NCBI RefSeq assembly: GCF_002078015.1
Contig: NZ_LWBP01000188.1
Coordinates: 372,001 to 436,000, forward strand
Direction of reading: 5' to 3'
Length of the DNA stretch: 64,000 nucleotides
From: Niastella populi
GTDB lineage: Bacteria > Bacteroidota > Bacteroidia > Chitinophagales > Chitinophagaceae
Positions 1-64,000 of the stretch are shown piece after piece. Below the pieces are notes generated by a model, which saw only the letters and a list, made by a program, of their open reading frames with translations, made no database searches and was not told the origin of the DNA. The position numbers and the translations under genes were made by a program. Numbering within the stretch: position 1 is the stretch's first letter; every line of letters starts with the position of its first letter.

Positions 1-733
1 CGGCCAGGGCGGTTCCGATCACCTTTTCTGTTTTACCACGGCTCATTTGCGCATAAACAGAATTCCAGTTCAATGTTTTGAAACCTAATAATTCGGTAGT
101 GCGTTTCCTGTTCAGAGGGAAAGAAGAACCATACCCCGCACCGCTTCCCAACGGATTCTTATTGGCAACATGATAGGCTGCTGCCAGCAGCTCCATATCG
201 TCGGTCAGGCTTTCGGCATAAGCACCCAGCCATAAACCGAAGGAAGATGGCATGGCGATTTGCAGATGGGTGTACCCTGGTAACAGGATGTCTTTGAATT
301 TTTCGCTTTGCGCTATCAGCAGATCGAAGGTTTGCTTTACTTCATCTCTTACGGCCAGCACTTCTGCGCGCAGATACAGTTTTATATCAACTGCAACCTG
401 GTCGTTGCGGCTGCGGCCGCTATGTATTTTTTTTCCGGCATCACCTATGCGCCGGGTAAGTGTAAATTCAACCTGGGAGTGAACGTCTTCAATGCCTTCT
501 TCAATTGTAAAGCGGCCATGTGCTATGTCGGCGGCAATTTCTTCCAGTCCTTTTATGGCGGTATCGGCTTCGTCTTTCGACATCAAACCCACTTCAGCCA
601 GCATGCGAACATGCGCCATAGAACCCTGCACATCGTATTGGGCAAGCAGAATGTCGAATTCTTTGTCTCTGCCAACAGTGAAGGTTTCTACCAGTTGGGA
701 TGTATTGGTGGTTTCTTTACTCCACAATTTCAT
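1..733 (-). CDS. argH: Argininosuccinate lyase, C-terminus cut by window edge
   Basis: Cleaves argininosuccinate to arginine and fumarate, the last step of arginine synthesis, in the cytoplasm. 244 codons are visible from ATG at 733; the C-terminal part, including the family's catalytic serine loop, lies outside the window. Visible family blocks are HSGRSRNDQ (residues 104-112) and GSAAGYGSSFP further on, both characteristic of ArgH in the fumarase/aspartase superfamily. It is the last visible gene of the minus-strand arg operon and starts 18 nt after the argE-like stop, so it is probably co-transcribed. Nothing suggests it is broken; it is partial only because of the window. Confidence 0.95.
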   Translation of the reverse strand, partial: MKLWSKETTNTSQLVETFTVGRDKEFDILLAQYDVQGSMAHVRMLAEVGLMSKDEADTAIKGLEEIAADIAHGRFTIEEGIEDVHSQVEFTLTRRIGDAGKKIHSGRSRNDQVAVDIKLYLRAEVLAVRDEVKQTFDLLIAQSEKFKDILLPGYTHLQIAMPSSFGLWLGAYAESLTDDMELLAAAYHVANKNPLGSGAGYGSSFPLNRKRTTELLGFKTLNWNSVYAQMSRGKTEKVIGTALA

Positions 734-751
734 GGTTGAATTATTTGCTGG

Positions 752-1828
752 TTATTTCACAATTTTTTCAAGTAACTGCACATACAACTCAATTCCTTCA
801 ACAACTTCCTCCACATAAATATACTCATCTGCCGTATGACTTCTTGCTGAATCGCCGGGGCCCATTTTCAATGCCTGGAAGGGCATTAAGGCTTTGTCAG
901 AAGTAGTGGGCGAGCCGTAGTAGGTTCTGCCTAAAGCTACGCCCGACTGAACCAACGGGTGGTCAAGCGCAATGGAAGTAGAACGCAAGCGCGTACTGCG
1001 GGGCACTACCTCACACTGTACATGTTTATGAATGGTTTCAAGAATGTCTTCAAAGGTATACAACTCGTTCACCCGGGTGTCAACCACAAACTTACATTGT
1101 GCAGGCACCACGTTGTGGGCTTTGTTATCGGTTTCAATAACGGTCACACTCATCTTTACCGGCCCCAGCAGGTCGCTCACCTTAGGGAAGTGGTACCCCT
1201 GAAACCATTCTATGTCCTTCAATGCTTTGTATATACTGTTCTCGCCCTCATTGCGGGCGGCATGGCCGGCTTTGCCCTGCGCAGTGCAGTCGAGCACCAT
1301 CAGTCCGCGCTCGGCTACGGCCATTTGCATTTGCGTAGGCTCTCCTACAATGGCGCAATCTATATTGCCAAGGTGGGGGAGCACCAGCTCGATACCGTCT
1401 TTACCGCTGATCTCTTCTTCGGCAGAGGCGGCCAGCACAACATTGTATTTCAAACCGGGCTGCTGATTGAAATACAGGAATGTGGCTATCAGTGCCACCA
1501 GCGGCCCACCGGCGTCATTGCTGCCGAGACCGAATAATTTCCCGTCTTTTTCAACGGGTGTAAAGGGATCGAGTGTATAGTTCTTATTGGGTTTTACCGT
1601 ATCGTGGTGCGAGTTCAGCAAAATGGTAGGCTTGCTGTCGTCGAAATGTGCATTGCGGGCGTATACGTTATGTTTAACGGTCTTTACCGGCACGCCATGC
1701 TTTTCGAGAAAGGCTTTCAGGATATCAGCCGTTTTATCTTCTTCCTTACTGAATGAAGGGGTGCTGATCAATTGCTTCAGCAATTCGATAGCGCTTTGCT
1801 GAAGTGTATGTAAGTTATTATTACTCAT
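752..1828 (-). CDS. M20-family deacylase of the arginine pathway (ArgE-like)
   Basis: Zinc-dependent amidohydrolase expected to remove the N-acyl group from N-acyl-citrulline (or N-acyl-ornithine). 358 aa from ATG at 1828; a TTG two codons upstream is also in frame, but ATG is preferred. M20 metal-site blocks are visible: SHHDTVKP near residue 73, GSNDAGGP near 105, the AEEE pair near 137 and VGEPTQ near 163. Its ATG overlaps the argB stop by 8 nt, which implies translational coupling. Because the neighbouring carbamoyltransferase is the ArgF' type, the natural substrate is probably N-succinyl- or N-acetyl-citrulline rather than acetylornithine; that is inference from the pathway. Confidence 0.88.
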   Translation of the reverse strand: MSNNNLHTLQQSAIELLKQLISTPSFSKEEDKTADILKAFLEKHGVPVKTVKHNVYARNAHFDDSKPTILLNSHHDTVKPNKNYTLDPFTPVEKDGKLFGLGSNDAGGPLVALIATFLYFNQQPGLKYNVVLAASAEEEISGKDGIELVLPHLGNIDCAIVGEPTQMQMAVAERGLMVLDCTAQGKAGHAARNEGENSIYKALKDIEWFQGYHFPKVSDLLGPVKMSVTVIETDNKAHNVVPAQCKFVVDTRVNELYTFEDILETIHKHVQCEVVPRSTRLRSTSIALDHPLVQSGVALGRTYYGSPTTSDKALMPFQALKMGPGDSARSHTADEYIYVEEVVEGIELYVQLLEKIVK

Positions 1829-2666
1829 GTACAATGCTTGTTCCGGCCTTACCGGTGATGAGATCGCTTAACTGTTCGGCTTTACCTATGATCACTTTCT
1901 TTACACCGCTGTTCAATGCGGCAAACGCATTATCCAGCTTAGGGATCATGCCGGCGAATATTTTTTGTTCTGATTTTAATTGCTGGTAACAGGCAGGGTT
2001 AATGGATGGAATTACTGTGCTGTCGTCATCTGCATCGAGCAGTACACCGCTTTTCTCGAATGAATAGATCAGTTGCACATTGTACAGGGTGCTCAATGCA
2101 TTGGCCACTTCCTGTGCAATGGTATCGGCATTGGTGTTCAGCAATTGTCCTTTCTGGTCGTGGGTAATGGGCGCCATTACTACACTTATCTGCTGATCGA
2201 TAATACTTTTCAGCAGGCTGGTATTGATTGCGTCTACATCGCCGGCAAAACCATAATCGATAGTAGGGTGATTTCTTTTATGCGCCAGGATCACATTCCC
2301 GTCGGCCCCGCTTAAACCGATGGCATTACAGTTATTAGCCTGTAACTGGGCCACAATATTTTTATTGATATAACCGGCATACACCATGGTCACTATCTTT
2401 AGCGTTTCGGCATCGGTGATACGGCGGCCATCGATCATCTGTTGCGGAATGTTCATTTGCTCAGCCAGTTTGGTGGCCAGTTTACCACCGCCATGGATAA
2501 GGATCTTATGGCCATTTACCGCTGCAAAATCTTTCAGGAACGACGATAATTTTTTTTCATCATCGATTATGTTACCGCCTATCTTAACAACATATAATGC
2601 TGACACTGTTTGCTGGTTTATTTTTGAGATGCTAGTATTTCGCTGAGAACGGCCTGTGCTGCCCAT
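1821..2666 (-). CDS. argB: N-acetyl(succinyl)glutamate kinase
   Basis: Phosphorylates N-acylglutamate, the second step of arginine synthesis. 281 aa of the amino-acid-kinase fold. The N-terminal VVKIGGN glycine loop, HGGGK (substrate/ATP loop) and a C-terminal GMIPKLDNA block are visible and typical of ArgB. The ATG at 2666 gives a 49-nt overlap with argF'. Homologues usually start near the VVKIGGN block, and a GTG about 20 codons in is possible, so the first 18-20 residues are uncertain. Tightly packed between argF' and the M20 gene. Confidence 0.93.
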   Translation of the reverse strand: MGSTGRSQRNTSISKINQQTVSALYVVKIGGNIIDDEKKLSSFLKDFAAVNGHKILIHGGGKLATKLAEQMNIPQQMIDGRRITDAETLKIVTMVYAGYINKNIVAQLQANNCNAIGLSGADGNVILAHKRNHPTIDYGFAGDVDAINTSLLKSIIDQQISVVMAPITHDQKGQLLNTNADTIAQEVANALSTLYNVQLIYSFEKSGVLLDADDDSTVIPSINPACYQQLKSEQKIFAGMIPKLDNAFAALNSGVKKVIIGKAEQLSDLITGKAGTSIVHE

Positions 2667-3604
2667 ACCCGGTTCGATGCTTCCTGTGTTACAATGCTGT
2701 TGGGCCCGTCGAGTATTTCATCGCTCAGCTCTACATTGCGCCTTACGGGCAAACAATGCATTACTTTGGCATTGTTGGTGGTGGCCAGCTTCTTATTGGT
2801 AAGCATCCACTCGGGATCGTTGTTATAGATCTTGCCGTAATCTTTGAATGTGCTCCAGTTTTTTACATATACGAAATCGGCATCTTTCAATGCTTCATCC
2901 TGGTTGTGCGTGATCGTAGCGCCTTTGGTGAACTGTTCATCCAGTTCATAGTCCTCGGGATGCGTTATAACAAAGTCAGCTTTTCCCCAGGCGTTCACCC
3001 ATTGTGAAAAACTATTGGCCACACATTGCGGCAACGGCTTTACGTGCGGCGCCCAGGTAAGCACGATCTTCGGCCGCTTGCCGCCGGCCTCCCCCCGGCC
3101 GGGAGGAGTGGTATTATTAAGGCACTCTGTTATCGTAATAATATCTGTTAAGCTCTGCAATGGATGCAGGGTAGCGCTTTCGAGACTAACCACCGGAATG
3201 CCGGCGTATTTAATGAACTGTTTTATATAAAGCTCGCTGTAGTCGTCTTCGCGGTTCTTTAACGAAGGGAACGTACGAATGGCCAGAATATCGAAATAGT
3301 TACCCATAATGGGCGCAGCGTCTTTTACGTGCTCAACGGTGCTGCCGCTCATGATGGCCTCATCTTCAAATTCAAGCGCCCAACCTTCCTGTCCTACGTT
3401 GAACACGATAGGCTCCATGCCCAGGTTTTGTGCGGCGATCTGGGTGCTAAGGCGGGTTCGCATACTGGGGTTCAGAAATAACAAACCTATACGTTTGCCT
3501 GCTCCCAATGTTTTATCTTTAAAACGATCGGCTTTGTATGCCAGCGCTTTTTTTACCAGTGCATCTATCTGCGGCACATCGTGCACACTTGTAAAATTTT
3601 TCAT
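2618..3604 (-). CDS. argF': N-acyl-L-ornithine carbamoyltransferase (ArgF' type; Val90 suggests succinylornithine)
   Basis: Transfers a carbamoyl group to N-acylated ornithine. 328 aa. The carbamoyl-phosphate loop appears as FLNPSMRTR (residues 43-51), followed by HPLQSLTD and the C-terminal HCLPVRRN block, as in the AOTCase/SOTCase family. At the position that separates the two activities in characterised enzymes (Glu92 in Xanthomonas AOTCase, Pro90 in Bacteroides SOTCase), this protein has Val90 within SGSTVEH. From memory of mutagenesis on that position, a small non-acidic residue goes with succinylornithine use. A short Gly/Pro-rich insert (PPGRGEAGGK) lies near residue 170. Succinyl specificity is inference. 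Confidence 0.92.
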   Translation of the reverse strand: MKNFTSVHDVPQIDALVKKALAYKADRFKDKTLGAGKRIGLLFLNPSMRTRLSTQIAAQNLGMEPIVFNVGQEGWALEFEDEAIMSGSTVEHVKDAAPIMGNYFDILAIRTFPSLKNREDDYSELYIKQFIKYAGIPVVSLESATLHPLQSLTDIITITECLNNTTPPGRGEAGGKRPKIVLTWAPHVKPLPQCVANSFSQWVNAWGKADFVITHPEDYELDEQFTKGATITHNQDEALKDADFVYVKNWSTFKDYGKIYNNDPEWMLTNKKLATTNNAKVMHCLPVRRNVELSDEILDGPNSIVTQEASNRVWAAQAVLSEILASQK

Positions 3605-3849
3605 GCCTTAGCGGGAAGGAATTTTAATGATGAAAAAATGCTTAATGCTTAACGCTAAAGGCTAACTCAAAAATTTCAGGAGTTTCCTTCTGCATTCAGC
3701 ATGCTCGTATATGTTCCGTTTTGTCTTTTACGTTCTGTTTTGCGCCTTCAGTCTTCTGCACCTTCGCGCGGTTCGAATGAAGAAGGCAGGCCGGCCGGTT
3801 CGGAATGCGCCTTTAGCTTTTAGCGTTCAACATTCGGCGTTCAGCGTTT
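3605..3849. repeat. Word-like inverted repeat region between argF' and argD
   Basis: No gene is visible. The left part (about 3640-3666) is built of words such as GCTTAATGC, TTAACGC and TAAAGGCT. The right part (about 3806-3849) carries complementary words (GCCTTTAGC, TTTAGCGTTC, GCGTTCAGCG), so the two ends can pair imperfectly around a less repetitive middle. The same vocabulary occurs at 4998-5036, 5513-5547, 17471-17600 and 17810-17860. Confidence 0.7.
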
Positions 3850-4995
3850 TTACGCTTCGGCGCCAACCTGAACTTCTTCTTTAATGGCCTCCAGTAACTG
3901 GTCTGCATCTTTTTTGCGCAGGGCCAGTGAAGGCAGCAGCCTGATCACATTCGGTTTCGCTTCGCCGGTAAAGATCCTGTGTTTCCACAGCAGGTTTTTG
4001 CGAAGGTCTTTGTATTGTTCGGGCACATCGAAACCGATCATCAAACCCCGGCCGCGAACATTTTGCAGTTGGGGGATCTTCTTAAGTTCATCCATCAGGT
4101 ATTGTCCAACTTCAGCGGCGTTCTGAACCAGGTTCTCTTTTTCTATCACTTCCAGTACGGCCAGTGCGGCAGCGCAGGCAAGGTGATTGCCACCGAACGT
4201 GGTGCCCAGCATGCCATGTTTCGGCTGTAAGTGAGGTGCGATGATGATACCGGCAACAGGGAAACCATTTCCCATACCTTTTGCCATGGTATAAATGTCT
4301 GCGTTCACGCCGGCAAAGTCATGCGAGAAGAATTTGCCGCTTCTGCCGTAACCGCATTGTACGCTGTCGGCAATGTAAACGGCGCCATGCGCATCGCACA
4401 ACCGCCTGATGGTTTGTAAAAACAACTCGCTGGCTACATTGATGCCGCCCACGCCCTGTATGCCTTCGATGATCACCGATGAAATTTCTGATCCCTGTTC
4501 GGCGAAGCAGGCTTCAAGCGCAGCTACGTCATTGAAGGGAAGAAAAATTACATTCGATGTCTGGTTCACCGGCGCTACAATAGAGGGGTTGTCGGTGGCA
4601 GCAACAGCCAGAGAGGTACGTCCGTGGAAAGATTTCTTAAATGCAATTATTTTTTTGCGGCCATTATAGAAAGAGGCCAGCTTTAATGCGTTCTCGTTTG
4701 CTTCGGCCCCCGAGCTGATCAGGAATAACTGATAGTCGGGTTTGCCGCTGATTGTTCCCAGTTTTTCGGCCAATTCTTCCTGCAACGGCATTTTTACCGA
4801 ATTGGAATAGAAGCCTACTTTGTTTAACTGGTTGGTAATTCGTTCAACATAATGCGGATGGGTATGGCCAATAGAAATTACCGCATGACCACCATACAGG
4901 TCAAGGTATTGTTCTCCTTTGTCATCCCATACGTTAGAGCCTTTGGCCTTTACGATGGCGATGTTGTTGATTGGATATACATCAAAAAGCTTCAT
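3850..4995 (-). CDS. argD: N-acyl-ornithine (succinyl/acetylornithine) aminotransferase
   Basis: PLP enzyme that transaminates N-acylglutamate semialdehyde to N-acylornithine. 381 aa from ATG at 4995 (MKLFDVYP); the frame extends 29 codons upstream, but that stretch is repeat-like and lacks family similarity. Class III aminotransferase blocks are visible: SSGAEANENALK, FHGRTSLA, the cofactor Asp region YIADSVQCGYGRSG, and the PLP lysine in MAKGMGNGFPV. Part of the arg operon, separated from argF' by 245 nt of repeat sequence and from argC by the S23 cassette. A second class III aminotransferase lies at 27659-28846. Confidence 0.93.
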   Translation of the reverse strand: MKLFDVYPINNIAIVKAKGSNVWDDKGEQYLDLYGGHAVISIGHTHPHYVERITNQLNKVGFYSNSVKMPLQEELAEKLGTISGKPDYQLFLISSGAEANENALKLASFYNGRKKIIAFKKSFHGRTSLAVAATDNPSIVAPVNQTSNVIFLPFNDVAALEACFAEQGSEISSVIIEGIQGVGGINVASELFLQTIRRLCDAHGAVYIADSVQCGYGRSGKFFSHDFAGVNADIYTMAKGMGNGFPVAGIIIAPHLQPKHGMLGTTFGGNHLACAAALAVLEVIEKENLVQNAAEVGQYLMDELKKIPQLQNVRGRGLMIGFDVPEQYKDLRKNLLWKHRIFTGEAKPNVIRLLPSLALRKKDADQLLEAIKEEVQVGAEA

Positions 4996-5014
4996 AATTA
5001 AGTGCTTAATGCTA

Positions 5015-5543
5015 AAGGCTGAAGGCTTAAGGCAATACAAAATCTTAGGGGGTATTGCTTTTGGCAGGCAGCTTTTGTTCAAAATAAATATTACGATCTG
5101 CGAACAGATTTAATGAGATTTATTAGTTTGGCCTTTATCTCGTTAATCTTTCTATATATTTTCCTAAATTCTTCTTCTTTAATATATCCCAGGTCTTTTC
5201 CCAATAAGAAACAATACTCCAGCTCGTGTGTCGATCCCAAAGACATATCTAAAAAATGAGCAAAGTCACTATCGGAATTTCGACCACAACCTTCAACAAT
5301 ATTGAAGGAGATAGAATAGGCTGCTCTTTTCATCTGGCGCGCCAAATCATATTGCTCTGTTGAGGGAAAAGAAGGGATTACTTGTTTATATACAAATAAG
5401 ACCATATCATGAGCATTTTTCCAAACCTCATACTTCCTATAATCTCTCATACAATAGGTTTTTAAAGACCTCATTGCATCGTTTTAACTATGAAATCCCC
5501 CTATTGTATCTGTATTCGCCTTATGCTTTAAGCCTTCGGCCTT
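5015..5543. mobile_element. Putative cassette: S23-type gene bounded by imperfect inverted repeats
   Basis: The left arm (5015-5052, AAGGCTGAAGGCTTA then AGGC, AATACA and TTAGGGGG) matches the reverse complement of the right arm (5497-5543, read as AAGGCCGAAGGCTTA, then AAGGCGAATACAGA and ATAGGGGG), with a few gaps. The arms enclose exactly the four-helix-bundle gene. The argD start (4995) and argC stop (5548) lie just outside, so the 529-bp block is a clean insert in a conserved operon. No transposase or target-site duplication was found. It could instead be a member of the window's hairpin-forming repeat class that has captured a gene. Confidence 0.45.
5091..5450 (-). CDS. Four-helix-bundle protein of the 23S rRNA intervening-sequence (S23/TIGR02436) family
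   Basis: 119 aa from the ATG at 5450 (MRDYRKYEVWKNAHDM, the usual N-terminus of the family); an ATG 8 codons upstream is also possible. The central QMKRAAYSISFNIVEGCGR block and the later FLDMSLGSTHELEY block are family hallmarks. The protein is predicted all-helical and cytoplasmic. The family is known as ORFs within intervening sequences of some bacterial 23S rRNAs and as scattered chromosomal copies; its biochemical role is not established. It sits between argD and argC, has no evident metabolic link to arginine, and is flanked by inverted repeats. Confidence 0.9.
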   Translation of the reverse strand: MRDYRKYEVWKNAHDMVLFVYKQVIPSFPSTEQYDLARQMKRAAYSISFNIVEGCGRNSDSDFAHFLDMSLGSTHELEYCFLLGKDLGYIKEEEFRKIYRKINEIKAKLINLIKSVRRS

Positions 5544-5547
5544 CCGC

Positions 5548-6567
5548 CTAGAAATAATTCGCCTTCAGCTTCAACCCCGCGCTTTCATCTAACCCAAAGA
5601 TCAAATTCATATTCTGCACTGCCTGGCCGCTGGCGCCTTTGGTAAGGTTATCGATGGCGCTGTGCACAACCACCTTCGTGCCTACTTTTTCCAGTTGAAT
5701 GATACATTTATTGGTATTCACCACCTGCTTTAAAAAGATCTCGCTTCTGCTCAGCACCGTAAACGGCGCATCCTTGTAAAACTCTGTGAACAGTTCCGTG
5801 AGCTGTTCCATCTTCCAGTCGCAATCGATCAGTGAGCTGATAAAGATGCCCCGGGTAAAATCGCCTCGCCAGGGAATAAAGCTCAGCGCTTCCGATGATC
5901 CATCGGCAGTAACAGGCGAGAACGAAGACTGCAATTGCTGTATCGACTGCGTGATCTCTTTTAAATGCTGGTGCGTTAAAGTTTTGTAGGCCTGAATGTT
6001 ATTGGCGCGCCACGAAAAATGCGAGGTGGTTGATAATCCTTGTCCGGCCCCGGTTGAACCGGTGATACCGGTTGTATATACCGATTGCAGCAAACCGGCT
6101 TTTGCCAGTGGCAGTAAGCCTAACTGTATACCGGTTGCAAAACAGCCGGGGTTGGCAATATTTTGTGCGGTTCTGATCGCAGCCTTATTCAGCTCGGGTA
6201 ATCCGTATACGAATTGCCGGTTGCCGATTGACGACTTCGCGCTTAACCGGAAGTCCTGCGATAGATCGATGATCTTTATTTTATCGTTTACTGTATATTC
6301 TGTCAGGAATTTGCGGGCATCGCCATGGCCTACGCACAGGAACAATACATCGATGCTGCCATCCTGCAAGGGAGAGAGGTCATCGTTGAATTGAAGGTCT
6401 GTTTCGCCTATAAGATCGGCATGAACCTGGTAAACAGGGTTGCCGGTATTGCTTTTACTGTTTACAAAGGCGATCTCCACCTGAGGATGATTGATCAGCA
6501 ACCTGAGCAACTCACCACCGGTATAACCGGCGCCACCTATTATGCCTGCTTTTATTTTCTGACTCAT
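5548..6567 (-). CDS. argC: N-acyl-gamma-glutamyl-phosphate reductase
   Basis: NADPH-dependent reduction of N-acylglutamyl phosphate to the semialdehyde. 339 aa from ATG at 6567. The N-terminal dinucleotide loop GGAGYTGGELLRLL and the active-site cysteine in IANPGCFATGIQLGLLPL are clear. The C-terminus carries the expected LTKGASGQAVQNMN block. It follows argG by 106 nt of AT-rich inverted repeat and precedes the S23 cassette. Length and motifs are normal for type I ArgC. Confidence 0.96.
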   Translation of the reverse strand: MSQKIKAGIIGGAGYTGGELLRLLINHPQVEIAFVNSKSNTGNPVYQVHADLIGETDLQFNDDLSPLQDGSIDVLFLCVGHGDARKFLTEYTVNDKIKIIDLSQDFRLSAKSSIGNRQFVYGLPELNKAAIRTAQNIANPGCFATGIQLGLLPLAKAGLLQSVYTTGITGSTGAGQGLSTTSHFSWRANNIQAYKTLTHQHLKEITQSIQQLQSSFSPVTADGSSEALSFIPWRGDFTRGIFISSLIDCDWKMEQLTELFTEFYKDAPFTVLSRSEIFLKQVVNTNKCIIQLEKVGTKVVVHSAIDNLTKGASGQAVQNMNLIFGLDESAGLKLKANYF

Positions 6568-6673
6568 AATTAATAGAAATTAAAAATGAAAAATGAAGAA
6601 CGAAAAATGAGAAGGTGAACACACGGCTATTGGGCGTTTACTTTTTAATTTCTCATTTTTACTTTTTAATTAT
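6568..6673. repeat. AT-rich imperfect inverted repeat between argG and argC
   Basis: One arm (about 6572-6613) repeats words like AAATTAAAAATG and GAAAAATGAG; the other (about 6640-6670) carries the complements (TTTCTCATTTTTAC, TTTTTAATTATTCAT). The arms could pair in the argG-argC mRNA and act as a stabilising or attenuating stem. No terminator-type T-run follows on the minus strand. Confidence 0.55.
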
Positions 6674-7879
6674 TCATTTCCCTTTCTCATTATCCTTTGT
6701 CACCGAATTCCAGATAGAAGTCTGGTTGCCAAATATTTTACTGAAGCCACGAACGTCCTCGCCGGTAAAGCCGGTATTCATTTCGCCGTACTTGCCAAAT
6801 TTACTGCTCATAAGATCGTAGGATGATTCAATACCTATGATCTGGAAGCGATAGGGTTGCAGGTGAACGAATACATCGCCGGTTACATGTTGCTGGCTGT
6901 TCTCGAGGTAAGCTTCAATATCGCGCATCACGGGGTCCATGATCTGTCCTTCGTGCAGCCAGTTGCCATAGAACTGGGCCAGCTGGTCTTTCCAGTTAAG
7001 CTGCCATTTGGTAAGCACGTGCTTTTCCAGTGCATGGTGAGCTTTCAGGATCACCATGGGGGCCGCGGCTTCAAAACCTACGCGGCCTTTTATGCCGATG
7101 ATGGTATCGCCTACGTGGATATCCCTTCCTACGCCATACGCACCGGCAATGGTTTGCAGGTATTGAATGGCTTCGCTGGGGTGAGCAAATGATTTATCGT
7201 TAACGGATCTCAGTTCGCCTTTTTCAAAATGCAGCTTCACTTCTTCGCTGCCTGTTTTTGTAACCTGTGTTGGCCATGCATCTTCGGGCAGCATTCCTTT
7301 TGACGACAATGTTTCTTTACCGCCAACGCTGGTTCCCCATAATCCTTTATTGATAGAGTAAACAGCTTTGGCGAAGTTCATGTTCACGCCTTTGCCTTTC
7401 AGGTATTCAATTTCTGCTTCGCGGCTCAGTTTAAGATCGCGGATGGGTGTAATGATCTCAACGCCGGGAATGAGGATATGGAACACCATATCGAAACGAA
7501 CCTGGTCGTTACCGGCGCCGGTGCTGCCGTGGGCAACCGCATCGGCTTTGAGTTTTTGTGCATGTTCTGCAATGTGCAGGGCCTGGCTCAACCGCTCGGC
7601 GCTAACGCTTAACGGGTAGGTGTTGTTCTTTAATACGTTTCCGTAAATGAGGTATTTTATAATGCGATCGTAATATCCTTTTATGGCATTTACCGTGGTG
7701 TGTGTTTTTACACCCAGGTTATAAGCGTGCTCTTCAATTTTCTTCAATTCTTCATCACTGAAGCCACCGGTATTTACAATAATGCTATGCACTTCGTAAC
7801 CCTGGTCTTCGCCCAGGTATTTAACGCAGAACGTAGTGTCTAATCCACCGCTGAAACCGAGAACAACTTTCTTTGCCAT
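6674..7879 (-). CDS. argG: Argininosuccinate synthase
   Basis: ATP-dependent joining of citrulline and aspartate to argininosuccinate. 401 aa from ATG at 7879. The N-terminal PP-loop FSGGLDTTF (residues 9-17) identifies the family; HGSTGAGNDQVRFD in the middle is the conserved substrate-binding block. It follows the GNAT gene by 17 nt, making it the second gene of the operon. No irregularity was noticed. Confidence 0.96.
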   Translation of the reverse strand: MAKKVVLGFSGGLDTTFCVKYLGEDQGYEVHSIIVNTGGFSDEELKKIEEHAYNLGVKTHTTVNAIKGYYDRIIKYLIYGNVLKNNTYPLSVSAERLSQALHIAEHAQKLKADAVAHGSTGAGNDQVRFDMVFHILIPGVEIITPIRDLKLSREAEIEYLKGKGVNMNFAKAVYSINKGLWGTSVGGKETLSSKGMLPEDAWPTQVTKTGSEEVKLHFEKGELRSVNDKSFAHPSEAIQYLQTIAGAYGVGRDIHVGDTIIGIKGRVGFEAAAPMVILKAHHALEKHVLTKWQLNWKDQLAQFYGNWLHEGQIMDPVMRDIEAYLENSQQHVTGDVFVHLQPYRFQIIGIESSYDLMSSKFGKYGEMNTGFTGEDVRGFSKIFGNQTSIWNSVTKDNEKGK

Positions 7880-7896
7880 CTTCGCAGAAATTGTTT

Positions 7897-8640
7897 TTAG
7901 AAATTAAAAAAGTAGTGAAATAAAGATTTGATCTTGCCGGCGCCGCCAGAAGCGTCTTTTTCTTTAGGTCCGCTCTGCGGGTCTTTCTCATCTTTAAAGA
8001 AAGGCTTCAGCAATTTCCATTGTTTTATGCGTAACATGCGCTCGAACACGCTCTTCTTTTCTTCGAAGAACTCTTTGGTCTCTTCAGGCTCATAGTGATC
8101 CTTGGGATCATACAGCATGGCGGTGCACAAACAGTTCTTCCGTTCCTTGCTCATGAGAATGTCATAGTTCACACAGCTTTTACAACCGGCCCAGAATGCT
8201 TCATCCTGCGTAAGCTCAGAATAGGTAACAGGTTCATACCCCAGGTCGCTGTTAATTTTCATAACGGCGAGGCCGGTAGTAAGACCGAATATTTTTGAAT
8301 CGGGAAATGTAAGACGGCTCAATTCGAAGATCTTCTTCTTAATTGCTTTTGCCAGTCCGCCCTTACGGAAGCTGGGCGATACGATCAGCCCCGAGTTGGC
8401 CACATATTCGCCATGGCTCCATGTTTCGATATAACAAAAGCCGGCCCATACGCCATCCTGGTTAAAGGCGATCACCGCTTTCCCTTCACGCATCTTCTGT
8501 TGAATGTATTCGGGCGAGCGTTTGGCTATACCGGTTCCACGGGCTTTGGCGCTGGCGGCCATTTCATCGCATATGATCTGGGCAAAGCTGAGATGTGATT
8601 CGTTAGCTACAATAACCTGAAATTGATGTTGGGTTTCCAT
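7897..8640 (-). CDS. GNAT-family acyltransferase heading the arginine operon, with a four-cysteine tail
   Basis: 247 aa. Residues 1-150 look like a GNAT fold: the SGLIVSPSFRKGGLAKAI stretch (83-100) corresponds to the acyl-CoA pyrophosphate loop. A non-GNAT extension follows, with CKSC (153-156) and CLC (170-172), a C-x2-C-x13-C-x-C arrangement suggesting a bound metal, then a charged tail. As first gene of an operon that otherwise lacks the N-acylglutamate-forming step (no argA or argJ seen), it is the natural candidate for the first enzyme, acylating glutamate with acetyl- or succinyl-CoA. Fold is seen; substrate is inferred from context. Confidence 0.8.
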   Translation of the reverse strand: METQHQFQVIVANESHLSFAQIICDEMAASAKARGTGIAKRSPEYIQQKMREGKAVIAFNQDGVWAGFCYIETWSHGEYVANSGLIVSPSFRKGGLAKAIKKKIFELSRLTFPDSKIFGLTTGLAVMKINSDLGYEPVTYSELTQDEAFWAGCKSCVNYDILMSKERKNCLCTAMLYDPKDHYEPEETKEFFEEKKSVFERMLRIKQWKLLKPFFKDEKDPQSGPKEKDASGGAGKIKSLFHYFFNF

Positions 8641-9054
8641 TTTTGAAACAAGGCTAAATGTGAAAAATGCAACGGCTTAAAACATTGTGCCCGGGAAACT
8701 GGCTTGTTGAAATAAATGAGTTTCCGGTCACTACAGGGCATGCTGTATGGTAACGTGAGTATCAACGTCGCACCCTTACGGGGATAGGTTGGAAGAAAAA
8801 AACTGTACGGAGCCGTACAGGAAAAACCCCACGCACTATAGTAATCGCGCTTTGCGCAACTACATCAGCGAGTATTATGGTGAGATTTTTTTGCATTTTA
8901 AAGTGGTATGCTTTTAAATCAATGAATTTGACACCGCAAAGAAAAACACTTTTTTACAATAGTGGGGATTTTTAGTGTAAAATTTTAGCTAATTCTTCAA
9001 ATCACCGGTATCCAGCGGCTTGATCGCTGTTATTTGGTTATCTAACAGTTAATG
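8641..9054. other. Upstream region of the arginine operon, no gene
   Basis: 414 nt between the operon start and the hydrolase stop. It contains an 18-bp palindrome at 8803-8820. A minus-strand TAGCCTTG (8649-8656) resembles the -7 box with one mismatch, which would put the transcript start almost at the GNAT ATG. No ORF of substance was found. Confidence 0.5.
8803..8820. promoter_or_regulatory. Palindrome upstream of the arginine operon
   Basis: CTGTACGG and CCGTACAG are perfect complements separated by 2 bp. The site lies about 165 bp upstream of the operon's first ATG. It could be an operator for a dimeric regulator of arginine synthesis or a short RNA hairpin. No known consensus was matched. 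Confidence 0.3.
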
Positions 9055-9915
9055 CTAATGAATGTTCGCATAGGCTGCCTGCTTCAACAGGATGGCTTTC
9101 ACTACATCGGGCCGCTGCCATCTTACACGATGGCCGGCGCCTGGCAGCAGGATGAACTCGGCCTGTTTGCCCTGTAGCTGTTCCCGTGCAAAATCGAGAT
9201 TGGCCGGGTCAACGATCTTATCGGCATCGCCCTGAACCACGGTAACCGGCATATTGATCCGGCTCCAGTCGGGCAACAAGTTAGTCAGTTCGGCAACATG
9301 GGCATATTTTTCATCGGTTGCATGATTGACAAAGCGTGGTAACATCCAGCGCAATGGCCCGCGGTGGATCCAGGGGTTGAACCACCAGAACTTTTCTTTC
9401 TGCGGGTCAATAGCCGGCGCCAGCATAACAAGGTGATGGAAATTACCCGGGTACAGCACCGATATTTTTGCTGCAATGGCTGCGCCATACGAACTGCCAA
9501 GCACAACGCCGGTTTTGAACGAACGGTTCAGCTGTAGTGCTTCATGTATGGCTATGGCCTGGGTGGTAATGGAGGGCACTGCACTGCGTTTGTTCTTAAA
9601 ACGCGATTTGTTATATCCGGGGCGGTCAACCGATATGATGTGGTAATGTTGTTGAAGAACGGAGTCATCGAGTAAAGTGCGGTTGCCATACCAGGCACCC
9701 GGTGCGCCGTGAATAAGTAAAAGAGGGGGAAGTGTATCGGCGCCCGAAGTGGCGCAAAACAATGTAATTGAGTCGTTCTTTATGGTGAAATAGGCAGGCT
9801 GTGGCTTGTTTTTATAGAATTTCTTCAATTCCTTATCGGTCGTTACAAAACGGGTGAAACAGCCCGTACTGCCAATGCCGATAAATAACAGAAAGATCAA
9901 TCGAATCATACGCAC
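9055..9915 (-). CDS. Alpha/beta-hydrolase lipoprotein
   Basis: 286 aa. The N-terminal signal ends in a lipobox (GSTGC, Cys19), so the protein is predicted to be membrane-anchored on the periplasmic side. Hydrolase features are visible: oxyanion HGAPG (69-73), nucleophile elbow GSSYG with Ser142, an acid in GDADKIVDP (Asp232 or Asp236) and catalytic His262 in GAGHR. The substrate cannot be predicted; relatives include esterases, peptidases and haloperoxidase-like enzymes. It is transcribed in the same direction as, and downstream of, the GGGP synthase gene (107-nt gap). Confidence 0.85.
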   Translation of the reverse strand: MRMIRLIFLLFIGIGSTGCFTRFVTTDKELKKFYKNKPQPAYFTIKNDSITLFCATSGADTLPPLLLIHGAPGAWYGNRTLLDDSVLQQHYHIISVDRPGYNKSRFKNKRSAVPSITTQAIAIHEALQLNRSFKTGVVLGSSYGAAIAAKISVLYPGNFHHLVMLAPAIDPQKEKFWWFNPWIHRGPLRWMLPRFVNHATDEKYAHVAELTNLLPDWSRINMPVTVVQGDADKIVDPANLDFAREQLQGKQAEFILLPGAGHRVRWQRPDVVKAILLKQAAYANIH

Positions 9916-10022
9916 AAAACCACATTAGGGTGGTTCTGTAAATTAACATAAAGCAGGGAAAAAGGGTTTGGCAACAAAGGGAGATTTTCTGTGAATTATT
10001 TGTTACCGCTATGTAAATACCC

Positions 10023-10781
10023 TTAAACGACCTTGGTTGGAACCGAATGAATGGCCGCACTCATTTCCCTGATCAGTGAAGCGTCTTTTTCAATGGCATT
10101 GCCTATGACGATCACATCGGCGCCGGCTTTGCAGTTCCGATAGGCTTTTTCGGGGTCGGTAATACCGCCACCTATAACCAATGGCACTTCTATGATCTGG
10201 GCTACCTTCTCTATCATGGCTTCGGTAATGGGGCGTTTGGCGCCACTGCCTGCATCCATAAAGATGAGCTTCATGCCCAGCATTTCACCGGCCATGGCGG
10301 TGCACATGGCGATTTCATTTTTATCGGCCGGAACAGGTGCGGCATTGCTGATGTAGGAAACCGTAGTAGGAGCGCCGCCGTCAATGACCATGTAACCGGT
10401 TGAGATGATCTCGAGCCGGCTTTGTTTTACGAATGGGGCAGAAATAACATGCTGGCCGATCAGTAATTCGGCATTGCGCCCTGAGATCAGGGACAGGTAC
10501 AGCAACGCATCTGCATATGGAGTTATCTGGGAGGGACTGCCCGGGAAAAGGATCACCGGGATGTCGCAATTCTTTTTGATCTGTTGTACAACCTCATCGA
10601 GCCGGTTTGTGACAACCAGGCTGCCACCCACCAGCAGGTAATCGACCCGCGCTTCAGCGGCCAATGCTGTCAGTTCATCTATTTTTTCTACCGTTACTTT
10701 ATCTGGGTCAATCAGTACTGCAAATGACTTCTGTCCTTTCTCCTTATGTTGCAGTAGGGATTGATAAATGCGATTCGTCAT
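10023..10781 (-). CDS. Geranylgeranylglyceryl phosphate synthase, group II (PcrB/GGGPS family)
   Basis: Prenyltransferase with a TIM-barrel fold that makes an ether bond between glycerol-1-phosphate and a polyprenyl diphosphate. 252 aa. Family blocks are visible: FAVLIDPDK (residues 20-28), LVGGSLV, LFPGSP, and the phosphate-binding MDAGSGAK and IGGGITDPEKA loops. The family is best known from archaeal lipid synthesis; Bacteroidota carry group II members, some shown to be active. The physiological product in this group is unclear. No glycerol-1-phosphate dehydrogenase was seen in the window. Confidence 0.92.
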   Translation of the reverse strand: MTNRIYQSLLQHKEKGQKSFAVLIDPDKVTVEKIDELTALAAEARVDYLLVGGSLVVTNRLDEVVQQIKKNCDIPVILFPGSPSQITPYADALLYLSLISGRNAELLIGQHVISAPFVKQSRLEIISTGYMVIDGGAPTTVSYISNAAPVPADKNEIAMCTAMAGEMLGMKLIFMDAGSGAKRPITEAMIEKVAQIIEVPLVIGGGITDPEKAYRNCKAGADVIVIGNAIEKDASLIREMSAAIHSVPTKVV

Positions 10782-11443
10782 GCTGGGCTATTGGTGACTA
10801 CAAAAATGCAAAAAGTTTTCCAAAGGGGCGATAGGGGAGGGAAACTTTTACCATTAATTGTGTGTCAAAGCATTATATTTTGGGTTATTCAGTATTTGTT
10901 AGCAGGGCATTTAAAATGAACAGTTACCGGGTTCCAGATACCGGGGGAATACAAATGGGTACCAGCTACCAGTTTCCGGCGCATCATTAAGCAAGTTAAT
11001 AACAAATGGCAAGAGCCAGACCTAAAGCGAGGCCCGCCGGGTGATCCTGACTTCCTGAAACCTGTATTGGTTTTCCCTACTACCCGGAAACCGGCACCCG
11101 GCAACTGTATTTGTTTTCCCCGGAAACCGGGAACCGGCACCCGGTAACTGGTAACCGGCCACGCCCAACCATCCTCACTTTCAGTTGTTTAATATAAAAG
11201 CACGGCACAATAATTCCAGGCCCTAATAGATAGCATTTTTTTTGAAAATAACCTAATAAAAGTAATCAACAACGCACCGTATTCTGTGCAAAAATCGAGT
11301 AAAGCACACCCAGCTTGCATCTTAGTATTTTTAACATGGCTTTTCCACACCTGTGCATATTTCCGGGTCGGAAATTTGGCCTCAACTGGATATTTTCGTT
11401 ATCCCAGCCCTACTGTTATTAATCATTCTAAACAAAGCAACTT
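10782..11443. repeat. Intergenic region with CCGG-type word repeats upstream of the ribonucleotide reductase
   Basis: 662 nt without a gene. 10920-11160 is packed with variants of CCGGTAACTGG, AAACCGGCACCCGG and TTTTCCCCGGAAACCGGG. The same words recur at 27543-27640, 28877-28972 and, inverted, 48338-48387. 11160-11443 is the probable promoter region; a TATTTTCG near 11393 is one mismatch from the -7 box. A small inverted repeat (ATTTCC/GGAAAT, 11359-11375) is also present. No cobalamin riboswitch signature was seen. Confidence 0.65.
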
Positions 11444-14400
11444 ATGCCCAGCAAAAAGCAATCGAAAGGCCTGCAGTTCAATCGCCGCTTTACCAAGGAA
11501 GGAGTTTCTGTTTTTGACCAGTTCGATTACGACTACCGAACGTCGATCATCCGCAATCCCAGTGGGGAAGTTGTATTTGAAATGAATAACGTAGAGGTTC
11601 CCAAACACTGGAGCCAGATCGCTACCGATATTCTTGCTCAAAAGTATTTCCGCAAGGCAGGCGTTCCCCAGGCCGATGGCTCGCTGGGCCGTGAAACTTC
11701 CGTAAAACAGGTTGCCCACCGCCTTGCCAATTGCTGGCGCGTATGGGGTGAGAAATACGGGTATTTCGCTTCCGAAAAAGATGCTGTCATCTTCTACGAA
11801 GAACTGGTGCATTGCATACTTAATCAATCATGTACACCCAATAGTCCCCAATGGTTCAATACCGGTTTGTTTGAAAGCTATGGCATCAAGGGAAAACCCC
11901 AGGGGCACTACTATGTTGATGCCGAAGACGGCCAGTTAAAGAGATCAACTTCTGCATACGAGCGTCCGCAACCACACGCCTGTTTTATCTTAAGTGTTGA
12001 AGATGATCTGGTTAACGACGGCGGAATCATGGATCTGTGGATGCGTGAGGCCCGCATATTTAAATACGGCAGTGGCGTTGGAACCAACTTCTCTACCATC
12101 CGCGGCGAAGGCGAAAAATTAAGCGGCGGCGGAACTTCCAGCGGTTTAATGAGCTTTTTGAAGATCGGCGACCGCGCAGCTGGGGCTATCAAAAGCGGTG
12201 GCACTACCCGCCGGGCAGCCAAAATGGTTTGTCTCGATCTCGATCACCCCGAGATCATGGACTTCATCAACTGGAAAGTAGAAGAAGAAAAGAAAGTAGG
12301 CGCCCTCATCGCAGCCGGTTATCCCAGCGATTATGAAGGCGAGGCGTATAAAACGGTGAGCGGACAAAACTCAAACAACTCCATCCGCATACCCAATGAA
12401 TTTTTTGAAAAGCTCGATAGAAATGAAGATTGGGAACTGAAAGCAAGAACCGATGGTAAAGTAATGAAACGTATTCCGGCCCGTGAGGTTTGGAACCAGA
12501 TCTCATACGCCGCCTGGCGTTGCGCCGATCCCGGCACCCAGTATGATACTACCATCAATGAATGGCATACCAGTCCGAAGGGAGGCCGCATCAATGCTTC
12601 CAACCCATGCAGTGAATACATGTTCCTCGATAACACGGCCTGTAACCTGGCTTCGGCCAACCTGCGCCGTTTTTACAACGAGGCTACCAATGCATTCGAT
12701 GTAGAAGGTTTTGAATATGTATGCCGTTTGTGGACAGTGGTGCTCGAAGTGTCTGTGCTGATGGCGCAGTTCCCTTCAAAAGAAGTGGCGCAGCTGAGCT
12801 ACGATTACCGCACCCTGGGTTTGGGTTATGCCAACCTCGGTTCTATGTTAATGGTAATGGGCATTCCGTACGATAGCGAAGAGGCCCGCGGTATAGCCGG
12901 CGCCATTACCGCTATCATGACCGGAATTGCGTATAAAACGTCTGCCGAGCTGGCTTCTATCTTAGGGCCCTTTGCCCGGTTCGAAGAGAACAGGGACGAC
13001 ATGCTGCGCGTAATGCGTAATCACCGCCTGGCGGCTTATGATGCAGATGAATATGAAACACTGCACATTAAGCCACAGGGTATAAAAGCAAGATATTGTC
13101 CCGACTACCTGCTGAAAGCCGCAACCAAAGCGTGGGACGAAGCGGTACAGTTGGGCGAAAAATACGGTTACCGCAATGCCCAGGTTACAGTGATAGCGCC
13201 TACGGGCACCATTGGCCTGGTAATGGATTGCGATACCACCGGGGTAGAACCCGATTTTGCGCTGGTTAAATTTAAAAAACTCAGCGGCGGCGGATACTTC
13301 AAGATCATTAATCAATCGGTTCCCACCGCATTGAAGAACCTGGGTTATAATAGCCGCGAAATAGAATCGATAGTAAAATACGCTGTGGGTGCCGGCACTT
13401 TTGCAGGCGCTCCCCACATCAATCACCAAACGTTAAGCGAGAAAGGATTTATTGCCGAAGAAATTAAGAAGTTAGATGCAGCTGTAGCTTCCGCCTTTGA
13501 AATCGGATTCGTATTCAATGTTTACACGCTCGGGGAAGAGTGCCTGCAGCGACTGGGATTCAAACCTGAGCAATATTTTAATTTTGAATGGAGCCTGCTC
13601 GAAGCATTGGGCTTTACCGAGGAACAGATAGAAGCCGCCAATGATTATATCTGCGGTACAATGACCATCGAAGGCGCTCCGTTCTTAAAGGCCGATCATC
13701 TGCCCGTTTTTGACTGTGCCAACAAATGCGGTAAAAAGGGAGAACGTTACATTCATGCCCATGGCCATATTCGCATGATGGCTGCCGCGCAACCTTTCTT
13801 AAGTGGTGCTATTTCAAAGACCATTAACCTGCCCAATGAAGCAACGGTAGAAGAAATTGCCGATGCCTACATGATGAGCTGGAAACTTGGATTAAAAGCC
13901 TGCGCTTTATACCGCGATGGCAGCAAACTCAGCCAGCCCCTGAGCAATAAAAGCGATAAGAAGAAGAAAACGGAAGAAGAGACAAGCGAAAGCGCACCTG
14001 CCGCTGAACCAAAGGAGTCGAACATTATCGACCTTGGTAAGCTAACCATTGCCGAATTGCTGGGAGAAGTTCAAAAACGTGTACAGGCATCTCCCGATAC
14101 CAAATTGAAACGGGAACTGGCGCGTATTGTAGAACGCAGAACATTACCGGCAAAACGCCGTGGCTTTACGCAGAAAGCCAAAATAAACGGACAGGCATTG
14201 TTTTTACGCACCGGTGAGTACGGCGATCAAACAGTGGGAGAGATCTTCATCGATATGGCCAAAGAAGGCGCTACCATGCGCAGTATGCTCAACTGTTTTG
14301 CCATAGCTGTTTCTATCGGCTTGCAGTACGGCGTTCCCTTGGAAGAGTATGTAGAAAAGTTCGTGTTTACCCGTTTTGAGCCCGCAGGTATGGTAGATCA

Positions 14401-14812
14401 CCCGAACATCAAAAGCACCACATCTATCGTTGACTTTATCTTCCGTGCCCTCGCCTATGAGTACCTGGGCAGAACCGACCTGGTACATGTACTCGACAGG
14501 CCCGAAGTAATGAATACGGGCACCGATGAATGGGACGAAATTCCCACTTCACTGGAATACGAAAAAAAAACGCCACCATTAAGTGATGTGCGTGTGGTAC
14601 CCGGTAAACAGGCAAAAACGCCCGAAACGGAATCATTGAAACCGGTAAAAGCCACTGTTAAAAAAGCAGAAGTGGGCATAGACGCCATCAATGCGGCTGC
14701 GAAAAGCATGCAAAGCGATGCGCCGGCCTGCAATACCTGCGGACATATTACCATCCGTAGCGGAACCTGCTATAAGTGTCTCAATTGTGGTAATAGTATG
14801 GGCTGTAGTTAA
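11444..14812 (+). CDS. nrdJ: Vitamin B12-dependent (class II) ribonucleotide reductase
   Basis: Reduces ribonucleotides to deoxyribonucleotides using adenosylcobalamin. 1122 aa, a normal length for the long class II form. Redox cysteines appear as Cys180 (PHACF) and Cys400 (NTACNLAS), with active-site Asn387, Cys389 and Glu391 in NPCSE. The barrel loop APTGTIG is present. A low-complexity charged linker near residues 830-855 leads to the C-terminal domain. The tail has a cysteine-rich module (CNTC at 1096-1099, CYKCLNC at 1109-1115, Cys1121), probably zinc-binding and/or involved in re-reduction. Followed by a strong terminator. It is the only ribonucleotide reductase in the window. Confidence 0.97.
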   Translation: MPSKKQSKGLQFNRRFTKEGVSVFDQFDYDYRTSIIRNPSGEVVFEMNNVEVPKHWSQIATDILAQKYFRKAGVPQADGSLGRETSVKQVAHRLANCWRVWGEKYGYFASEKDAVIFYEELVHCILNQSCTPNSPQWFNTGLFESYGIKGKPQGHYYVDAEDGQLKRSTSAYERPQPHACFILSVEDDLVNDGGIMDLWMREARIFKYGSGVGTNFSTIRGEGEKLSGGGTSSGLMSFLKIGDRAAGAIKSGGTTRRAAKMVCLDLDHPEIMDFINWKVEEEKKVGALIAAGYPSDYEGEAYKTVSGQNSNNSIRIPNEFFEKLDRNEDWELKARTDGKVMKRIPAREVWNQISYAAWRCADPGTQYDTTINEWHTSPKGGRINASNPCSEYMFLDNTACNLASANLRRFYNEATNAFDVEGFEYVCRLWTVVLEVSVLMAQFPSKEVAQLSYDYRTLGLGYANLGSMLMVMGIPYDSEEARGIAGAITAIMTGIAYKTSAELASILGPFARFEENRDDMLRVMRNHRLAAYDADEYETLHIKPQGIKARYCPDYLLKAATKAWDEAVQLGEKYGYRNAQVTVIAPTGTIGLVMDCDTTGVEPDFALVKFKKLSGGGYFKIINQSVPTALKNLGYNSREIESIVKYAVGAGTFAGAPHINHQTLSEKGFIAEEIKKLDAAVASAFEIGFVFNVYTLGEECLQRLGFKPEQYFNFEWSLLEALGFTEEQIEAANDYICGTMTIEGAPFLKADHLPVFDCANKCGKKGERYIHAHGHIRMMAAAQPFLSGAISKTINLPNEATVEEIADAYMMSWKLGLKACALYRDGSKLSQPLSNKSDKKKKTEEETSESAPAAEPKESNIIDLGKLTIAELLGEVQKRVQASPDTKLKRELARIVERRTLPAKRRGFTQKAKINGQALFLRTGEYGDQTVGEIFIDMAKEGATMRSMLNCFAIAVSIGLQYGVPLEEYVEKFVFTRFEPAGMVDHPNIKSTTSIVDFIFRALAYEYLGRTDLVHVLDRPEVMNTGTDEWDEIPTSLEYEKKTPPLSDVRVVPGKQAKTPETESLKPVKATVKKAEVGIDAINAAAKSMQSDAPACNTCGHITIRSGTCYKCLNCGNSMGCS

Positions 14813-14964
14813 TGTTAATGAGATTCCCGAACGCAAGTACCCGTTCCAATATCCTGCTCCCCCTGTCACACAACCGGGAGCGGCCAGCAACAGCCAGGTT
14901 ACCGAAACCGTTGTTGCCCGGCGCATAACAAGCTAATTTTGGACGGTTATTTTTCATAAACTTC

Positions 14965-14998
14965 AATCCGCTCATTTTTATGGGCGGATTTTTTTTTG
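14965..14998 (+). terminator. Rho-independent terminator after nrdJ
   Basis: Stem AATCCGC (14965-14971) with GCGGATT (14984-14990), 12-nt loop, then an uninterrupted T-run to 14997. Lies about 150 nt after the nrdJ stop. Confidence 0.8.
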
Positions 14999-15064
14999 AA
15001 AGCCATTGGGGCGTTGAAACGCAATAGCAACCCGGCATAAGTAAAGATCTTTGCGGTTCTGCTC

Positions 15065-15139
15065 AATTCAATTACCGCAGTGTTCAATTCCATTACAAGC
15101 CTGTGATAATTGAATTACAGACACGACTAATTAAATTAC
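15065..15139. repeat. Four phased copies of AATTNAATTAC
   Basis: Copies start at 15065 (AATTCAATTAC), 15086 (AATTCCATTAC), 15108 (AATTGAATTAC) and 15129 (AATTAAATTAC). Intervals are 21, 22 and 21 bp, two turns of the helix, so all copies face the same side of DNA. The intervening sequences are unrelated to each other. This resembles a cooperative protein-binding array. A 16-bp palindrome follows at 15173-15188. Confidence 0.65.
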
Positions 15140-15172
15140 ATTCTCACAAAAAGAAGCGTATTGGTTTAGTAT

Positions 15173-15188
15173 TTGATTTGCAAATCAA
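15173..15188. promoter_or_regulatory. 16-bp perfect palindrome
   Basis: TTGATTTG followed directly by CAAATCAA. It lies 34 bp after the last copy of the AATT array and about 190 bp before a small lipoprotein reading frame. It may be an operator; no function can be read from it alone. Confidence 0.35.
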
Positions 15189-15196
15189 TTCATTAT

Positions 15197-15239
15197 AAAA
15201 TGGCTGTTTCCTTCTCCCCTTTAAATACGGCCATTTTTT
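15197..15239 (+). terminator. Possible terminator hairpin
   Basis: AAAATGGC (15197-15204) pairs with GCCATTTT (15230-15237), with a 25-nt loop and a short T-tail. The long loop makes it weaker than its neighbours. No gene ends just upstream on the plus strand, apart from nrdJ, which already has its own terminator. Confidence 0.35.
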
Positions 15240-15375
15240 ACGGGTTTCTGCTTTTGGCTGCTGCTTTTATTCTTTACCCTTGCGCCTTCCTTTAGCATTT
15301 CTTTATATGTTTTCAAATATCGATCTCACCGAAACCTCCGTTTAGGCTTTATATAAAACCCAGCCCGTTGCACAA

Positions 15376-15515
15376 ATGAAAATGAAAACCTTTGTATTAC
15401 TAACGATCACTACCGCCATGCTGGCTTCCTCCTGCAACCGGTATATAACAACTACCGAAGCGGCAAATGGAAAGGCCCGGTGTGGAAGAATGCTTCGCTG
15501 ATTATTAATTTATAA
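15376..15515 (+). pseudogene. Small lipoprotein gene with a 2-nt frameshift at a TA repeat
   Basis: Read directly, ATG at 15376 gives a 41-aa product with a signal peptide and lipobox (LASSC), but a tail of poor composition ending at 15501. At the dinucleotide run TATATA just after the Cys-Asn-Arg codons, removing one TA restores a frame reading CNRYNNYRSGKWKGPVWKN followed by ASLIINL and a stop at 15515. That reading is much more protein-like and ends just before a strong terminator. Either a recent frameshift, a phase-variable switch or a sequencing error. The repaired product would be about 45 aa and membrane-anchored. Confidence 0.5.
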
Positions 15516-15521
15516 AATAGT

Positions 15522-15570
15522 ACCTGCGCGATAACCCACCGGAATTTGGGTAAACCGCGCAGGTTTTTTA
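15522..15570 (+). terminator. Strong terminator after the small lipoprotein frame
   Basis: ACCTGCGCG (15522-15530) pairs perfectly with CGCGCAGGT (15556-15564), with an inner ACCCA/TGGGT stem, then a T-run to 15569. Its position 7 nt after the repaired stop codon supports that frame being a real gene. Confidence 0.85.
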
Positions 15571-15639
15571 TGCTGCTGCATTAACCGTCCGCAAAAAATA
15601 CCCGATCACCCTGGTGCCTGCGGTGGTGTTGAAATGATG

Positions 15640-15898
15640 CTTTTTTGTTGTTAACGGAATGGTAATCAGCTGGTTGATTGATGTTCCCCCGTTTCAATAG
15701 CACCACAAAGTGGTATTGCTATCCCCCTTTTTCCGAAGTAGGTTTGCAGAAGAAAATTTGCCCTCTGCACTAAGATATTTATAACTGTAATTACTAAACC
15801 TCAAGTATAGCCACGAAGTACAATTTTTGCTCCCGCGAAAGCGGGATTGTTTCATGTGCACTGCTGGACAGGGTTCATTAATTTGAACCCTGTTTTTT
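15640..15898 (+). ncRNA. Candidate structured RNA ending in an orphan terminator
   Basis: No ORF is present, yet 15868-15898 is a textbook terminator. Upstream are a bulged hairpin near 15697-15722 (AGCACCAC/GTGGTATTGCT) and a GNRA-capped hairpin TCCCGC-GAAA-GCGGGA at 15831-15846. A TTTG followed 19 nt later by TATAACTG (two mismatches to the -7 box) near 15760-15790 might start a transcript of about 110 nt. Start and strand are inferred; the terminator is seen. Confidence 0.3.
15868..15898 (+). terminator. Orphan rho-independent terminator
   Basis: ACAGGGTTCA (15868-15877) pairs perfectly with TGAACCCTGT (15884-15893), 6-nt loop, then a T-run. It lies 56 nt before the YcxB-like gene, and no plus-strand gene precedes it, so it either ends a small RNA or attenuates transcription into the next gene. 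Confidence 0.75.
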
Positions 15899-15953
15899 AA
15901 CTTCCGCTTAGCTTGGAATCCTTACTTTTACGCCCTTAATGGGGGAAAACTGA

Positions 15954-16433
15954 ATGACAGTACAATTTGGTTATGATAAAAAGCAGGTGATCCAGGCTTT
16001 ACGGTATCACTTTTTAATGCGTCCCGAAATCAAGATACTACTGATCCTGATCAATGTATTTGCGATTACTTCGGCCATATTATTTGCCCTGAAGAAAATT
16101 CAGCCTGTTTCTTTTTTGATATTTTCTTTTTTGTGGTTCCTGCTGATGCTGGTTATCTGGCGCATTTTGCCGGGTAGCATTTACCGCCGGTCGCTCACCT
16201 TCCAGGACCATTTCATCATGCATCTTGATGAGGAGAATGTTATACTGGAGACCGGCAAAGGCTCCAAAGGCTGGCCCTGGAACCGGTTCAGTTACTTTTT
16301 GGAAAGCCCTTATTTTTTTCACCTGTACTTCGACGCCCGCTCGTTTTTCCTGGTACCGAAAGATGCCTTTGAATCAATAACCGCCCTGCAGGATGTGAGG
16401 GAGTTGTTGAGGAAGAAGCTGGGGAAGAAATAA
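15954..16433 (+). CDS. YcxB-like membrane protein
   Basis: 159 aa. Two hydrophobic segments (about residues 27-46 and 51-70) are followed by a soluble beta-rich domain (FQDHFIMHLDEENVILETG, then a Trp-Pro-Trp motif and FLVPKDAF), which is the YcxB-like domain layout. Probably an inner-membrane protein; its role is not established. It runs convergently with gldB, whose stop is only 10 nt away. Confidence 0.7.
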   Translation: MTVQFGYDKKQVIQALRYHFLMRPEIKILLILINVFAITSAILFALKKIQPVSFLIFSFLWFLLMLVIWRILPGSIYRRSLTFQDHFIMHLDEENVILETGKGSKGWPWNRFSYFLESPYFFHLYFDARSFFLVPKDAFESITALQDVRELLRKKLGKK

Positions 16434-16443
16434 CCCCCGGGTA

Positions 16444-17460
16444 TTACCCTGGCCTATATTTACTCTCCTCAAATATTTTTTTCGGATCAGTATTCAACAG
16501 CTCATTCAGGGAAAGCTCAGGGTTTTTCGACATATATTTCTTCACTATCTGCCAGCCTGTGAAAATGCCGATAGCGCCGGGAGAACGATCGCCCAGTTCG
16601 GGTGTGTTGGGCGCTTCTTCAAGATAGCTTTTAATATGAACCGCCTCGCGGCTGTACAACAGGTTATTGGCAAGAAAGAAATTCCAGATCATTCCCTCGT
16701 TCTCATAACATCCCTTCAACTGCGCACCCGTATAACCGGTCTTCAATGTATCGTGGGTGTAGGGCAGAATTTTATCAAGCACATATAAACGTTTTCCCTT
16801 TTCAACCATTTGTTCAACCAGGGCAAGGCTGCCGCCTTTTTCAGGTGCAATGTCATTGATGATATTCTTCATGCAGTTAACCGCTATATAATCGGGTGTG
16901 AAGCGCCGTGAAATGTAAGCCGGAAAAACCGATTGGCCCATACTGCTGCTGTACAAAGAATATTGTTCACCCATGTGTAATTGAAGACCCACCGCCAGCG
17001 CATCGCGGGTAATGACATCGCTGAACCCTTCCATAGGCCCGATAAAGGTGATCAGTTGCACAGGCGGCTTATAGGCGGGGAAATAATATTTCACGAACTG
17101 CAGCCCTTTTTTAACGTCCTTTTCTATGGGCTTGAAATTGCGGAATACCTGGTCGGCAGAATCTTTAACCGTTTTGTAGTCGCCAATAAATTTTTTGATC
17201 AGTGCCTGCACGCGGGTACTGGTATCGCTTATACCGGGCAGTTCGAGAATATTGAACAAATAGTCGCCAAGAAAAAGTGGATACTTTTGCCCAAGTTGGT
17301 TAAGGGCGGCCATTACACGATTGGTATCTATGGCAAAAAAATCCTGTTCGAACCGTTTTACGGTAAGCTCTACCTTAATGTCCGACACGTCGGGAACGTT
17401 TTTGTCTTTACAGGAAAATAATGCGGCTACGATCAATAATACCAGTCCTGTTTGTTTCAT
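16444..17460 (-). CDS. gldB: Gliding motility lipoprotein GldB
   Basis: 338 aa. A signal peptide ends in LFSC (Cys17), predicting a lipoprotein. The start (KVELTVKRFEQDFFAID) and central blocks such as FPAYKPP and FIGPMEGFSD, plus the C-terminal SPGAIGIFTGWQIV region with a DUF2268-like feel, match GldB. In Flavobacterium, GldB is required for gliding; it is also kept in non-gliding Bacteroidota, so motility is not proven. It is alone here, not next to other gld genes. Confidence 0.85.
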   Translation of the reverse strand: MKQTGLVLLIVAALFSCKDKNVPDVSDIKVELTVKRFEQDFFAIDTNRVMAALNQLGQKYPLFLGDYLFNILELPGISDTSTRVQALIKKFIGDYKTVKDSADQVFRNFKPIEKDVKKGLQFVKYYFPAYKPPVQLITFIGPMEGFSDVITRDALAVGLQLHMGEQYSLYSSSMGQSVFPAYISRRFTPDYIAVNCMKNIINDIAPEKGGSLALVEQMVEKGKRLYVLDKILPYTHDTLKTGYTGAQLKGCYENEGMIWNFFLANNLLYSREAVHIKSYLEEAPNTPELGDRSPGAIGIFTGWQIVKKYMSKNPELSLNELLNTDPKKIFEESKYRPG

Positions 17461-17922
17461 TACAGAAAATTTATTTTAACGCTTTATGCTTAACGCGGAA
17501 CGCGCCATTTAAGTGTGCACTGCCTTTCGCTTCAGGGCGTTCTGCCGCGAAGATAAGGTTGAATTGCAGGAACTGTAAGACGCCGAACGCCGAACGCTTT
17601 ACGCGGAACGCCGAATGCAAAACGTGAATACAAATACAGCCAAAAGCCAAAGGCCAAAAGCTGAAGGCAAATACAGAATACAGCTATACGTGAAAACCAG
17701 GGGTATAAACGTTATGGCTACAGGCATCGTATTTTGCCAATCATGTTTTCCGTCTTTATGCTGCTTTTTCGCGAAGGTAAGTATTCCCGGCGGGCTGCAT
17801 ACACGGGTTGTGGCGTTAAGCCTTTAGCGTTAAGCGTTCAGCGTGCCTTCAGCCTTTTTCGCTTAAATTTGCCTTTACAGGAAAAAACGGGCATCGTTTT
17901 TTATTAAACCCAAAAGAATAAA
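17461..17922. repeat. Word-repeat region between gldB and nadE
   Basis: 462 nt without a gene. 17471-17625 repeats CGGAACGC, GCCGAACGC and GCTTTACGC; 17625-17685 switches to AAATACAGC, AAAGCCAAAGG and GCTGAAGGC. 17810-17860 has the complementary set (GCGTTAAGC, CTTTAGCG, GCGTTCAGCG). The outer arms can pair around a unique middle (about 17690-17805). The nadE -7 box lies at the right edge. Confidence 0.65.
17864..17871 (+). promoter_or_regulatory. -7 box of the nadE promoter
   Basis: TAAATTTG fits the Bacteroidota consensus TAnnTTTG exactly and lies 51 nt before the nadE ATG. A -33 TTTG is not obvious. Confidence 0.45.
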
Positions 17923-19638
17923 ATGAAAATTGCCATTGCGCAACAGAATTATCATATAGGGAATTTCGAAGATAATACCCGCAAAATAATGGGGGCCATT
18001 CAGTATGCAAAAAGCCGGAAGGCCGACCTGGTCATATTTTCCGAATTGAGCATATGTGGTTACCCGCCCCGCGACTTTCTCGAGTTCGACGATTTTATCA
18101 ATGAATGCTACAAAGCGATCGACATCATAAAAGAACAGGCCGATACCATTGGCGTAATTATCGGCAGTCCGCAAAGAAACCCATTGAAAGAAGGGAAAGA
18201 CCTGTTTAATGCAGCCTGGCTGTTATACGATAAAAAAGTGGTGGGCGTAGCGCACAAAACCCTGTTACCAAATTATGATGTGTTTGATGAGTATCGTTAT
18301 TTTGAACCCGGGTTCGAATGGAATGTGCTGGAATTTAAAGGAAAAAAAATAGCGTTAACGGTTTGTGAAGATATCTGGAACCTCGGCGATAATCCACTGT
18401 ACCGGCAATGCCCCATGGATGTGCTCATTAACCAGCAGCCCGATCTTATGGTAAATATCTCGGCCTCGCCGTTCGATTATGATCACGACCAGGACCGCGA
18501 AGAGATCGTTCGGGCCAATGTACTGAAATACGGGTTGCCCATGTTCTATTGCAATGCCATTGGCTCGCAAACCGAGATCGTATTTGACGGCGGCAGCCTG
18601 GTTATGGATGCCAACGGACAGATCGTGAAGGAGATGAAATACTTTGAAGAAGATTTTGCCATCGTGAACCTCGATGAAATTGAAGTACAAAAGGCAAAGC
18701 GCAAACCGTTGAAGGCCGTTCCCGAATTCGATAAGGATATGCGGGTAGGCAAGTTGGAAGATCCCGATAAGATCATTGAATACCTCACATCAGATGAAAA
18801 CATCGGGCAAATAAAAGAAGCGCTGATCCTTGGCATCAGGGATTACTTCAGGAAAATGGGCTTTACCAAAGCCATACTGGGTAGTTCGGGCGGAATTGAC
18901 AGCGCCGTTACCCAGGCATTGGCCACCCGCGCATTGGGCCGGGAGAACGTACGGGCTATCCTGATGCCTTCGCATTTTTCAACGGGGCATTCGGTTGCCG
19001 ATGCAGAGCTGTTGAGCAGGAATCTCGGCAATCCGTATGATATTGTTCCTATCAAGAACGTATATGATTCATTTCTGCAAACGCTGCAACCCATCTTCGG
19101 CGACCTGCCGTTCAGTTTGGCCGAAGAGAATCTGCAAAGCCGCACCCGCGGCAATCTGTTGATGGCCATTTCAAATAAGTTCGGTTATATTTTGCTCAAT
19201 ACTTCCAATAAAAGCGAGTTAAGTACCGGCTACGGTACTTTATATGGCGATATGGCCGGCGGCTTAAGCGTATTGGGTGATGTATATAAAATGCAGGTGT
19301 ATGCGCTGGCCGATTATCTTAACCGCAATGGGGAAATAATACCCGAGAACATTATTACCAAACCGCCATCTGCCGAGCTGCGGCCCGATCAGAAAGACAG
19401 CGACAGTTTACCCGATTACGCAATCCTCGATAAAGTGTTGTATCAATACATTGAAAAAAGAAAAGGTCCCAAAGAACTGATCGGGATGGGTATCGATGAA
19501 GCGTTGGTGCGCCGGGTGCTGAAACTGGTGAACAGCAATGAATATAAGCGAAACCAGTTCTGCCCTATCATTCGCGTTAGCTGTAAAGCATTTGGGGTAG
19601 GGCGCAGAGTGCCCATAGTGGGGAAGTATTTGTCGTAA
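17923..19638 (+). CDS. nadE: Glutamine-dependent NAD+ synthetase
   Basis: Amidates nicotinic acid adenine dinucleotide to NAD+ using ammonia released from glutamine. 571 aa. The N-terminal nitrilase-like glutaminase domain (1-260) shows the full triad Glu41 (FSELS), Lys112 (HKTLLPNYD) and Cys148 (TVCEDIW). The synthetase domain shows the PP-loop SGGIDSA (322-328), followed by NTSNKSE. Two-domain glutamine-dependent form, complete. It ends in a hairpin shared with the convergent lipoprotein gene. Confidence 0.96.
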   Translation: MKIAIAQQNYHIGNFEDNTRKIMGAIQYAKSRKADLVIFSELSICGYPPRDFLEFDDFINECYKAIDIIKEQADTIGVIIGSPQRNPLKEGKDLFNAAWLLYDKKVVGVAHKTLLPNYDVFDEYRYFEPGFEWNVLEFKGKKIALTVCEDIWNLGDNPLYRQCPMDVLINQQPDLMVNISASPFDYDHDQDREEIVRANVLKYGLPMFYCNAIGSQTEIVFDGGSLVMDANGQIVKEMKYFEEDFAIVNLDEIEVQKAKRKPLKAVPEFDKDMRVGKLEDPDKIIEYLTSDENIGQIKEALILGIRDYFRKMGFTKAILGSSGGIDSAVTQALATRALGRENVRAILMPSHFSTGHSVADAELLSRNLGNPYDIVPIKNVYDSFLQTLQPIFGDLPFSLAEENLQSRTRGNLLMAISNKFGYILLNTSNKSELSTGYGTLYGDMAGGLSVLGDVYKMQVYALADYLNRNGEIIPENIITKPPSAELRPDQKDSDSLPDYAILDKVLYQYIEKRKGPKELIGMGIDEALVRRVLKLVNSNEYKRNQFCPIIRVSCKAFGVGRRVPIVGKYLS

Positions 19639-19652
19639 CCGGCTTTCTGAAA

Positions 19653-19698
19653 AATAATAAGGTGGGCCATCCTGTAAAGGGTGACCCACCTTATTATT
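19653..19698. terminator. Shared terminator hairpin between convergent genes
   Basis: AATAATAAGGTGGG (19653-19666) pairs perfectly over 14 bp with CCCACCTTATTATT (19685-19698). It lies 15 nt after nadE and reaches the stop codon of the minus-strand lipoprotein gene. T-rich flanks on either strand allow bidirectional use. Confidence 0.75.
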
Positions 19699-20156
19699 TA
19701 TGGGTGTTTGAAAATAGCAATGATCTTCGTGTTGCTTGAACCGTCGAGCCTTTCGGAAGAACCTTCCAATGTAGTTTCGTTCAGTGTTTTAATTTTGATG
19801 AGTCTGCCATTAGTCACAATTTCGGTTTCATTATTCTGGAATGCCCATTGAAAGATTTCCGTTTCAGGATCGACCAGGCTGCATCTGTTTGTATTATCGC
19901 GGTCTGTGAGGGTGCCGTCGGTGTTATATTTGAAGGAATCGTCGAGTTGGCATTCTTCTAAATCGCTTTCTTCTTTTGAAAGCACACCATCGCCGTTATC
20001 GTCCCGGCCCTGATCAACATATACCCACACTTTTTCAGTTAAAAGTTCTGTACGGCTCTTTTCTTTTTCGGGGTCGTCTTTGTCTTTTTCGCAGGCGGTA
20101 AAGGAGGCGGAAACTAAAAGTAACAGCAGAAACGGGTGTTTAAATGGTCTGTACAT
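19698..20156 (-). CDS. Lipocalin-like lipoprotein with an EF-hand-like loop
   Basis: 152 aa. The signal peptide ends at SFTAC (Cys22), followed by a Lys/Asp/Glu-rich tether. The body (KVWVYVD, FKYNTDGTLTDRD, then a Trp-containing strand and a threonine-rich end) is that of small lipocalin-like Bacteroidota lipoproteins. The loop DDNGDGVLSKEE (about 52-63) looks like a calcium-binding EF-hand loop. The next gene upstream (20393-20875) is a diverged paralogue with the same plan. Predicted membrane-anchored; ligand unknown. Confidence 0.65.
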   Translation of the reverse strand: MYRPFKHPFLLLLLVSASFTACEKDKDDPEKEKSRTELLTEKVWVYVDQGRDDNGDGVLSKEESDLEECQLDDSFKYNTDGTLTDRDNTNRCSLVDPETEIFQWAFQNNETEIVTNGRLIKIKTLNETTLEGSSERLDGSSNTKIIAIFKHP

Positions 20157-20340
20157 ATTGGTTGATTTGTATTCTGTAGGGTTGAATTGTCGATAACAGG
20201 TACTGCAGATTTTTAAGATGCGATTGTTATCTTTTACCGGGCTGAAAAGTATAAATAAAAATGCCTGCTTTTTAGTACGGGCGGCATATAAAAATGTTAA
20301 TTGTAAAACCGGTGTTTCAGGTAAAGCACAACGTTAGTAA

Positions 20341-20377
20341 AATAAAAAAGCCTCTGCGAGAAACCGCGGAGGCTTTT
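20341..20377 (-). terminator. Terminator of the second lipocalin-like gene
   Basis: On the minus strand AAAAGCCTC pairs with GAGGCTTTT (20346-20354 with 20369-20377), extended by an inner GCG/CGC, then a T-rich run. Located 16 nt after the stop. Confidence 0.75.
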
Positions 20378-20392
20378 AATATTTATTTACAA

Positions 20393-20875
20393 TTAGTGTT
20401 TAAGGTCGAGCACCAGGGTAACATTGCCAACAAGCGGGAAACTAACATCTTTAATTACCCGCAGTCTGCTGGTGGTAATTTCGCCAACTTTGAAATCGCC
20501 GCTGATGCCGCTGCCGAAAATCTGATCGGGAGTGTACAGTACCGTACCATTTTCTTTGAACCACCACGTAAATGGTATGTTTTGAGGATCGCCGGCATCA
20601 CATTTAACAGCGCCCTCATTGAGTACGCCTGTACTGTCGCTTTGGAATGTAATGGTATTATCCGTTTCGCACTTTTGAGGTGCAAATTGGGAAGGTATGG
20701 GCGCATCGGGTTTACCATCACCTGTATTGTCAATGCCTATGGTATCATACTTCCAGCTGGAGCTGGTAATGAACTGAACCCTTTCTTTTGTTTGATCCTT
20801 GTCATCATCGTCCTTATCACAGCCATAAATGATGAAACCACCAACCGATAACAATGCAATTACATAATTTTTCAT
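20393..20875 (-). CDS. Lipocalin-like lipoprotein, paralogue of the downstream gene
   Basis: 160 aa. Lipobox IIYGC (Cys19) followed by an Asp/Lys-rich linker (DKDDDDKDQ). The body aligns by pattern with the neighbour: ITSSSWKYD versus LTEKVWVYV, then DNTGDGKPD, FQSDSTGVL, FTWWFKENG, and a closing strand. Two cysteines (in QKCET and VKCDAG) could form a disulfide. It has its own terminator, so the two genes are probably separate transcripts from a tandem duplication. No specific function can be given. Confidence 0.65.
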   Translation of the reverse strand: MKNYVIALLSVGGFIIYGCDKDDDDKDQTKERVQFITSSSWKYDTIGIDNTGDGKPDAPIPSQFAPQKCETDNTITFQSDSTGVLNEGAVKCDAGDPQNIPFTWWFKENGTVLYTPDQIFGSGISGDFKVGEITTSRLRVIKDVSFPLVGNVTLVLDLKH

Positions 20876-21140
20876 CGTAACAATTTTAAATTTAAGCCCC
20901 TGTGCAGGGGCCGGGTTAATAAGTATTGCTGTACAGTAGGCAAATTTTATTCCCTTTCCGTTGCTTCGGGGTTAAACAGTTGGTAATTTTCGCATAACTA
21001 TTAAATTGCCAAATTATTGTATGCTGCCAAACATGTTTATTTTATTGATTTTAGTGTTGTTTATACAAGTTGGCAAGCACTTTGCAAAGTATTGACGTAT
21101 TTTCATAACTGATTATCAATCTTCATTCTAAACCCCGTTT
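20876..21140. other. Divergent intergenic region upstream of the moxR operon
   Basis: 265 nt, no gene. A perfect palindrome ACTTTGCAAAGT is at 21079-21090, and TATTTTCA lies near 21108, a poor -7 match. The palindrome shares half-sites with the elements at 33467 and 34464, but with no spacer. Confidence 0.4.
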
Positions 21141-22142
21141 ATGCTATTAACAGCAGATGATATTCGGCAGCTCAATGAAAAAATACAGTATCAGAGCGCT
21201 TTTATCGACCGGCTTCGCGACGAAACAGCCAGGGTTATTATTGGTCAGCACCATATGTTAGACAGGCTTTTGATAGGCCTGCTGAGCAATGGGCACGTGC
21301 TGCTGGAAGGGGTACCCGGTTTGGCTAAAACCCTCACCATTAAATCGCTGGCCCAGGCCGTTAAAGCCAAATTCAGCCGTATTCAATTTACGCCCGACCT
21401 GTTACCGGCCGACGTAATCGGTACCATGATCTATCATCAGCAGAAGAATGAGTTTATAGTACGCAAGGGGCCTATTTTCGCCAATTTCGTACTGGCCGAT
21501 GAAATCAACCGCGCCCCGGCAAAAGTGCAAAGCGCCCTGCTGGAGGCCATGCAGGAACGCCAGGTAACCATCGGCGACACCACCCATAAGCTGGATGAAC
21601 CCTTCCTGGTACTGGCCACCCAGAACCCGCTGGAGCAGGAGGGAACCTATCCGTTACCCGAAGCGCAGCAGGACCGGTTTATTATGAAGGTGATCGTTGA
21701 TTACCCAACCAAGGAGGAAGAACAGATCATCATTCGACAGAATGTGCAGGGCGCCAAATCGCCTGAAGTGAGCCAGGTAGTGTCGATGCAGGAAATAACG
21801 CAGGCAAAGGATCTGGCCCGCCAGATCTATATGGACGAAAAAGTAGAGAATTATATCCTCGATATTGTATTTGCTACGCGCTTTCCCGATAAATACAAAC
21901 TGGAAAAATTAAAACCGTTGATCGCCTATGGCGGTTCGCCCCGCGCCAGCATTAACCTGGCCCTGGCCGCCAAAGCGCATGCCTTCCTGAACAAACGCGG
22001 TTTTGTGATTCCTGAAGACGTACGCAGCATCTCAAAAGACGTATTACGTCACCGGCTTGGCTTAACTTACGAGGCAGAAGCGGAAAACGTGAATGTGGAG
22101 AATATTATAGACGATATTTTGAGAGTCATTCAAGTTCCTTAA
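21141..22142 (+). CDS. MoxR-family AAA+ ATPase
   Basis: 333 aa. Walker A GVPGLAKT (near residues 54-61), Walker B/MoxR signature LADEINRAPAKVQSALLEAM, and sensor LATQNPLEQEGTYPLPEAQ are all present. MoxR ATPases act with von Willebrand factor A proteins as chaperone-like modules. It heads a plus-strand operon with DUF58, BatD-like and BatA genes, the standard Bacteroidota arrangement, and probably works with them at the inner membrane. Confidence 0.93.
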   Translation: MLLTADDIRQLNEKIQYQSAFIDRLRDETARVIIGQHHMLDRLLIGLLSNGHVLLEGVPGLAKTLTIKSLAQAVKAKFSRIQFTPDLLPADVIGTMIYHQQKNEFIVRKGPIFANFVLADEINRAPAKVQSALLEAMQERQVTIGDTTHKLDEPFLVLATQNPLEQEGTYPLPEAQQDRFIMKVIVDYPTKEEEQIIIRQNVQGAKSPEVSQVVSMQEITQAKDLARQIYMDEKVENYILDIVFATRFPDKYKLEKLKPLIAYGGSPRASINLALAAKAHAFLNKRGFVIPEDVRSISKDVLRHRLGLTYEAEAENVNVENIIDDILRVIQVP

Positions 22143-22217
22143 ACCAACAGGCAATAAGCATTGGTCAATAGACAAATAGTAAATTGCCCATTGCCTGTTG
22201 CCAATTGCCCATTGACT
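22143..22217. repeat. Inverted word repeat between moxR and the DUF58 gene
   Basis: CAACAGGCAAT (22145-22155) pairs with ATTGCCTGTTG (22190-22200); inner words ATTGGTCAATAG and ATTGCCCATTG repeat the theme. The vocabulary is shared with the tandem repeats at 49335-49435. It may form a stem in the operon mRNA. Confidence 0.6.
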
Positions 22218-23090
22218 ATGCTGACGACGGCTGAAATAATAAAAAAAGTTCGCGAACTGGAGATCAAAAGCAAAAAGATCACCCGCCACTTGTTTACGGG
22301 TGAATATCACAGCGCTTTTAAAGGGCGGGGCATGTTGTTCAAGGAAGTGCGCGAATACCAGGCCGGCGACGATATCAGGTTTATCGACTGGAACGTATCG
22401 GCCCGCTTTAACCATCCGTTCAGTAAAGTATTTGAAGAAGAACGCGAGTTGTCGGTAATGCTGATGGTTGATGTAAGCGCCAGTTCCTTATTCGGCACCA
22501 CGCAGGCCCGGAAAAAAGACCTGATCACCGAAGTGGCGGCCGTGCTGGCATTTTCGGCTATCAGCAACAATGATAAAGTGGGGGTACTTTTCTTCAGCGA
22601 TGTAATTGAAAAATTCATACCCCCAAAAAAAGGGCGCGATCATGGACTGTACATTGTACGCGAACTGCTTACCGCTGAACCGAAACACAAAGGCACGAGG
22701 CTCGGCACCGCATTGCAACGATTGAACAATACCGTTAAGCAGAACAGTATTGTGTTCCTGTTAAGCGATTTCCTTGACAATGATTTTGAGGACGGGTTGA
22801 AGGTGGCCGGCAAAAAACATGATGTGGTGGGCATGAAGGTGTACGATAGAATGGATATGCAGTTACCCGATGCCGGCCTGATGGAAGTGGAAGATGCGGA
22901 AACCGGCGCCCGCAACTGGATCGATACCAGCGACTATCTCGTACGGCAACAACATGAAGCCGCTTTTTTTAATCATACAAATTATTGTAAAAATATTTTT
23001 ACGCGGGCAGGCTGCGACCTCCTGCATTTACGCACCGGCGAAGATTATGTGAAAGTGCTGCAGAAGTTCTTTGTCGGGCGTAACCGGTAA
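22218..23090 (+). CDS. DUF58 domain protein (VWA-like)
   Basis: 290 aa from ATG at 22218; the frame runs further upstream, but that part is repeat sequence. The DUF58 signature is clear: YQAGDDIRFIDWNVSARFNHP, here split as YQAGDDIRFIDW and NVSARF near residues 50-70. A degenerate metal-ion-site region MLMVDVSASS follows (about 86-95). Partner of MoxR in the same operon; presumed cytoplasmic or membrane-associated. Function in Bacteroidota is linked to stress tolerance only in a few studied cases. Confidence 0.9.
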   Translation: MLTTAEIIKKVRELEIKSKKITRHLFTGEYHSAFKGRGMLFKEVREYQAGDDIRFIDWNVSARFNHPFSKVFEEERELSVMLMVDVSASSLFGTTQARKKDLITEVAAVLAFSAISNNDKVGVLFFSDVIEKFIPPKKGRDHGLYIVRELLTAEPKHKGTRLGTALQRLNNTVKQNSIVFLLSDFLDNDFEDGLKVAGKKHDVVGMKVYDRMDMQLPDAGLMEVEDAETGARNWIDTSDYLVRQQHEAAFFNHTNYCKNIFTRAGCDLLHLRTGEDYVKVLQKFFVGRNR

Positions 23091-23092
23091 TT

Positions 23093-23992
23093 ATGAAAAA
23101 CCCTATTCTTTATATTATCCTTATTGGTTGTTTAATAGCCAGTCCGGTTTATATGCAGGGCCAGGTGCTGGCCAAAGCATCGGTCAACCGCGATGAGATC
23201 CTTATTGGCGAACCCATTAAGCTAACCTTTGAAGTGCGCATTCCCATGGGCCGGTCGGTTACCTGGTTCAACCTCGATAGCATTCCCAGTTTTGAATTCA
23301 TAGAAAAAGGAAAAGTCGATACCGCAGACAATATCGATGGCAAACAATATCACCAGGAGCTGACCATAACCAGTTTCGATTCGGGTACGGTCATCATTCC
23401 GCCAATGACCATACAGGTAGATGGTAAAGACTATGCAACCGATTCCATACCGGTTGAAGTAAGCTATGCACAACTGGATATGTCGAAAGATTACCGCGAT
23501 ATAAAAGAAATTGTAGAAGTGCCCAAACCGGCCTGGATGGCCTTGATTCCGTGGATCCTGGGCGTGGTAACCTTACTGGCTGCAGGCGTAATTGTTTACC
23601 TGTTACGGAAACCAAAGCAACCGGTGCAGGCGCCGCAACCGGTTCAACCCCAGCTGAGCCCTTACGAGGAAGCACTGCAGGCGTTGGAAGATCTGCGAAA
23701 ACAGGGGCTGCAGAATGGAGAAGTAAAAACATATTACAGCAGGTTGAACGATATTCTGCGGGTGTTCATGTTCAAAAAACTGAAAATTGCCACGCTGGAA
23801 AAAACAAATGAAGAGCTGATAACGCAATTGCGGCAGGTGCCCATGGATAGGGAAAGTTTCAACCAGCTGGTGCGTGCTTTGCAGGTGGCCGATTTTGTTA
23901 AGTTTGCGCGCTACCAGCCAGATGCAACCGATAACGAAAATAATTTCGCCGTTATACAATCGGCTATCAAAACACTAAATAATATTTCCTGA
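23093..23992 (+). CDS. BatD-like membrane protein of the moxR operon
   Basis: 299 aa. Signal peptide (1-24), then a beta-rich periplasmic domain of the kind found at BatD N-termini (ASVNRDEILIGEPIKLTF), a transmembrane helix around 150-172, a proline/glutamine linker (PVQAPQPVQPQ) and a cytoplasmic helical domain. It starts 2 nt after the DUF58 stop, and BatA follows 3 nt after its own stop, so it is co-translated. Shorter than full BatD proteins; probably a scaffold for the MoxR-DUF58-BatA complex. Confidence 0.75.
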   Translation: MKNPILYIILIGCLIASPVYMQGQVLAKASVNRDEILIGEPIKLTFEVRIPMGRSVTWFNLDSIPSFEFIEKGKVDTADNIDGKQYHQELTITSFDSGTVIIPPMTIQVDGKDYATDSIPVEVSYAQLDMSKDYRDIKEIVEVPKPAWMALIPWILGVVTLLAAGVIVYLLRKPKQPVQAPQPVQPQLSPYEEALQALEDLRKQGLQNGEVKTYYSRLNDILRVFMFKKLKIATLEKTNEELITQLRQVPMDRESFNQLVRALQVADFVKFARYQPDATDNENNFAVIQSAIKTLNNIS

Positions 23993-23995
23993 CCC

Positions 23996-25003
23996 TTGCT
24001 GTACAATTGGTTTGAACATATAACATTTGCATATCCTGAAGTATTCGGATTGTTTGTTTTTGTACCGGCAATGCTATACTGGTACCTGAACAAATACGAC
24101 CGGCAGCAGGGCGCCGTGAAGGTATCGTCCCTGATGGTTTACCGCAAAAGCAGTTCCTGGAAAAGCACTTTCAGGCATGCGCCTTTTGTACTGCGGTTGC
24201 TGGCTGTAAGCAGTATCATAATGGCAATGGCCCGCCCGCAAACGCGCAACGATGAGGAATTGAAGAACGGCCGCGGTATCGATATCATCCTTTGCATGGA
24301 CGTGAGCGGCAGTATGCTGGCGCAGGACTTTTTGCCCGACCGCCTCGAAGCCTCCAAACAAATGGCGGCCGGCTTTGTGGATATGCGCCCCACCGATAGA
24401 ATAGGGGTGGTCATATTCTCCGGCGAAAGTTTTACCCTGGTGCCGCTGACCACCGATAAAGCTGTATTAAAAACCCAGATCTACAATATTCAACGCGGCC
24501 TGCTCGAAGATGGCACCGCCATCGGCGATGGGCTGGGGGTTAGTGTTGACCGGTTGAAGAACGTAAAAACAAAATCGAAGGTCATTATTTTGCTTACCGA
24601 TGGGGAAGACCAGGGCGGCCGCATCGACCCGCTGGCGGGTAAAGAACTGGCCAAAGCATATGGTGTGCGGGTGTATACCATTGGCGTAGGTTCAGAAGGG
24701 TATGCGCCGGTGCCTGTTCCCGATGCCGGCGGAGGTGTCACCACCCGGCAGCAAAAAGTGAATATCGATGAGAAACTGCTGCGGATGATCGCTACGGAAA
24801 CCGGTGGGCTGTATTTCAGGGCAAGGGACAATGAAAGCCTGAAACGCATTTATGCAGAGATCGACAAACTTGAAAAATCGCGCATTGAAGTTACTTCACT
24901 GAAACGCTATACCGAACGGTTCTTCCCCTTTGCATTTGCCGCCGCCGTGCTTTTACTGCTTGAAATATTTTTGCGGTATACATTATTTAAGAAGTTCCCG
25001 TAA
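23996..25003 (+). CDS. BatA-like von Willebrand factor A protein
   Basis: 335 aa from a TTG start at 23996, 3 nt after the previous stop; the first ATG (24071) would cut into the first membrane segment, so TTG is preferred. Helix (about 18-33), helix (about 60-80), VWA domain with metal-ion site DVSGS (about 101-105) and LTDGEDQGG (about 200), C-terminal transmembrane helix near 310-330. Standard BatA layout, exposing the VWA domain to the periplasm. No batB, batC or full batD follows. Confidence 0.9.
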   Translation: MLYNWFEHITFAYPEVFGLFVFVPAMLYWYLNKYDRQQGAVKVSSLMVYRKSSSWKSTFRHAPFVLRLLAVSSIIMAMARPQTRNDEELKNGRGIDIILCMDVSGSMLAQDFLPDRLEASKQMAAGFVDMRPTDRIGVVIFSGESFTLVPLTTDKAVLKTQIYNIQRGLLEDGTAIGDGLGVSVDRLKNVKTKSKVIILLTDGEDQGGRIDPLAGKELAKAYGVRVYTIGVGSEGYAPVPVPDAGGGVTTRQQKVNIDEKLLRMIATETGGLYFRARDNESLKRIYAEIDKLEKSRIEVTSLKRYTERFFPFAFAAAVLLLLEIFLRYTLFKKFP

Positions 25004-25008
25004 CGTAG

Positions 25009-25037
25009 GTGTGCCACACCTTCAAGGTGTGGCACAC
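25009..25037. repeat. 29-bp near-perfect palindrome between batA and rsgA
   Basis: GTGTGCCACACCTT and AAGGTGTGGCACAC are perfect 14-bp complements around a single C. No T-run follows on the plus strand, so it is not a classic terminator. Its GC-rich, self-complementary form is like REP-type extragenic palindromes. It would form a strong hairpin in mRNA between the two genes. Confidence 0.7.
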
Positions 25038-25071
25038 TTGGTATCAAAGGATACCGTACTTTTATGCCCGA

Positions 25072-26004
25072 ATGAAAGCAATAGTTTACCGGTCAACCGG
25101 CAGTTGGTACAATATTAAAACTGAAACGGGCAGGGCCATGAGCGCCCGTATCAAAGGTGTTTTTAAGATAGATGACATCACCTCAACCAATCCTATTGCG
25201 GTAGGCGATGAGGTGATCATTGAAGTGGAAAGCGAATCGGCCAATACGGCCATGATAACGGAAATTCTTCCCCGGCACAATTATATAAACCGGCAGTCGC
25301 CGGCACATAAAAAGCACCACCATATCGTTGCCGCCAATCTCGATCAGTCATTATTGTTTGCAACGCTCAGGGAGCCCAAAACCTCACAGGGTTTTATCGA
25401 CAGGTTCCTGGTCACCTGCGAGGCATATCATGTGCCTGCTATCGTTGTTTTCAACAAGGCCGATCTGTACAGGAATAAAGAGCAGGAGAAGTATGCCGAA
25501 CTGAAGGAGATGTATGCAGCTATTGGTTACCGTACCATATTGATGTCGGTAAAAACCAATGAAGGCGTACAGGAAGTAAAAGACGCGCTGGAAGGAAAAA
25601 CTACCCTGCTGAGCGGGCATTCGGGTGTTGGCAAATCTTCTTTTATCAATACCATCTTTCCTGAGCTGCAGTTGAAAACACAGGATGTAAGCGGGTGGAG
25701 CGGCAAGGGATTGCATACGACCACGTTTGCCGAAATGTTCGATCTGCCCCTGTCGACAGGCGGGAGGGTAATTGATACCCCGGGCATGCGCGAATTCGGG
25801 CTGGTTGATATCACCCGGCAGGAGCTATCGCATTATTATCCTGAAATGGCCCGGCTTATTACCGCGTGCCAGTTCAATAACTGTTTGCATATTAATGAAC
25901 CGGGCTGCGCTGTAAAAGAAGCCGTAGCCAACGGGATAATACATGAAGACCGGTACGTCAGCTACTACAATATACTTGAGTCAATAGACGAACGGAATTA
26001 TTGA
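25072..26004 (+). CDS. rsgA: Small-ribosomal-subunit biogenesis GTPase RsgA
   Basis: Circularly permuted GTPase that matures the 30S subunit. 310 aa from ATG at 25072; the frame extends upstream into the palindrome, which is not coding. Order of motifs is the permuted one: OB-fold (1-80), NKAD (G4, in VVFNKADLY), P-loop GHSGVGKSS, DTPGMREF (G3), then the zinc module with Cys, Cys, His and Cys in CQFNNCLHINEPGC. Complete and typical. Confidence 0.95.
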   Translation: MKAIVYRSTGSWYNIKTETGRAMSARIKGVFKIDDITSTNPIAVGDEVIIEVESESANTAMITEILPRHNYINRQSPAHKKHHHIVAANLDQSLLFATLREPKTSQGFIDRFLVTCEAYHVPAIVVFNKADLYRNKEQEKYAELKEMYAAIGYRTILMSVKTNEGVQEVKDALEGKTTLLSGHSGVGKSSFINTIFPELQLKTQDVSGWSGKGLHTTTFAEMFDLPLSTGGRVIDTPGMREFGLVDITRQELSHYYPEMARLITACQFNNCLHINEPGCAVKEAVANGIIHEDRYVSYYNILESIDERNY

Positions 26005-26255
26005 AATAATGAATATTGAATTTCCAATGTTGAATGTCGAAGTAGAAATGCACCATAGCTTTACTTCGTTATTGAACCTTCAATATTGGATATTGGAAAT
26101 TAAAGGGAAGAGGATATTGGAGGGAGAAGAATATTGAATATCGAATGTTCAACGCGTGCCCGTCAGAAGCTGAGCGAAGGCGGGTAGAATGTCGAAATAG
26201 CGCTGCGGCTCGTTTTTCACTTCGAAATTCAACCTTCGGCGTTCAATATTCGATA
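26005..26255. repeat. ATTGAATATCGAA-type imperfect inverted repeats
   Basis: Two nested imperfect palindromes. The first uses TGAATTTCCAATG (about 26018-26046) against TTGGATATTGGAAATT (about 26085-26101). The second uses ATATTGAATATCGAATG and TTCAACGC (26133-26156) against GCGTTCAATATTCGATATT (26239-26257). The same words recur at 63312-63361. The right edge touches the stop of the next gene. No ORF. Confidence 0.65.
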
Positions 26256-26633
26256 TTACACCAGGTACCGTCTGCTCTGGTTCACCAGTAGTTTGGTTTC
26301 CAGAAACTTTGCCACTTCTATCACCGCATCATTGTCTTTGCGCGGAGCTTCCTTGAACTTGAGTGGATAAATTGAGATACCTGTGTAAATGTTGTAATAC
26401 AGGGTTAGCAAATGACCTTTATACGTGAAGTTCCACGTAAGCGTGTCGAAGTCATCCTGTTTGTTTGTAAAACGGATCTTGAGATCGTCAAGGAGAATGT
26501 TGGCCACTTCGTAAAAGCGTTTCAGCCCACAGTCGTCGTCAATGATCGCCTCGGTACAGCCGAAATCTGTGCGTAGCGTAAGGCTCATAAAGTACGGTTT
26601 GGGTATTATAAATACGGTAGAACCGAAGTTCAA
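26256..26633 (-). CDS. Hypothetical protein, 125 aa
   Basis: No family recognised with confidence. Soluble and acidic-to-neutral with beta-strand patterns (TLTWNFTYKGHLLTLYYNIYTGISIYP, here quoted in part as WNFTYKGHLLTLYYN). Contains two cysteines in FGCTEAIIDDDCG. The frame opens with TTG at 26633; the first ATG is at 26588 (110 aa). The preceding residues look like coding beta-strand, so the longer form is given. A small lipoprotein gene lies 30 nt upstream on the same strand. Function unknown. Confidence 0.6.
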   Translation of the reverse strand: MNFGSTVFIIPKPYFMSLTLRTDFGCTEAIIDDDCGLKRFYEVANILLDDLKIRFTNKQDDFDTLTWNFTYKGHLLTLYYNIYTGISIYPLKFKEAPRKDNDAVIEVAKFLETKLLVNQSRRYLV

Positions 26634-26663
26634 CCGGAATAGCAGGGGCTCGCTTTTGTTGTA

Positions 26664-26828
26664 TTATGATCTGAACTTCCTGGCCTTGGGTACTTTCTCA
26701 CCACTCAAAATTCGCTCGGCGCCCACATTTTTACCATTACTCGGACAGCCCTTTCTCTGGCATGAACTTCCACCTAAAATATAAGTAGCCAAAGCCACGG
26801 AAAACAACAAAATTCTAATAGATTTCAT
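26664..26828 (-). CDS. Small lipoprotein, 54 aa
   Basis: ATG at 26828. Signal peptide (MKSIRILLFSVALATY) ends with GGSSC (Cys23), so the mature product is a lipidated peptide of only 32 residues, rich in Lys/Arg/Gly (KGCPSNGKNVGAERIL, then GEKVPKARKFRS). A second cysteine at residue 28 may form a disulfide or remain free. It is read in the same direction as the 125-aa hypothetical gene downstream. No function can be named. Confidence 0.6.
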   Translation of the reverse strand: MKSIRILLFSVALATYILGGSSCQRKGCPSNGKNVGAERILSGEKVPKARKFRS

Positions 26829-26901
26829 ATACCTGGTTTCAAAGGATAAAACGCCCTTAAATCTAGAAATATTATACCATAATTGCAATAGGGAGAACCA
26901 A

Positions 26902-27429
26902 TTATTCGGTTACCTGATCACGAAACCAATCGGCGTATTTTATGTAATTGTTGGCTATCCGGTCAATTTCGCCATTTATTTGCTCAACTGCGATGTCTTT
27001 CACCCTTTTAGCCGGTACGCCTGCAAAAATGGTACCCGGGGGTACGATGGTTTCTTCCAATACCACGGCCCCGGCAGCAATGATGGAGTTGCTGCCGATC
27101 TGCGCACGGTCCATGATAATGGCGCCCATGCCTACCAGTACGTTGTCGGAGATATTACAGCCATGTATAATGGCATTATGCCCTACAGACACATTATTGC
27201 CGATAATGGTTTGGGTTCGTTTATAAGTACAATGGATAACCGCCCCGTCCTGGATATTTACTTTATTTCCCATGCGTATGCTGTTCACGTCGCCCCGCAC
27301 CACGGCATTGAACCAAATGCTGCAGTCATCACCCATAACCACATCGCCAACGATGGTAGCATTGGGGGCAATAAAGCAATTACTTCCAAACTTGGGGTAA
27401 ACCCCTTCAACGTGTAAGATCACTGGCAT
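26902..27429 (-). CDS. Gamma-class carbonic anhydrase-like hexapeptide-repeat protein
   Basis: 175 aa left-handed beta-helix with the imperfect I/V-G-x4 hexapeptide rhythm throughout (for example IGNNVSVGHNAIIHG). Three metal-ligand histidines of gamma carbonic anhydrases are seen: His66 (AVIHCT), His83 (SVGHN) and His88 (AIIHG). Cytoplasmic trimer in relatives. Whether it hydrates CO2 or is a related acyl-group enzyme cannot be decided here. It is divergent from the aminotransferase, with a repeat-rich region between. Confidence 0.88.
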   Translation of the reverse strand: MPVILHVEGVYPKFGSNCFIAPNATIVGDVVMGDDCSIWFNAVVRGDVNSIRMGNKVNIQDGAVIHCTYKRTQTIIGNNVSVGHNAIIHGCNISDNVLVGMGAIIMDRAQIGSNSIIAAGAVVLEETIVPPGTIFAGVPAKRVKDIAVEQINGEIDRIANNYIKYADWFRDQVTE

Positions 27430-27658
27430 GGCTGTAGAGTTTATGTTTTATAGTTTGTGGTTTGTAGTTTGTGGTTTGTAGTTCCTGCAGCAAATATCCT
27501 GAATAAGTTTCAGTTACCGCCAGCCAGTTTTCTGTTTCCTGCAATCTGTAACCTGTAACCCAACAGCAGCGAGTGCTGAATGTAAACCCCGGTACCCGGC
27601 ACCTGGTAACCGGTAACTGGCCCCCCGTACCCCGCAACCGGTTATCTTTGCCGGGAAT
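27430..27658. repeat. Mixed word repeats upstream of the class III aminotransferase
   Basis: 27437-27482 is a tandem of TAGTTTGTGGTTTG units. 27543-27640 belongs to the CCGG word family (CCGGTACCCGG, CCTGGTAACCGG, TAACTGG). A perfect -7 box TATCTTTG sits at 27643-27650. Confidence 0.65.
27643..27650 (+). promoter_or_regulatory. -7 box before the aminotransferase gene
   Basis: TATCTTTG fits TAnnTTTG exactly, only 8 nt before the ATG at 27659, which would give a very short or absent leader. No -33 TTTG is visible, so it may be coincidental. Confidence 0.35.
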
Positions 27659-28846
27659 ATGAATAAACGCGAATTATTTCTGCGGCATGTGGCCCAAACC
27701 TCCCCGGCCCCGTTGGCGCTTGACATTGTGAAAGCAAAGGGGAGCATTTTGCGCGATGCCGCCGGTAAAAAATACCTCGATCTGATTGCCGGCATCAGCG
27801 TATGCAATGTTGGCCACTGCCACCCGAAAGTGGTAAAAGCCGTAAAAAAACAGGTAGACGACTACATGCACCTGCTGGTGTATGGCGAAATGGTTGAAAC
27901 GCCCCAGGTGCAATATGCCAAATGGCTTACCGACCAGTTGCCCGGCAGCCTGAACTCGGTGTATTTCACCAATTCCGGGGCGGAAGCTACCGAAGGGGCC
28001 ATGAAGCTGGCAAAACGGTTCACCAACCGTACCCGCATCGTTGCCTTCAACAAGAGTTATCACGGTTCTACCCAGGGGGCGCTGAGCATTATGGGCGACG
28101 AATATTGGCGCAATGCCTTTCGCCCCCTGTTACCCGATGTGCTGCACCTCGAATACGATTCAATGGAATCGCTGCAGGAGATCGATGCCCACACGGCCTG
28201 TGTGTTTGCCGAAACCGTACAGGCGGAGCGGGGTGTGGTGGCGCCTTCTGCCCAATGGATGAAAGCCCTTAGGGATAAATGTACCGAAACAGGAACCTTA
28301 CTCATACTCGATGAAATACAAACCGGGTTTGGCCGAACCGGCACGTTATGGGGGTTCGAACAGTTCAATATAGTGCCCGATATTGTTTTGCTGGGCAAGG
28401 CCCTTGGCGGCGGAATGCCCCTCGGCGCTTTTGCAGCCGATCAAAAAATAATGCAGGTACTTACCGAAAACCCGGTGCTGGGACATATTACCACTTTTGG
28501 GGGGCATCCGGTTTGTTGTGCTGCCGGACTGGCCGCCTTTAAGGTGCTGCTGAAAGAAGGCATCGTAGACAAGGTACCGGGCAAAACCGCGCTATTCAAA
28601 GAACTACTGCAACATCCGCTGATAAAGGCCATTCGGGCCAACGGATTGCTGATGGCCATTGAGTTTGAAAATTTTGAGATCAATAAACAGGTAATAGATG
28701 GCTGCCTACGGCGCGGGTTGCTTACCGACTGGTTCCTGTTCGCTCCCGGATGTTTACGCATTGCTCCACCGCTTACCATTGCTGAAAAAGAGATAAAGAA
28801 AGCGGCAAGGATCATACTTGAGGTACTGGATAGCGTTCAGGCGTGA
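27659..28846 (+). CDS. Class III PLP aminotransferase (ornithine/4-aminobutyrate-type)
   Basis: 395 aa. Class III blocks: NSGAEATEGAMKLAKR, YHGSTQGALS, the Asp region LILDEIQTGFGRTGTLWGFE and PLP lysine in LLGKALGGGMPLGAFA. Related to acetylornithine and ornithine aminotransferases but not in the arg operon and distinct from the ArgD here. In Bacteroidota such genes are usually annotated only as aspartate aminotransferase family protein. The substrate is probably an omega-amino acid; this cannot be refined from sequence alone. Confidence 0.88.
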   Translation: MNKRELFLRHVAQTSPAPLALDIVKAKGSILRDAAGKKYLDLIAGISVCNVGHCHPKVVKAVKKQVDDYMHLLVYGEMVETPQVQYAKWLTDQLPGSLNSVYFTNSGAEATEGAMKLAKRFTNRTRIVAFNKSYHGSTQGALSIMGDEYWRNAFRPLLPDVLHLEYDSMESLQEIDAHTACVFAETVQAERGVVAPSAQWMKALRDKCTETGTLLILDEIQTGFGRTGTLWGFEQFNIVPDIVLLGKALGGGMPLGAFAADQKIMQVLTENPVLGHITTFGGHPVCCAAGLAAFKVLLKEGIVDKVPGKTALFKELLQHPLIKAIRANGLLMAIEFENFEINKQVIDGCLRRGLLTDWFLFAPGCLRIAPPLTIAEKEIKKAARIILEVLDSVQA

Positions 28847-29074
28847 ATCGGGAATGGTGAAGTGCTATCTTCAGTTACCAGTTTCCGGGCCTTTTATTTT
28901 ATAACTGCCGTAATTGATCGGGCACGCTGCAACCGGTACCCGGTATCTGGTAACCGGTAACCCGCCTCACTAACTTCCTGATTGTTAATTAGCCGGCGAT
29001 TTAAGCCATTATCGGGCATATACCTTTACATTTGCGCGGATTCATTTTTCATTTAATCACATCAAAAATAGGCT
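28847..29074. repeat. CCGG word repeats between the aminotransferase and the DUF4399 gene
   Basis: 28877-28893 and 28930-28972 contain CAGTTTCCGG, AACCGGTACCCGG and TCTGGTAACCGGTAACC, the same family as at 10920-11160. The rest is unremarkable apart from the -7 box at 29027. Confidence 0.6.
29027..29034 (+). promoter_or_regulatory. -7 box before the DUF4399 gene
   Basis: TACATTTG matches TAnnTTTG and lies 40 nt before the ATG. The -33 element is not evident. Confidence 0.45.
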
Positions 29075-29596
29075 ATGCGTAAAATTGATCTTATTCCTTT
29101 CTTGTTTTTGGGCTTAATGGCATGTAACGACAGCGCCGCTGGTGAAGGAACAAATAACGATACCACAGCAACGGTTGCCGCAGATTCAAATGCCGCTGAT
29201 CATCACCATATGGTTGATTCTGCTACGGCTGTAACGCCAATTCCTGCTATTCCTGAAGGCGCTAAAGTGTTTTTTGTAAACCTGAAGAACGGCCAGAAAA
29301 TTAAATCTCCTTTTAAAGTACAAATGGGGGTATCGGGCATTGCACTGGATTCTGCAGGTATTATCAGGCAGGCTTCCGGCCACCATCATATCCTTATCGA
29401 TGCGGGTGAGTCTTTTCCAATGGGCGAAGTAGTGCCTAAAGATTCCGCACACCTGCACTTTGGTAATGCACAAAAAGAAGCCGAGCTGAACCTAACGCCG
29501 GGCGAACATAAGATCTCTATGCAGTATGCCGATGGTATTCATCGTTCATATGGCGGTAAACTGGCCGCATCGGTTACAGTAACGGTTGAGAAGTAA
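29075..29596 (+). CDS. DUF4399 lipoprotein with histidine-rich segments
   Basis: 173 aa. Signal peptide ends in GLMAC (Cys17); a low-complexity Thr/Asn/Ala linker with DHHHMVD (about 42-48) follows. The folded part carries the DUF4399 pattern: VFFVNLKNGQKIKSPFKVQ, then SGHHHILID, LHFGNAQKEAELNL and LTPGEHKISMQYADG. The histidine clusters hint at metal binding, which is inference. Single gene with its own promoter box and terminator. Predicted membrane-anchored periplasmic or outer-membrane lipoprotein. Confidence 0.8.
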   Translation: MRKIDLIPFLFLGLMACNDSAAGEGTNNDTTATVAADSNAADHHHMVDSATAVTPIPAIPEGAKVFFVNLKNGQKIKSPFKVQMGVSGIALDSAGIIRQASGHHHILIDAGESFPMGEVVPKDSAHLHFGNAQKEAELNLTPGEHKISMQYADGIHRSYGGKLAASVTVTVEK

Positions 29597-29620
29597 TTAG
29601 CTGCTGAGCTGAAAATACCG

Positions 29621-29656
29621 GGGCAGATGTCTGAAAAAGATATCTGCCCTTTTTTA
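29621..29656 (+). terminator. Terminator after the DUF4399 gene
   Basis: GGGCAGATGTC (29621-29631) pairs with GATATCTGCCC (29639-29649) with one G-T step, loop of 7, then a T-run. Confidence 0.8.
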
Positions 29657-29847
29657 TTGTTCCACCGCCGGAATACGAGGCAGGAAAGTACAGGATGGTG
29701 GCTGCAATCGATAGAGTTAAGTAAAAACCCTAACTTAAAGTGTCTTGTTTACACAAAATAAATATTGAAAAACAGGAATTTGAGATCACTTATTTGTTAA
29801 AATAGCGCTGGTCGTCTAAAAAATTATTTATTTAAAGATCCTTATAA

Positions 29848-29855
29848 TATTTTTG
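29848..29855 (+). promoter_or_regulatory. -7 box of a candidate small-RNA promoter
   Basis: TATTTTTG matches TAnnTTTG exactly, in an intergenic region, about 50 nt before an orphan terminator and with no ORF downstream. No -33 TTTG at the usual distance. Confidence 0.4.
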
Positions 29856-29860
29856 GCCTA

Positions 29861-29930
29861 GTTAAACAAGGTCTATGCAATAGCTTTGAGGGCATGACCT
29901 GCGGGGCGATTTTCTAATCGCCCCTTTTTT
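29861..29930 (+). ncRNA. Candidate ~70-nt small RNA
   Basis: Starts about 6 nt after a perfect -7 box (29848-29855) and ends in a perfect intrinsic terminator: GGGGCGATT (29903-29911) with AATCGCCCC (29916-29924), a 4-nt loop and TTTTTT. The upstream half can form a second stem (AGGTC with GACCT, about 29869-29900). Only a two-codon frame (ATG CAA TAG) lies inside. The nearest genes are fully accounted for by their own terminators. Ends are predicted, not observed. Confidence 0.5.
29903..29930 (+). terminator. Orphan intrinsic terminator (3' end of the candidate small RNA)
   Basis: 9-bp perfect stem, TTCT loop and six T. Not next to any coding gene's end. Confidence 0.8.
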
Positions 29931-30154
29931 ATTGTAAAACCCCTGATCTGTTAAGCAAATTTGCTTTACCCTTGACTGTGATCAACTTACCCCATAAATT
30001 TTTCTAACTGTTTGGTTCAACTATAGGCTTCGGTTGTTTTAATAGTGATAGTCGGTTATTGATCGGGTATTGAAATCACCCCTGAATTTCAACCGGCCTT
30101 TGGCTGATTATCTTAGTTCTTTTTCTTTGTGAAGTATCGCAAATTACACTTTAC

Positions 30155-30187
30155 CAGGAGCCAGTTCTCTGGCACCTGTTTTTTTTA
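30155..30187 (+). terminator. Second orphan terminator
   Basis: CAGGAGCCAG (30155-30164) with CTGGCACCTG (30169-30178), one mismatch, TTCT loop, then eight T. No plus-strand ORF lies between it and the previous terminator at 29930. It may end another small RNA, although no good promoter was recognised. Confidence 0.7.
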
Positions 30188-30247
30188 TTCGCCGTAGTTT
30201 TGGCGCAGGCGGATTGATTCAGATTATACGGCTTATTGTTCAAGCGA

Positions 30248-30284
30248 ATAAAAAGGCCTTCGTCTGCAATGCATAACGAAGGCC
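30248..30284 (-). terminator. Terminator of the DUF5686 gene
   Basis: On the minus strand GGCCTTCGT pairs with ACGAAGGCC (30276-30284 with 30255-30263), followed by a T-run (30254-30248). About 40 nt after the stop codon. Confidence 0.8.
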
Positions 30285-30323
30285 AAATATGTAAGAAAGT
30301 TATTCTTTATTGACCATTCACCA

Positions 30324-32831
30324 CTAGAACTGTAACCTGAAGCTTCCAAACACCCCCCAGCGTTGAGATGCAGCTTTGGGCAATGGTTGCGGTAATACCC
30401 GCCACACAAAATCAAATCGTAAAACTTTAAAGATGTTATCTACTCCGGTACCTACTTCGAGGTAGGTTTTGCCGTCGAGCGATTCGAATATGTAGGTAGA
30501 TCCGGCAGGCATGTTCAACGCCTTGTTTTCTTCACTTAAGCTGCCCCACAATCCTTTTACAGTATAGAACTGGCGGAACTTCAACCGGCGGGTGAACGGC
30601 GTAAAACGGAATATGCCCGAACCGATATTATGTTCAAAATTGAAGCCCGCGAATTTATCGTGCAGGTATTGCCAGCGGTTCATTAAGCTATAGGCATACT
30701 TGTTATAGTAATAAATTTCATTACCGGGGGCTACATCGAGTAACATGAACGGCAGGGTGCCGAATGTTTTACCACCAAATACATTGTAATACACCGTTCC
30801 GTAAGGAGATATTTTCATGTAGTCGGAAATGCTGCCGGTTAATTTACTGTATTCATAATGGCTGTCGAATACACCCTTTATGCCGCGGGTATACTTAATG
30901 GTTGTAATGGGGTAGGGGCTGCCCATGCTGTAGCGTAAGAACGATCCTTCAATGAATTTCTCGAGGTAAGCGAAACGTAATTGAACAGAACCCTCAAAAG
31001 TATTCAACGGCGTTGTGGCGCCATTGCCGTCGAGGAAGATCTCTTTTTCGGGCAGGTTCAGCAACGGGTTATACACCTTGCGTACACCGCTCAGCATTAC
31101 TGAAAAACCGGAATGCCATTCTTTGAAAAGGTCCAGCTGCATCAATTCGGTTTTCAGGAATTTGATGGGAACGCCGTTTTTTCGCACCGCCAGGGCGAAG
31201 ATATTATCCTGGCTTACTTCGTCGAGATAGTTTTGACCGTAATCGATATCCTTCGAGTATTTAGCGAAAATATACGAGCGCGGATTTTTATTGAACAGGT
31301 ACATGGCGTCGGCCTCGTATTTGAACTTTTGGTCGTTTGTACCGTAGGCTAAATAACCATGTAAGTGCAGTTTTTTGCTGAAGTAACGATTGGTACCCAG
31401 GTCCCAGCGGAAACGCCATCCTTCAAGTACGTTGGAGAACACCCAGTTGTACCAGGGGCCTATTTCAAAATTACCTACATCGAGGTAACCGGTGGCCAGG
31501 AAGTTCACGGTTTTTACCGCGCGTTGAAATGCCGGCAGTTTCAACAGGGTATCGATGGTTTGGTATAATTTCTTTTCGGTAGTGCTTAACTCCTCATGCC
31601 GGTTCTCAACCCAAAAAGAATCGGGCGCGTTATTGGCCTGGGGCGGAAATATCGTTTCTTCAAGGAGCTTGTTTTTGGCCAGCTCATGGGTTACCGAAGT
31701 ATCGTTTACAATTATGTCTTTGTAGGTAGTGGTCTTTCTGCCGATAGCGGCCAACAGCTTTTCGCCAGAGAAAAGCGACAGGTCAACCACGAATTTATCG
31801 CGGGTAAGGAACCAGGTGCTGTCGTTCAACAGGCTGAACTCCTGAATAATGCTCAGCTTGTTCACATAGTTCACGTTGGCCTCTTTACCAAGGCGAAGGT
31901 TCATCTTCTGAATGGCAAAGGTGGTATCGTGCACCCAGCAATCGCCCTCGAACGTGTTTGTTCCTTTATGTTTTGGAATAAAGAAGAAGTGAATGAGGCG
32001 GCGGCCGTTTACAAACTGCGAGTCAAGTACTTTATAGTTGTAGAAGGCATCGCCGTTATCGCTGATGGGGCTTACAAACTGTTTATCGAATACAGGAATG
32101 AAGTTGGCGTAAAAGTTTACGTTCTGATCGATACCGCCCAATAATTTGGAAACGCTTTCATTGTTCACCCCCATGGTTTTGGTGCCTTTGAACACTTCCC
32201 GGCGGCGCAGCGGCGATTTCTGAAAATAGTAATCAGAAATGGCTTCGGTGATATATACGGGTAAATAGGGAATGCCTTCTTCCGTTGTATCGATATTGTT
32301 CAGCACGAAATTGAACTTTTTGATAAACGGCAGGTTCTCCCATTTCTCTTTTTTAATGTTCTTGAGATCTACTTCGAGTTTGTTGTACAATTCGTACGAG
32401 AAGTTGCGGAAACGGTACCGGTCGTTTTGAGGTTTGTGTCGTACGATACGTTTCCACATAAGGATGCCGCGGTCGATCTTCCTTCTGACAACCACGGCTT
32501 CAAATTTGCCGCGCTCCATTAAAATGCTGATGTCTAATACGTTGTTTTTGGCTCTTTGTAATAAAAAGGTATCGAATGGGAGCTTAAAATCCTGGTAGCC
32601 TACATAAGAGATGATAAGTGTATCTGTAGGCCACTCATTAAAACGAAAAATAAATGATCCTGCTGAATCGCTGAGCTTGCCCGATTTCTGGGATTTGAAC
32701 TGCATAGAGGCGAAGGGAATACGTTCGTCGCTATGGGCATCCTTGACAATTCCTTTCAGTATCCTGGTTTGAGCTATTGTGTTTTGGGTCAACAGAATAA
32801 GCAGCAGGAGTTTAAACGGTCTAATAGGCAT
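30324..32831 (-). CDS. DUF5686 / carboxypeptidase-like regulatory domain outer-membrane protein
   Basis: 835 aa from ATG at 32831 (MPIRPFK), which starts a clear signal peptide; ten extra codons upstream are in frame. The first 100 residues form a CarboxypepD_reg-like beta-sandwich (GIVKDAHSDERIPFASM, SDSAGSF, SYVGYQDF), the N-terminal module of many Bacteroidota outer-membrane proteins. The remainder is the DUF5686 region, and the C-terminus has alternating aromatic strands of a beta-barrel, ending in Phe (FGSFRLQF). Likely outer membrane; no TonB box or SusD partner was seen. Confidence 0.82.
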   Translation of the reverse strand: MPIRPFKLLLLILLTQNTIAQTRILKGIVKDAHSDERIPFASMQFKSQKSGKLSDSAGSFIFRFNEWPTDTLIISYVGYQDFKLPFDTFLLQRAKNNVLDISILMERGKFEAVVVRRKIDRGILMWKRIVRHKPQNDRYRFRNFSYELYNKLEVDLKNIKKEKWENLPFIKKFNFVLNNIDTTEEGIPYLPVYITEAISDYYFQKSPLRRREVFKGTKTMGVNNESVSKLLGGIDQNVNFYANFIPVFDKQFVSPISDNGDAFYNYKVLDSQFVNGRRLIHFFFIPKHKGTNTFEGDCWVHDTTFAIQKMNLRLGKEANVNYVNKLSIIQEFSLLNDSTWFLTRDKFVVDLSLFSGEKLLAAIGRKTTTYKDIIVNDTSVTHELAKNKLLEETIFPPQANNAPDSFWVENRHEELSTTEKKLYQTIDTLLKLPAFQRAVKTVNFLATGYLDVGNFEIGPWYNWVFSNVLEGWRFRWDLGTNRYFSKKLHLHGYLAYGTNDQKFKYEADAMYLFNKNPRSYIFAKYSKDIDYGQNYLDEVSQDNIFALAVRKNGVPIKFLKTELMQLDLFKEWHSGFSVMLSGVRKVYNPLLNLPEKEIFLDGNGATTPLNTFEGSVQLRFAYLEKFIEGSFLRYSMGSPYPITTIKYTRGIKGVFDSHYEYSKLTGSISDYMKISPYGTVYYNVFGGKTFGTLPFMLLDVAPGNEIYYYNKYAYSLMNRWQYLHDKFAGFNFEHNIGSGIFRFTPFTRRLKFRQFYTVKGLWGSLSEENKALNMPAGSTYIFESLDGKTYLEVGTGVDNIFKVLRFDFVWRVLPQPLPKAASQRWGVFGSFRLQF

Positions 32832-33440
32832 TCTAATAAGGTCGGTTTGATTCTGCGCCAAAAATACAATAACAGTGATAAAAGCATAATGTTAAAAAAG
32901 ATAAAAGCGGGCAGGACGCCGGTAAAAGCCCTATTCCATCGGTAATATTCTTTTCCTGACGCGGTTTATAGTCATGGGGCCGGTCAGCATGATGTTGCAG
33001 CAACATTAAAAGCTTAATTGCCGGGGGATTGGGCTGTAGAAACTAACGTTACATTACATCTTTCTTATAAGCCTGTGGAGGGATGTTGCTGGAAAATTAC
33101 CTGGAAGCAGTTTTGGCGGAAATGTCGTTAATTGACCGGCTCCTGAAAAGCTAATCTTTGACACTTATTGGAATAGTAAAATACGGTTAATATGGCTGCT
33201 GCGGTTCAATTGGGTGCGGGTTTACGGGGGGTACATTAAACACCGGACACGCACTCCCGGGCCTGGTGTGGCTGATTGAGTGGCCAACTGAGCGTTACGC
33301 CATAACAACGAACGCATACACCCCGGGCTTTGCGCCGCCTGAGTTGATCCGAAAAACCAACTGCTTCGGAAATACGTGTTAAGCTTTTTACTTAAACGTT
33401 CAGCCTTTTTGAAGTTTATTTTTTGATTGAAGCGAAAAAG
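32832..33440. other. Gene-free region before the exosortase N operon
   Basis: About 600 nt without a credible ORF. An odd palindrome ATGTTGC-A-GCAACAT is at 32992-33006. No repeats of the word families are prominent, apart from a short AAACGTTCAGCC stretch near 33395. Otherwise nothing recognised. Confidence 0.5.
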
Positions 33441-33472
33441 TTTGGAAATCTGACAAACCAGTGCTTACTTTG
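33441..33472 (+). promoter_or_regulatory. Promoter of the exosortase N operon
   Basis: TTTG at 33441-33444, 20-nt spacer, then TTACTTTG at 33465-33472 (7 of 8 to TAnnTTTG). The transcript would start near 33478, some 12 nt before the first ATG. The -7 box overlaps the palindrome at 33467-33483. Confidence 0.55.
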
Positions 33473-33491
33473 TTTTACAAAGTGCTTTTTA
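33467..33491 (+). promoter_or_regulatory. Palindromic operator-like element, copy 1
   Basis: ACTTTGT-TTT-ACAAAGT (33467-33483) followed by GCTTTTTA up to the start codon of the first gene. Copy 2 at 34464-34488 matches at 21 of 25 positions. It overlaps the -7 box and start point, a good place for a repressor. The winged-helix protein at 34142 is the obvious candidate to bind it; that is inference. Confidence 0.55.
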
Positions 33492-34126
33492 TGGATAGCC
33501 AACATCCCCCGCTGGAAACCCTGCAGGATATTAAACGAATGATGGAACGGTCGACCCGCTTTATTTCCCTTAGTGGATGGAGCGGTATCAGCGCCGGCGT
33601 TTGCGCCCTGGGGGGAGCATGGGCAGCCCACAGCCGTATCGACCGCTTCCTGCACCCGGCAGTTGGCCGTAATTATTATCATAGCGATGGCGGCGCTTTG
33701 TTGTTGAAAGACCTGATGCTGATAGCAGCCATTACGTTTGCCGCCGCATTCATTTCAGCCTTTATATTTACCTGGTCGCGCAGCCGCCGCAGCGGTACGC
33801 CCATGTGGGATACAACCGTGCAACGCCTTGCCTGGAACACCATATTACCGATGGTTGTTGGCGGCATAGTGCTTTTGCGCGCCATCGAATTGGGTTATTT
33901 TACGCTGATAGCACCCGGCTGTTTGATCTTTTACGGACTGGCACTGGTGAATGCATCGAAGTATACGTTGGGTGAAATACGGTATTTGGGTTACGGACAA
34001 CTGATACTCGGTATTATTAATTTGTGGGTAGTAGGCGGTGGTTTGTATTTTTGGGCCGCAGGTTTCGGCATTTTGCACATCCTTTATGGTGCAATAATGT
34101 GGTGGAAGTATGAACGGAAGAGCTAG
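33491..34126 (+). CDS. Membrane protein paired with a winged-helix regulator
   Basis: 211 aa from ATG at 33491, just downstream of the promoter; an earlier in-frame start would lie upstream of the predicted transcript start. A soluble N-terminus with LQDIKRMMERSTRFISLSGWSG precedes about five or six hydrophobic helices (near 38-56, 73-97, 122-140, 145-160 and 178-205). This N-terminal stretch is common to Bacteroidota membrane proteins encoded next to small winged-helix regulators. Function is not known; it could sense a membrane signal for the regulator 15 nt downstream. Confidence 0.7.
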   Translation: MDSQHPPLETLQDIKRMMERSTRFISLSGWSGISAGVCALGGAWAAHSRIDRFLHPAVGRNYYHSDGGALLLKDLMLIAAITFAAAFISAFIFTWSRSRRSGTPMWDTTVQRLAWNTILPMVVGGIVLLRAIELGYFTLIAPGCLIFYGLALVNASKYTLGEIRYLGYGQLILGIINLWVVGGGLYFWAAGFGILHILYGAIMWWKYERKS

Positions 34127-34141
34127 ATAATAATTTACAAC

Positions 34142-34441
34142 ATGAAGAACCCCATTGAAAATCTTAATAAAATTTTTGATAGCCGCATTCGCATGGGAGT
34201 AATGAGTATTCTTATTGTGAATGAGGAAGTGAGTTTTAATGACCTTAAAAAAATGCTCGATGTAACAGACGGCAACCTGGCATCGCACATGGTAAACCTT
34301 GAAGAAAATGGATATGTTAAGGTACATAAAGGATTTATTGGCCGTAAAACAAATACAACCTATTCAATCACCCGCGCCGGGGAAAAAGCTTTTAAAGATC
34401 ATATCGAGGCCCTGGAGGCAATGATCAAAGGCATGAAGTGA
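34142..34441 (+). CDS. Winged-helix transcriptional regulator
   Basis: 99 aa, entirely a winged-helix domain: FDSRIRMGVMSILIVNEEVSF then the recognition segment (LKKMLDVTDGNLASHMVNLEENGYV) and wing (VHKGFIGRKTNTTYSIT), as in the MarR/ArsR-like HTH_27 group; quoted in pieces. It lacks a ligand domain and probably dimerises through its terminal helices. Second gene of the exosortase N operon. The duplicated ACTTTG palindromes flanking it suggest autoregulation, which is inference. Confidence 0.9.
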   Translation: MKNPIENLNKIFDSRIRMGVMSILIVNEEVSFNDLKKMLDVTDGNLASHMVNLEENGYVKVHKGFIGRKTNTTYSITRAGEKAFKDHIEALEAMIKGMK

Positions 34442-34463
34442 GGCAAATTTTTTTTGCCCTTAC

Positions 34464-34488
34464 ACTTTGAAATACAAAGCGCTTTTTA
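34464..34488 (+). promoter_or_regulatory. Palindromic operator-like element, copy 2
   Basis: ACTTTG-AAATA-CAAAGC then GCTTTTTA, two bases before the ATG of the third gene. 21 of 25 bases equal copy 1; the differences are mainly the central TTT to AAA. No clear -33 box accompanies it, so it may act as an internal promoter/operator or at the RNA level. Confidence 0.5.
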
Positions 34489-34490
34489 GT

Positions 34491-34913
34491 ATGAGTAATA
34501 ACTTTTTGAAACAATTTAAACTGGCATGTAAGATCTGGCTGGTAGCCGTGATAGCCAATGCATTTCTGGCCGTTTCTTTCATGAGCATCATAAATGGTAA
34601 CTGGTATCCATGGCAGCAGTTGGGCCTGGTGCTATTGGTGGGCGGCATTTTTTCTATCCCCTGCATGATAGCAGTGCTTATTATAATTGCCCTAATGGCC
34701 AAACGGGTAAATGGCATGCGGTTGTTCTGGTCGGTAGCGGCAGGCGGGTTAACGGTTACGGTAATGGCATATACCACATTTATGAACCTGGTAGGCGGAA
34801 ACAACAGGGAATTGAAGTATCTCCTGTTAGCAGCCATACTGGCAGCAATGGTAAGTGTAACTACTTTTTACAGATCATTATTTAAATGGGGACGCGATTT
34901 TAATTCGATCTAA
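34491..34913 (+). CDS. Small inner-membrane protein
   Basis: 140 aa from ATG at 34491, directly after operator copy 2. Four hydrophobic segments (about 13-35, 42-65, 75-95 and 105-125). No family recognised. It has no catalytic-looking residues, and its placement between the regulator and the DUF4173-type protein is the only clue. A short 10-nt gap to the next gene implies co-transcription. Confidence 0.6.
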   Translation: MSNNFLKQFKLACKIWLVAVIANAFLAVSFMSIINGNWYPWQQLGLVLLVGGIFSIPCMIAVLIIIALMAKRVNGMRLFWSVAAGGLTVTVMAYTTFMNLVGGNNRELKYLLLAAILAAMVSVTTFYRSLFKWGRDFNSI

Positions 34914-34923
34914 AACTTTAGCT

Positions 34924-36543
34924 ATGAAAAACCCTTCACCTGAAATTAACCCAACTATGAATAAAGATATTTCAAAGGTCATTCTGGTAGCAGCCGGCGC
35001 TGTACTGTTCAACCTTGTCTTCTGGAACGAAAAACTGGCCATCAATACCGTGCTGTTCGATGCCTTCTTGTTATCGGCCCTTTTCTTTCTGTACCCCCGG
35101 GCCCGTAAACATGCTATCGTGAACTGGTTGCTGCTGGGTCATGTTGTGTGTTTGGCCATGGTAGTGGTGCACAATACCGGGTTGAGTAAAATTGCCTTTA
35201 CCATCACCCTGTTATTGCTGGCAGGTTTTGCCGGATATACACACCGGTCGGCCTGGTTTGCCGGCGGCTCGGTGCTGATGAATATTGTTATGGTAGCTGC
35301 TTCGTTTGTTGAGCCTATAAAACTGAGCAAAGGCCAGGCTGTTAAAGGCAAAGGTTTCAGCCGCATCATCCGCTTTGCTTTATTACCGTTGCTGTTGGTG
35401 ATCGTATTCTTTTGCATTTACCGCCTTGCCAACAACATGTTCTCTGAAATAGCAGGCCAGATAGAACTGCAGCTGGGAATATTCTTCAGCCATTTCTTCG
35501 ATTTCTTCTCATGGCAACGGCTGTTGTTCCTTTTGTTGGGGTTGCTTATTACAGGTTCTGTTTTACTAAAAAGCAAACTGAATTATTTCAGCACCCGCGA
35601 AGCCCGCATGCACGACGCATTGCTTCGGTGTAAAATACCATTGCGAAAGAAAAGAGAAGGCACTTCGTTCAGGTTTGTTGAAATGATCATGGGTAAAATG
35701 GCCAGCGGCACACTGGCGCTGAAGAATGAGAACACCACCGGTATCATAAGCCTGGTCTTATTGAACGTGTTGTTGCTGGGTGTGAACCTTATCGATATCA
35801 ATTTCCTTTGGTTGAATTTTCAGTACAAGGCAGGCGAACCGGTATACAAAATGGTGCATGAGGGAACGGAGCTGCTTATAGTTTCCATTGTACTGGCGAT
35901 GGCTATTTTACTGTTCTTCTTTAAAGGCAATCTCAATTTTTACAAACGGAACAGGTGGTTGAAGTATGGCGCCTATGCCTGGATCGCTCAAAATGGGTTG
36001 CTGGTTTGTTCTGTTTTGCTGCGCGATTATTATTACATTCTAAAACATGGCCTCGCTTACAAACGCATTGGGGTATTGTTCTTTTTGTTGATGGTGCTGG
36101 TGGGGTTGATAACCGTGTTTTTGAAAATATGGTCAAGGAAAACAAATTACTTCCTGTTCAGGGTAAATGCATGGGCCGGAATAACAGTGATGGTGCTGGC
36201 CACCACCATCCATTGGGATGAGTTCATTGCCGGATATAACCTGAAACGCAAGGATACCGTTGAGCTGGATGTTCCGTTTTTACTGTCGCTTTCCGATAAA
36301 GCGCTGCCATTGCTCGATACCAATATCGTGGTGCTGCAAAACCTTGAAAATAAATTGAAGACAGATGCCGAAAGGGTGGGTAACGTGTACGGATGCAACA
36401 GCTGTTTTACCGGACAGTTGAAGAACCGCGAAGCGGAATTTGTTCAAAAACAAAAGCAGTACTCCTGGTTATCGTGGAACTATGCTGATGCCATCACGAA
36501 AAGATATTTCGAAAAGAAAAAAACGATCGTCTCCACCCGCTAA
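34924..36543 (+). CDS. DUF4173/DUF4153-type polytopic membrane protein
   Basis: 539 aa; ATG at 34924, with an alternative ATG at 34957. About eleven to twelve hydrophobic helices over residues 15-425, then a soluble C-terminal region (LDVPFLLSLSDKALPLLD, NVYGCNSC). The pattern YAWIAQNGLLVCSVLLRDYYYI near 345-365 (quoted here as part) and the YNLKRKDTVELDVPFLLSLS-type end are typical of the DUF4153/4173 family. The CNSC motif near residue 487 is unusual. Role unknown; it belongs to the exosortase N operon by orientation and spacing. Confidence 0.75.
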   Translation: MKNPSPEINPTMNKDISKVILVAAGAVLFNLVFWNEKLAINTVLFDAFLLSALFFLYPRARKHAIVNWLLLGHVVCLAMVVVHNTGLSKIAFTITLLLLAGFAGYTHRSAWFAGGSVLMNIVMVAASFVEPIKLSKGQAVKGKGFSRIIRFALLPLLLVIVFFCIYRLANNMFSEIAGQIELQLGIFFSHFFDFFSWQRLLFLLLGLLITGSVLLKSKLNYFSTREARMHDALLRCKIPLRKKREGTSFRFVEMIMGKMASGTLALKNENTTGIISLVLLNVLLLGVNLIDINFLWLNFQYKAGEPVYKMVHEGTELLIVSIVLAMAILLFFFKGNLNFYKRNRWLKYGAYAWIAQNGLLVCSVLLRDYYYILKHGLAYKRIGVLFFLLMVLVGLITVFLKIWSRKTNYFLFRVNAWAGITVMVLATTIHWDEFIAGYNLKRKDTVELDVPFLLSLSDKALPLLDTNIVVLQNLENKLKTDAERVGNVYGCNSCFTGQLKNREAEFVQKQKQYSWLSWNYADAITKRYFEKKKTIVSTR

Positions 36544-36553
36544 ACAGCATCAT

Positions 36554-36967
36554 ATGACAACCATTTCGGCTTCCATTCATATATGGGTTAAAACAGCGCT
36601 GATCAATTTTTTATTGATGCTGCTGGGGGCAATAGTATCATTCAGGGGGGGCGATGTATTGTGGGCGTTTGTTACCCTGCTCGTAGGAATTATTGCAACG
36701 ATCCCATTGCTGGTGTTCATCAATCCAATTGTGGTATTGTCGAAAAGAATTACCCATTATGGCATTCCGGCGCGCATCGCCAGTCTTACTTTTCATCTTA
36801 TGCTAATGGTGTTGTTATTCTTTTTGCTGGCATCATTACTCTCAACGGAAACCTTATTTGTAAAGAACCCGGTGCTGGCAGATCATATGGCCTGTACAAT
36901 GGTAAGTTTAATGATAAGTGTATATATAAACCGGAGATCATTGAAAGCACTGTATGAAGAAAAGTAA
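36554..36967 (+). CDS. Small inner-membrane protein
   Basis: 137 aa from ATG at 36554 (MTTISASIHIWVKT); the frame extends upstream into the previous gene, so the internal ATG is chosen. Four hydrophobic segments (about 10-32, 35-58, 70-95 and 108-125) and short charged loops. Similar size and plan to the 140-aa protein at 34491, but no clear sequence relation was seen. No family recognised; 44 nt before the VIT-domain gene. Confidence 0.6.
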   Translation: MTTISASIHIWVKTALINFLLMLLGAIVSFRGGDVLWAFVTLLVGIIATIPLLVFINPIVVLSKRITHYGIPARIASLTFHLMLMVLLFFLLASLLSTETLFVKNPVLADHMACTMVSLMISVYINRRSLKALYEEK

Positions 36968-37011
36968 TTGAATCAGTTTGAACTGCATTACAAAACTATT
37001 AAAGCCATTTT

Positions 37012-39516
37012 ATGGACCATTTAACTGCCAATCAAAAAGATAAACAGTTTATAGAAGGATTGATCCTTATCCCGATCTCATTGTTCTTTTTTTGTTTACC
37101 GGTGTTTTTCACCTTGAATCATAGCAGCGGGTTGTTCGTGATTAATTATGCAATAGCGGTTATTTATTTTGTAATATTATTGGCAGGCAGGCGACTTAAG
37201 AAAGGCAGGGATGGATTGATGCCGCTTATTCTGTTTCTTATTTTATTTCTGATAAGCGCGTATTCCCTTAACCGCGAAATGACGGTATTTGAAAAGCCGG
37301 TGACCTGGTTTGCGGTTTTGCAGGTAATACTGTGTGTTAACTATATTGCATTTGCTTTTTTTAAACGTTTTCCGCGGTGGTTGCAATATGTGATGACCTT
37401 CCTGCTGGGTATAGCGCTGGTTACATTCTTATATCTCGCTATTTATCTCTTTCCCCTCTATATCCTGAGTGTTATGGCCTCGTTTGTGCTGGGGATCTCG
37501 GCTCACTCATTTGTCGGGCTGCTGTTTGTGATCTACACTATAGCGCTGTTAAGGAAAGTAGTAAAAGATAACCAGGCATTGTTCGTCAGTTTTTTAGGTG
37601 GGGCAGGGGCGTCGTTGGTTGTGGTCGTTGTATTTGTAGTTCGTTTTACCCTATTGACCAATGAAATTAACACAACGTACCGGCAGGCTACTGTGCGCGA
37701 AAATGAAGGATGGCCGGCCTGGGTATCACTGGCTCAAATGATACCTGATAACGGGCTTGCAGAGAGTATATTGAAAACCGATCTCGTTTACAGCACTCCT
37801 TCTGAAAGACTGGACAATTTATTTTGGTCGGTACCAACCAGAAATTTTGGTGAAGAGAAAAAGCACGACCCACTGATCATGATCGCTGCGCTTTTTTCGG
37901 GCAACATACATTTGTCGGAGGCAAACCGCATAAAGCTGCTGGAGTCGATGCACGATTCGCGGCACCAGGCGCAGGACCGTTTATGGTCGGGTGACGATCT
38001 GTTGACCGGGCACATAAACACCGATGTTAAAATATGGCCGCAGTTTGGTATCTCTTATACCGAAAAAGTGATCACCGTTTCAAATATGGCGCCTGCCGAC
38101 AGGTGGAGCGGAAGCCAGGAAGAAGCGATCTATACCTTTCACTTACCCGAAGGCGGGGTGGTAACGGCCTTGTCGTTATGGATAGAAGGCAAAGAAGCCA
38201 AAAGCATCTTGACCACCAAACAAAAAGCCGATTCAGCCTATAAGCAGATCGTTGGCGCCGAACGTCGCGACCCGTCTGTATTACACTGGCAGGAAGGCAA
38301 TACTATATCGGTGCGGGTGTTTCCGGTACTGGCGGGCGAAAGCAGGAAATTTAAAGTAGGCATAACCGCCCCGCTCACGCGAAAGAATGGCCGAATGAAA
38401 TATGAGAATATCTGGTTCGACGGGCCCTCCTTTTCCCGTGCAAAGGAGGAAATTGCTTTACAGTTTCAGCAAACACCAAAAGACTTCATTTCCCCCGCAG
38501 TATTTAAGCCAACCGGCCGTATGGGTTTTACACGCTCAGGAAAATATGATCCTTCCTGGGATATAGAACTGGCCGATCAGCCATTGAGTAACGATGCGTT
38601 TTGCTTTGATGGCAAAAGGTATAATGTTCGCCCATACGCCAAACAGTTTGGTCCGGCTGTTTTACAAAACGTTTATCTGGATGTTAACAAAACCTGGACG
38701 AAGCAGGAGTTCACCAGCATTTGTGAAGTGTTGAAACACCATAAGGTATTTGTATACACCAATGCAATGGTAGAGGTGACCGGTGAAAACAGGCAGGCGG
38801 TTTTTGCTGAGTTGCATAAACTTCAGTTCAGCTTATTTCCGGTTTATTTAATTGGGAACGCGAACAATTCCCTGCTTGTAAGTAAAAGCCCTGCTGTTTC
38901 ACCCAACTTAAAAGACCTGGCCGGAAGCGATTTTCTGAAGGAGGTTAAGAAGTCGATGCGGGGTGGAAAAAAGCTGAAGCTGTTCAACCTGGGCACCACG
39001 TTGAGCCCCTATTTGAAAACGTTGAAAGAATACCGGGCCTTTCAGTATGAACACGGCTCGGTCGATAACCTGAAAATATTGCTGAACAAACAGGTGTTTG
39101 TAAAGGATGGTGAGAACGAAAAACAGGTAGTTATCGATAACGCAGAGATCGCCATTGTAGAAGATAGTTGTACAGTGGCATCTGCGGCTCCTGATCATTT
39201 AATGCGATTGTTTGCCTACAACCATATTATGCAAAAAATGGGTACCCGTTTTTCAGATGAAGTGCAGGAGACAGATGAGCTTGTTGCAGATGCGCAGAAA
39301 GCGTATGTGGTAAGCCCCGTATCGAGCATGGTGGTGTTGGAAACAACAAAAGATTACGAACGATTTAATATTAAGGACAGTCAGAACAGTTTGAAAAATG
39401 CCTCCATGAAATCAAAGGGCGCCGTGCCCGAACCGCATGAATGGGCATTGATCATCCTTGCCGGTGTTGTGTTGTTGTATATTAAGTTTCATCCCGTTAA
39501 AAAGAAAGCATTATAA
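37012..39516 (+). CDS. VIT-domain protein of the exosortase N system with PEP-CTERM-like tail
   Basis: 834 aa. Seven or so transmembrane helices in residues 15-212, then a VIT domain (about 345-457, with YTFHLPEGGVVTALSLW and the hallmark RRDPSVLHW). A further soluble region (about 560-760) may be a degenerate VWA. The end is a classic sorting signal: VPEP (805-808), HEWALIILAGVVLLYI hydrophobic helix, then basic residues KFHPVKKK. That is the PEP-CTERM layout read by exosortases, and the xrtN gene overlaps the stop by 1 nt (TAATG). The protein is therefore both substrate and dedicated partner of the exosortase. Biological role unknown. Confidence 0.88.
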   Translation: MDHLTANQKDKQFIEGLILIPISLFFFCLPVFFTLNHSSGLFVINYAIAVIYFVILLAGRRLKKGRDGLMPLILFLILFLISAYSLNREMTVFEKPVTWFAVLQVILCVNYIAFAFFKRFPRWLQYVMTFLLGIALVTFLYLAIYLFPLYILSVMASFVLGISAHSFVGLLFVIYTIALLRKVVKDNQALFVSFLGGAGASLVVVVVFVVRFTLLTNEINTTYRQATVRENEGWPAWVSLAQMIPDNGLAESILKTDLVYSTPSERLDNLFWSVPTRNFGEEKKHDPLIMIAALFSGNIHLSEANRIKLLESMHDSRHQAQDRLWSGDDLLTGHINTDVKIWPQFGISYTEKVITVSNMAPADRWSGSQEEAIYTFHLPEGGVVTALSLWIEGKEAKSILTTKQKADSAYKQIVGAERRDPSVLHWQEGNTISVRVFPVLAGESRKFKVGITAPLTRKNGRMKYENIWFDGPSFSRAKEEIALQFQQTPKDFISPAVFKPTGRMGFTRSGKYDPSWDIELADQPLSNDAFCFDGKRYNVRPYAKQFGPAVLQNVYLDVNKTWTKQEFTSICEVLKHHKVFVYTNAMVEVTGENRQAVFAELHKLQFSLFPVYLIGNANNSLLVSKSPAVSPNLKDLAGSDFLKEVKKSMRGGKKLKLFNLGTTLSPYLKTLKEYRAFQYEHGSVDNLKILLNKQVFVKDGENEKQVVIDNAEIAIVEDSCTVASAAPDHLMRLFAYNHIMQKMGTRFSDEVQETDELVADAQKAYVVSPVSSMVVLETTKDYERFNIKDSQNSLKNASMKSKGAVPEPHEWALIILAGVVLLYIKFHPVKKKAL

Positions 39517-40871
39517 TGATACAGGCATTATCACTGCCGGTTAAAATGGCAAAGCCGCAACGAATGGCCCTGGGTTTATACCTGGTGTATGCCGTTATCA
39601 TGCTGTTATCGCTTCGTACCTATGTGCTGTGGCAGTCGGTAAACGTTGTTTTGGGATTGCTGGCATTGCCCCTTGTTACCACCATTCAACCGGGTAATAA
39701 TAAAAACATCAGGTACGGCTCTGTTGCTGCGTTGTTTGCCATATTAGCGGTGTTACTGCCCGTAAAAACATTGTTGTATTTCTCCATTGCCTTTGCCTGT
39801 TTTTTTGTTACCGAAAACTTCCTGGGTAAAATAAATCTGTTGCCGGTAGGTGTGGTATGCCTTATGTCGCCTGTATCTCAGTTTACGGCAAATGTGTTCA
39901 GCGTTCCTATCCGATTACAGCTTACAAAATGGGCCGGCGCTATCATGAACCTGGCACAGGGCGGTATAACCGTAAAAGGGAATATGATCATCAGTAATAA
40001 CAATGAGTTTTCGGTTGATCCCGCCTGCATGGGTTTGAATATGATGGTGATTTCCCTGTTGCTGCAGTTGATCATAATTGCCATGTATCAACGCAAACAC
40101 AAACTGTATGTGGGCGGTTGGCAGGTGGCTGGTTTGCTTACGGTTTCATTTGTATTGAATGTGGTAAGTAATCTGTTCCGGATTATTTGTCTGGTATGGT
40201 TCAATATTTTGCCTGATGCGCCATTGCATGAGCTGGCCGGCATATTTTGCCTGTTGTTGTATGTTATAATACCCATGGTTTGGTTAACGCAGCTGGTAAT
40301 AAAACATAAAGGGCGGCCCGAAGTAGTAACTACAGATAAAACCCCTGTGTTATGGAATAGTGTTTTTCTGATACACGTCGCATTGTACCTGATCATTTGC
40401 CTGGCGGCTTACAGGGGCGTATTAATCGAGAAGTCCATGGCCGAACCTGCGGCTGCAATAGAAACGGTAGACGGCTATAAGGCTGAACGCGTAACAACGG
40501 AGATCGTCAAGCTGGAGAATAGCCGGTCGCTTGTATATCTGAAATATATTCCCGGTTTCTTTAGCGCCGATCATCATCCAATGATCTGCTGGAATGGAAG
40601 CGGATATATTTTCACGAAGGTGCAGTTGGAGGTTGTTGGCGGGCAACAGGTATATACAGCCCTGTTACAAAATGGCAAAGATCAGTTATATACCGGTTGG
40701 TGGTACGATAATGGCACTGAACGCACTGTTGAACAATTAAGCTGGCGGCATAAGATGCTTACCGGCAGCAGGGCGTTTTCGGTGGTGAACGTAACAACAG
40801 GAAGTAAACAACAGTTGATCAACGAAATAGAAGGCATAATTCGAAGTAACAGATTAAAGCCTTTGTTGTAG
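39516..40871 (+). CDS. xrtN: Exosortase N with fused EpsI-like C-terminal domain
   Basis: 451 aa. Polytopic exosortase core (about 15-265) with the catalytic triad Cys171 (DPACMGLNMM), Arg222 (NLFRIICLV) and His238 (PLHELAGI). After a last helix near 290-305 comes a soluble periplasmic domain (about 315-445; ICWNGSGY, GWWYDNGTERTVEQLSWR) resembling the EpsI/DUF3485 proteins that are separate or fused partners in other exosortase systems. Exosortases cleave PEP-CTERM tails and pass the protein on for surface attachment. Start overlaps the VIT gene stop, implying coupled translation. Confidence 0.92.
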   Translation: MIQALSLPVKMAKPQRMALGLYLVYAVIMLLSLRTYVLWQSVNVVLGLLALPLVTTIQPGNNKNIRYGSVAALFAILAVLLPVKTLLYFSIAFACFFVTENFLGKINLLPVGVVCLMSPVSQFTANVFSVPIRLQLTKWAGAIMNLAQGGITVKGNMIISNNNEFSVDPACMGLNMMVISLLLQLIIIAMYQRKHKLYVGGWQVAGLLTVSFVLNVVSNLFRIICLVWFNILPDAPLHELAGIFCLLLYVIIPMVWLTQLVIKHKGRPEVVTTDKTPVLWNSVFLIHVALYLIICLAAYRGVLIEKSMAEPAAAIETVDGYKAERVTTEIVKLENSRSLVYLKYIPGFFSADHHPMICWNGSGYIFTKVQLEVVGGQQVYTALLQNGKDQLYTGWWYDNGTERTVEQLSWRHKMLTGSRAFSVVNVTTGSKQQLINEIEGIIRSNRLKPLL

Positions 40872-40916
40872 TAAATTTAGTAAAGCAACAATATTCGATT
40901 TTACAAAAACAAGTAT

Positions 40917-41285
40917 ATGAAGTCACAGGGGTTTTCATTCAGGTCGAGGTTAAAAAGCTTCCGGTTTGCCATGGAAGGCATTTCGAGGTTTTTTCTTGCA
41001 GAACACAATGCCTGGCTGCATTTGATTGCAACGATAGTGGTATTTGTTCTTGCAGCGGTGGTAGGCGTTACCAAAAATGAACTGCTTGCATTGGTATTCG
41101 CCATTGGGTTTGTATGGGTGGCTGAAATGTTCAATACCTGTATAGAGCGGGTAATGGATTTTGTTTCAAACCAACGGAATTCAGATATAAAATTTATTAA
41201 AGACCTGGCTGCCGGCGCTGTATTGACGGCCGCTTTAACTGCCCTGGCAGTAGGTGCTGTAGTGTTCATACCTAAATTATTTTAA
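40917..41285 (+). CDS. dgkA: DgkA-type diacylglycerol/undecaprenol kinase
   Basis: 122 aa. Three transmembrane helices, the AEHNAWLH segment, and the family motif EMFNTCIERVMD (about 62-73), with KDLAAGAV near 94-101. This small membrane kinase phosphorylates diacylglycerol or undecaprenol to recycle lipid carriers. 45 nt after xrtN on the same strand. Given that exosortase targets are attached to surface lipid or polysaccharide in other bacteria, a lipid-carrier role in the system is possible but unproven. Confidence 0.92.
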   Translation: MKSQGFSFRSRLKSFRFAMEGISRFFLAEHNAWLHLIATIVVFVLAAVVGVTKNELLALVFAIGFVWVAEMFNTCIERVMDFVSNQRNSDIKFIKDLAAGAVLTAALTALAVGAVVFIPKLF

Positions 41286-41387
41286 CAATGAAACGTCCAG
41301 GGCGAAATGTTCATTAAAACACACCATGTTATGAAAAATTTGCTGTGGTAAGTTCACCCTGGCCAAAACCCGATAAATATTTTTCAG

Positions 41388-42089
41388 ATGAAATATGCAC
41401 AACCGAAGGAGATCGAAAAGCCATTGGCGTTAAATCGCATAACCTTATTCAACAATGAAATTGACCGCATTCTTACCATTTCAATGGGTTTTAGCATTGC
41501 CCTGGTGATGGCGCGGGTAGCATACACCGGTAAATTCACGTTTGCCTGGCTAATATGGAATCTCTTCCTGGCCTGGTGCCCCTATGTGATCTCATCATGG
41601 CTGAAACAAAGGCCTGCTGTGCAGGCCGGCAGAATTAAGTTTGCTGTTATTTCCATATTATGGTTGTTGTTCATTCCGAATTCATTTTACATACTTACCG
41701 ATCTTTTTCACCTCGGTAAATTTAACAATGTACCCAACTGGTTCGATCTGGCGCTGATCATTTCATTTGCCTGGAACGGGTTATTGATGGGGATTCTGTC
41801 GGTACGGCAAATGGAGAAAATAGTGCAGCCGTATTTACGGGGCAAACATGAGTTGTTTTTCATTTATCCCATCATGTGGTTGAATGCATTGGGCGTTTAT
41901 ATTGGACGTTACCCGCGGTTCAACAGCTGGGATATCGTTACCAATCCCTTTAAACTTTTCACCTATCTGACAGAACTGATATTCCATCCTGTACAATGGA
42001 AATATGCATGGGGCATGGTGCTTTGTTTTTCGGTATTCATGACGCTCGTATACCTTGCTATAAAAAGATTGAGCAAAGCTATTCATTAA
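41388..42089 (+). CDS. DUF1361 membrane protein
   Basis: 233 aa with about six to seven hydrophobic helices. The LWLLFIPNSFYILTDLFHL segment (about 85-105) and NALGVYIGRYPRFNSWD (about 165-181) are the DUF1361 hallmark blocks. Inner membrane; function not established. Last gene of the operon: a terminator follows at 42139. There is a 102-nt gap after dgkA with no visible promoter. Confidence 0.85.
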   Translation: MKYAQPKEIEKPLALNRITLFNNEIDRILTISMGFSIALVMARVAYTGKFTFAWLIWNLFLAWCPYVISSWLKQRPAVQAGRIKFAVISILWLLFIPNSFYILTDLFHLGKFNNVPNWFDLALIISFAWNGLLMGILSVRQMEKIVQPYLRGKHELFFIYPIMWLNALGVYIGRYPRFNSWDIVTNPFKLFTYLTELIFHPVQWKYAWGMVLCFSVFMTLVYLAIKRLSKAIH

Positions 42090-42138
42090 GATCCAGGCGC
42101 TATACCCTTCCAATATAGCGGTTGGTTTATCCACACAA

Positions 42139-42170
42139 AAGGCGCTGTGTTCCCATAGCGCCTTGTTTAT
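42139..42170 (+). terminator. Terminator of the exosortase N operon
   Basis: AAGGCGCT (42139-42146) pairs with AGCGCCTT (42157-42164), 10-nt loop, then TGTTTATTT. About 50 nt after the DUF1361 stop. Confidence 0.65.
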
Positions 42171-42231
42171 TTGAAGTAAGATGTTAGAAGTATGAGGTAA
42201 GATGCTCCCGGGTTGGCTCCGTTGAAACTAT

Positions 42232-42264
42232 AAAAAAAGCCCCGCGATCTGATCGCGGGGCTTT
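42232..42264 (-). terminator. Strong terminator of the 1178-aa surface protein gene
   Basis: 14-bp arms AAAGCCCCGCGATC (42236-42249) and GATCGCGGGGCTTT (42251-42264) separated by one base. On the minus strand the hairpin is followed by a T-run (42238-42232). Located 28 nt after the stop. Confidence 0.85.
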
Positions 42265-42291
42265 AAATTTTATGATTTCACGTTTCACGAA

Positions 42292-45200
42292 TTAAAAATC
42301 AACTCCCATGGCAAAATGCAGGTATGGCTTTCCTTTGAAGAAAACGTTCATTTCCCAACCGGCGTCGAAACGAAGGAAATAACCCAGTAAAGTACTGCGG
42401 GCGCCAAAACCATAACCACCAACAAATGGCCCGATACCGCCGGCTTTTATCAGCACCTGTACCTGTGGTATTTGCGGGTCGTCATATACAACCTGGGGTC
42501 TCGACAGTTTATTATAGGTTCCATTCCATGCGCTGCCCAGATCGATGAACTGGATCAACTGGAAGTTACGCAGAAAGGCATTGTTGATCGGTTTATTGAA
42601 CAATGTAGAGAAAACAGGTAACCTGAACTCGCTGTTGATCACCACCGCATTATTGCCGTTTGCTACGTTTTGAGGAAAGCCGCGCATATTAACCGCCAGT
42701 GACTGGAAGGCGTACGACGGATCCTGCGGACGGGGGTTCTGGCTGTATTTAGGGAACATCCAGCCATCAACGCCGCCAAGGTAATAAACGATCTTCTGGC
42801 TGCCCCATGAGAAGTCGCCTGCTGCCCGGCCTGCCCAGATGAAGTTGCGGTAAATTGGGAAGTAATACCGGCCGTCGAAACCGAAATTATAGGTAAAGCG
42901 GCCCGGTTTAAGCCCACCGGCAGATGGCTTGCTGATCTGCGAATTAAGGTCCATAAAGATCTTGTAACGCAAACCGTTCCAGATGTTGGTGGCTTTTTGA
43001 ATAGCGTCGTCATGCACGTATTCCAAACGCGATACCGCAAAAGTTTGTTTGTTGATGTCGCCCTGTTGTAACGTGAGCGGATCGAAGTATGCGCCGCGTA
43101 CCACTACTTTATCGGTACGGATACCGCCCGAGAACCTGAGGCTGCGTACCCTGTCGAACGGATATTTAACCACCGCCTGGTACAGGTTGGTGTATGATTT
43201 TCCTTCATACAGATCGGAGGTTCCGCCAATACCCTGAACGTTACCGAGGTCGGTACGGCGATAATAGATCAGTGAGAAATCAAATCTCTTTTTCAGGTAG
43301 TCGGCCCGCGCGTACCACTCACCGCCACCATCGAACAGTGACTGGTTTACCGGAATAAACACACTGGAGCCGGTATTGCCGATTGAAGCGCCGGTGCCAA
43401 TGCCGCCTATCAGTGGCAGGCGCATGGCGCCGGTAAAGCGAATATCTTCGAACAGGTCGAAAATAGATGCTTTCAGCATTCCATTGAAGGCGCCGCCGCT
43501 TTGCAGTACAACGGGCAATCCGCCTGTATATGGCTGATAACGGCTTACAAGGATGTCGTTGTTAAAACCGCCCGAGAAATTATCGACAGAGAATTTCAGT
43601 TTGTAGTCGAACAGCTTGGCTTTCTTCAGCACGCCTGCTTCTTCATCGCTTTCTGTTGCCGGTGTTGTTACCGGTGCAAAAACATCGTTTGTTACCGGCT
43701 GTTGCTGCTGCTGCGGTTGGGTTTGTGTGCTGTCTTTCTTTTCTTTTTCGAATCCGGTCTCAAAAATATCATTGATCTTTCTTACGCTGTCGGCCTGCTG
43801 TTGTGCCCCGGGCCTGTTAAACTGTATGGCGGCCCCGCTGGCTGCCTGTTCGGCTATAATGGTCTTTCGCCGGTATTCGGTAGGCCGCGGGTTCAGGTTG
43901 CGTTTACGCAGTGTGGCGTCGTCTACTTTTAATTTATAAAGGAATTTCAGATTACCCTGTTGTCTTACTTCGCTCACCATTCCCTGGTAACCGGCCACTT
44001 TGGTTTCGAGCAGCGCGCTTTGGTAGTTGGTGATGGGGAAGGCATAGGCCGAGTCCTTGGTAACCGAGAAGGTGAAAACGGAATCCGGTTCCGTTTTACC
44101 CCATGCTTTCAGGGTTGAATCAATTTCGGTAGCATCGGGGTTACGCAATATCTGGTCGCCTACCAGTACTACCGTATCGAGGCCGGCCCGCACGGTGCTG
44201 AAGAAGCCGGCAAAACGGTTACTGATACCGGTTTCGTCGCTTACAAAGGTGAAGTGGTAGGTGTTGTATTGCATGGGAAAGCGGGCATTGCCATACTTCA
44301 TTTTGGTAAGCTGGGTAATTTGCCTGAATTCGCTTTTGTTATAATTATCGGCCAGGAAAATGTTATAGCGTTGTGAAGCAACCGCCGTATCGCCTCCTTT
44401 GGTGGTGGCATCGGGCCGGTTCGATGCAAATATGATCCCGGTTTTATTAGGGAAGGCTACAAAGCTGGCATCCAGGTCGGCATAGGCGTCATTGGTAACC
44501 TGCTCGTATGAATCTTTTTCAATGTCGTAAATGTAAATGTCTGACTGGCCGTTGCGAACCGCGCTTAGTAACAGGGTGTTTGAGTTCAGCATGAACTGCA
44601 TGCTGTTTATCTGTTCAAAGTGCGGGATCTCCTGTCTTATCCGTTTAAAGCGGGCTACCATGTCATACACGAATAAGTTCACTTTTCCTTCCTTCCAGTA
44701 AATACAGGCGAGGCGGGTTCCTTTGCCATCCCAGGCAAGTAAGGGATAGTTGGGGTTGATCTCGTTCTCGTTCGACCGTACACCTGTTTTTAAAAGCACC
44801 TTTCTTTCGGTCATGTCTGTCCACAGTACTACCCGGTACTGGCCTTTAATAAATTCAACAACCGCGTATGTTTGGCTGCGGGGCGCGGGGTTGGGGGTAA
44901 AATGAAGGAAGTCTTTGTTGTGTTTTACTTCTTCCACAATGGTGGCAACGCCTTTGGGCATATCGCGCCGTCCGCGGAGGTCCTTTTCATACATTTCAGT
45001 TCTTTCGAACATGAAATCTTTCAGCACTTCCTTGAACTTCTTTTTGCAAATTCGTTGGGAGGCGCTGTTGAGGTTGCGGTACACCCGCGAGAGGTATAGA
45101 AAGTAGGTGACGTTCTCTTTTTTATATTTTTCCGACAGATAATGCCAGAAAGCGTGGCCCGCCAGCAGCGGTTTTTCGAAGGCGAGCTGGTAGAAATTCT

Positions 45201-45828
45201 TGTATTCGCCCGAAAGCAGGGCCAGTTTCAGGTCATTATCGTATTCCGGGCTCCATTCTTCGGCTACATAATCAACATAGCCGTCGACCAGCCACTTGGG
45301 CAGGTCGAGCAGGGCCTGGTTGGTGGCAAACTCGCCCAGGTCGTCGCCGAAGAGGATATTGTCGACCAGAATGCGGGCAATTCCCTGGCGAACCTGTTTA
45401 CGAAGCTTCGCGTGGTCGCCATCGAAATAAACCACCATTTTGTTATTTACCAGCTTGGTAATGCCCCCGGTGGTTTGCCAGTCGAGGTTCAATCCTATGT
45501 TAGATTGTTGTAATTCGTCAAAATGATTATATATGACAATGTTGGCGCGGCGTTGCAGGCCATATTCAACAAACTGTTCAAGGGCGGGCAATTCGTTTTC
45601 AGCCACCTGCGCAACATAGTTGGCTATGGTTTTACCATCTTCGTAGAAATAAGTATTGAAATTGGTAGATTGGTAATATTGCCATTTAAACTTACGGTAC
45701 TGTACCCGGTTCTTTCCAAACTCCACGGTATTCACCTGGGCGAATAGTACGGTTGGCAGCAACATGGCAAGTAACAAGGGCAAGGATAAAAATACTTTTG
45801 TCTTTGGCTGAATCTGTTGAAATTGCAT
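42292..45828 (-). CDS. Large outer-membrane protein: inactive peptidase-like domain, beta-propeller, C-terminal barrel
   Basis: 1178 aa. Signal peptide (1-30). Residues 45-290 resemble the gluzincin peptidase-MA fold seen in TolB-like Bacteroidota proteins, but where HExxH is expected there is RQGIARIL (147-154), and the downstream WFxEG site reads PKWLVDGYVDY, so it is probably catalytically dead. Residues about 300-560 are a WD/TolB-type propeller (YIYDIEKDSYEQVTNDAYADLDASF, quoted in part). A Gln/Thr-rich linker (QTQPQQQQQP) leads to a C-terminal region of aromatic beta strands ending in a barrel-like VDF. Likely anchored in the outer membrane with the propeller in the periplasm or outside. 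Confidence 0.75.
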   Translation of the reverse strand: MQFQQIQPKTKVFLSLPLLLAMLLPTVLFAQVNTVEFGKNRVQYRKFKWQYYQSTNFNTYFYEDGKTIANYVAQVAENELPALEQFVEYGLQRRANIVIYNHFDELQQSNIGLNLDWQTTGGITKLVNNKMVVYFDGDHAKLRKQVRQGIARILVDNILFGDDLGEFATNQALLDLPKWLVDGYVDYVAEEWSPEYDNDLKLALLSGEYKNFYQLAFEKPLLAGHAFWHYLSEKYKKENVTYFLYLSRVYRNLNSASQRICKKKFKEVLKDFMFERTEMYEKDLRGRRDMPKGVATIVEEVKHNKDFLHFTPNPAPRSQTYAVVEFIKGQYRVVLWTDMTERKVLLKTGVRSNENEINPNYPLLAWDGKGTRLACIYWKEGKVNLFVYDMVARFKRIRQEIPHFEQINSMQFMLNSNTLLLSAVRNGQSDIYIYDIEKDSYEQVTNDAYADLDASFVAFPNKTGIIFASNRPDATTKGGDTAVASQRYNIFLADNYNKSEFRQITQLTKMKYGNARFPMQYNTYHFTFVSDETGISNRFAGFFSTVRAGLDTVVLVGDQILRNPDATEIDSTLKAWGKTEPDSVFTFSVTKDSAYAFPITNYQSALLETKVAGYQGMVSEVRQQGNLKFLYKLKVDDATLRKRNLNPRPTEYRRKTIIAEQAASGAAIQFNRPGAQQQADSVRKINDIFETGFEKEKKDSTQTQPQQQQQPVTNDVFAPVTTPATESDEEAGVLKKAKLFDYKLKFSVDNFSGGFNNDILVSRYQPYTGGLPVVLQSGGAFNGMLKASIFDLFEDIRFTGAMRLPLIGGIGTGASIGNTGSSVFIPVNQSLFDGGGEWYARADYLKKRFDFSLIYYRRTDLGNVQGIGGTSDLYEGKSYTNLYQAVVKYPFDRVRSLRFSGGIRTDKVVVRGAYFDPLTLQQGDINKQTFAVSRLEYVHDDAIQKATNIWNGLRYKIFMDLNSQISKPSAGGLKPGRFTYNFGFDGRYYFPIYRNFIWAGRAAGDFSWGSQKIVYYLGGVDGWMFPKYSQNPRPQDPSYAFQSLAVNMRGFPQNVANGNNAVVINSEFRLPVFSTLFNKPINNAFLRNFQLIQFIDLGSAWNGTYNKLSRPQVVYDDPQIPQVQVLIKAGGIGPFVGGYGFGARSTLLGYFLRFDAGWEMNVFFKGKPYLHFAMGVDF

Positions 45829-45900
45829 AGCCTGTCTTTAAATGTTTTAAAGTTAAAACAATCCATAATACCGCGAAAATCAATTATAATAGGTACGAGT

Positions 45901-46545
45901 ATGCTAACAGTTACTTCATTTACATTTAGTCCGGTTCAGGAGAATACATATGTGGTGTATAACGAGACGGGCGATTGCTGTGTTGTCGATCCCGGCTGCT
46001 ATTTCGGCAATGAACGCAATGAATTAAAAGAATTTATACAAACTTCCGGCCTAACGCCTAAATATTTGTTAAATACCCATTGTCATCTCGACCACGTATT
46101 CGGAAACAAGTTCATTCATGATACCTGGCGACTAACCCTGCACCTGCACGAAAAGGAAAAGCCTGTTCTGGAATACGCACCCACATTCAGTTTATCCTGG
46201 GGGCTGCCATTTGATAATTACAAAGGCGACCTTATCTTTTTACGCGAAGGTGATACCATAGCGTTGGGTACAGATGCATTACAGGTGCTTTTTACACCCG
46301 GTCATTCACCCGGACATATTTGTTTTTATTGTCAGGCGCAGCAGTTCGTTATTGGCGGCGATGTATTGTTCCGCGAAAGCATTGGCCGTACCGACCTTCC
46401 CGGCGGCAATTTCGATACCCTTATTGCCAGCATTCGTAACCAGTTGTTTGTGCTGCCCGATGAAACGGTAGTGTTTCCCGGCCATGGCCCGCAAACCACC
46501 ATTGGGTATGAGAAATTGCACAATCCTTTTTTGAAGGATGTCTGA
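45901..46545 (+). CDS. Metallo-beta-lactamase-fold hydrolase (glyoxalase II-like)
   Basis: 214 aa from ATG at 45901; earlier in-frame codons overlap the divergent promoter region. Metal ligands of the fold are visible: THCHLDHVFG (HxHxDH, about 60-69), GHSPGHICFY, GGDVLFRESIGRTDLPGG and VFPGHGPQT. This arrangement is that of YcbL/glyoxalase II-like thioesterases. Cytoplasmic. The natural substrate cannot be fixed. Divergent from the large outer-membrane protein gene. Confidence 0.93.
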   Translation: MLTVTSFTFSPVQENTYVVYNETGDCCVVDPGCYFGNERNELKEFIQTSGLTPKYLLNTHCHLDHVFGNKFIHDTWRLTLHLHEKEKPVLEYAPTFSLSWGLPFDNYKGDLIFLREGDTIALGTDALQVLFTPGHSPGHICFYCQAQQFVIGGDVLFRESIGRTDLPGGNFDTLIASIRNQLFVLPDETVVFPGHGPQTTIGYEKLHNPFLKDV

Positions 46546-46643
46546 TTTCGGGATTTCGGGATTTGATGCGTTTTTGGGGTTCTCGCTAAACTCCAAATCA
46601 TTAAATCTCTAAATCCGCAATCTCTAAATCAGCAATCTACAGC
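46546..46643. repeat. Short word repeat between convergent genes
   Basis: TTTCGGGATTTCGGGATTTG on the left, and AATCTCTAAATCCGC and AATCTCTAAATCAGC tandem copies on the right (about 46600-46635). No terminator-quality stem found. Confidence 0.5.
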
Positions 46644-48155
46644 CTAAATTATTTTGTAGATCAATTTTCCTACATAGGGCAACCGGCTGAATTCCTTGCG
46701 TTCAACCCGAAGTATAAATACGAGGTAACCGAGGGTTAACAGGGTAGCCAGCGTAAAATTTACCCAAACATTCGGCCACCAGCCGATGACCGCATGATGT
46801 ATAAAGTAGAGAATGGCCACAATTACCATGTAGGCGCATAATTTTTTGGTGGCATAGGGAATGGGGTATTTTTTTTGTCCCCATACGTAAGAAACCGCCA
46901 TCATAATGCCGTAACAGAAGAAGGTTGCCCAGGCGCAGGCCATATAGCTGAACCGGGGTATGAACAGGGCGTTTATCAGCAGGGTAATGCCCGCGCCTAT
47001 AAAAGTGATCCAGGCCCCGGCCGATGTTTTTTGCGATAATTTATACCAGATAGAAAGATTGTAATAAATGCCAAGGAACATGTTCGCAAATAACAGGATG
47101 GGCACAACGGTAAGCCCTTTCCACATGGCTTCGTTCTGAATGAAATGTTTCCATATGTCGAGGTAAAGCGCCACCACCAGGAACATCAGTGTAATGGTGA
47201 TCACAAAGAATTTCATTACCCGGGCATAGGTTCTTGGGGCGTCATCCTGCTGGGATTGTTTGAAGAAAAATGGTTCGGCGCCCATGCGAAAGGCCTGGAT
47301 GAACAGGGTGATCAGGATCGATAATTTATAACAGGCGCTGTAGGTGCCCACCTCAAACCGGGCGGCCTGTACAGATTGTACGGGCGCCCACCAACCCAGC
47401 ATAATACGGTCGAAAGTTTCATTGATCATTCCCGCAAAACCGGCAATCGCCAGCGGCAGCGCATACAGCATCACCTCTTTCCACATGGGGAAGTTGAATT
47501 TCCAGTCGAAAGCGAATAATTCTTTTTTCAATACCACCAGCTGGTAAAACGATTGTATCACATTCGCCAGTAAGATATAGCCTACGCCAAAATCTTTATT
47601 GTATATCAGCAGGAGCGGACTGTTAGGGTTCTTTTCAAGCAGCCTCGGGCAAACCGATAAAAAGAAATAAATGATGCCGATGTTCAGGATGATACCGCTT
47701 ACCCGCACAAATGCGAATTTCATGGGCCTGCCTTCATGGCGTAACCTGGCAAACGGCAGGGCCGATAAGGCATCGAATGCAATGATGAAAGCGCTTAACG
47801 TTACATATTCCGGGTGGTCCTGAATGGAGATCAGGTGTGCAAATGATTTGTTGAAGATCATCAGCAGGGCGCAAAGGCTCAATGTGCTGGTGAAAATGGA
47901 AATAGAAAGCGTATTGTAGATCTCGTTCTTGTATTCATCTTTCTGAACATACCTGAAATAGGCGGTTTCAACCCCGAACAGGAACAGGGTATTCAGGAAA
48001 GGAATAGCTGCATATACCAGGCTCATTTCTCCAAAACCGGAGCCGCTTAATTTGAGCGTCAGGTACGGAGTAAGCAGGTAATTCAGGAAACGGGCGAAAA
48101 TACTACTGACCCCATACCACAATGTTTGCCCGGCTAATTTTTTTATACCGCTCAA
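46644..48155 (-). CDS. Oligosaccharide flippase (Wzx/MATE-like polysaccharide exporter)
   Basis: 503 aa with about 14 hydrophobic helices over the whole length. The N-terminus LAGQTLWYGVSSIFARFLNY is typical of polysaccharide-biosynthesis flippases in Bacteroidota. A TTG start at 48155 is used; no ATG is available and homologues start at this point. It probably moves lipid-linked oligosaccharides across the inner membrane. It is isolated from glycosyltransferases here. A perfect -7 box (TAATTTTG) is 25-32 nt upstream. Confidence 0.88.
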   Translation of the reverse strand: MSGIKKLAGQTLWYGVSSIFARFLNYLLTPYLTLKLSGSGFGEMSLVYAAIPFLNTLFLFGVETAYFRYVQKDEYKNEIYNTLSISIFTSTLSLCALLMIFNKSFAHLISIQDHPEYVTLSAFIIAFDALSALPFARLRHEGRPMKFAFVRVSGIILNIGIIYFFLSVCPRLLEKNPNSPLLLIYNKDFGVGYILLANVIQSFYQLVVLKKELFAFDWKFNFPMWKEVMLYALPLAIAGFAGMINETFDRIMLGWWAPVQSVQAARFEVGTYSACYKLSILITLFIQAFRMGAEPFFFKQSQQDDAPRTYARVMKFFVITITLMFLVVALYLDIWKHFIQNEAMWKGLTVVPILLFANMFLGIYYNLSIWYKLSQKTSAGAWITFIGAGITLLINALFIPRFSYMACAWATFFCYGIMMAVSYVWGQKKYPIPYATKKLCAYMVIVAILYFIHHAVIGWWPNVWVNFTLATLLTLGYLVFILRVERKEFSRLPYVGKLIYKII

Positions 48156-48179
48156 TGAAATTTATTTAAGATTAGTGTT

Positions 48180-48187
48180 CAAAATTA
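48180..48187 (-). promoter_or_regulatory. -7 box of the flippase gene
   Basis: Reads TAATTTTG on the minus strand, exact fit to TAnnTTTG, about 25 nt before the start codon. No -33 TTTG noticed. Confidence 0.4.
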
Positions 48188-48504
48188 AGGGTTCAATCAT
48201 TATATCCTCACAGTTGCTGGCTGTTTATACCCGGTACAGGTCAGAAATAACAATATGATACCTTTAAAATCGATAGCATATAATAGCTATTGGTTTTCAG
48301 CAGGGTCGGCAGCCCGGGACGAACCGGCCGCTAAGCCAGGCCATCCTGAGGGTTTCAGGCTACCGGTTTCCGGTTACCGGGGAAAACAAAACGCAATACG
48401 CCATCTGTAACATGCTGGCAACGGAAGCTGGGTGACGCTTGCTGTTTCACGTTTCTGTTCCACGGCAGCCAGACTGTGCATATGTTTTATTTGGTTACTA
48501 TTGC
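48188..48504. repeat. Divergent intergenic region with inverted CCGG-family words
   Basis: 48338-48387 carries GGTTTCAGGCTACCGG, TTTCCGGTTACCGGGG and AAAACAAA, the reverse complement of words at 11108-11140. The rest is plain. Confidence 0.55.
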
Positions 48505-48512
48505 TATCTTTG
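48505..48512 (+). promoter_or_regulatory. -7 box before the coiled-coil exported protein gene
   Basis: TATCTTTG, exact match to TAnnTTTG, 38 nt before the ATG. Confidence 0.45.
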
Positions 48513-48550
48513 CCGTCACATTGTATATTTAAGTTCAAAATCCGATCCCG

Positions 48551-49228
48551 ATGAAAGTATCTTTACCCTTAATGGTCCTTGTGACCGTTATCTCCCTGAG
48601 CACACCTGTATTTTCGCAATCCGGCGAAACAACGGTAGACTACCAGAAAGGCGACCGAATTGCCGCTACCATCGAATTTCCTTACTCGGCCAGCATTGTT
48701 GAAGACGCCTTCAAGATGTATATGGAGAAAAAAGGCGGCAAGAAGGATCATATCAAAAGCTTTGATGTTTACCGCAATACCCGCCTCGACGAAAATGATC
48801 CCGAAATTGTTGATGTGCATTTTAAGGTAGAACGCAAGATCTTCAAAGAGCGCGAATCGAGCGTTGTTTTGCTGCTTCTTGGCCGTCCGGGCGAAAATAT
48901 TGGCGCCCGTACCATCGACGACCGTTTTAAAGTGTCCGATTCAAAAGAACTGTTGAACAGAATGGCGCCTTATATCGATGCATATAACCTCGATGTGCAG
49001 ATCAAAAAACAGGAAGAAGTAGTTAAGAAATCTGAAAAAAGATTACTGAACCTGAAAGACGATCAGTACGACCTGGAAAAGCGGTTGAAATCGGTGCAGG
49101 ATAAGATCTCTCAGAACAAGAACGATCAGTTATTGCAAACGGAAGACCTGAACCGTCAGAAAGATACCCTGAATGCTATTCTGAACAAGAAAGAAGTTAG
49201 CCAGGGCAACAAGCTGAGCAAGCAGTAG
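48551..49228 (+). CDS. Exported protein with C-terminal coiled coil
   Basis: 225 aa. Signal peptide (1-22, ending VFSQ-S), a globular middle (about 25-140: YQKGDRIAATIEFPYSASIVEDAF, quoted in part, and IDDRFKVSDSKELLNRMAPYI), then a long charged coiled coil (about 145-215: KKQEEVVKKSEKRLLNLKDD and similar heptads). No named domain recognised. It has a clean promoter box and a strong terminator, so it is a single-gene unit. It could be a periplasmic structural or envelope protein. Confidence 0.75.
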   Translation: MKVSLPLMVLVTVISLSTPVFSQSGETTVDYQKGDRIAATIEFPYSASIVEDAFKMYMEKKGGKKDHIKSFDVYRNTRLDENDPEIVDVHFKVERKIFKERESSVVLLLLGRPGENIGARTIDDRFKVSDSKELLNRMAPYIDAYNLDVQIKKQEEVVKKSEKRLLNLKDDQYDLEKRLKSVQDKISQNKNDQLLQTEDLNRQKDTLNAILNKKEVSQGNKLSKQ

Positions 49229-49306
49229 AAAAGGTAACGAGGCAACGAGGCAACGAGTGTCGATGCCGGTTCATTAAATGAAGTTTATCGTTATCTGTTT
49301 ATAGTT
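49229..49306. repeat. GAGGCAAC tandem words
   Basis: AACGAGGCAACGAGGCAACGAG at about 49236-49257 (shown in units: GAGGCAAC repeated), echoing the complementary CCTTGTTGCC words at 56125-56140. Confidence 0.45.
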
Positions 49307-49337
49307 CGCGGCCCACGAAAGTGGCCGCGTTTTTTTT
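49307..49337 (+). terminator. Terminator after the coiled-coil protein gene
   Basis: CGCGGCCCAC-GAAA-GTGGCCGCG with one bulged C, capped by a GNRA tetraloop and followed by eight T. Confidence 0.85.
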
Positions 49338-49440
49338 GCGTGAATGGTCAATGGTCAATGGGGAATGGTCAATGATTGGTGAATGGTCAATGGTCAATGA
49401 TTGGTGAATGGTCAATGGGGAATGATTGGTGAATGTCTTG
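49338..49440. repeat. AATGGTCAATG tandem repeat
   Basis: About 100 nt of degenerate units AATGGTCAATG, GGGGAATG and ATTGGTGAATG; a 25-bp higher-order unit is visible in the second half. Related words occur at 22145-22215. No spacer structure like a CRISPR. Confidence 0.75.
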
Positions 49441-49470
49441 TATTGTTGGCCTGTTTTCGATTGCGGCTCG

Positions 49471-49592
49471 CAGCTGTATTTGCTTGTGGCATTCGTCTTT
49501 ATGCTTTCACCTGTATTTCGCTTATGGCTTGCAGCTGTATTTGCTTGTGGCATTCGCCTTTATGCTTTCACTTGTATTTCGCTTGCGGCTTG
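49471..49592. repeat. Two tandem 61-bp repeats
   Basis: Copy 1 (49471-49531) and copy 2 (49532-49592), each beginning CAGCTGTATTTGCTTGTGG, differ at only a few positions. They are followed by GCTTGCAGC words to 49630. Read in reverse, the words equal those at 63003-63280 (GCAAGC, AAATACAGCTG). Confidence 0.8.
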
Positions 49593-49645
49593 CGGCTTGC
49601 AGCTTGCAGCTTGCAGCTTATAGCTGTGCTTTCGCTCCTTACCCC

Positions 49646-50689
49646 TTATTCAGGTTGCGCAAACCGCTGATCTTTGATGAAAGCAGAGTCGGTAAGCGTT
49701 TTCAGGAACTCGAGCAGATAGAATTTATCGAAATTGGTAAGGGGGATCATGTTCTTTAACTGCGGATCGAGGGTAGTGCTGTTCTGTATGCCGCTGCTGT
49801 AATGATCGAGCACACTGGTGATAGACGAAAAGCGGCCGTCGTGCTCATAGGGAAATGTAACGGCTACATTGCGCAGACTGGGCACTTTAAATTTCAGTGA
49901 ATCTTCCTTTTTATTGGTGATACGCATTCTGCCGAAATCATTGATGAACGGGTCAACAGGCAGCCCCACATTGCGAAAACTGTTATCGGTAAATAACGGT
50001 TCGGTATGGCAGGTAGCGCATTTCGATTGAAAAAGGGTGTAGCCGTTTTGTTCTGCCTGCGTAAATGTTGCCTGCCCCTGTTTTACCTTATCGTATTTTG
50101 AAGTGGCCGAAACCATGGAGCCAACAAACTGGGTGAGGGCAAATAGCATACGCTGGCTGTTGATGGTTTCATCGCCGAATGCGGCCGTGAACATGTTACG
50201 GTATTGCCCGTCGGCACTCAGTTTATCGATCACATTGTTTATGTCCTCAGCCATTTCATTGGGTGCGGTAATGGGCGCCAGCGGCTGCACTTCAATATGG
50301 TTGATGCCGCCATCCCAATGCATTTCTTTAAGCCAGGCCATATTGAACAGGCCGGGTGCATTGCGAAGGGTGAACTGATTGTTGAACCCGTGGCTTAACG
50401 GGTGATCGAAGGTGGCAAAGGCGGCAAATTGCTGATGGCAGGAAGCGCAGGGGAAATTACCGTCTTTCGACAGGCGGCCATCATAAAATAGTTTCCTGCC
50501 CAGTTCAAACCCTTCCTTTGTTAAGGGATTGCCGGTAAAGGAGTATTGCGGGGCAGGGAATCCTGCTGGTATTTCAAACTCCAGCGGTTGTGGACCGCTG
50601 TTATCATTGCCCGATTTTTTACAGGCGTTTACCAGCAGGCATCCCAAAAAAAGCAATAAACATATTCTTATTGACCATCTTACTGCCAC
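49646..50689 (-). CDS. Di-haem cytochrome c peroxidase / MauG-family lipoprotein (MbnH-like)
   Basis: 347 aa. The signal peptide ends in LLVNAC (Cys23), predicting a lipoprotein. Two haem c motifs: CASCH (81-85) and CATCH (in FQSKCATCHTEP, near 220). Family blocks LRNAPGLFN and PSLRNVAVTFPYEHDG are present. Directly upstream in the operon is an MbnP-like gene; in methanobactin-type and related loci MbnH oxidises a tryptophan on MbnP. By this pairing, the protein may be the MbnH partner rather than a hydrogen-peroxide scavenger; that is inference from context. Confidence 0.85.
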   Translation of the reverse strand: MAVRWSIRICLLLFLGCLLVNACKKSGNDNSGPQPLEFEIPAGFPAPQYSFTGNPLTKEGFELGRKLFYDGRLSKDGNFPCASCHQQFAAFATFDHPLSHGFNNQFTLRNAPGLFNMAWLKEMHWDGGINHIEVQPLAPITAPNEMAEDINNVIDKLSADGQYRNMFTAAFGDETINSQRMLFALTQFVGSMVSATSKYDKVKQGQATFTQAEQNGYTLFQSKCATCHTEPLFTDNSFRNVGLPVDPFINDFGRMRITNKKEDSLKFKVPSLRNVAVTFPYEHDGRFSSITSVLDHYSSGIQNSTTLDPQLKNMIPLTNFDKFYLLEFLKTLTDSAFIKDQRFAQPE

Positions 50690-50712
50690 ATATTGATCAT
50701 TAGCTTCAGGAT

Positions 50713-51519
50713 CTATCGTTCGTTAGAAACAGAATCAACTGTAAACATTTTCATATAGTTCTCTGCCACCTGGGCTGCCATTGGGCCGGGTGTGGTGATC
50801 ACCGGGTTCACGGCAATTTTTATATCCCACGGATTATAGAACCAGTCGTTGGCATCGCAGGCAACGAACATTTCACTCGATTTGCCGGGTTTCAGATCGA
50901 GGTTCTGCGCATAGGGAAATAGCAGCTCAACCTCCTTAATTACGTTATCAGCACCCGAAAAACCGCCGATATGATATTCAAATTTACCAGATTGCGGCGA
51001 CTTGGGCGAAGTTCCTTCGAGTTTTGCCATAATGTAACCGTTTGTCCAGGTCCAGAACATGCCTTTGGCAGGATCGAGCGCATCGGTTTGGGCGCCGCTT
51101 ACATTCCGGGCGCTGTCGACACCAATGGTAAATGAAATCCGGTTATATACATATGGTAAAATAGCTATTTTGATTTCTGTTGATGCCGAATCGGCAAAGT
51201 CTACCAGGTAATACTTGTCGTTAGCAAGTTCGAACGTCCTGCCCGAGTCGGTATTGATCATTTTAAAACCATGTACGTAAAACTTGAATGCGGTGGGCGT
51301 GTAGTCCTCTTTGAAATAGTTCTTATAGGTTTGTCCCAACACAAGCGGAACGGAATCGTATTGAACAACCGGTTTGAATTTGATGATAAGGTTGTGGTCT
51401 TTCTCCGGAACTTTGTCGAAATGTAATTCTTTCTGGCAGGAGATGACTGCTGTTGTTAACAGCAATGCAATGCATAGTTTGGGCAAATTGACACGGTGCA
51501 GTTGTTGAGTCAGTTTCAT
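50713..51519 (-). CDS. MbnP-like copper-associated lipoprotein
   Basis: 268 aa. Lipobox VISC (Cys28). The body has the MbnP pattern: the beta-rich start LIIKFKPVVQYDSVPL, FKFYVHGFKM, and the conserved GMFWTWTNGYIMAKLEG block, whose tryptophans include the residue oxidised to kynurenine in characterised MbnP. Gap to the di-haem gene is 23 nt, so they form a pair. Expected in the periplasm or outer membrane, possibly in copper handling. No TonB receptor for copper was seen nearby. Confidence 0.8.
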   Translation of the reverse strand: MKLTQQLHRVNLPKLCIALLLTTAVISCQKELHFDKVPEKDHNLIIKFKPVVQYDSVPLVLGQTYKNYFKEDYTPTAFKFYVHGFKMINTDSGRTFELANDKYYLVDFADSASTEIKIAILPYVYNRISFTIGVDSARNVSGAQTDALDPAKGMFWTWTNGYIMAKLEGTSPKSPQSGKFEYHIGGFSGADNVIKEVELLFPYAQNLDLKPGKSSEMFVACDANDWFYNPWDIKIAVNPVITTPGPMAAQVAENYMKMFTVDSVSNER

Positions 51520-51536
51520 AGCATTCGGTGTTACGC

Positions 51537-51944
51537 TTACAAATCGCCGGGACGGATCTTTCGCCGGTTTTGTTTGTGTTGTGATTGTTTCAGTTTTGTA
51601 TCCATTCGCTTTTCCTTTGCTGCTTTGGAAGGTTTGGTGGCGATCCGTTTCTTTTCTTTTTTCAACGCCTGTTCAATGAACGTATTCATTTTTTTTATCA
51701 CTTCTTCCTTGTTCTGCAGCTGGCTGCGGTGGATTTGGCTTCTTACTTGCAAAAACCCTTCCGAATTTATCTTTGAAGCCAATTTCTTTTGAACAGTAGC
51801 TTTTTGCTCATCATTTAATATCAATGAATTAGATATATGAAAATATCCCTCCACCATTGTCTCCACTTTATTCACGTTCTGTCCGCCCTTACCTCCGCTT
51901 CGGGCAGTTTTAAAATCAATTTCTTTTGAAACATCTATCTTCAT
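51537..51944 (-). CDS. arfB: Alternative ribosome-rescue peptidyl-tRNA hydrolase
   Basis: 135 aa. The GGQ-bearing domain is at the start (ARSGGKGGQNVNKVET, residues 14-29), and a Lys/Arg-rich tail (KEKRMDTKLKQSQHKQNRRK) that in ArfB enters the empty mRNA channel is at the end. Rescues ribosomes stalled without a stop codon. 17 nt before the MbnP-like gene and divergent from dtd. Confidence 0.93.
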   Translation of the reverse strand: MKIDVSKEIDFKTARSGGKGGQNVNKVETMVEGYFHISNSLILNDEQKATVQKKLASKINSEGFLQVRSQIHRSQLQNKEEVIKKMNTFIEQALKKEKKRIATKPSKAAKEKRMDTKLKQSQHKQNRRKIRPGDL

Positions 51945-51975
51945 ACTATAAAGATAAAACTAATTTATAGGTACT

Positions 51976-52428
51976 ATGAGAGCGGTTATACAACGGGTTA
52001 CACAGGCGAATGTTGTGATCAATAACAGTATACGTTCATCCATTTCAAAGGGTTTGCTTGTTCTGGTAGGAATTGAAGATGCAGATACTGCTGAAGATCT
52101 TATCTGGCTTAGCAGTAAGATCGTTAACCTGCGAATCTTCAACGATGCGGATGGCGTTATGAACGAATCGGTGAAAGAACAGGGCGGCGATCTACTGGTG
52201 GTAAGCCAGTTCACCCTGCATGCGTCAACTAAAAAAGGCAACCGGCCCTCGTATATCAAAGCGTCAAAACCGCCAGTAGCCATTCCGTTATATGAACAAT
52301 TCGTTCAGCAATTGCAAACCGATCTGGGCAAACCGGTATTTACCGGTGAGTTTGGCGCCGATATGAAAGTGTCGTTGCTGAACGACGGACCGGTGACGAT
52401 CGTAATTGATACAAAAAACAAAGAATAA
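51976..52428 (+). CDS. dtd: D-aminoacyl-tRNA deacylase
   Basis: 150 aa. Removes D-amino acids from mischarged tRNAs. The hallmark SQFTLHA (near 76-82) and the C-terminal Gly-cisPro motif NDGPVT (near 137-142) are present. Complete, cytoplasmic dimer in relatives. Followed by AT-rich word repeats and a MazG-like gene. Confidence 0.95.
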   Translation: MRAVIQRVTQANVVINNSIRSSISKGLLVLVGIEDADTAEDLIWLSSKIVNLRIFNDADGVMNESVKEQGGDLLVVSQFTLHASTKKGNRPSYIKASKPPVAIPLYEQFVQQLQTDLGKPVFTGEFGADMKVSLLNDGPVTIVIDTKNKE

Positions 52429-52523
52429 AAGACCAATTTGATAATTTGATAATGTGGTAATTCGATAATGAAACCAGGGGCGGGGCCCGAAGTTTTGATA
52501 TTATTCACCATTCACTACTCACC
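52429..52523. repeat. TTTGATAAT word repeat
   Basis: AATTTGATAATTTGATAATG and GGTAATTCGATAATG; the complementary words appear at 63419-63462 (ATCGAATTATC, ATTAGCACATTAT). Confidence 0.5.
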
Positions 52524-52883
52524 ATGGAAATAAAAGAAGCACAACAACAGGTTGACCACTGGATAAAGACCGTGGGCGTTCGTTATTTCAGCGAACTAAC
52601 CAATATGGCTATTCTCACAGAAGAAGTGGGCGAACTGGCAAGGCATATGGCCCGCATTTACGGAGATCAGTCTTACAAAAAAGGCGAACAAGCTTCCTTC
52701 CCACCGGGCAGGTCGGCAGGTGAGGGGCCCCTGGCCGATGAAATGGCCGATGTGTTATGGGTACTTATTTGCCTGGCCAACCAAACCGGCGTTGACCTCA
52801 CGGAGGCCCTGCAAAAGAATTTCGAAAAAAAGAATATCCGTGATGCCAACAGGCATAAGGATAACGAGAAGTTGAAAGGGTGA
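52524..52883 (+). CDS. MazG-like nucleotide pyrophosphohydrolase
   Basis: 119 aa. The all-alpha NTP-pyrophosphatase signature is seen as LTEEVGELARHM (about 31-42) and EMADVLWVLICLANQ (about 72-86), giving the ExxE...D metal-binding set. The linker between them carries a Gly/Pro-rich insert (SFPPGRSAGEGP), perhaps another small repeat-derived insertion, as also seen in argF'. House-cleaning of aberrant nucleotides is the usual role. Followed by repeats and glyS. Confidence 0.88.
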   Translation: MEIKEAQQQVDHWIKTVGVRYFSELTNMAILTEEVGELARHMARIYGDQSYKKGEQASFPPGRSAGEGPLADEMADVLWVLICLANQTGVDLTEALQKNFEKKNIRDANRHKDNEKLKG

Positions 52884-53012
52884 GTTGAAAAGTTGATAAA
52901 GTTGAAAGGGTTGATATGGTAAAAAAATGAACAGGCCGGCGGGAGCTATTCCCTGAGAATTCCGCATTAAAGTTCCTTGTCAACTTGTTAACTCTATTAA
53001 CTTATCAACTAT
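52884..53012. repeat. AAGTTGATAAAGTTG inverted words before glyS
   Basis: Left arm (about 52882-52915) repeats GTTGAAAAGTTGATAAAGTTG in pieces; right arm (about 52976-53010) has CAACTTGTTAAC and ACTTATCAAC. They pair imperfectly. The glyS -7 box abuts the right arm. Confidence 0.55.
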
Positions 53013-53020
53013 TATATTTG
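53013..53020 (+). promoter_or_regulatory. -7 box of glyS
   Basis: TATATTTG, exact TAnnTTTG, 7 nt before the ATG, implying a very short leader. Confidence 0.45.
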
Positions 53021-53027
53021 CATCCTT

Positions 53028-54467
53028 ATGGCAACAGACAACAACAGGTTCCAGGCAATTATTTCGCATTGCAAAGAGTATGGCTTTATTTTTCAGTCCA
53101 GTGAAATTTACGATGGGCTCAGTGCCGTTTACGATTACGGCCAGTGGGGTAGTGAGCTCAAGAAAAATATCCGCGACTATTGGTGGAAGAGCATGACGCA
53201 GATGCATGAGAACATTGTGGGTATCGACGCTGCCATTTTTATGCACCCTACCACCTGGAAGGCCAGCGGGCACGTTGATAATTTCAGCGACCCCATGATC
53301 GATAATAAAGACAGCAAAAAGCGCTACCGGGTAGATCACCTGATTGAAGCCAAAATTGAGGAGCTGAAAGCGGAAGGTAAAAACGCGGAGGGCGAAACGC
53401 TGAATGCTGAAATGGATAATTTATTGGCTGCCAATGATTATGAAGGTTTAAAAAAGCTTATAGAAGATAATAAGATAAAATGTAGCGTAAGCGGTACCGG
53501 TAACTGGACCGACATCCGCCAGTTCAACCTGATGTTCAGCACCCAGCTGGGTAGCGTAGCGGAAGAAGCCAGCGAAATTTACCTGCGGCCCGAAACCGCC
53601 CAGGGAATCTTCGTGAACTTCCTGAACGTGCAAAAGACCGGCCGGATGAAAATACCTTTTGGTATTGCCCAAACCGGTAAGGCTTTCAGAAACGAGATCG
53701 TAGCCCGCCAGTTCATTTTCCGCATGCGCGAATTTGAGCAGATGGAAATGCAGTTCTTTATTCGGCCTGGCACCCAAAAAGAATGGTACGAATACTGGAA
53801 AGAAGAGCGCATGAAATGGCACCTGAGCCTTGGTATTCCCAAAGAAAAATTCCGTTTCCACGACCACGTTAAACTGGCCCACTATGCCGACGCGGCCTGC
53901 GATATAGAGTATGAATTCCCAATCGGGTTTAAAGAACTGGAGGGTATTCATTCCCGTACAGATTTCGATCTGAAGAATCATCAATTGTACAGCAAAAAGA
54001 AAATGCAGTACTTCGACCCGGAGATCAATCAAAACTACATTCCGTATGTTTTAGAAACCTCTGTAGGTTTAGACAGAACGTTCATGATGGTGATAAGTGA
54101 GGCATACACCGAAGAAGACCTGAGCACACCTGAAAAACAGGATAGCCGCGTTGTGCTGAAGCTGCCGCCAAAACTGGCGCCCATCAAACTGGCGGTGCTT
54201 CCCCTGCTAAAAAAAGATGGCCTGCCCGAAATTGCCCGCCAGATCATGAATTCCTGCAAACCGCATTTCCGATGTTTTTATGAAGAAAAAGACGCTATCG
54301 GAAGGCGCTATCGTCGTATGGACGCAATTGGTACTCCCTTCTGCGTAACCATTGATCATCAGACAAAGGAAGACAATACTGTCACTATCCGTTACCGCGA
54401 TTCTATGCAACAGGAGCGTATTCCGCTTGCACAGATCAAAGAACTGATAGAGAAGCACATTGGCTAG
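53028..54467 (+). CDS. glyS: Glycine--tRNA ligase (alpha2 type)
   Basis: Charges tRNA-Gly. 479 aa of the dimeric class II form. Visible class II motifs: YLRPETAQGIFVNFLNV (motif 2 start), FRNEIVARQFIFRMREFEQME, and motif 3 SVGLDRTFMM. The N-terminal FIFQSSEIYDGLSAVYDYGQW block is the Gly-specific entry. C-terminal anticodon-binding domain ends in a KELIEKHIG helix. Complete and typical. Confidence 0.96.
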   Translation: MATDNNRFQAIISHCKEYGFIFQSSEIYDGLSAVYDYGQWGSELKKNIRDYWWKSMTQMHENIVGIDAAIFMHPTTWKASGHVDNFSDPMIDNKDSKKRYRVDHLIEAKIEELKAEGKNAEGETLNAEMDNLLAANDYEGLKKLIEDNKIKCSVSGTGNWTDIRQFNLMFSTQLGSVAEEASEIYLRPETAQGIFVNFLNVQKTGRMKIPFGIAQTGKAFRNEIVARQFIFRMREFEQMEMQFFIRPGTQKEWYEYWKEERMKWHLSLGIPKEKFRFHDHVKLAHYADAACDIEYEFPIGFKELEGIHSRTDFDLKNHQLYSKKKMQYFDPEINQNYIPYVLETSVGLDRTFMMVISEAYTEEDLSTPEKQDSRVVLKLPPKLAPIKLAVLPLLKKDGLPEIARQIMNSCKPHFRCFYEEKDAIGRRYRRMDAIGTPFCVTIDHQTKEDNTVTIRYRDSMQQERIPLAQIKELIEKHIG

Positions 54468-54540
54468 AAGCGGTATAAATATTGTATTAAATGAAATGTT
54501 AGTTTCGAAAAACTACTGTTTTATTTTATATGGAACCATG

Positions 54541-54548
54541 TATTTTTG
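54541..54548 (+). promoter_or_regulatory. -7 box before the small coiled-coil membrane protein gene
   Basis: TATTTTTG, exact match, 46 nt before the ATG at 54595. Confidence 0.4.
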
Positions 54549-54594
54549 CACAGACCTTAAAACAAACCAGGTGAATCAACATGGAGGCTAGCCT

Positions 54595-54888
54595 ATGTTA
54601 TTAATCAATCTAACACTCGACCTGTCGGTATTGATAGGTATTACAGCGGTTGCTTTTTGTTTTGGATTAATTTTTCGAACCTCGCAATTGAAAAAGCAAA
54701 AGAAACGGGTGGGGGAACTTGAAAAGGAAATGATGATCAGTCACGCAGAAATCCTTGAATTACAAAAAGAAAGACTGCAACTGGAAGAAAAGCTGAAAGG
54801 CACATCAAACATTCCGGTTATCCCTATCAATGTAAAAGAAGAAAAGAAATCAGAAAAATTACAGGATAAATCCGCTTCTAAAAAATAA
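54595..54888 (+). CDS. Small membrane protein with coiled coil
   Basis: 97 aa. One N-terminal transmembrane helix (about 6-28), then a heptad-rich charged stretch (QLKKQKKRVGELEKEMMIS, then EILELQKERLQLEEKL) and a Lys/Ser-rich tail. Topology resembles LapA/DivIC-like small scaffolding proteins, but no family match is claimed. An overlapping seven-codon frame starts at 54582 (ATG GAG GCT...) and ends inside the gene. Confidence 0.65.
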   Translation: MLLINLTLDLSVLIGITAVAFCFGLIFRTSQLKKQKKRVGELEKEMMISHAEILELQKERLQLEEKLKGTSNIPVIPINVKEEKKSEKLQDKSASKK

Positions 54889-55094
54889 TATCCTGTCAGT
54901 TACACGTCCTTGTTATTTGTTCTTTTATCTCCTTTGTCCTGCACCAACCAAGCCCCCTCATTAATATCCATCGAATATCAACCAGCAACATCGGCCATAA
55001 ACCGGTGAAAAGAAGTCTTTTGCCTGAATGGCAAATGGTATTTGCACCGGTACGGTTTTCCCCCTACGGGCGGTGGGAACAGGTAAACTATGGC

Positions 55095-55844
55095 CTAACC
55101 ATAAAGTTCCTGGTGAATGGTTTTACGGTCATATCCCAATGCCTGAATGCGTTGTTTGGCCTCATCTATCATGTTTTTCCACCCGCATAAATAAAAGTAG
55201 GCAGGCTTCAATGAGTCAGGCGCTGCTCCGGCCCGGCATATTTCTTCATATATACTGTGTACATACCCGGTACGTATCAGATGGTTTTGATTTTCAGCTA
55301 CTTCGCGTGAAAAAGTAGGTATGTATTGAAAACTGGTCATCTTTTCGGCCAATTCTTTTAACTCCCGGCCATACAAACAATCACCTAGTTTTCTGCAACC
55401 AAAAATGAGGTAAATGTTCTGGTGCCTGATATTATGATTTAAAATATGATGAGCCATCGATCTGAAGGGCGCTATGCCAGTGCCGGTACAAATAAAGAAA
55501 AGGTCGCGGTCGATGGTTTCGGGCAGCGTGAACTTACCCAGCGGGCCGCGGAAAGTGAGTTCACTGCCTTCTTTGATCTCATTAAAAAGCCAGGTGGTGC
55601 CGGCGCCGCCTTCCAGTAATACAATTACCAGTTCAAATACGTTGGTACCATCGGGCCAGGAAGCAATGGAATAGCTGCGTTGCCGCCGGGCCGGCTTTTC
55701 GTGAATGGGCAGATCGAGGGTTACGAATTGTCCCGGTTCAAAATCAAATGATCTCATTTCCGGCACCTCTATCCAATACCTTTTGGTATTGCCGGTTTCA
55801 TCAACAATGCGAACCACCTTTCCGGTTTGCCAGGGCTGTAACAT
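55095..55844 (-). CDS. Ferredoxin/flavodoxin-NADP reductase-like FAD oxidoreductase
   Basis: 249 aa from ATG at 55844 (an in-frame TTG three codons upstream is less likely). FAD-binding RQRSYSIASWP (about 50-60), NAD(P)-binding CTGTGIAPFRSM (about 118-129), YLIFGCRKLGDCLYG and the C-terminal CGWKNMIDEAKQ block are typical of the FNR fold. Probably transfers electrons between NAD(P)H and a ferredoxin or other carrier; partner unknown. Cytoplasmic. Confidence 0.9.
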   Translation of the reverse strand: MLQPWQTGKVVRIVDETGNTKRYWIEVPEMRSFDFEPGQFVTLDLPIHEKPARRQRSYSIASWPDGTNVFELVIVLLEGGAGTTWLFNEIKEGSELTFRGPLGKFTLPETIDRDLFFICTGTGIAPFRSMAHHILNHNIRHQNIYLIFGCRKLGDCLYGRELKELAEKMTSFQYIPTFSREVAENQNHLIRTGYVHSIYEEICRAGAAPDSLKPAYFYLCGWKNMIDEAKQRIQALGYDRKTIHQELYG

Positions 55845-56126
55845 ATGGCGCAATATTAGTTACTCAATTTACATGTTTTGAGGCAGATGCCGGCGGGAAA
55901 CGCATGACAGACATAAGAGCGCTGAAGCAGGGGTAGGAAACATATAGCAGTTGTGCCGGAAGGCATTGGAGACCGCCCGGGATGTGTTCAGAATTGCATA
56001 GAACTTGCATAGAACTTGCATAGCGATGGTGCTGTTTGCTGCAACCCTGGCGGAGGCTGGGCCGGGTTCTCCGCACTTTGAACCTGCAAGCCGGAACCAT
56101 ACCATACCCCTCACTGCCTTTATGCC
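55845..56126. other. Intergenic region with an 11-bp tandem repeat before mfd
   Basis: No gene. GAACTTGCATA is present twice in tandem (56001-56022), preceded by a 10-nt relative GAATTGCATA (55991-56000), giving three copies at about one helical turn each. The rest is plain until the mfd promoter. Confidence 0.5.
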
Positions 56127-56157
56127 TTGTTGCCTTGTTGCCTTTTTCTTACCTTTG
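56127..56157 (+). promoter_or_regulatory. Promoter of mfd
   Basis: TTG (56127-56129), 20-nt spacer and TACCTTTG (56150-56157), a good fit to the Bacteroidota promoter. It would start transcription about 5 nt before the ATG. The -33 lies within CCTTGTTGCC words. Confidence 0.55.
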
Positions 56158-56167
56158 CGGCGCTGAT

Positions 56168-59100
56168 ATGAATTTGCAGGTGTTGCTCGACGCGTATAAA
56201 AATAACCCCCGCCTTTTTTCACTGGCGGACAGGCTCTCTTTTTCCCAACCCCAACAGGTTTTTTGCAAGAACCTGCATGGCAGTTCCCCGGCCTTTGTCA
56301 TTGGCACTATTTTCCAGCACGATGCGTGCAGCCAGCTCAATCACGTAATTATTTGCGAAGATGCCGAGTCGGCAGCCTATATGCATAACTCGCTGGAGAA
56401 CCTCACCAATGCGCTGAACTTCTTTTTCTTTCCAACCTCATTTAAGAACCGTAAGAATTTCCGGCTCCTCAACTCATCGCACGTTATGTTGCGAACCGAA
56501 GCCCTGACCCGGTTTTCTTCGCCCATGGCCGGCAGCAACCGCGTGGGCGCCCTGGTAACTTATCCCGAGGCGCTGTTTGAAAAGGTAGTGTTGCCTAAAA
56601 CCCTGGCGGGCAATATCATTTATTTAAAATCGGGCGATTCCATCGATGTAAACGGCCTGCTGGCCCAGCTGGTTGAATACGGATTTTCCTCAACCGACTT
56701 TGTATACGAGCCCGGCCAGTTTGCCCTGCGCGGCGGCATCCTCGATATCTATTCTTTCGGCAATGAAAAACCCTACCGGGTCGAGCTGTTTGGAAATGAC
56801 GTGGATTCCATCCGCATTTTCGATCCGGAAACCCAGTTAAGCGAGCGGAAATTATTACAGGTAAGCATCATTCCGAATGTTGAAACCCAGTTCGATGCGG
56901 ATGCGAAAATATCCCTGTTCGAGTTTCTGCCCGGGAATACGATATACTGGATCCAGGACTGGGAGCTTACGAAAGAACGGCTCCTTACCCAGGAAGAAGA
57001 CCTGCACCTGTTCCTTGAAATGCAGGCAAATAATGTGGTGCCCAAAGAAGCCGCAGAGGAAGACGACAAAACAATAAAGACCACCATAAAGGCCGATGAG
57101 TTTATTTCGGGCCATTTATTGAAAAAAGAACTGGCAAACCTGCATGTAGTGGAGTTTGGCCATTCGTCGGGGTTCATGGCGGATGCGGAACCAACTCAGC
57201 ATACTCCACTCAGCATCGATTTCAATACAAAAGACCAGCCCGCTTTCAACCGCCAGTTCGATCTGCTGATAAAAGATCTGAAACAATGGGAGGCAAAGAA
57301 ATTCAGTTTGTATTTGTTTGCAGAGAATCCCCGGCAGTTGGAACGGTTGAACAGCATTTTTGAAGACCTGAAAGCCGGCATCCAGTTCACCCCGGTGCCT
57401 ACATCGATACACGAAGGGTTTATCGATGAAGACCTGAAAGTGATCTGTTATACCGATCACCAGATCTTTCAGCGTTACCATAAATACAAAGTAAAACAGG
57501 CTTACAATAAGAATAAGGCCATTACCCTGCGTACGCTGCGCGAATTACAGCCGGGCGATTACGTTACCCACATCGACCATGGGGTAGGGGTATATAGCGG
57601 TTTGCAAAAACTTGAATCGAACGGCAAACTGCAGGAGGCGGTACGCATTATTTATAAAGACAGCGATATCCTGTATGTGAACATCAACTCACTGCATAAA
57701 ATATCGAAGTACACCGGTAAGGAAGGCAGCATACCCAAGGTAAATAAACTGGGCAGCGATGCCTGGAACAAACTGAAGGAAAAGACCAAAACCAAGGTCA
57801 AGGAAATTGCCTTTGACCTCATTACCCTGTATGCCCAGCGAAAAGCGCAGCAGGGCTTTCAGCATGCGCCGGATAATTATATGCAAACCGAGCTGGAGGC
57901 TTCCTTTATTTACGAAGATACGCCCGACCAAAGCAAGGCAACCGGCGACGTGAAGAAGGATATGGAATCGCCGTCACCGATGGACCGCCTGGTATGCGGC
58001 GACGTAGGTTTTGGAAAAACGGAGATCGCTATCCGTGCGGCATTCAAAAGCTGTTGCGATGGCAAACAGGCCGCCGTGCTGGTGCCAACCACCATCCTCG
58101 CGTTCCAGCATTATAAAACATTCAGCGATCGGCTGAAAGATTTTCCGGTAACGGTTGATTATATAAACCGGTTTAAATCGGCCAAAGAGAAGAAAGAAAC
58201 GCTCAAAAAGCTCGAAGAAGGAAAAATTGATATCATCATCGGCACCCATGCCCTGTTAGGCAAGGAGGTAAAGTATAAAGACCTCGGGATCCTCGTTATC
58301 GATGAAGAACAGAAGTTCGGGGTGGCGCATAAAGAAAAGATAAAGACCCTGCGTACCAATGTAGACTGTTTAACCTTAACGGCAACGCCTATACCGCGTA
58401 CGCTGCAGTTCAGCCTCATGGGCGCCCGCGACCTTAGCATTATAAATACCCCGCCGCCGAACCGGCAGCCGATACAAACCGAAGTGCAGGTGTTCAACCA
58501 GGACTTTATTCGGGATGCCATTTATTTTGAAACAGAGCGGGGCGGACAGGTGTTCTTTATCCATAACCGCGTACAGGGCCTTTCTGAAATGGCTGCGCTG
58601 ATACAGGGTTTATGTCCCGACCTGAGCATCGGTTTTGCCCATGGCCAGCTGGAAGGGCATGTGCTCGAAGAACGCATTCTTGACTTCATCGATAAAAAGT
58701 ACGACGTACTTATTTGTACCAATATTGTTGAAAGCGGGGTTGACATACCTAACGTAAACACCATTATCATCAATAATGCCCACCATTTTGGGTTAAGCGA
58801 TCTGCACCAGTTGCGTGGCCGGGTGGGACGAAGCAATAAAAAAGCCTTCTGTTATTTGCTGGCGCCGCCGATGAGCACACTGCCGTCCGATTCAAGAAAG
58901 CGGTTGCAAACCCTCGAGCAGCACAGCGAGCTGGGCAGCGGCTTCCAGATAGCCATGCGCGACCTCGATATCCGCGGAGCGGGTAACCTGTTGGGTGGTG
59001 AGCAAAGCGGGTTTATGGCCGAAATTGGGTTCGAAATGTACCAGAAGGTGCTGGAAGAGGCCATCAAGGAACTGAAGCGTACGCAGTTCCGTGAATTATT

Positions 59101-59611
59101 CAAAGCTGAGATCTCGAAGCAGGAAGATTATGTACAGGATTGTACCATCGATACCGATCTGGAAATACTGATACCCGATAGTTATGTTGAAAGTATCACG
59201 GAGCGGTTGACGTTGTATACCCGTCTTGATAACTGCGATAACGAAGAAGAACTGCAGGCTTTTGCCATTGAGCTGCAGGACCGCTTTGGGCCCATACCGC
59301 AGCAGGTGGAAGACCTGTTCGATACCGTGCGTTGCCGCAGGCTGGCTGTAGAACTGGGTTTTGAAAAGATGCTGCTGAAAGATGAAACGCTGAAATGTTA
59401 CTTCATAAACAAGGCCGATTCACCTTACTTTGAATCGCCGGTATTCCATAATATTCTTACCTATATTCAAACCAGAACCAACAAAGCCCGCCTGAAGCAG
59501 AATGGTAAACTATTTATGCTGGTGGTGGAAGATATGGACACCATGCAAAAGATGGTAAGATTCCTTTCGCAAATGAGGGAATTTGTTACGGCAAAGGAAG
59601 CTACGGCGTAG
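56168..59611 (+). CDS. mfd: Transcription-repair coupling factor Mfd
   Basis: Removes stalled RNA polymerase and recruits excision repair. 1147 aa from ATG at 56168, immediately after the promoter; the frame runs 44 codons upstream but begins before the promoter. UvrB-like N-terminal part (ALVTYPEALFEKV, GGILDIYSF), RNA-polymerase-interaction domain around residues 455-530 (GDYVTHIDHGVGVY), helicase motor with Walker A GDVGFGKTE (about 610), DEEQ (about 711), TATPIPRTLQF, and GRVGRSNKKAFCY, then the C-terminal TRCF domain. Complete. Confidence 0.96.
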   Translation: MNLQVLLDAYKNNPRLFSLADRLSFSQPQQVFCKNLHGSSPAFVIGTIFQHDACSQLNHVIICEDAESAAYMHNSLENLTNALNFFFFPTSFKNRKNFRLLNSSHVMLRTEALTRFSSPMAGSNRVGALVTYPEALFEKVVLPKTLAGNIIYLKSGDSIDVNGLLAQLVEYGFSSTDFVYEPGQFALRGGILDIYSFGNEKPYRVELFGNDVDSIRIFDPETQLSERKLLQVSIIPNVETQFDADAKISLFEFLPGNTIYWIQDWELTKERLLTQEEDLHLFLEMQANNVVPKEAAEEDDKTIKTTIKADEFISGHLLKKELANLHVVEFGHSSGFMADAEPTQHTPLSIDFNTKDQPAFNRQFDLLIKDLKQWEAKKFSLYLFAENPRQLERLNSIFEDLKAGIQFTPVPTSIHEGFIDEDLKVICYTDHQIFQRYHKYKVKQAYNKNKAITLRTLRELQPGDYVTHIDHGVGVYSGLQKLESNGKLQEAVRIIYKDSDILYVNINSLHKISKYTGKEGSIPKVNKLGSDAWNKLKEKTKTKVKEIAFDLITLYAQRKAQQGFQHAPDNYMQTELEASFIYEDTPDQSKATGDVKKDMESPSPMDRLVCGDVGFGKTEIAIRAAFKSCCDGKQAAVLVPTTILAFQHYKTFSDRLKDFPVTVDYINRFKSAKEKKETLKKLEEGKIDIIIGTHALLGKEVKYKDLGILVIDEEQKFGVAHKEKIKTLRTNVDCLTLTATPIPRTLQFSLMGARDLSIINTPPPNRQPIQTEVQVFNQDFIRDAIYFETERGGQVFFIHNRVQGLSEMAALIQGLCPDLSIGFAHGQLEGHVLEERILDFIDKKYDVLICTNIVESGVDIPNVNTIIINNAHHFGLSDLHQLRGRVGRSNKKAFCYLLAPPMSTLPSDSRKRLQTLEQHSELGSGFQIAMRDLDIRGAGNLLGGEQSGFMAEIGFEMYQKVLEEAIKELKRTQFRELFKAEISKQEDYVQDCTIDTDLEILIPDSYVESITERLTLYTRLDNCDNEEELQAFAIELQDRFGPIPQQVEDLFDTVRCRRLAVELGFEKMLLKDETLKCYFINKADSPYFESPVFHNILTYIQTRTNKARLKQNGKLFMLVVEDMDTMQKMVRFLSQMREFVTAKEATA

Positions 59612-59861
59612 GATAGCTTTTCTCTAAGGTGAAGTTTTTGCACCTCTTTGGAAGGTGGGGGTAATCAACGAAATTCAACATCAAAATATGGCAGCCACTT
59701 CTCCATCCGGATACACATGTTTGATGGAAGATTTCCGTTCCATTTCAAGGTATTCCTGCGGGGAAACATATTTCATGGCTGGTGTTATGGCAGGGCTAAT
59801 TAACGAAAAACAAGTTTTTTCGTTAATTACAATTGAACGAACATTAGACTTCCATTAAAAT
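59612..59861. other. Region after mfd with a 14-bp AT-rich hairpin
   Basis: No confident gene. TAATTAACGAAAAA (59797-59810) and TTTTTCGTTAATTA (59816-59829) pair perfectly, loop of 5. It is A/T-rich and may end transcription from either side between the convergent mfd and acetyltransferase genes, though a separate T-run is lacking. Confidence 0.5.
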
Positions 59862-60290
59862 TCAGAGCAGTTTCTCCATTATATAGTGGGGGATGGTAAC
59901 CTCTTCAAATTCCTGGCCGCAAACCCGGTAGCCCAGCTTTTCATAAAAGCCAACGGCGGTTTTACGGGCATGCATAGTTATTTTGTGAAAGCCGCGGTCG
60001 CGGGCGATATTCTCGGCAAACTGCATAAGGGCACGGCCTATACCCTTTCCCTGCAGGTTATTCAATACCGCCATCTGGCGCAAACGCACCGAGGCGGGGT
60101 CTTCCTTTATAAGCATACAGCATCCCAGCATCTTCTCTTCCTCAAACGCGCCTATCAGGATCTCCTCTTTTTCTTTTTCCAGTTCCTCGGGGGTAAATTG
60201 CAGCCCTAATGGCCTGCGTAGAATATCGTTACGCAGCTGAACCATTTGCTGGTATTCGCGGGAACCGTGATCTATTATTTTTAACGCCAT
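59862..60290 (-). CDS. GNAT-family N-acetyltransferase
   Basis: 142 aa from ATG at 60290 (MALKIIDHG); a TTG nine codons upstream is less likely. Acetyl-CoA loop: RQMAVLNNLQGKGIGRALMQFAE (quoted in part as NNLQGKGIGRALM), then the AVGFYEKLGY and final strand. Close in form to small ElaA/YjcF-like acetyltransferases. Substrate unknown. Convergent with mfd and divergent from acpP. Confidence 0.85.
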   Translation of the reverse strand: MALKIIDHGSREYQQMVQLRNDILRRPLGLQFTPEELEKEKEEILIGAFEEEKMLGCCMLIKEDPASVRLRQMAVLNNLQGKGIGRALMQFAENIARDRGFHKITMHARKTAVGFYEKLGYRVCGQEFEEVTIPHYIMEKLL

Positions 60291-60502
60291 GCCGAGTAAT
60301 TGGGTAGTGCGCTGCAATATAATGATTTACCATTTATCAGCCCCCAATAAGCTCCTGAAAAATAAACGAGGTTCATAAGCATAAATATTATAGGTTCGCC
60401 GTTTAAGGGGCCGGCTGGTGAAACGGGGGGTAGGGCTGAATAGTACTACAAAACCGGTAAACCACAAAATATTAACAAGATTAATTAAAAACCAGCCTTT
60501 TA

Positions 60503-60531
60503 TTGTCATTATTCCAAAATCTATATTTTTG
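60503..60531 (+). promoter_or_regulatory. Promoter of the acpP-fabF-rnc operon
   Basis: TTG (60503-60505), 18-nt spacer and TATTTTTG (60524-60531), exact -7 match, 25 nt before the acpP ATG. Confidence 0.65.
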
Positions 60532-60555
60532 CAGCCGTAACTAAACTTTACAAAA

Positions 60556-60795
60556 ATGTCAGACATCGCAACAAGAGTTAAAAAGATCATTGTTGATAAG
60601 CTTGGTGTAGAAGAAGCAGAGGTTACCAATGAGGCTTCCTTCACCAATGATTTAGGTGCCGATTCGCTCGACACTGTTGAATTAATTATGGAATTTGAAA
60701 AGGAGTTCAATATTTCCATCCCTGATGAACAGGCCGAAACAATTACCACTGTTGGCCAGGCTGTTGCTTACTTAGAAGAACATGCTAAGGTCTAA
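60556..60795 (+). CDS. acpP: Acyl carrier protein
   Basis: 79 aa. Carries growing acyl chains in fatty-acid synthesis through phosphopantetheine on Ser37 within [13 protein letters not shown]. Acidic four-helix protein of normal length. Followed by fabF, with a perfect 13-bp hairpin between them, and then rnc; this gene order is widespread in bacteria. Strong promoter just upstream. Confidence 0.97.
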
Positions 60796-60830
60796 GTAAA
60801 TTGAATATGGTAGATCAGGTGCAATAAATT

Positions 60831-60874
60831 AAATCCGCTTTCGATAGCTGGGCGCATGCTGCGAAAGCGGATTT
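60831..60874 (+). promoter_or_regulatory. Hairpin between acpP and fabF
   Basis: AAATCCGCTTTCG (60831-60843) pairs perfectly with CGAAAGCGGATTT (60862-60874), 18-nt loop. No T-run of note follows, so it is more likely a partial terminator or an mRNA-stabilising stem that lets acpP be expressed above fabF. Confidence 0.65.
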
Positions 60875-60903
60875 CTTACTTAAAACTCCCTCTGGCAAGA
60901 GCT

Positions 60904-62157
60904 ATGCAATTGAAAAGAGTTGTTGTAACCGGAATTGGTGCCCTTACACCAATCGGTAATAATTTACAGGAATATTGGAACGCACTCATTAACGGAGTGT
61001 CGGGTGCCGATTTTATTACCCAGTTTGATGCTTCAAAATTCAAAACACGCTTTGCCTGCGAGTTAAAGAATTTCGATCCGTTGAATTATCTCGACCGTAA
61101 GGAAGTTAAAAGAATCGACCGCTTTACCCAAACCGCTATCATTTCAAGTGACCAGGCGGTGATCGACGCCGGCATTAATAAAGATAATGTCAACGTTGAC
61201 CGGGTAGGAGTCGTATTCGCCAGCGGTATTGGTGGCTTAATAACCTTCCAGGAAGAAGTGGTGAACTTCGCAAAAGGCGACGGTACGCCCCGCTTCAATC
61301 CTTTCTTCATTCCAAAAATGATCCTGGATATAGCTGCCGGCCATATTTCCATGCGGCATGGTTTTCGCGGTCCTAATTTTGCCGTGGTAAGTGCCTGTGC
61401 CTCTTCTACCAATGCTATCATGGATGCGTTTAACCTCATTCGGCTTGGCAAAGCCGATATTATTCTTACCGGCGGCGCAGAAAGCGTTATCAGCGAAGCC
61501 GGTGTAGGTGGTTTTAACGCCATGAAAGCCCTCAGCGAACGCAATGATGATCCCAAAACCGCCAGCCGTCCTTACGATAAGGAACGCGATGGTTTCGTAA
61601 TGGGTGAAGGTTCAGGTGTACTGGTAGTGGAAGAACTGGAACACGCTTTACGTCGCGGTGCTAAAATTTATTGCGAAATTGCCGGTTGCGGCGCTACCGC
61701 CGACGCGCATCATATAACAGCTCCACATCCTGAAGGACTGGGCGCAAAGAACGTTATGAACGTAGCTTTGGAAGACGCCGGTATGAAGCCCGGGGATATC
61801 GATTATATCAATACCCACGGAACTTCAACCCCACTTGGCGATATAGCCGAAGTAAAAGCGATCATGGACGTTTTCGGTGAACAGGCCTTTAAAGTTAACA
61901 TCAGCTCAACCAAGTCCATGACAGGCCATTGCCTCGGTGCTGCAGGTGTAGTTGAAGCCATAGCATGTATCCAGAGTGTGGTACATGATATCGTTCCACC
62001 TACGATCAACCACTTTACCGACGATCCTGAACTGGATTCCCGTTTAAATTTCACCTTTGACAAAGCCCAGCAGCGAACAGTACGTGCTGCTTTAAGCAAT
62101 ACATTCGGGTTTGGAGGGCATAACGCCTGTGTGATAGTGAAAAAATACGAGGCGTAA
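60904..62157 (+). CDS. fabF: 3-oxoacyl-ACP synthase II
   Basis: Elongating condensing enzyme of fatty-acid synthesis. 417 aa from ATG at 60904; the frame opens earlier, inside the intergenic hairpin. Catalytic Cys in VSACASSTNAI, and two His in THGTSTPLGD and TKSMTGHCLGAAG. C-terminal NTFGFGGHNACVI block. Second gene of acpP-fabF-rnc. Confidence 0.96.
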   Translation: MQLKRVVVTGIGALTPIGNNLQEYWNALINGVSGADFITQFDASKFKTRFACELKNFDPLNYLDRKEVKRIDRFTQTAIISSDQAVIDAGINKDNVNVDRVGVVFASGIGGLITFQEEVVNFAKGDGTPRFNPFFIPKMILDIAAGHISMRHGFRGPNFAVVSACASSTNAIMDAFNLIRLGKADIILTGGAESVISEAGVGGFNAMKALSERNDDPKTASRPYDKERDGFVMGEGSGVLVVEELEHALRRGAKIYCEIAGCGATADAHHITAPHPEGLGAKNVMNVALEDAGMKPGDIDYINTHGTSTPLGDIAEVKAIMDVFGEQAFKVNISSTKSMTGHCLGAAGVVEAIACIQSVVHDIVPPTINHFTDDPELDSRLNFTFDKAQQRTVRAALSNTFGFGGHNACVIVKKYEA

Positions 62158-62251
62158 TTTTTTTACGCCCGGGTTGCTGAGCTAATGAAATTGACGGCTG
62201 CGGACTCCTGGCCCTATTTATGATTTTTTGGCTTAATGAAAAATTTGTAGA

Positions 62252-62995
62252 TTGACAATTGTGGGAATCCTGGACCGCTTTTTAGGCAAAGAAGAGAATC
62301 TTTCTTTTAAAAAGAATCTGCGTAATGTACTGGGTTTTACCCCGGGCAAGCTCGCATTATATAAGGCTGCCCTTACGCATAGGTCGGTCAGGGATAGCGC
62401 AGACGAAAATAATGAACGGCTTGAATACCTCGGAGACGCCATTCTCAGCGGTATTGTAGCCGATTTTCTTTTTAAGAAGTATCCTTACAAAGAAGAAGGC
62501 TTTCTTACCGAAATGCGCTCCAAAATGGTGAACCGCAACAAGCTCAATGAAATTGCCATCAAAATGGGCCTGAAGAAGATCACCTTCTACAATAAGTTCG
62601 ACAACTCGCTTAAGATGAGCCAGATCTTCGGTAACACGCTCGAAGCGGTTGTAGGCGCCATTTACCTCGACCGGGGCTTTAAGAAAACCAAACAATGGGT
62701 GTTTGAATGCATCATCATTCCCCATTTGTATATGGAAGACCTCGAAAACCTCGAGATCAATCATAAGAATAAACTCTACGGCTGGGCTAACAAGAATGGT
62801 AAAAACCTTGAGTTCGAAACCCTCGACGAACGTATTGAAGGCGGCCGCCGCCTGTTTACCATAGGCGCTGTGGTTGACGGAGAACTACTGGCCGAAGGCA
62901 AGGCCTATAATAAAAAAGACGCCAGCCAGATCGCTGCCGCCATCGCCATCGATAAACTCGGGCTGAACAAAACCGAAGCCGCCGAAGAAGAATAG
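62252..62995 (+). CDS. rnc: Ribonuclease III
   Basis: Cuts double-stranded RNA in rRNA and mRNA maturation. 247 aa from TTG at 62252 or 244 aa from GTG at 62261; no ATG is available, and homologous residues start here. Nuclease signature ERLEYLGDAILSG, with later EAVVGAIYLDRG metal-binding helix, then a double-stranded-RNA-binding domain (NHKNKLYGWANKNGK ... DASQIAAAIAIDKL). Third gene of the operon, 94 nt after fabF. Confidence 0.95.
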   Translation: MTIVGILDRFLGKEENLSFKKNLRNVLGFTPGKLALYKAALTHRSVRDSADENNERLEYLGDAILSGIVADFLFKKYPYKEEGFLTEMRSKMVNRNKLNEIAIKMGLKKITFYNKFDNSLKMSQIFGNTLEAVVGAIYLDRGFKKTKQWVFECIIIPHLYMEDLENLEINHKNKLYGWANKNGKNLEFETLDERIEGGRRLFTIGAVVDGELLAEGKAYNKKDASQIAAAIAIDKLGLNKTEAAEEE

Positions 62996-63290
62996 GGGGA
63001 ACAGAGCGAATACAGCTGCAAGCGAAATACAGCTGCAAGCTGCAAGCTGCAAGCTATAAGCTACAAGCAAATACAAATACAGCTGCAAGCTATAAGCTAT
63101 AAGGTGCAAGCAAAGACAAATACAGCTACACGCCGCAAGCTATAAGCTACACGCTACACGCAAATACAAATACACGACGCAAGCTTCAAGCGAAATACAG
63201 CTAAAAGTCTAAAGCCGAAAGCAAATACAGCAGCAAGCTGTACGCTTCACTCAACAAGTTCCACGCGGAATACAGCTTAAATCGATTATT
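62996..63290. repeat. AAGCTGCAAGCTATAAGC word-repeat block after rnc
   Basis: Nearly 290 nt of degenerate tandem words: GCAAGCTGCAAGC, CTATAAGCTAC, GCAAATACAAATACAGC. It is the reverse complement in vocabulary of the 49471-49630 block, and it shares AAATACAGC with 17625-17685. No coding potential. Units vary from 6 to 18 nt, so it is not a simple microsatellite. Confidence 0.75.
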
Positions 63291-63706
63291 TCTCACCTCT
63301 GCCCTTTTATTTACGGCTTCACTTCGACATTCGTTATTCAACATTCGATATTCAATATTTTTTCTTCCACCTGGCTAATGCATTTAGCCGGAAAGGTAAA
63401 AGACCCGGAAACCCGTATTTCCCATTATCCCATCATCGAATTATCTCATTAGCACATTATAAATATTTCCCCTTATTGTAAAAATTTTCCATATATGGGA
63501 ATGATTCCATGTGTCCGGCACCGGTTCCCCGCCCGGAAATAATATTTTTTTTGAGAATATGGGAAGAACGAAAAGGCCTATGATTATTAAATACTTACAT
63601 GCTCCTTGACCGGTTACCGGTATTGTGTTTAGCACACGGTTTTGCCCATGCCAGAAATTTTAGGTACGTGTATTGGAAATATGCATGTATCCAAACTGTT
63701 TACCCC
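63291..63706. repeat. Intergenic region with two further word families
   Basis: 63312-63361 has ACATTCGTTATTCAACATTCG and ATATTCAATATT words in pieces (as at 26005-26255). 63419-63462 has CCATTATCCCATCATCG and AATTATCTCATTAGC (as at 52434). The remainder to 63706 is the upstream region of the next gene; no clear promoter box was found. Confidence 0.55.
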
Positions 63707-64000
63707 ATGAAACAAATTTACACTTCAATTTTAGCGCTGTTTATCAGCCTTACGTCCACAGCAACTACAATTACTGCAGACAGCAACTCGGCCTGGGATG
63801 ATGATGGTACCTGGAATTTGAACAGGGTACCCCAAAACGGCGACAGTATTGTAATTCCACAAGGTTTAACAATATCTCTCGACGGCGTTAATAATCTCGA
63901 TAATGTGATAATCATTATTCAGGGTACATTGAACCTCACCAATGGTAAATTGAGGTTGGATAATGCCAGCCGCATGATCATTCACCTTACCGGTATGTTA
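63707..64000 (+). CDS. Secreted beta-helix-like protein, N-terminal part only
   Basis: 98 codons visible from ATG at 63707, running off the window. Signal peptide (MKQIYTSILALFISLTSTAT), then SAWDDDGTWNLNRVPQNGDSIVIPQG, in pieces: a Trp-containing G8/cell-surface start seen in Bacteroidota adhesins and type IX-secreted proteins, followed by repeating beta strands (LTISLDGVNNLDNVIIIIQGTLNL). A C-terminal sorting domain would be expected outside the window. Product class is inferred. Confidence 0.7.
   Translation, partial: MKQIYTSILALFISLTSTATTITADSNSAWDDDGTWNLNRVPQNGDSIVIPQGLTISLDGVNNLDNVIIIIQGTLNLTNGKLRLDNASRMIIHLTGML

Follow-up and report, generated by a model that had tools for sequence, protein, structure and literature searches.

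Exosortase A/EpsH and its PEP-CTERM targets share with the XrtN pair analysed here the exosortase family (PF09721) and the layout of the sorting tail, in which a PEP motif is followed by a helix and a basic end. According to the passages of PMC1569441 that treat these systems, an exosortase of this type has many targets, mostly encoded in single-gene operons, nearly all PEP-CTERM proteins are without helices between the signal peptide and the tail, and a fusion of EpsH with EpsI occurs. The XrtN system differs in apparently having one target, encoded in the same operon. In Flavobacterium johnsoniae, sand colonisation and biofilm are both reduced when either XrtF or the exosortase F system-associated protein is deleted (PMC10936215). 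These two genes are consecutively numbered, which recalls the XrtN pair, but XrtF belongs to a different exosortase family, and its substrates are not identified in the passages on this system (PMC10936215). MSEP-CTERM proteins (TIGR04286) with exosortase K (XrtK, TIGR04287) resemble the XrtN pair in combining a polytopic N-terminus, a VIT domain and a motif-helix-basic tail, and the exosortase gene overlaps that of its partner in 5/5 pairs (by longest ORF starts), as it does here. The initial annotation had called a membrane protein with helices at its front and a cleavable tail at its end odd, yet MSEP-CTERM sets a precedent for this architecture.

The XrtN system is itself catalogued in NCBIfam as TIGR04477 and TIGR04476, the former under the name "sorted_by_XrtN", so that the reading of the VIT protein as a dedicated substrate is already known, and the pairing described here is not a discovery since it is named there. 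In the open-licence literature we found no paper on the XrtN pair, on experiments with it or on its cellular role, and none linking an exosortase or PEP-CTERM with a VIT domain. The window, a 64,000-nucleotide stretch of a Niastella populi contig, carries the following features of the system:

37012..39516, + strand: ORF of the VIT protein (XrtN-system VIT-domain protein), 834 aa; TIGR04477 E 1.3e-286, Pfam VIT PF08487 E 8.3e-12
37060..37641, + strand: seven transmembrane helices predicted at the N-terminus, about residues 17-210 (hydropathy scan; low-confidence model)
38113..38358, + strand: VIT domain core, residues 368-449 (Pfam VIT match; alignment conservation)
39424..39435, + strand: VPEP motif of the sorting tail, residues 805-808; V in 23/24 homologues, P, E and P each in 24/24
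39442..39483, + strand: C-terminal hydrophobic stretch of the tail, about residues 811-824 as read from the sequence (811-829 in the hydropathy scan)
39484..39513, + strand: basic end of the VIT protein, residues 825-834, KFHPVKKKAL, predicted cytoplasmic (sequence; family composition)
39516..40871, + strand: exosortase N (XrtN), 451 aa; TIGR04476 E 3.3e-110, Pfam Exosortase_EpsH E 4e-13
40026..40028, + strand: candidate catalytic Cys171 of XrtN, in DPACMGL, conserved 24/24
40179..40181, + strand: candidate catalytic Arg222 of XrtN, conserved 24/24
40227..40229, + strand: candidate catalytic His238 of XrtN, conserved 24/24
40473..40790, + strand: C-terminal, possibly EpsI-like domain of XrtN (H353-x-P355-xx-C358-W359; WWY 395-397), from conserved columns

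Both proteins match their families over nearly the full length: the VIT protein scores 953 bits against TIGR04477 (cut-off 250; profile positions 4-817 of 822) and XrtN 369 bits against TIGR04476 (cut-off 200; positions 6-405 of 406), the latter also lying above the cut-offs of PF09721 and TIGR04178. With the genes adjacent and the tail present, no difference from the catalogued system was seen, and the pair in the window is an ordinary instance of it.

As the initial annotation had it, xrtN follows the VIT gene with a 1-nt overlap, stop and start sharing the sequence TAATG. Across 24 loci the genes are invariably adjacent and co-directional, while the overlap, counted from longest ORF starts, is 1 nt in 2 and 4 nt in 7; in the remaining loci the spacing varies between longer apparent overlaps and a gap of 56 nt. 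The genomes in which one family exceeds its cut-off are those in which the other does as well (17 of 195 across the family, 4 of 296 across the phylum), and two genomes of the same genus have neither gene yet retain the flanking block in order. The commonest flanking gene cluster is common to no more than 8 of the 24 loci. This joint presence and absence fits a dedicated pair, although joint occurrence alone does not prove enzyme and substrate, because adjoining genes are co-inherited.

The tail was found as described beforehand, with VPEP, a hydrophobic stretch and a basic end, and its core is strictly kept: PEP and W811 are invariant in all 24 homologues, the most distant of which is 32% identical to the window's protein in the best segment. 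Within the last 12 positions no homologue has an acidic residue, and 23/24 have at least three K/R. The C-terminal helix rises above the hydropathy threshold in only 12/24 family members, the hydrophobic stretch being short relative to the 19-residue scanning window. In layout the tail is like that of PF07589 PEP-CTERM proteins, but it is not filed there: genome-wide no match to PF07589 passed the cut-off, and even at E up to 10 only three matches appeared, the VIT tail not among them.

For the window's VIT protein the hydropathy scan predicts seven N-terminal helices, as previously noted from the sequence, and one at the C-terminus, and the same 7 + 1 arrangement appears in a low-confidence AlphaFold model (mean pLDDT 45); structure models of the VIT protein and of XrtN were built from the window and four further loci (L062-L065). 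Among the 24 homologues the scan gives seven N-terminal helices in 19, the remaining 5 having five or six. Lysines and arginines number 13 in the predicted inside loops versus 4 outside, a positive-inside count that favours a periplasmic VIT domain, and the topology predicts that both this domain and the PEP motif face the periplasm. The VIT domain core lies where the protein is most conserved, and an L-D-x-N-xx-W motif is invariant in the alignment of 24 homologues. This motif had suggested a vWA domain C-terminal to the VIT domain, an idea we dropped when residues 540-728 of the window's protein and the equivalent stretch from four homologues gave no Pfam vWA match (0/5). A PDB sequence search with the VIT protein returned no match.

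XrtN follows the pattern of the exosortase/archaeosortase family, in which conserved Cys, Arg and His residues lie in a polytopic membrane protein; its N-terminal 300 residues contain 5-9 predicted helices across the 24 homologues. In the archaeosortase ArtA, Cys173, Arg214 and Arg253 are critical (PMC9263693), and by analogy C171, R222 and H238 of XrtN are putatively catalytic, the third position being His in XrtN versus Arg253 in ArtA. The structure model of XrtN was poor (mean pLDDT 58) and, like that of the VIT protein, of too low quality to support a fold search; the sole match of XrtN in a PDB sequence search was at chance level (E 0.65).

Whether XrtN processes several proteins, the VIT protein being just the one encoded next to it, bears directly on the dedicated-substrate reading, and other PEP-CTERM systems, as described in the passages cited above, do have many targets (PMC1569441). 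A search of the genome for other VPEP-helix-basic C-termini had been set beforehand with a single hit as the prediction. Against the 8.6-Mb genome a profile of the tail, which in leave-one-out runs recovered 24/24 tails within their own loci, gave one significant match (E 1.8e-25) and nothing further below E 0.43; this measures likeness of sequence, and a substrate whose tail is very unlike this one would escape it. VPEP is encoded at 158 places, against 45 for a reversed-pattern control, an excess that leaves some room for further substrates, as does the share of these places that was examined (100/158). All 39 PEPxxW-coding places were examined as well, in both cases for frames of at least 60 aa. 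The three next-best tails (L215, L292 and L218) were rejected as candidates, each being antisense to a longer open frame (872, ≥203 and ≥623 codons). The lack of anything above the Pfam PEP-CTERM cut-off also speaks against further substrates, but weakly, since the VIT tail was missed too. A PF09721 search found one exosortase in the genome. We regard processing of several proteins as very improbable. The single tail match, the single exosortase and the joint presence and absence with XrtN support the dedicated-substrate reading, and a two-gene system of one enzyme and one substrate is in our judgement likely.

In such a system the VIT protein would be an inner-membrane protein whose N-terminus lies inside, the seven predicted helices placing the large part that contains the VIT domain on the periplasmic side and an eighth leading the chain back to the basic cytoplasmic end. 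XrtN, as a putative integral-membrane Cys-Arg-His exosortase, would most likely cut near GAVPEPxEW at the periplasmic face and may pass the new C-terminus to a lipid or glycan acceptor, so that the cleaved periplasmic domain could be freed or re-tethered and the C-terminus of the protein altered. A cut should not release the VIT protein, because seven N-terminal helices would hold it. The C-terminal helix could instead be merely an eighth anchor, with XrtN and the VIT protein forming a complex without cleavage. The seven predicted helices, which already hold the protein in the membrane and make a sorting tail unneeded for its placement, lend this some weight, but an invariant PEPxxW before the helix and an end free of acidic residues in 24/24 have the look of an exosortase tail and would be superfluous in an ordinary anchor; half of the family, moreover, lacks strong hydrophobicity there by the 19-residue scan, and XrtN keeps its putative catalytic residues without exception. 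We consider the anchor unlikely. Short motifs do arise by chance, as the 158 VPEP-coding sequences illustrate, but a coincidental resemblance of the tail is effectively refuted by its conservation in 24 proteins down to 32% identity and in full association with XrtN. Returning to cleavage by XrtN, we suggest tentatively that the exosortase, with no release or export of its target, might re-tether or switch the periplasmic VIT domain by attaching the protein's C-terminus to a lipid or glycan of the envelope, which would leave both ends anchored.

A pair of one enzyme and one substrate offers the simplest setting for studying exosortase function in Bacteroidota, and an answer from XrtN would bear on a second family, because XrtK/MSEP-CTERM repeats the layout. 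By sequence comparison the VIT protein is related to MSEP-CTERM, of which it is no member (54.2 bits against TIGR04286, cut-off 150); hhalign of the two families gave 99.5% over 640 columns. MSEP-CTERM proteins have nine or ten N-terminal helices and the motif MSEP, whereas the window's VIT protein has seven and VPEP. Kinship of the enzymes is suggested by hmmscan matches: 2/5 XrtK proteins are hit by the XrtN model, and the window's XrtN is hit by the XrtK model (E 2.9e-5). A profile built from the 24 XrtN sequences matched 4/5 XrtK proteins at E 0.0031 or better and the fifth at E 0.46. XrtK, whose gene lies upstream, is 166-197 aa long, which leaves no room for the additional C-terminal domain of XrtN.

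This extra domain may be EpsI-like; it has a conserved H-x-P-xx-C pattern, which EpsI probably shares. Among the 8 of 24 XrtN C-termini scanned, weak matches were obtained to DUF3485 (3/8, best E 0.018), to EpsI type B (2/8, 0.068) and to the XrtO (4/8, 6.9e-5) and XrtD models (6/8, 0.0074), the scan not giving the region aligned for the last two; the C-terminus of the window's own XrtN matched none of these four models. In one genome (G381) the XrtN reading frame is broken by a TGA codon.

The two genes of the pair overlap on the forward strand of the window:
37012-39516, + strand: VIT protein gene, 834 aa, VIT domain and PEP-type tail
39516-40871, + strand: xrtN, exosortase N gene, 451 aa, joined to the VIT protein gene by a TAATG junction

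The gene positions and the 1-nt stop/start overlap in TAATG, both described in the initial annotation, were reproduced, as was the proposed tail, in which VPEP (residues 805-808) precedes a hydrophobic stretch and the basic end KFHPVKKKAL; hydropathy likewise gave the claimed seven N-terminal helices and one C-terminal helix. In hmmscan searches against NCBIfam the VIT protein was assigned to TIGR04477 (sorted_by_XrtN; E 1.3e-286, 953 bits vs a cut-off of 250) and the xrtN product to TIGR04476 (exosortase N; E 3.3e-110, 369 bits vs a cut-off of 200), and their Pfam domains are VIT and Exosortase_EpsH, respectively. TIGR04477 is named for just this relation, a VIT protein that XrtN sorts, so the initial annotation correctly rediscovered a pair that NCBIfam already lists by name; no paper on it was found in the open-licence literature. 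The observation itself is confirmed and its reading as an enzyme with a dedicated substrate is supported, and the pair is of value as a simple test system.

Conservation was assessed over 24 loci, from 20 distinct genomes of our phylum and family samples (window included) and four named records retrieved with a protein-level search, of which two are from Niastella, one is from Chitinophaga and one is listed under [Flexibacter]. P806, E807, P808 and W811 are invariant in the 24 tails and V805 is present in 23, the majority sequence being GAVPEPHEWALII. None of the tails has an acidic residue among its last 12 positions and 23 have at least three basic ones there, while the tail helix exceeds the 19-residue hydropathy threshold in just 12. 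Exactly seven N-terminal helices were predicted in 19 of the 24 homologues. A further motif, L-D-x-N-xx-W (window 38674-38700, residues 555-563 of the VIT protein), is invariant in all 24 and lies in a region without a Pfam domain, where no vWA match was found; it is possibly a worn-down metal site.

The single-substrate idea was supported by searching the genome with a profile built from all 24 tails, including that of the window: the VIT tail was recovered at E 1.8e-25 and the next match was no better than 0.43. The search is sensitive to tails of this kind, since profiles built from the other 23 recovered the omitted tail among the open reading frames of its own locus in 24/24 cases (E 3.2e-23 to 1.3e-14, database size fixed at 100,000). 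A pattern scan, for which all 39 PEPxxW-coding places and 100 of the 158 VPEP-coding places were fetched, again ranked the VIT tail best; the next three candidates were rejected, each being antisense to a longer open frame. By PF09721 the genome has one exosortase. No protein in it exceeded the Pfam PEP-CTERM cut-off, which says little, as the VIT tail escapes that model too.

In the window's VIT protein, predicted cytoplasmic loops hold 13 K/R residues vs 4 in periplasmic ones. With the N-terminus inside and seven helices, the VIT region and VPEP would be periplasmic and the basic end cytoplasmic, and this predicted topology is the orientation needed by an exosortase tail. The polytopic front with a tail of sorting type, which had been called an odd architecture, is less odd than it seemed, as the plan recurs in MSEP-CTERM/exosortase K. 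Among 14 regions around weaker VIT matches, selected from a longer list, five encode a VIT protein that is polytopic and closes with MSEP, a helix and a basic end, beside an exosortase of 166-197 aa, and all ten proteins exceed the NCBIfam cut-offs for MSEP-CTERM and exosortase K; the VIT proteins of the other nine have one helix or none and lack such a tail. MSEP-type and XrtN-type VIT proteins align over 640 columns with a probability of 99.5%, and are therefore related.

The candidate catalytic residues C171, R222 and H238 of XrtN are kept in 24/24 sequences, a set comparable to Cys173, Arg214 and Arg253, described as critical in archaeosortase ArtA (PMC9263693). H353, P355, C358 and W359 are invariant in the C-terminal third. 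When eight of the 24 C-termini were scanned alone, DUF3485, EpsI type B, XrtO and XrtD were each matched weakly by some of them and none by the window's own, which makes an EpsI-like C-terminal domain likely as a prediction; EpsH-EpsI fusions are described in PMC1569441. Loci L036-L061, from another family of the phylum (f17), contain exosortase-like frames, 275-381 aa long, that match XrtN weakly, and in one genome of f17 (G090) such a frame is directly followed by a separate 360-aa frame resembling the C-terminal part of XrtN.

Most likely, XrtN would cleave the VIT protein close to the VPEP motif, and it may pass the new C-terminus to an acceptor. As the protein would still be held by seven helices, the outcome of this putative cleavage would be an altered C-terminus and not release. 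Substrates of exosortases, archaeosortases and rhombosortases appear to stay anchored and perhaps gain a new moiety where they are cut (PMC11980579). By analogy, the pair may act in surface colonisation, as do xrtF, from a different exosortase family, and its neighbouring gene in Flavobacterium johnsoniae (PMC10936215).

In the phylum sample TIGR04477 and TIGR04476 exceeded their cut-offs in the same 4 of 296 genomes, and in the family sample in the same 17 of 195; in a second family TIGR04477, the model searched there, did so in 1/149. At E <= 0.001, TIGR04477 matched 59/296 and 35/195 genomes, mostly through the VIT domain alone, and TIGR04476 25/296 and 17/195. The two genes are neighbours on one strand in 24/24 loci, and no flanking gene cluster is common to more than eight. 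In the window they stand within the following block:
33461-42089: 221-aa membrane protein (g221), HTH_34 regulator, DUF4153, small membrane protein, DAGK, DUF1361

The sampled genomes of the same genus without either gene, G358 and G436, have g221, HTH_34, DUF4153, the small membrane gene, DAGK and DUF1361 in unchanged order, with no VIT or XrtN match in that stretch; in G358 the window's 148-aa gene also has no match there. At two loci (L063 and L135) the pair precedes DUF4153 and does not follow it as in the window. Adjacency, unshared flanks and genomes bearing the block without the pair indicate that the two genes come and go as a unit. Such joint gain and loss is expected of a closed two-gene system, but linkage alone could also yield the same pattern. 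In one genome (G381, contig C868; loci L128/L131) the XrtN gene is broken by a TGA or a frame change into a 364-aa and an 82-aa piece while the VIT frame is open, reflecting either an assembly error or decay.
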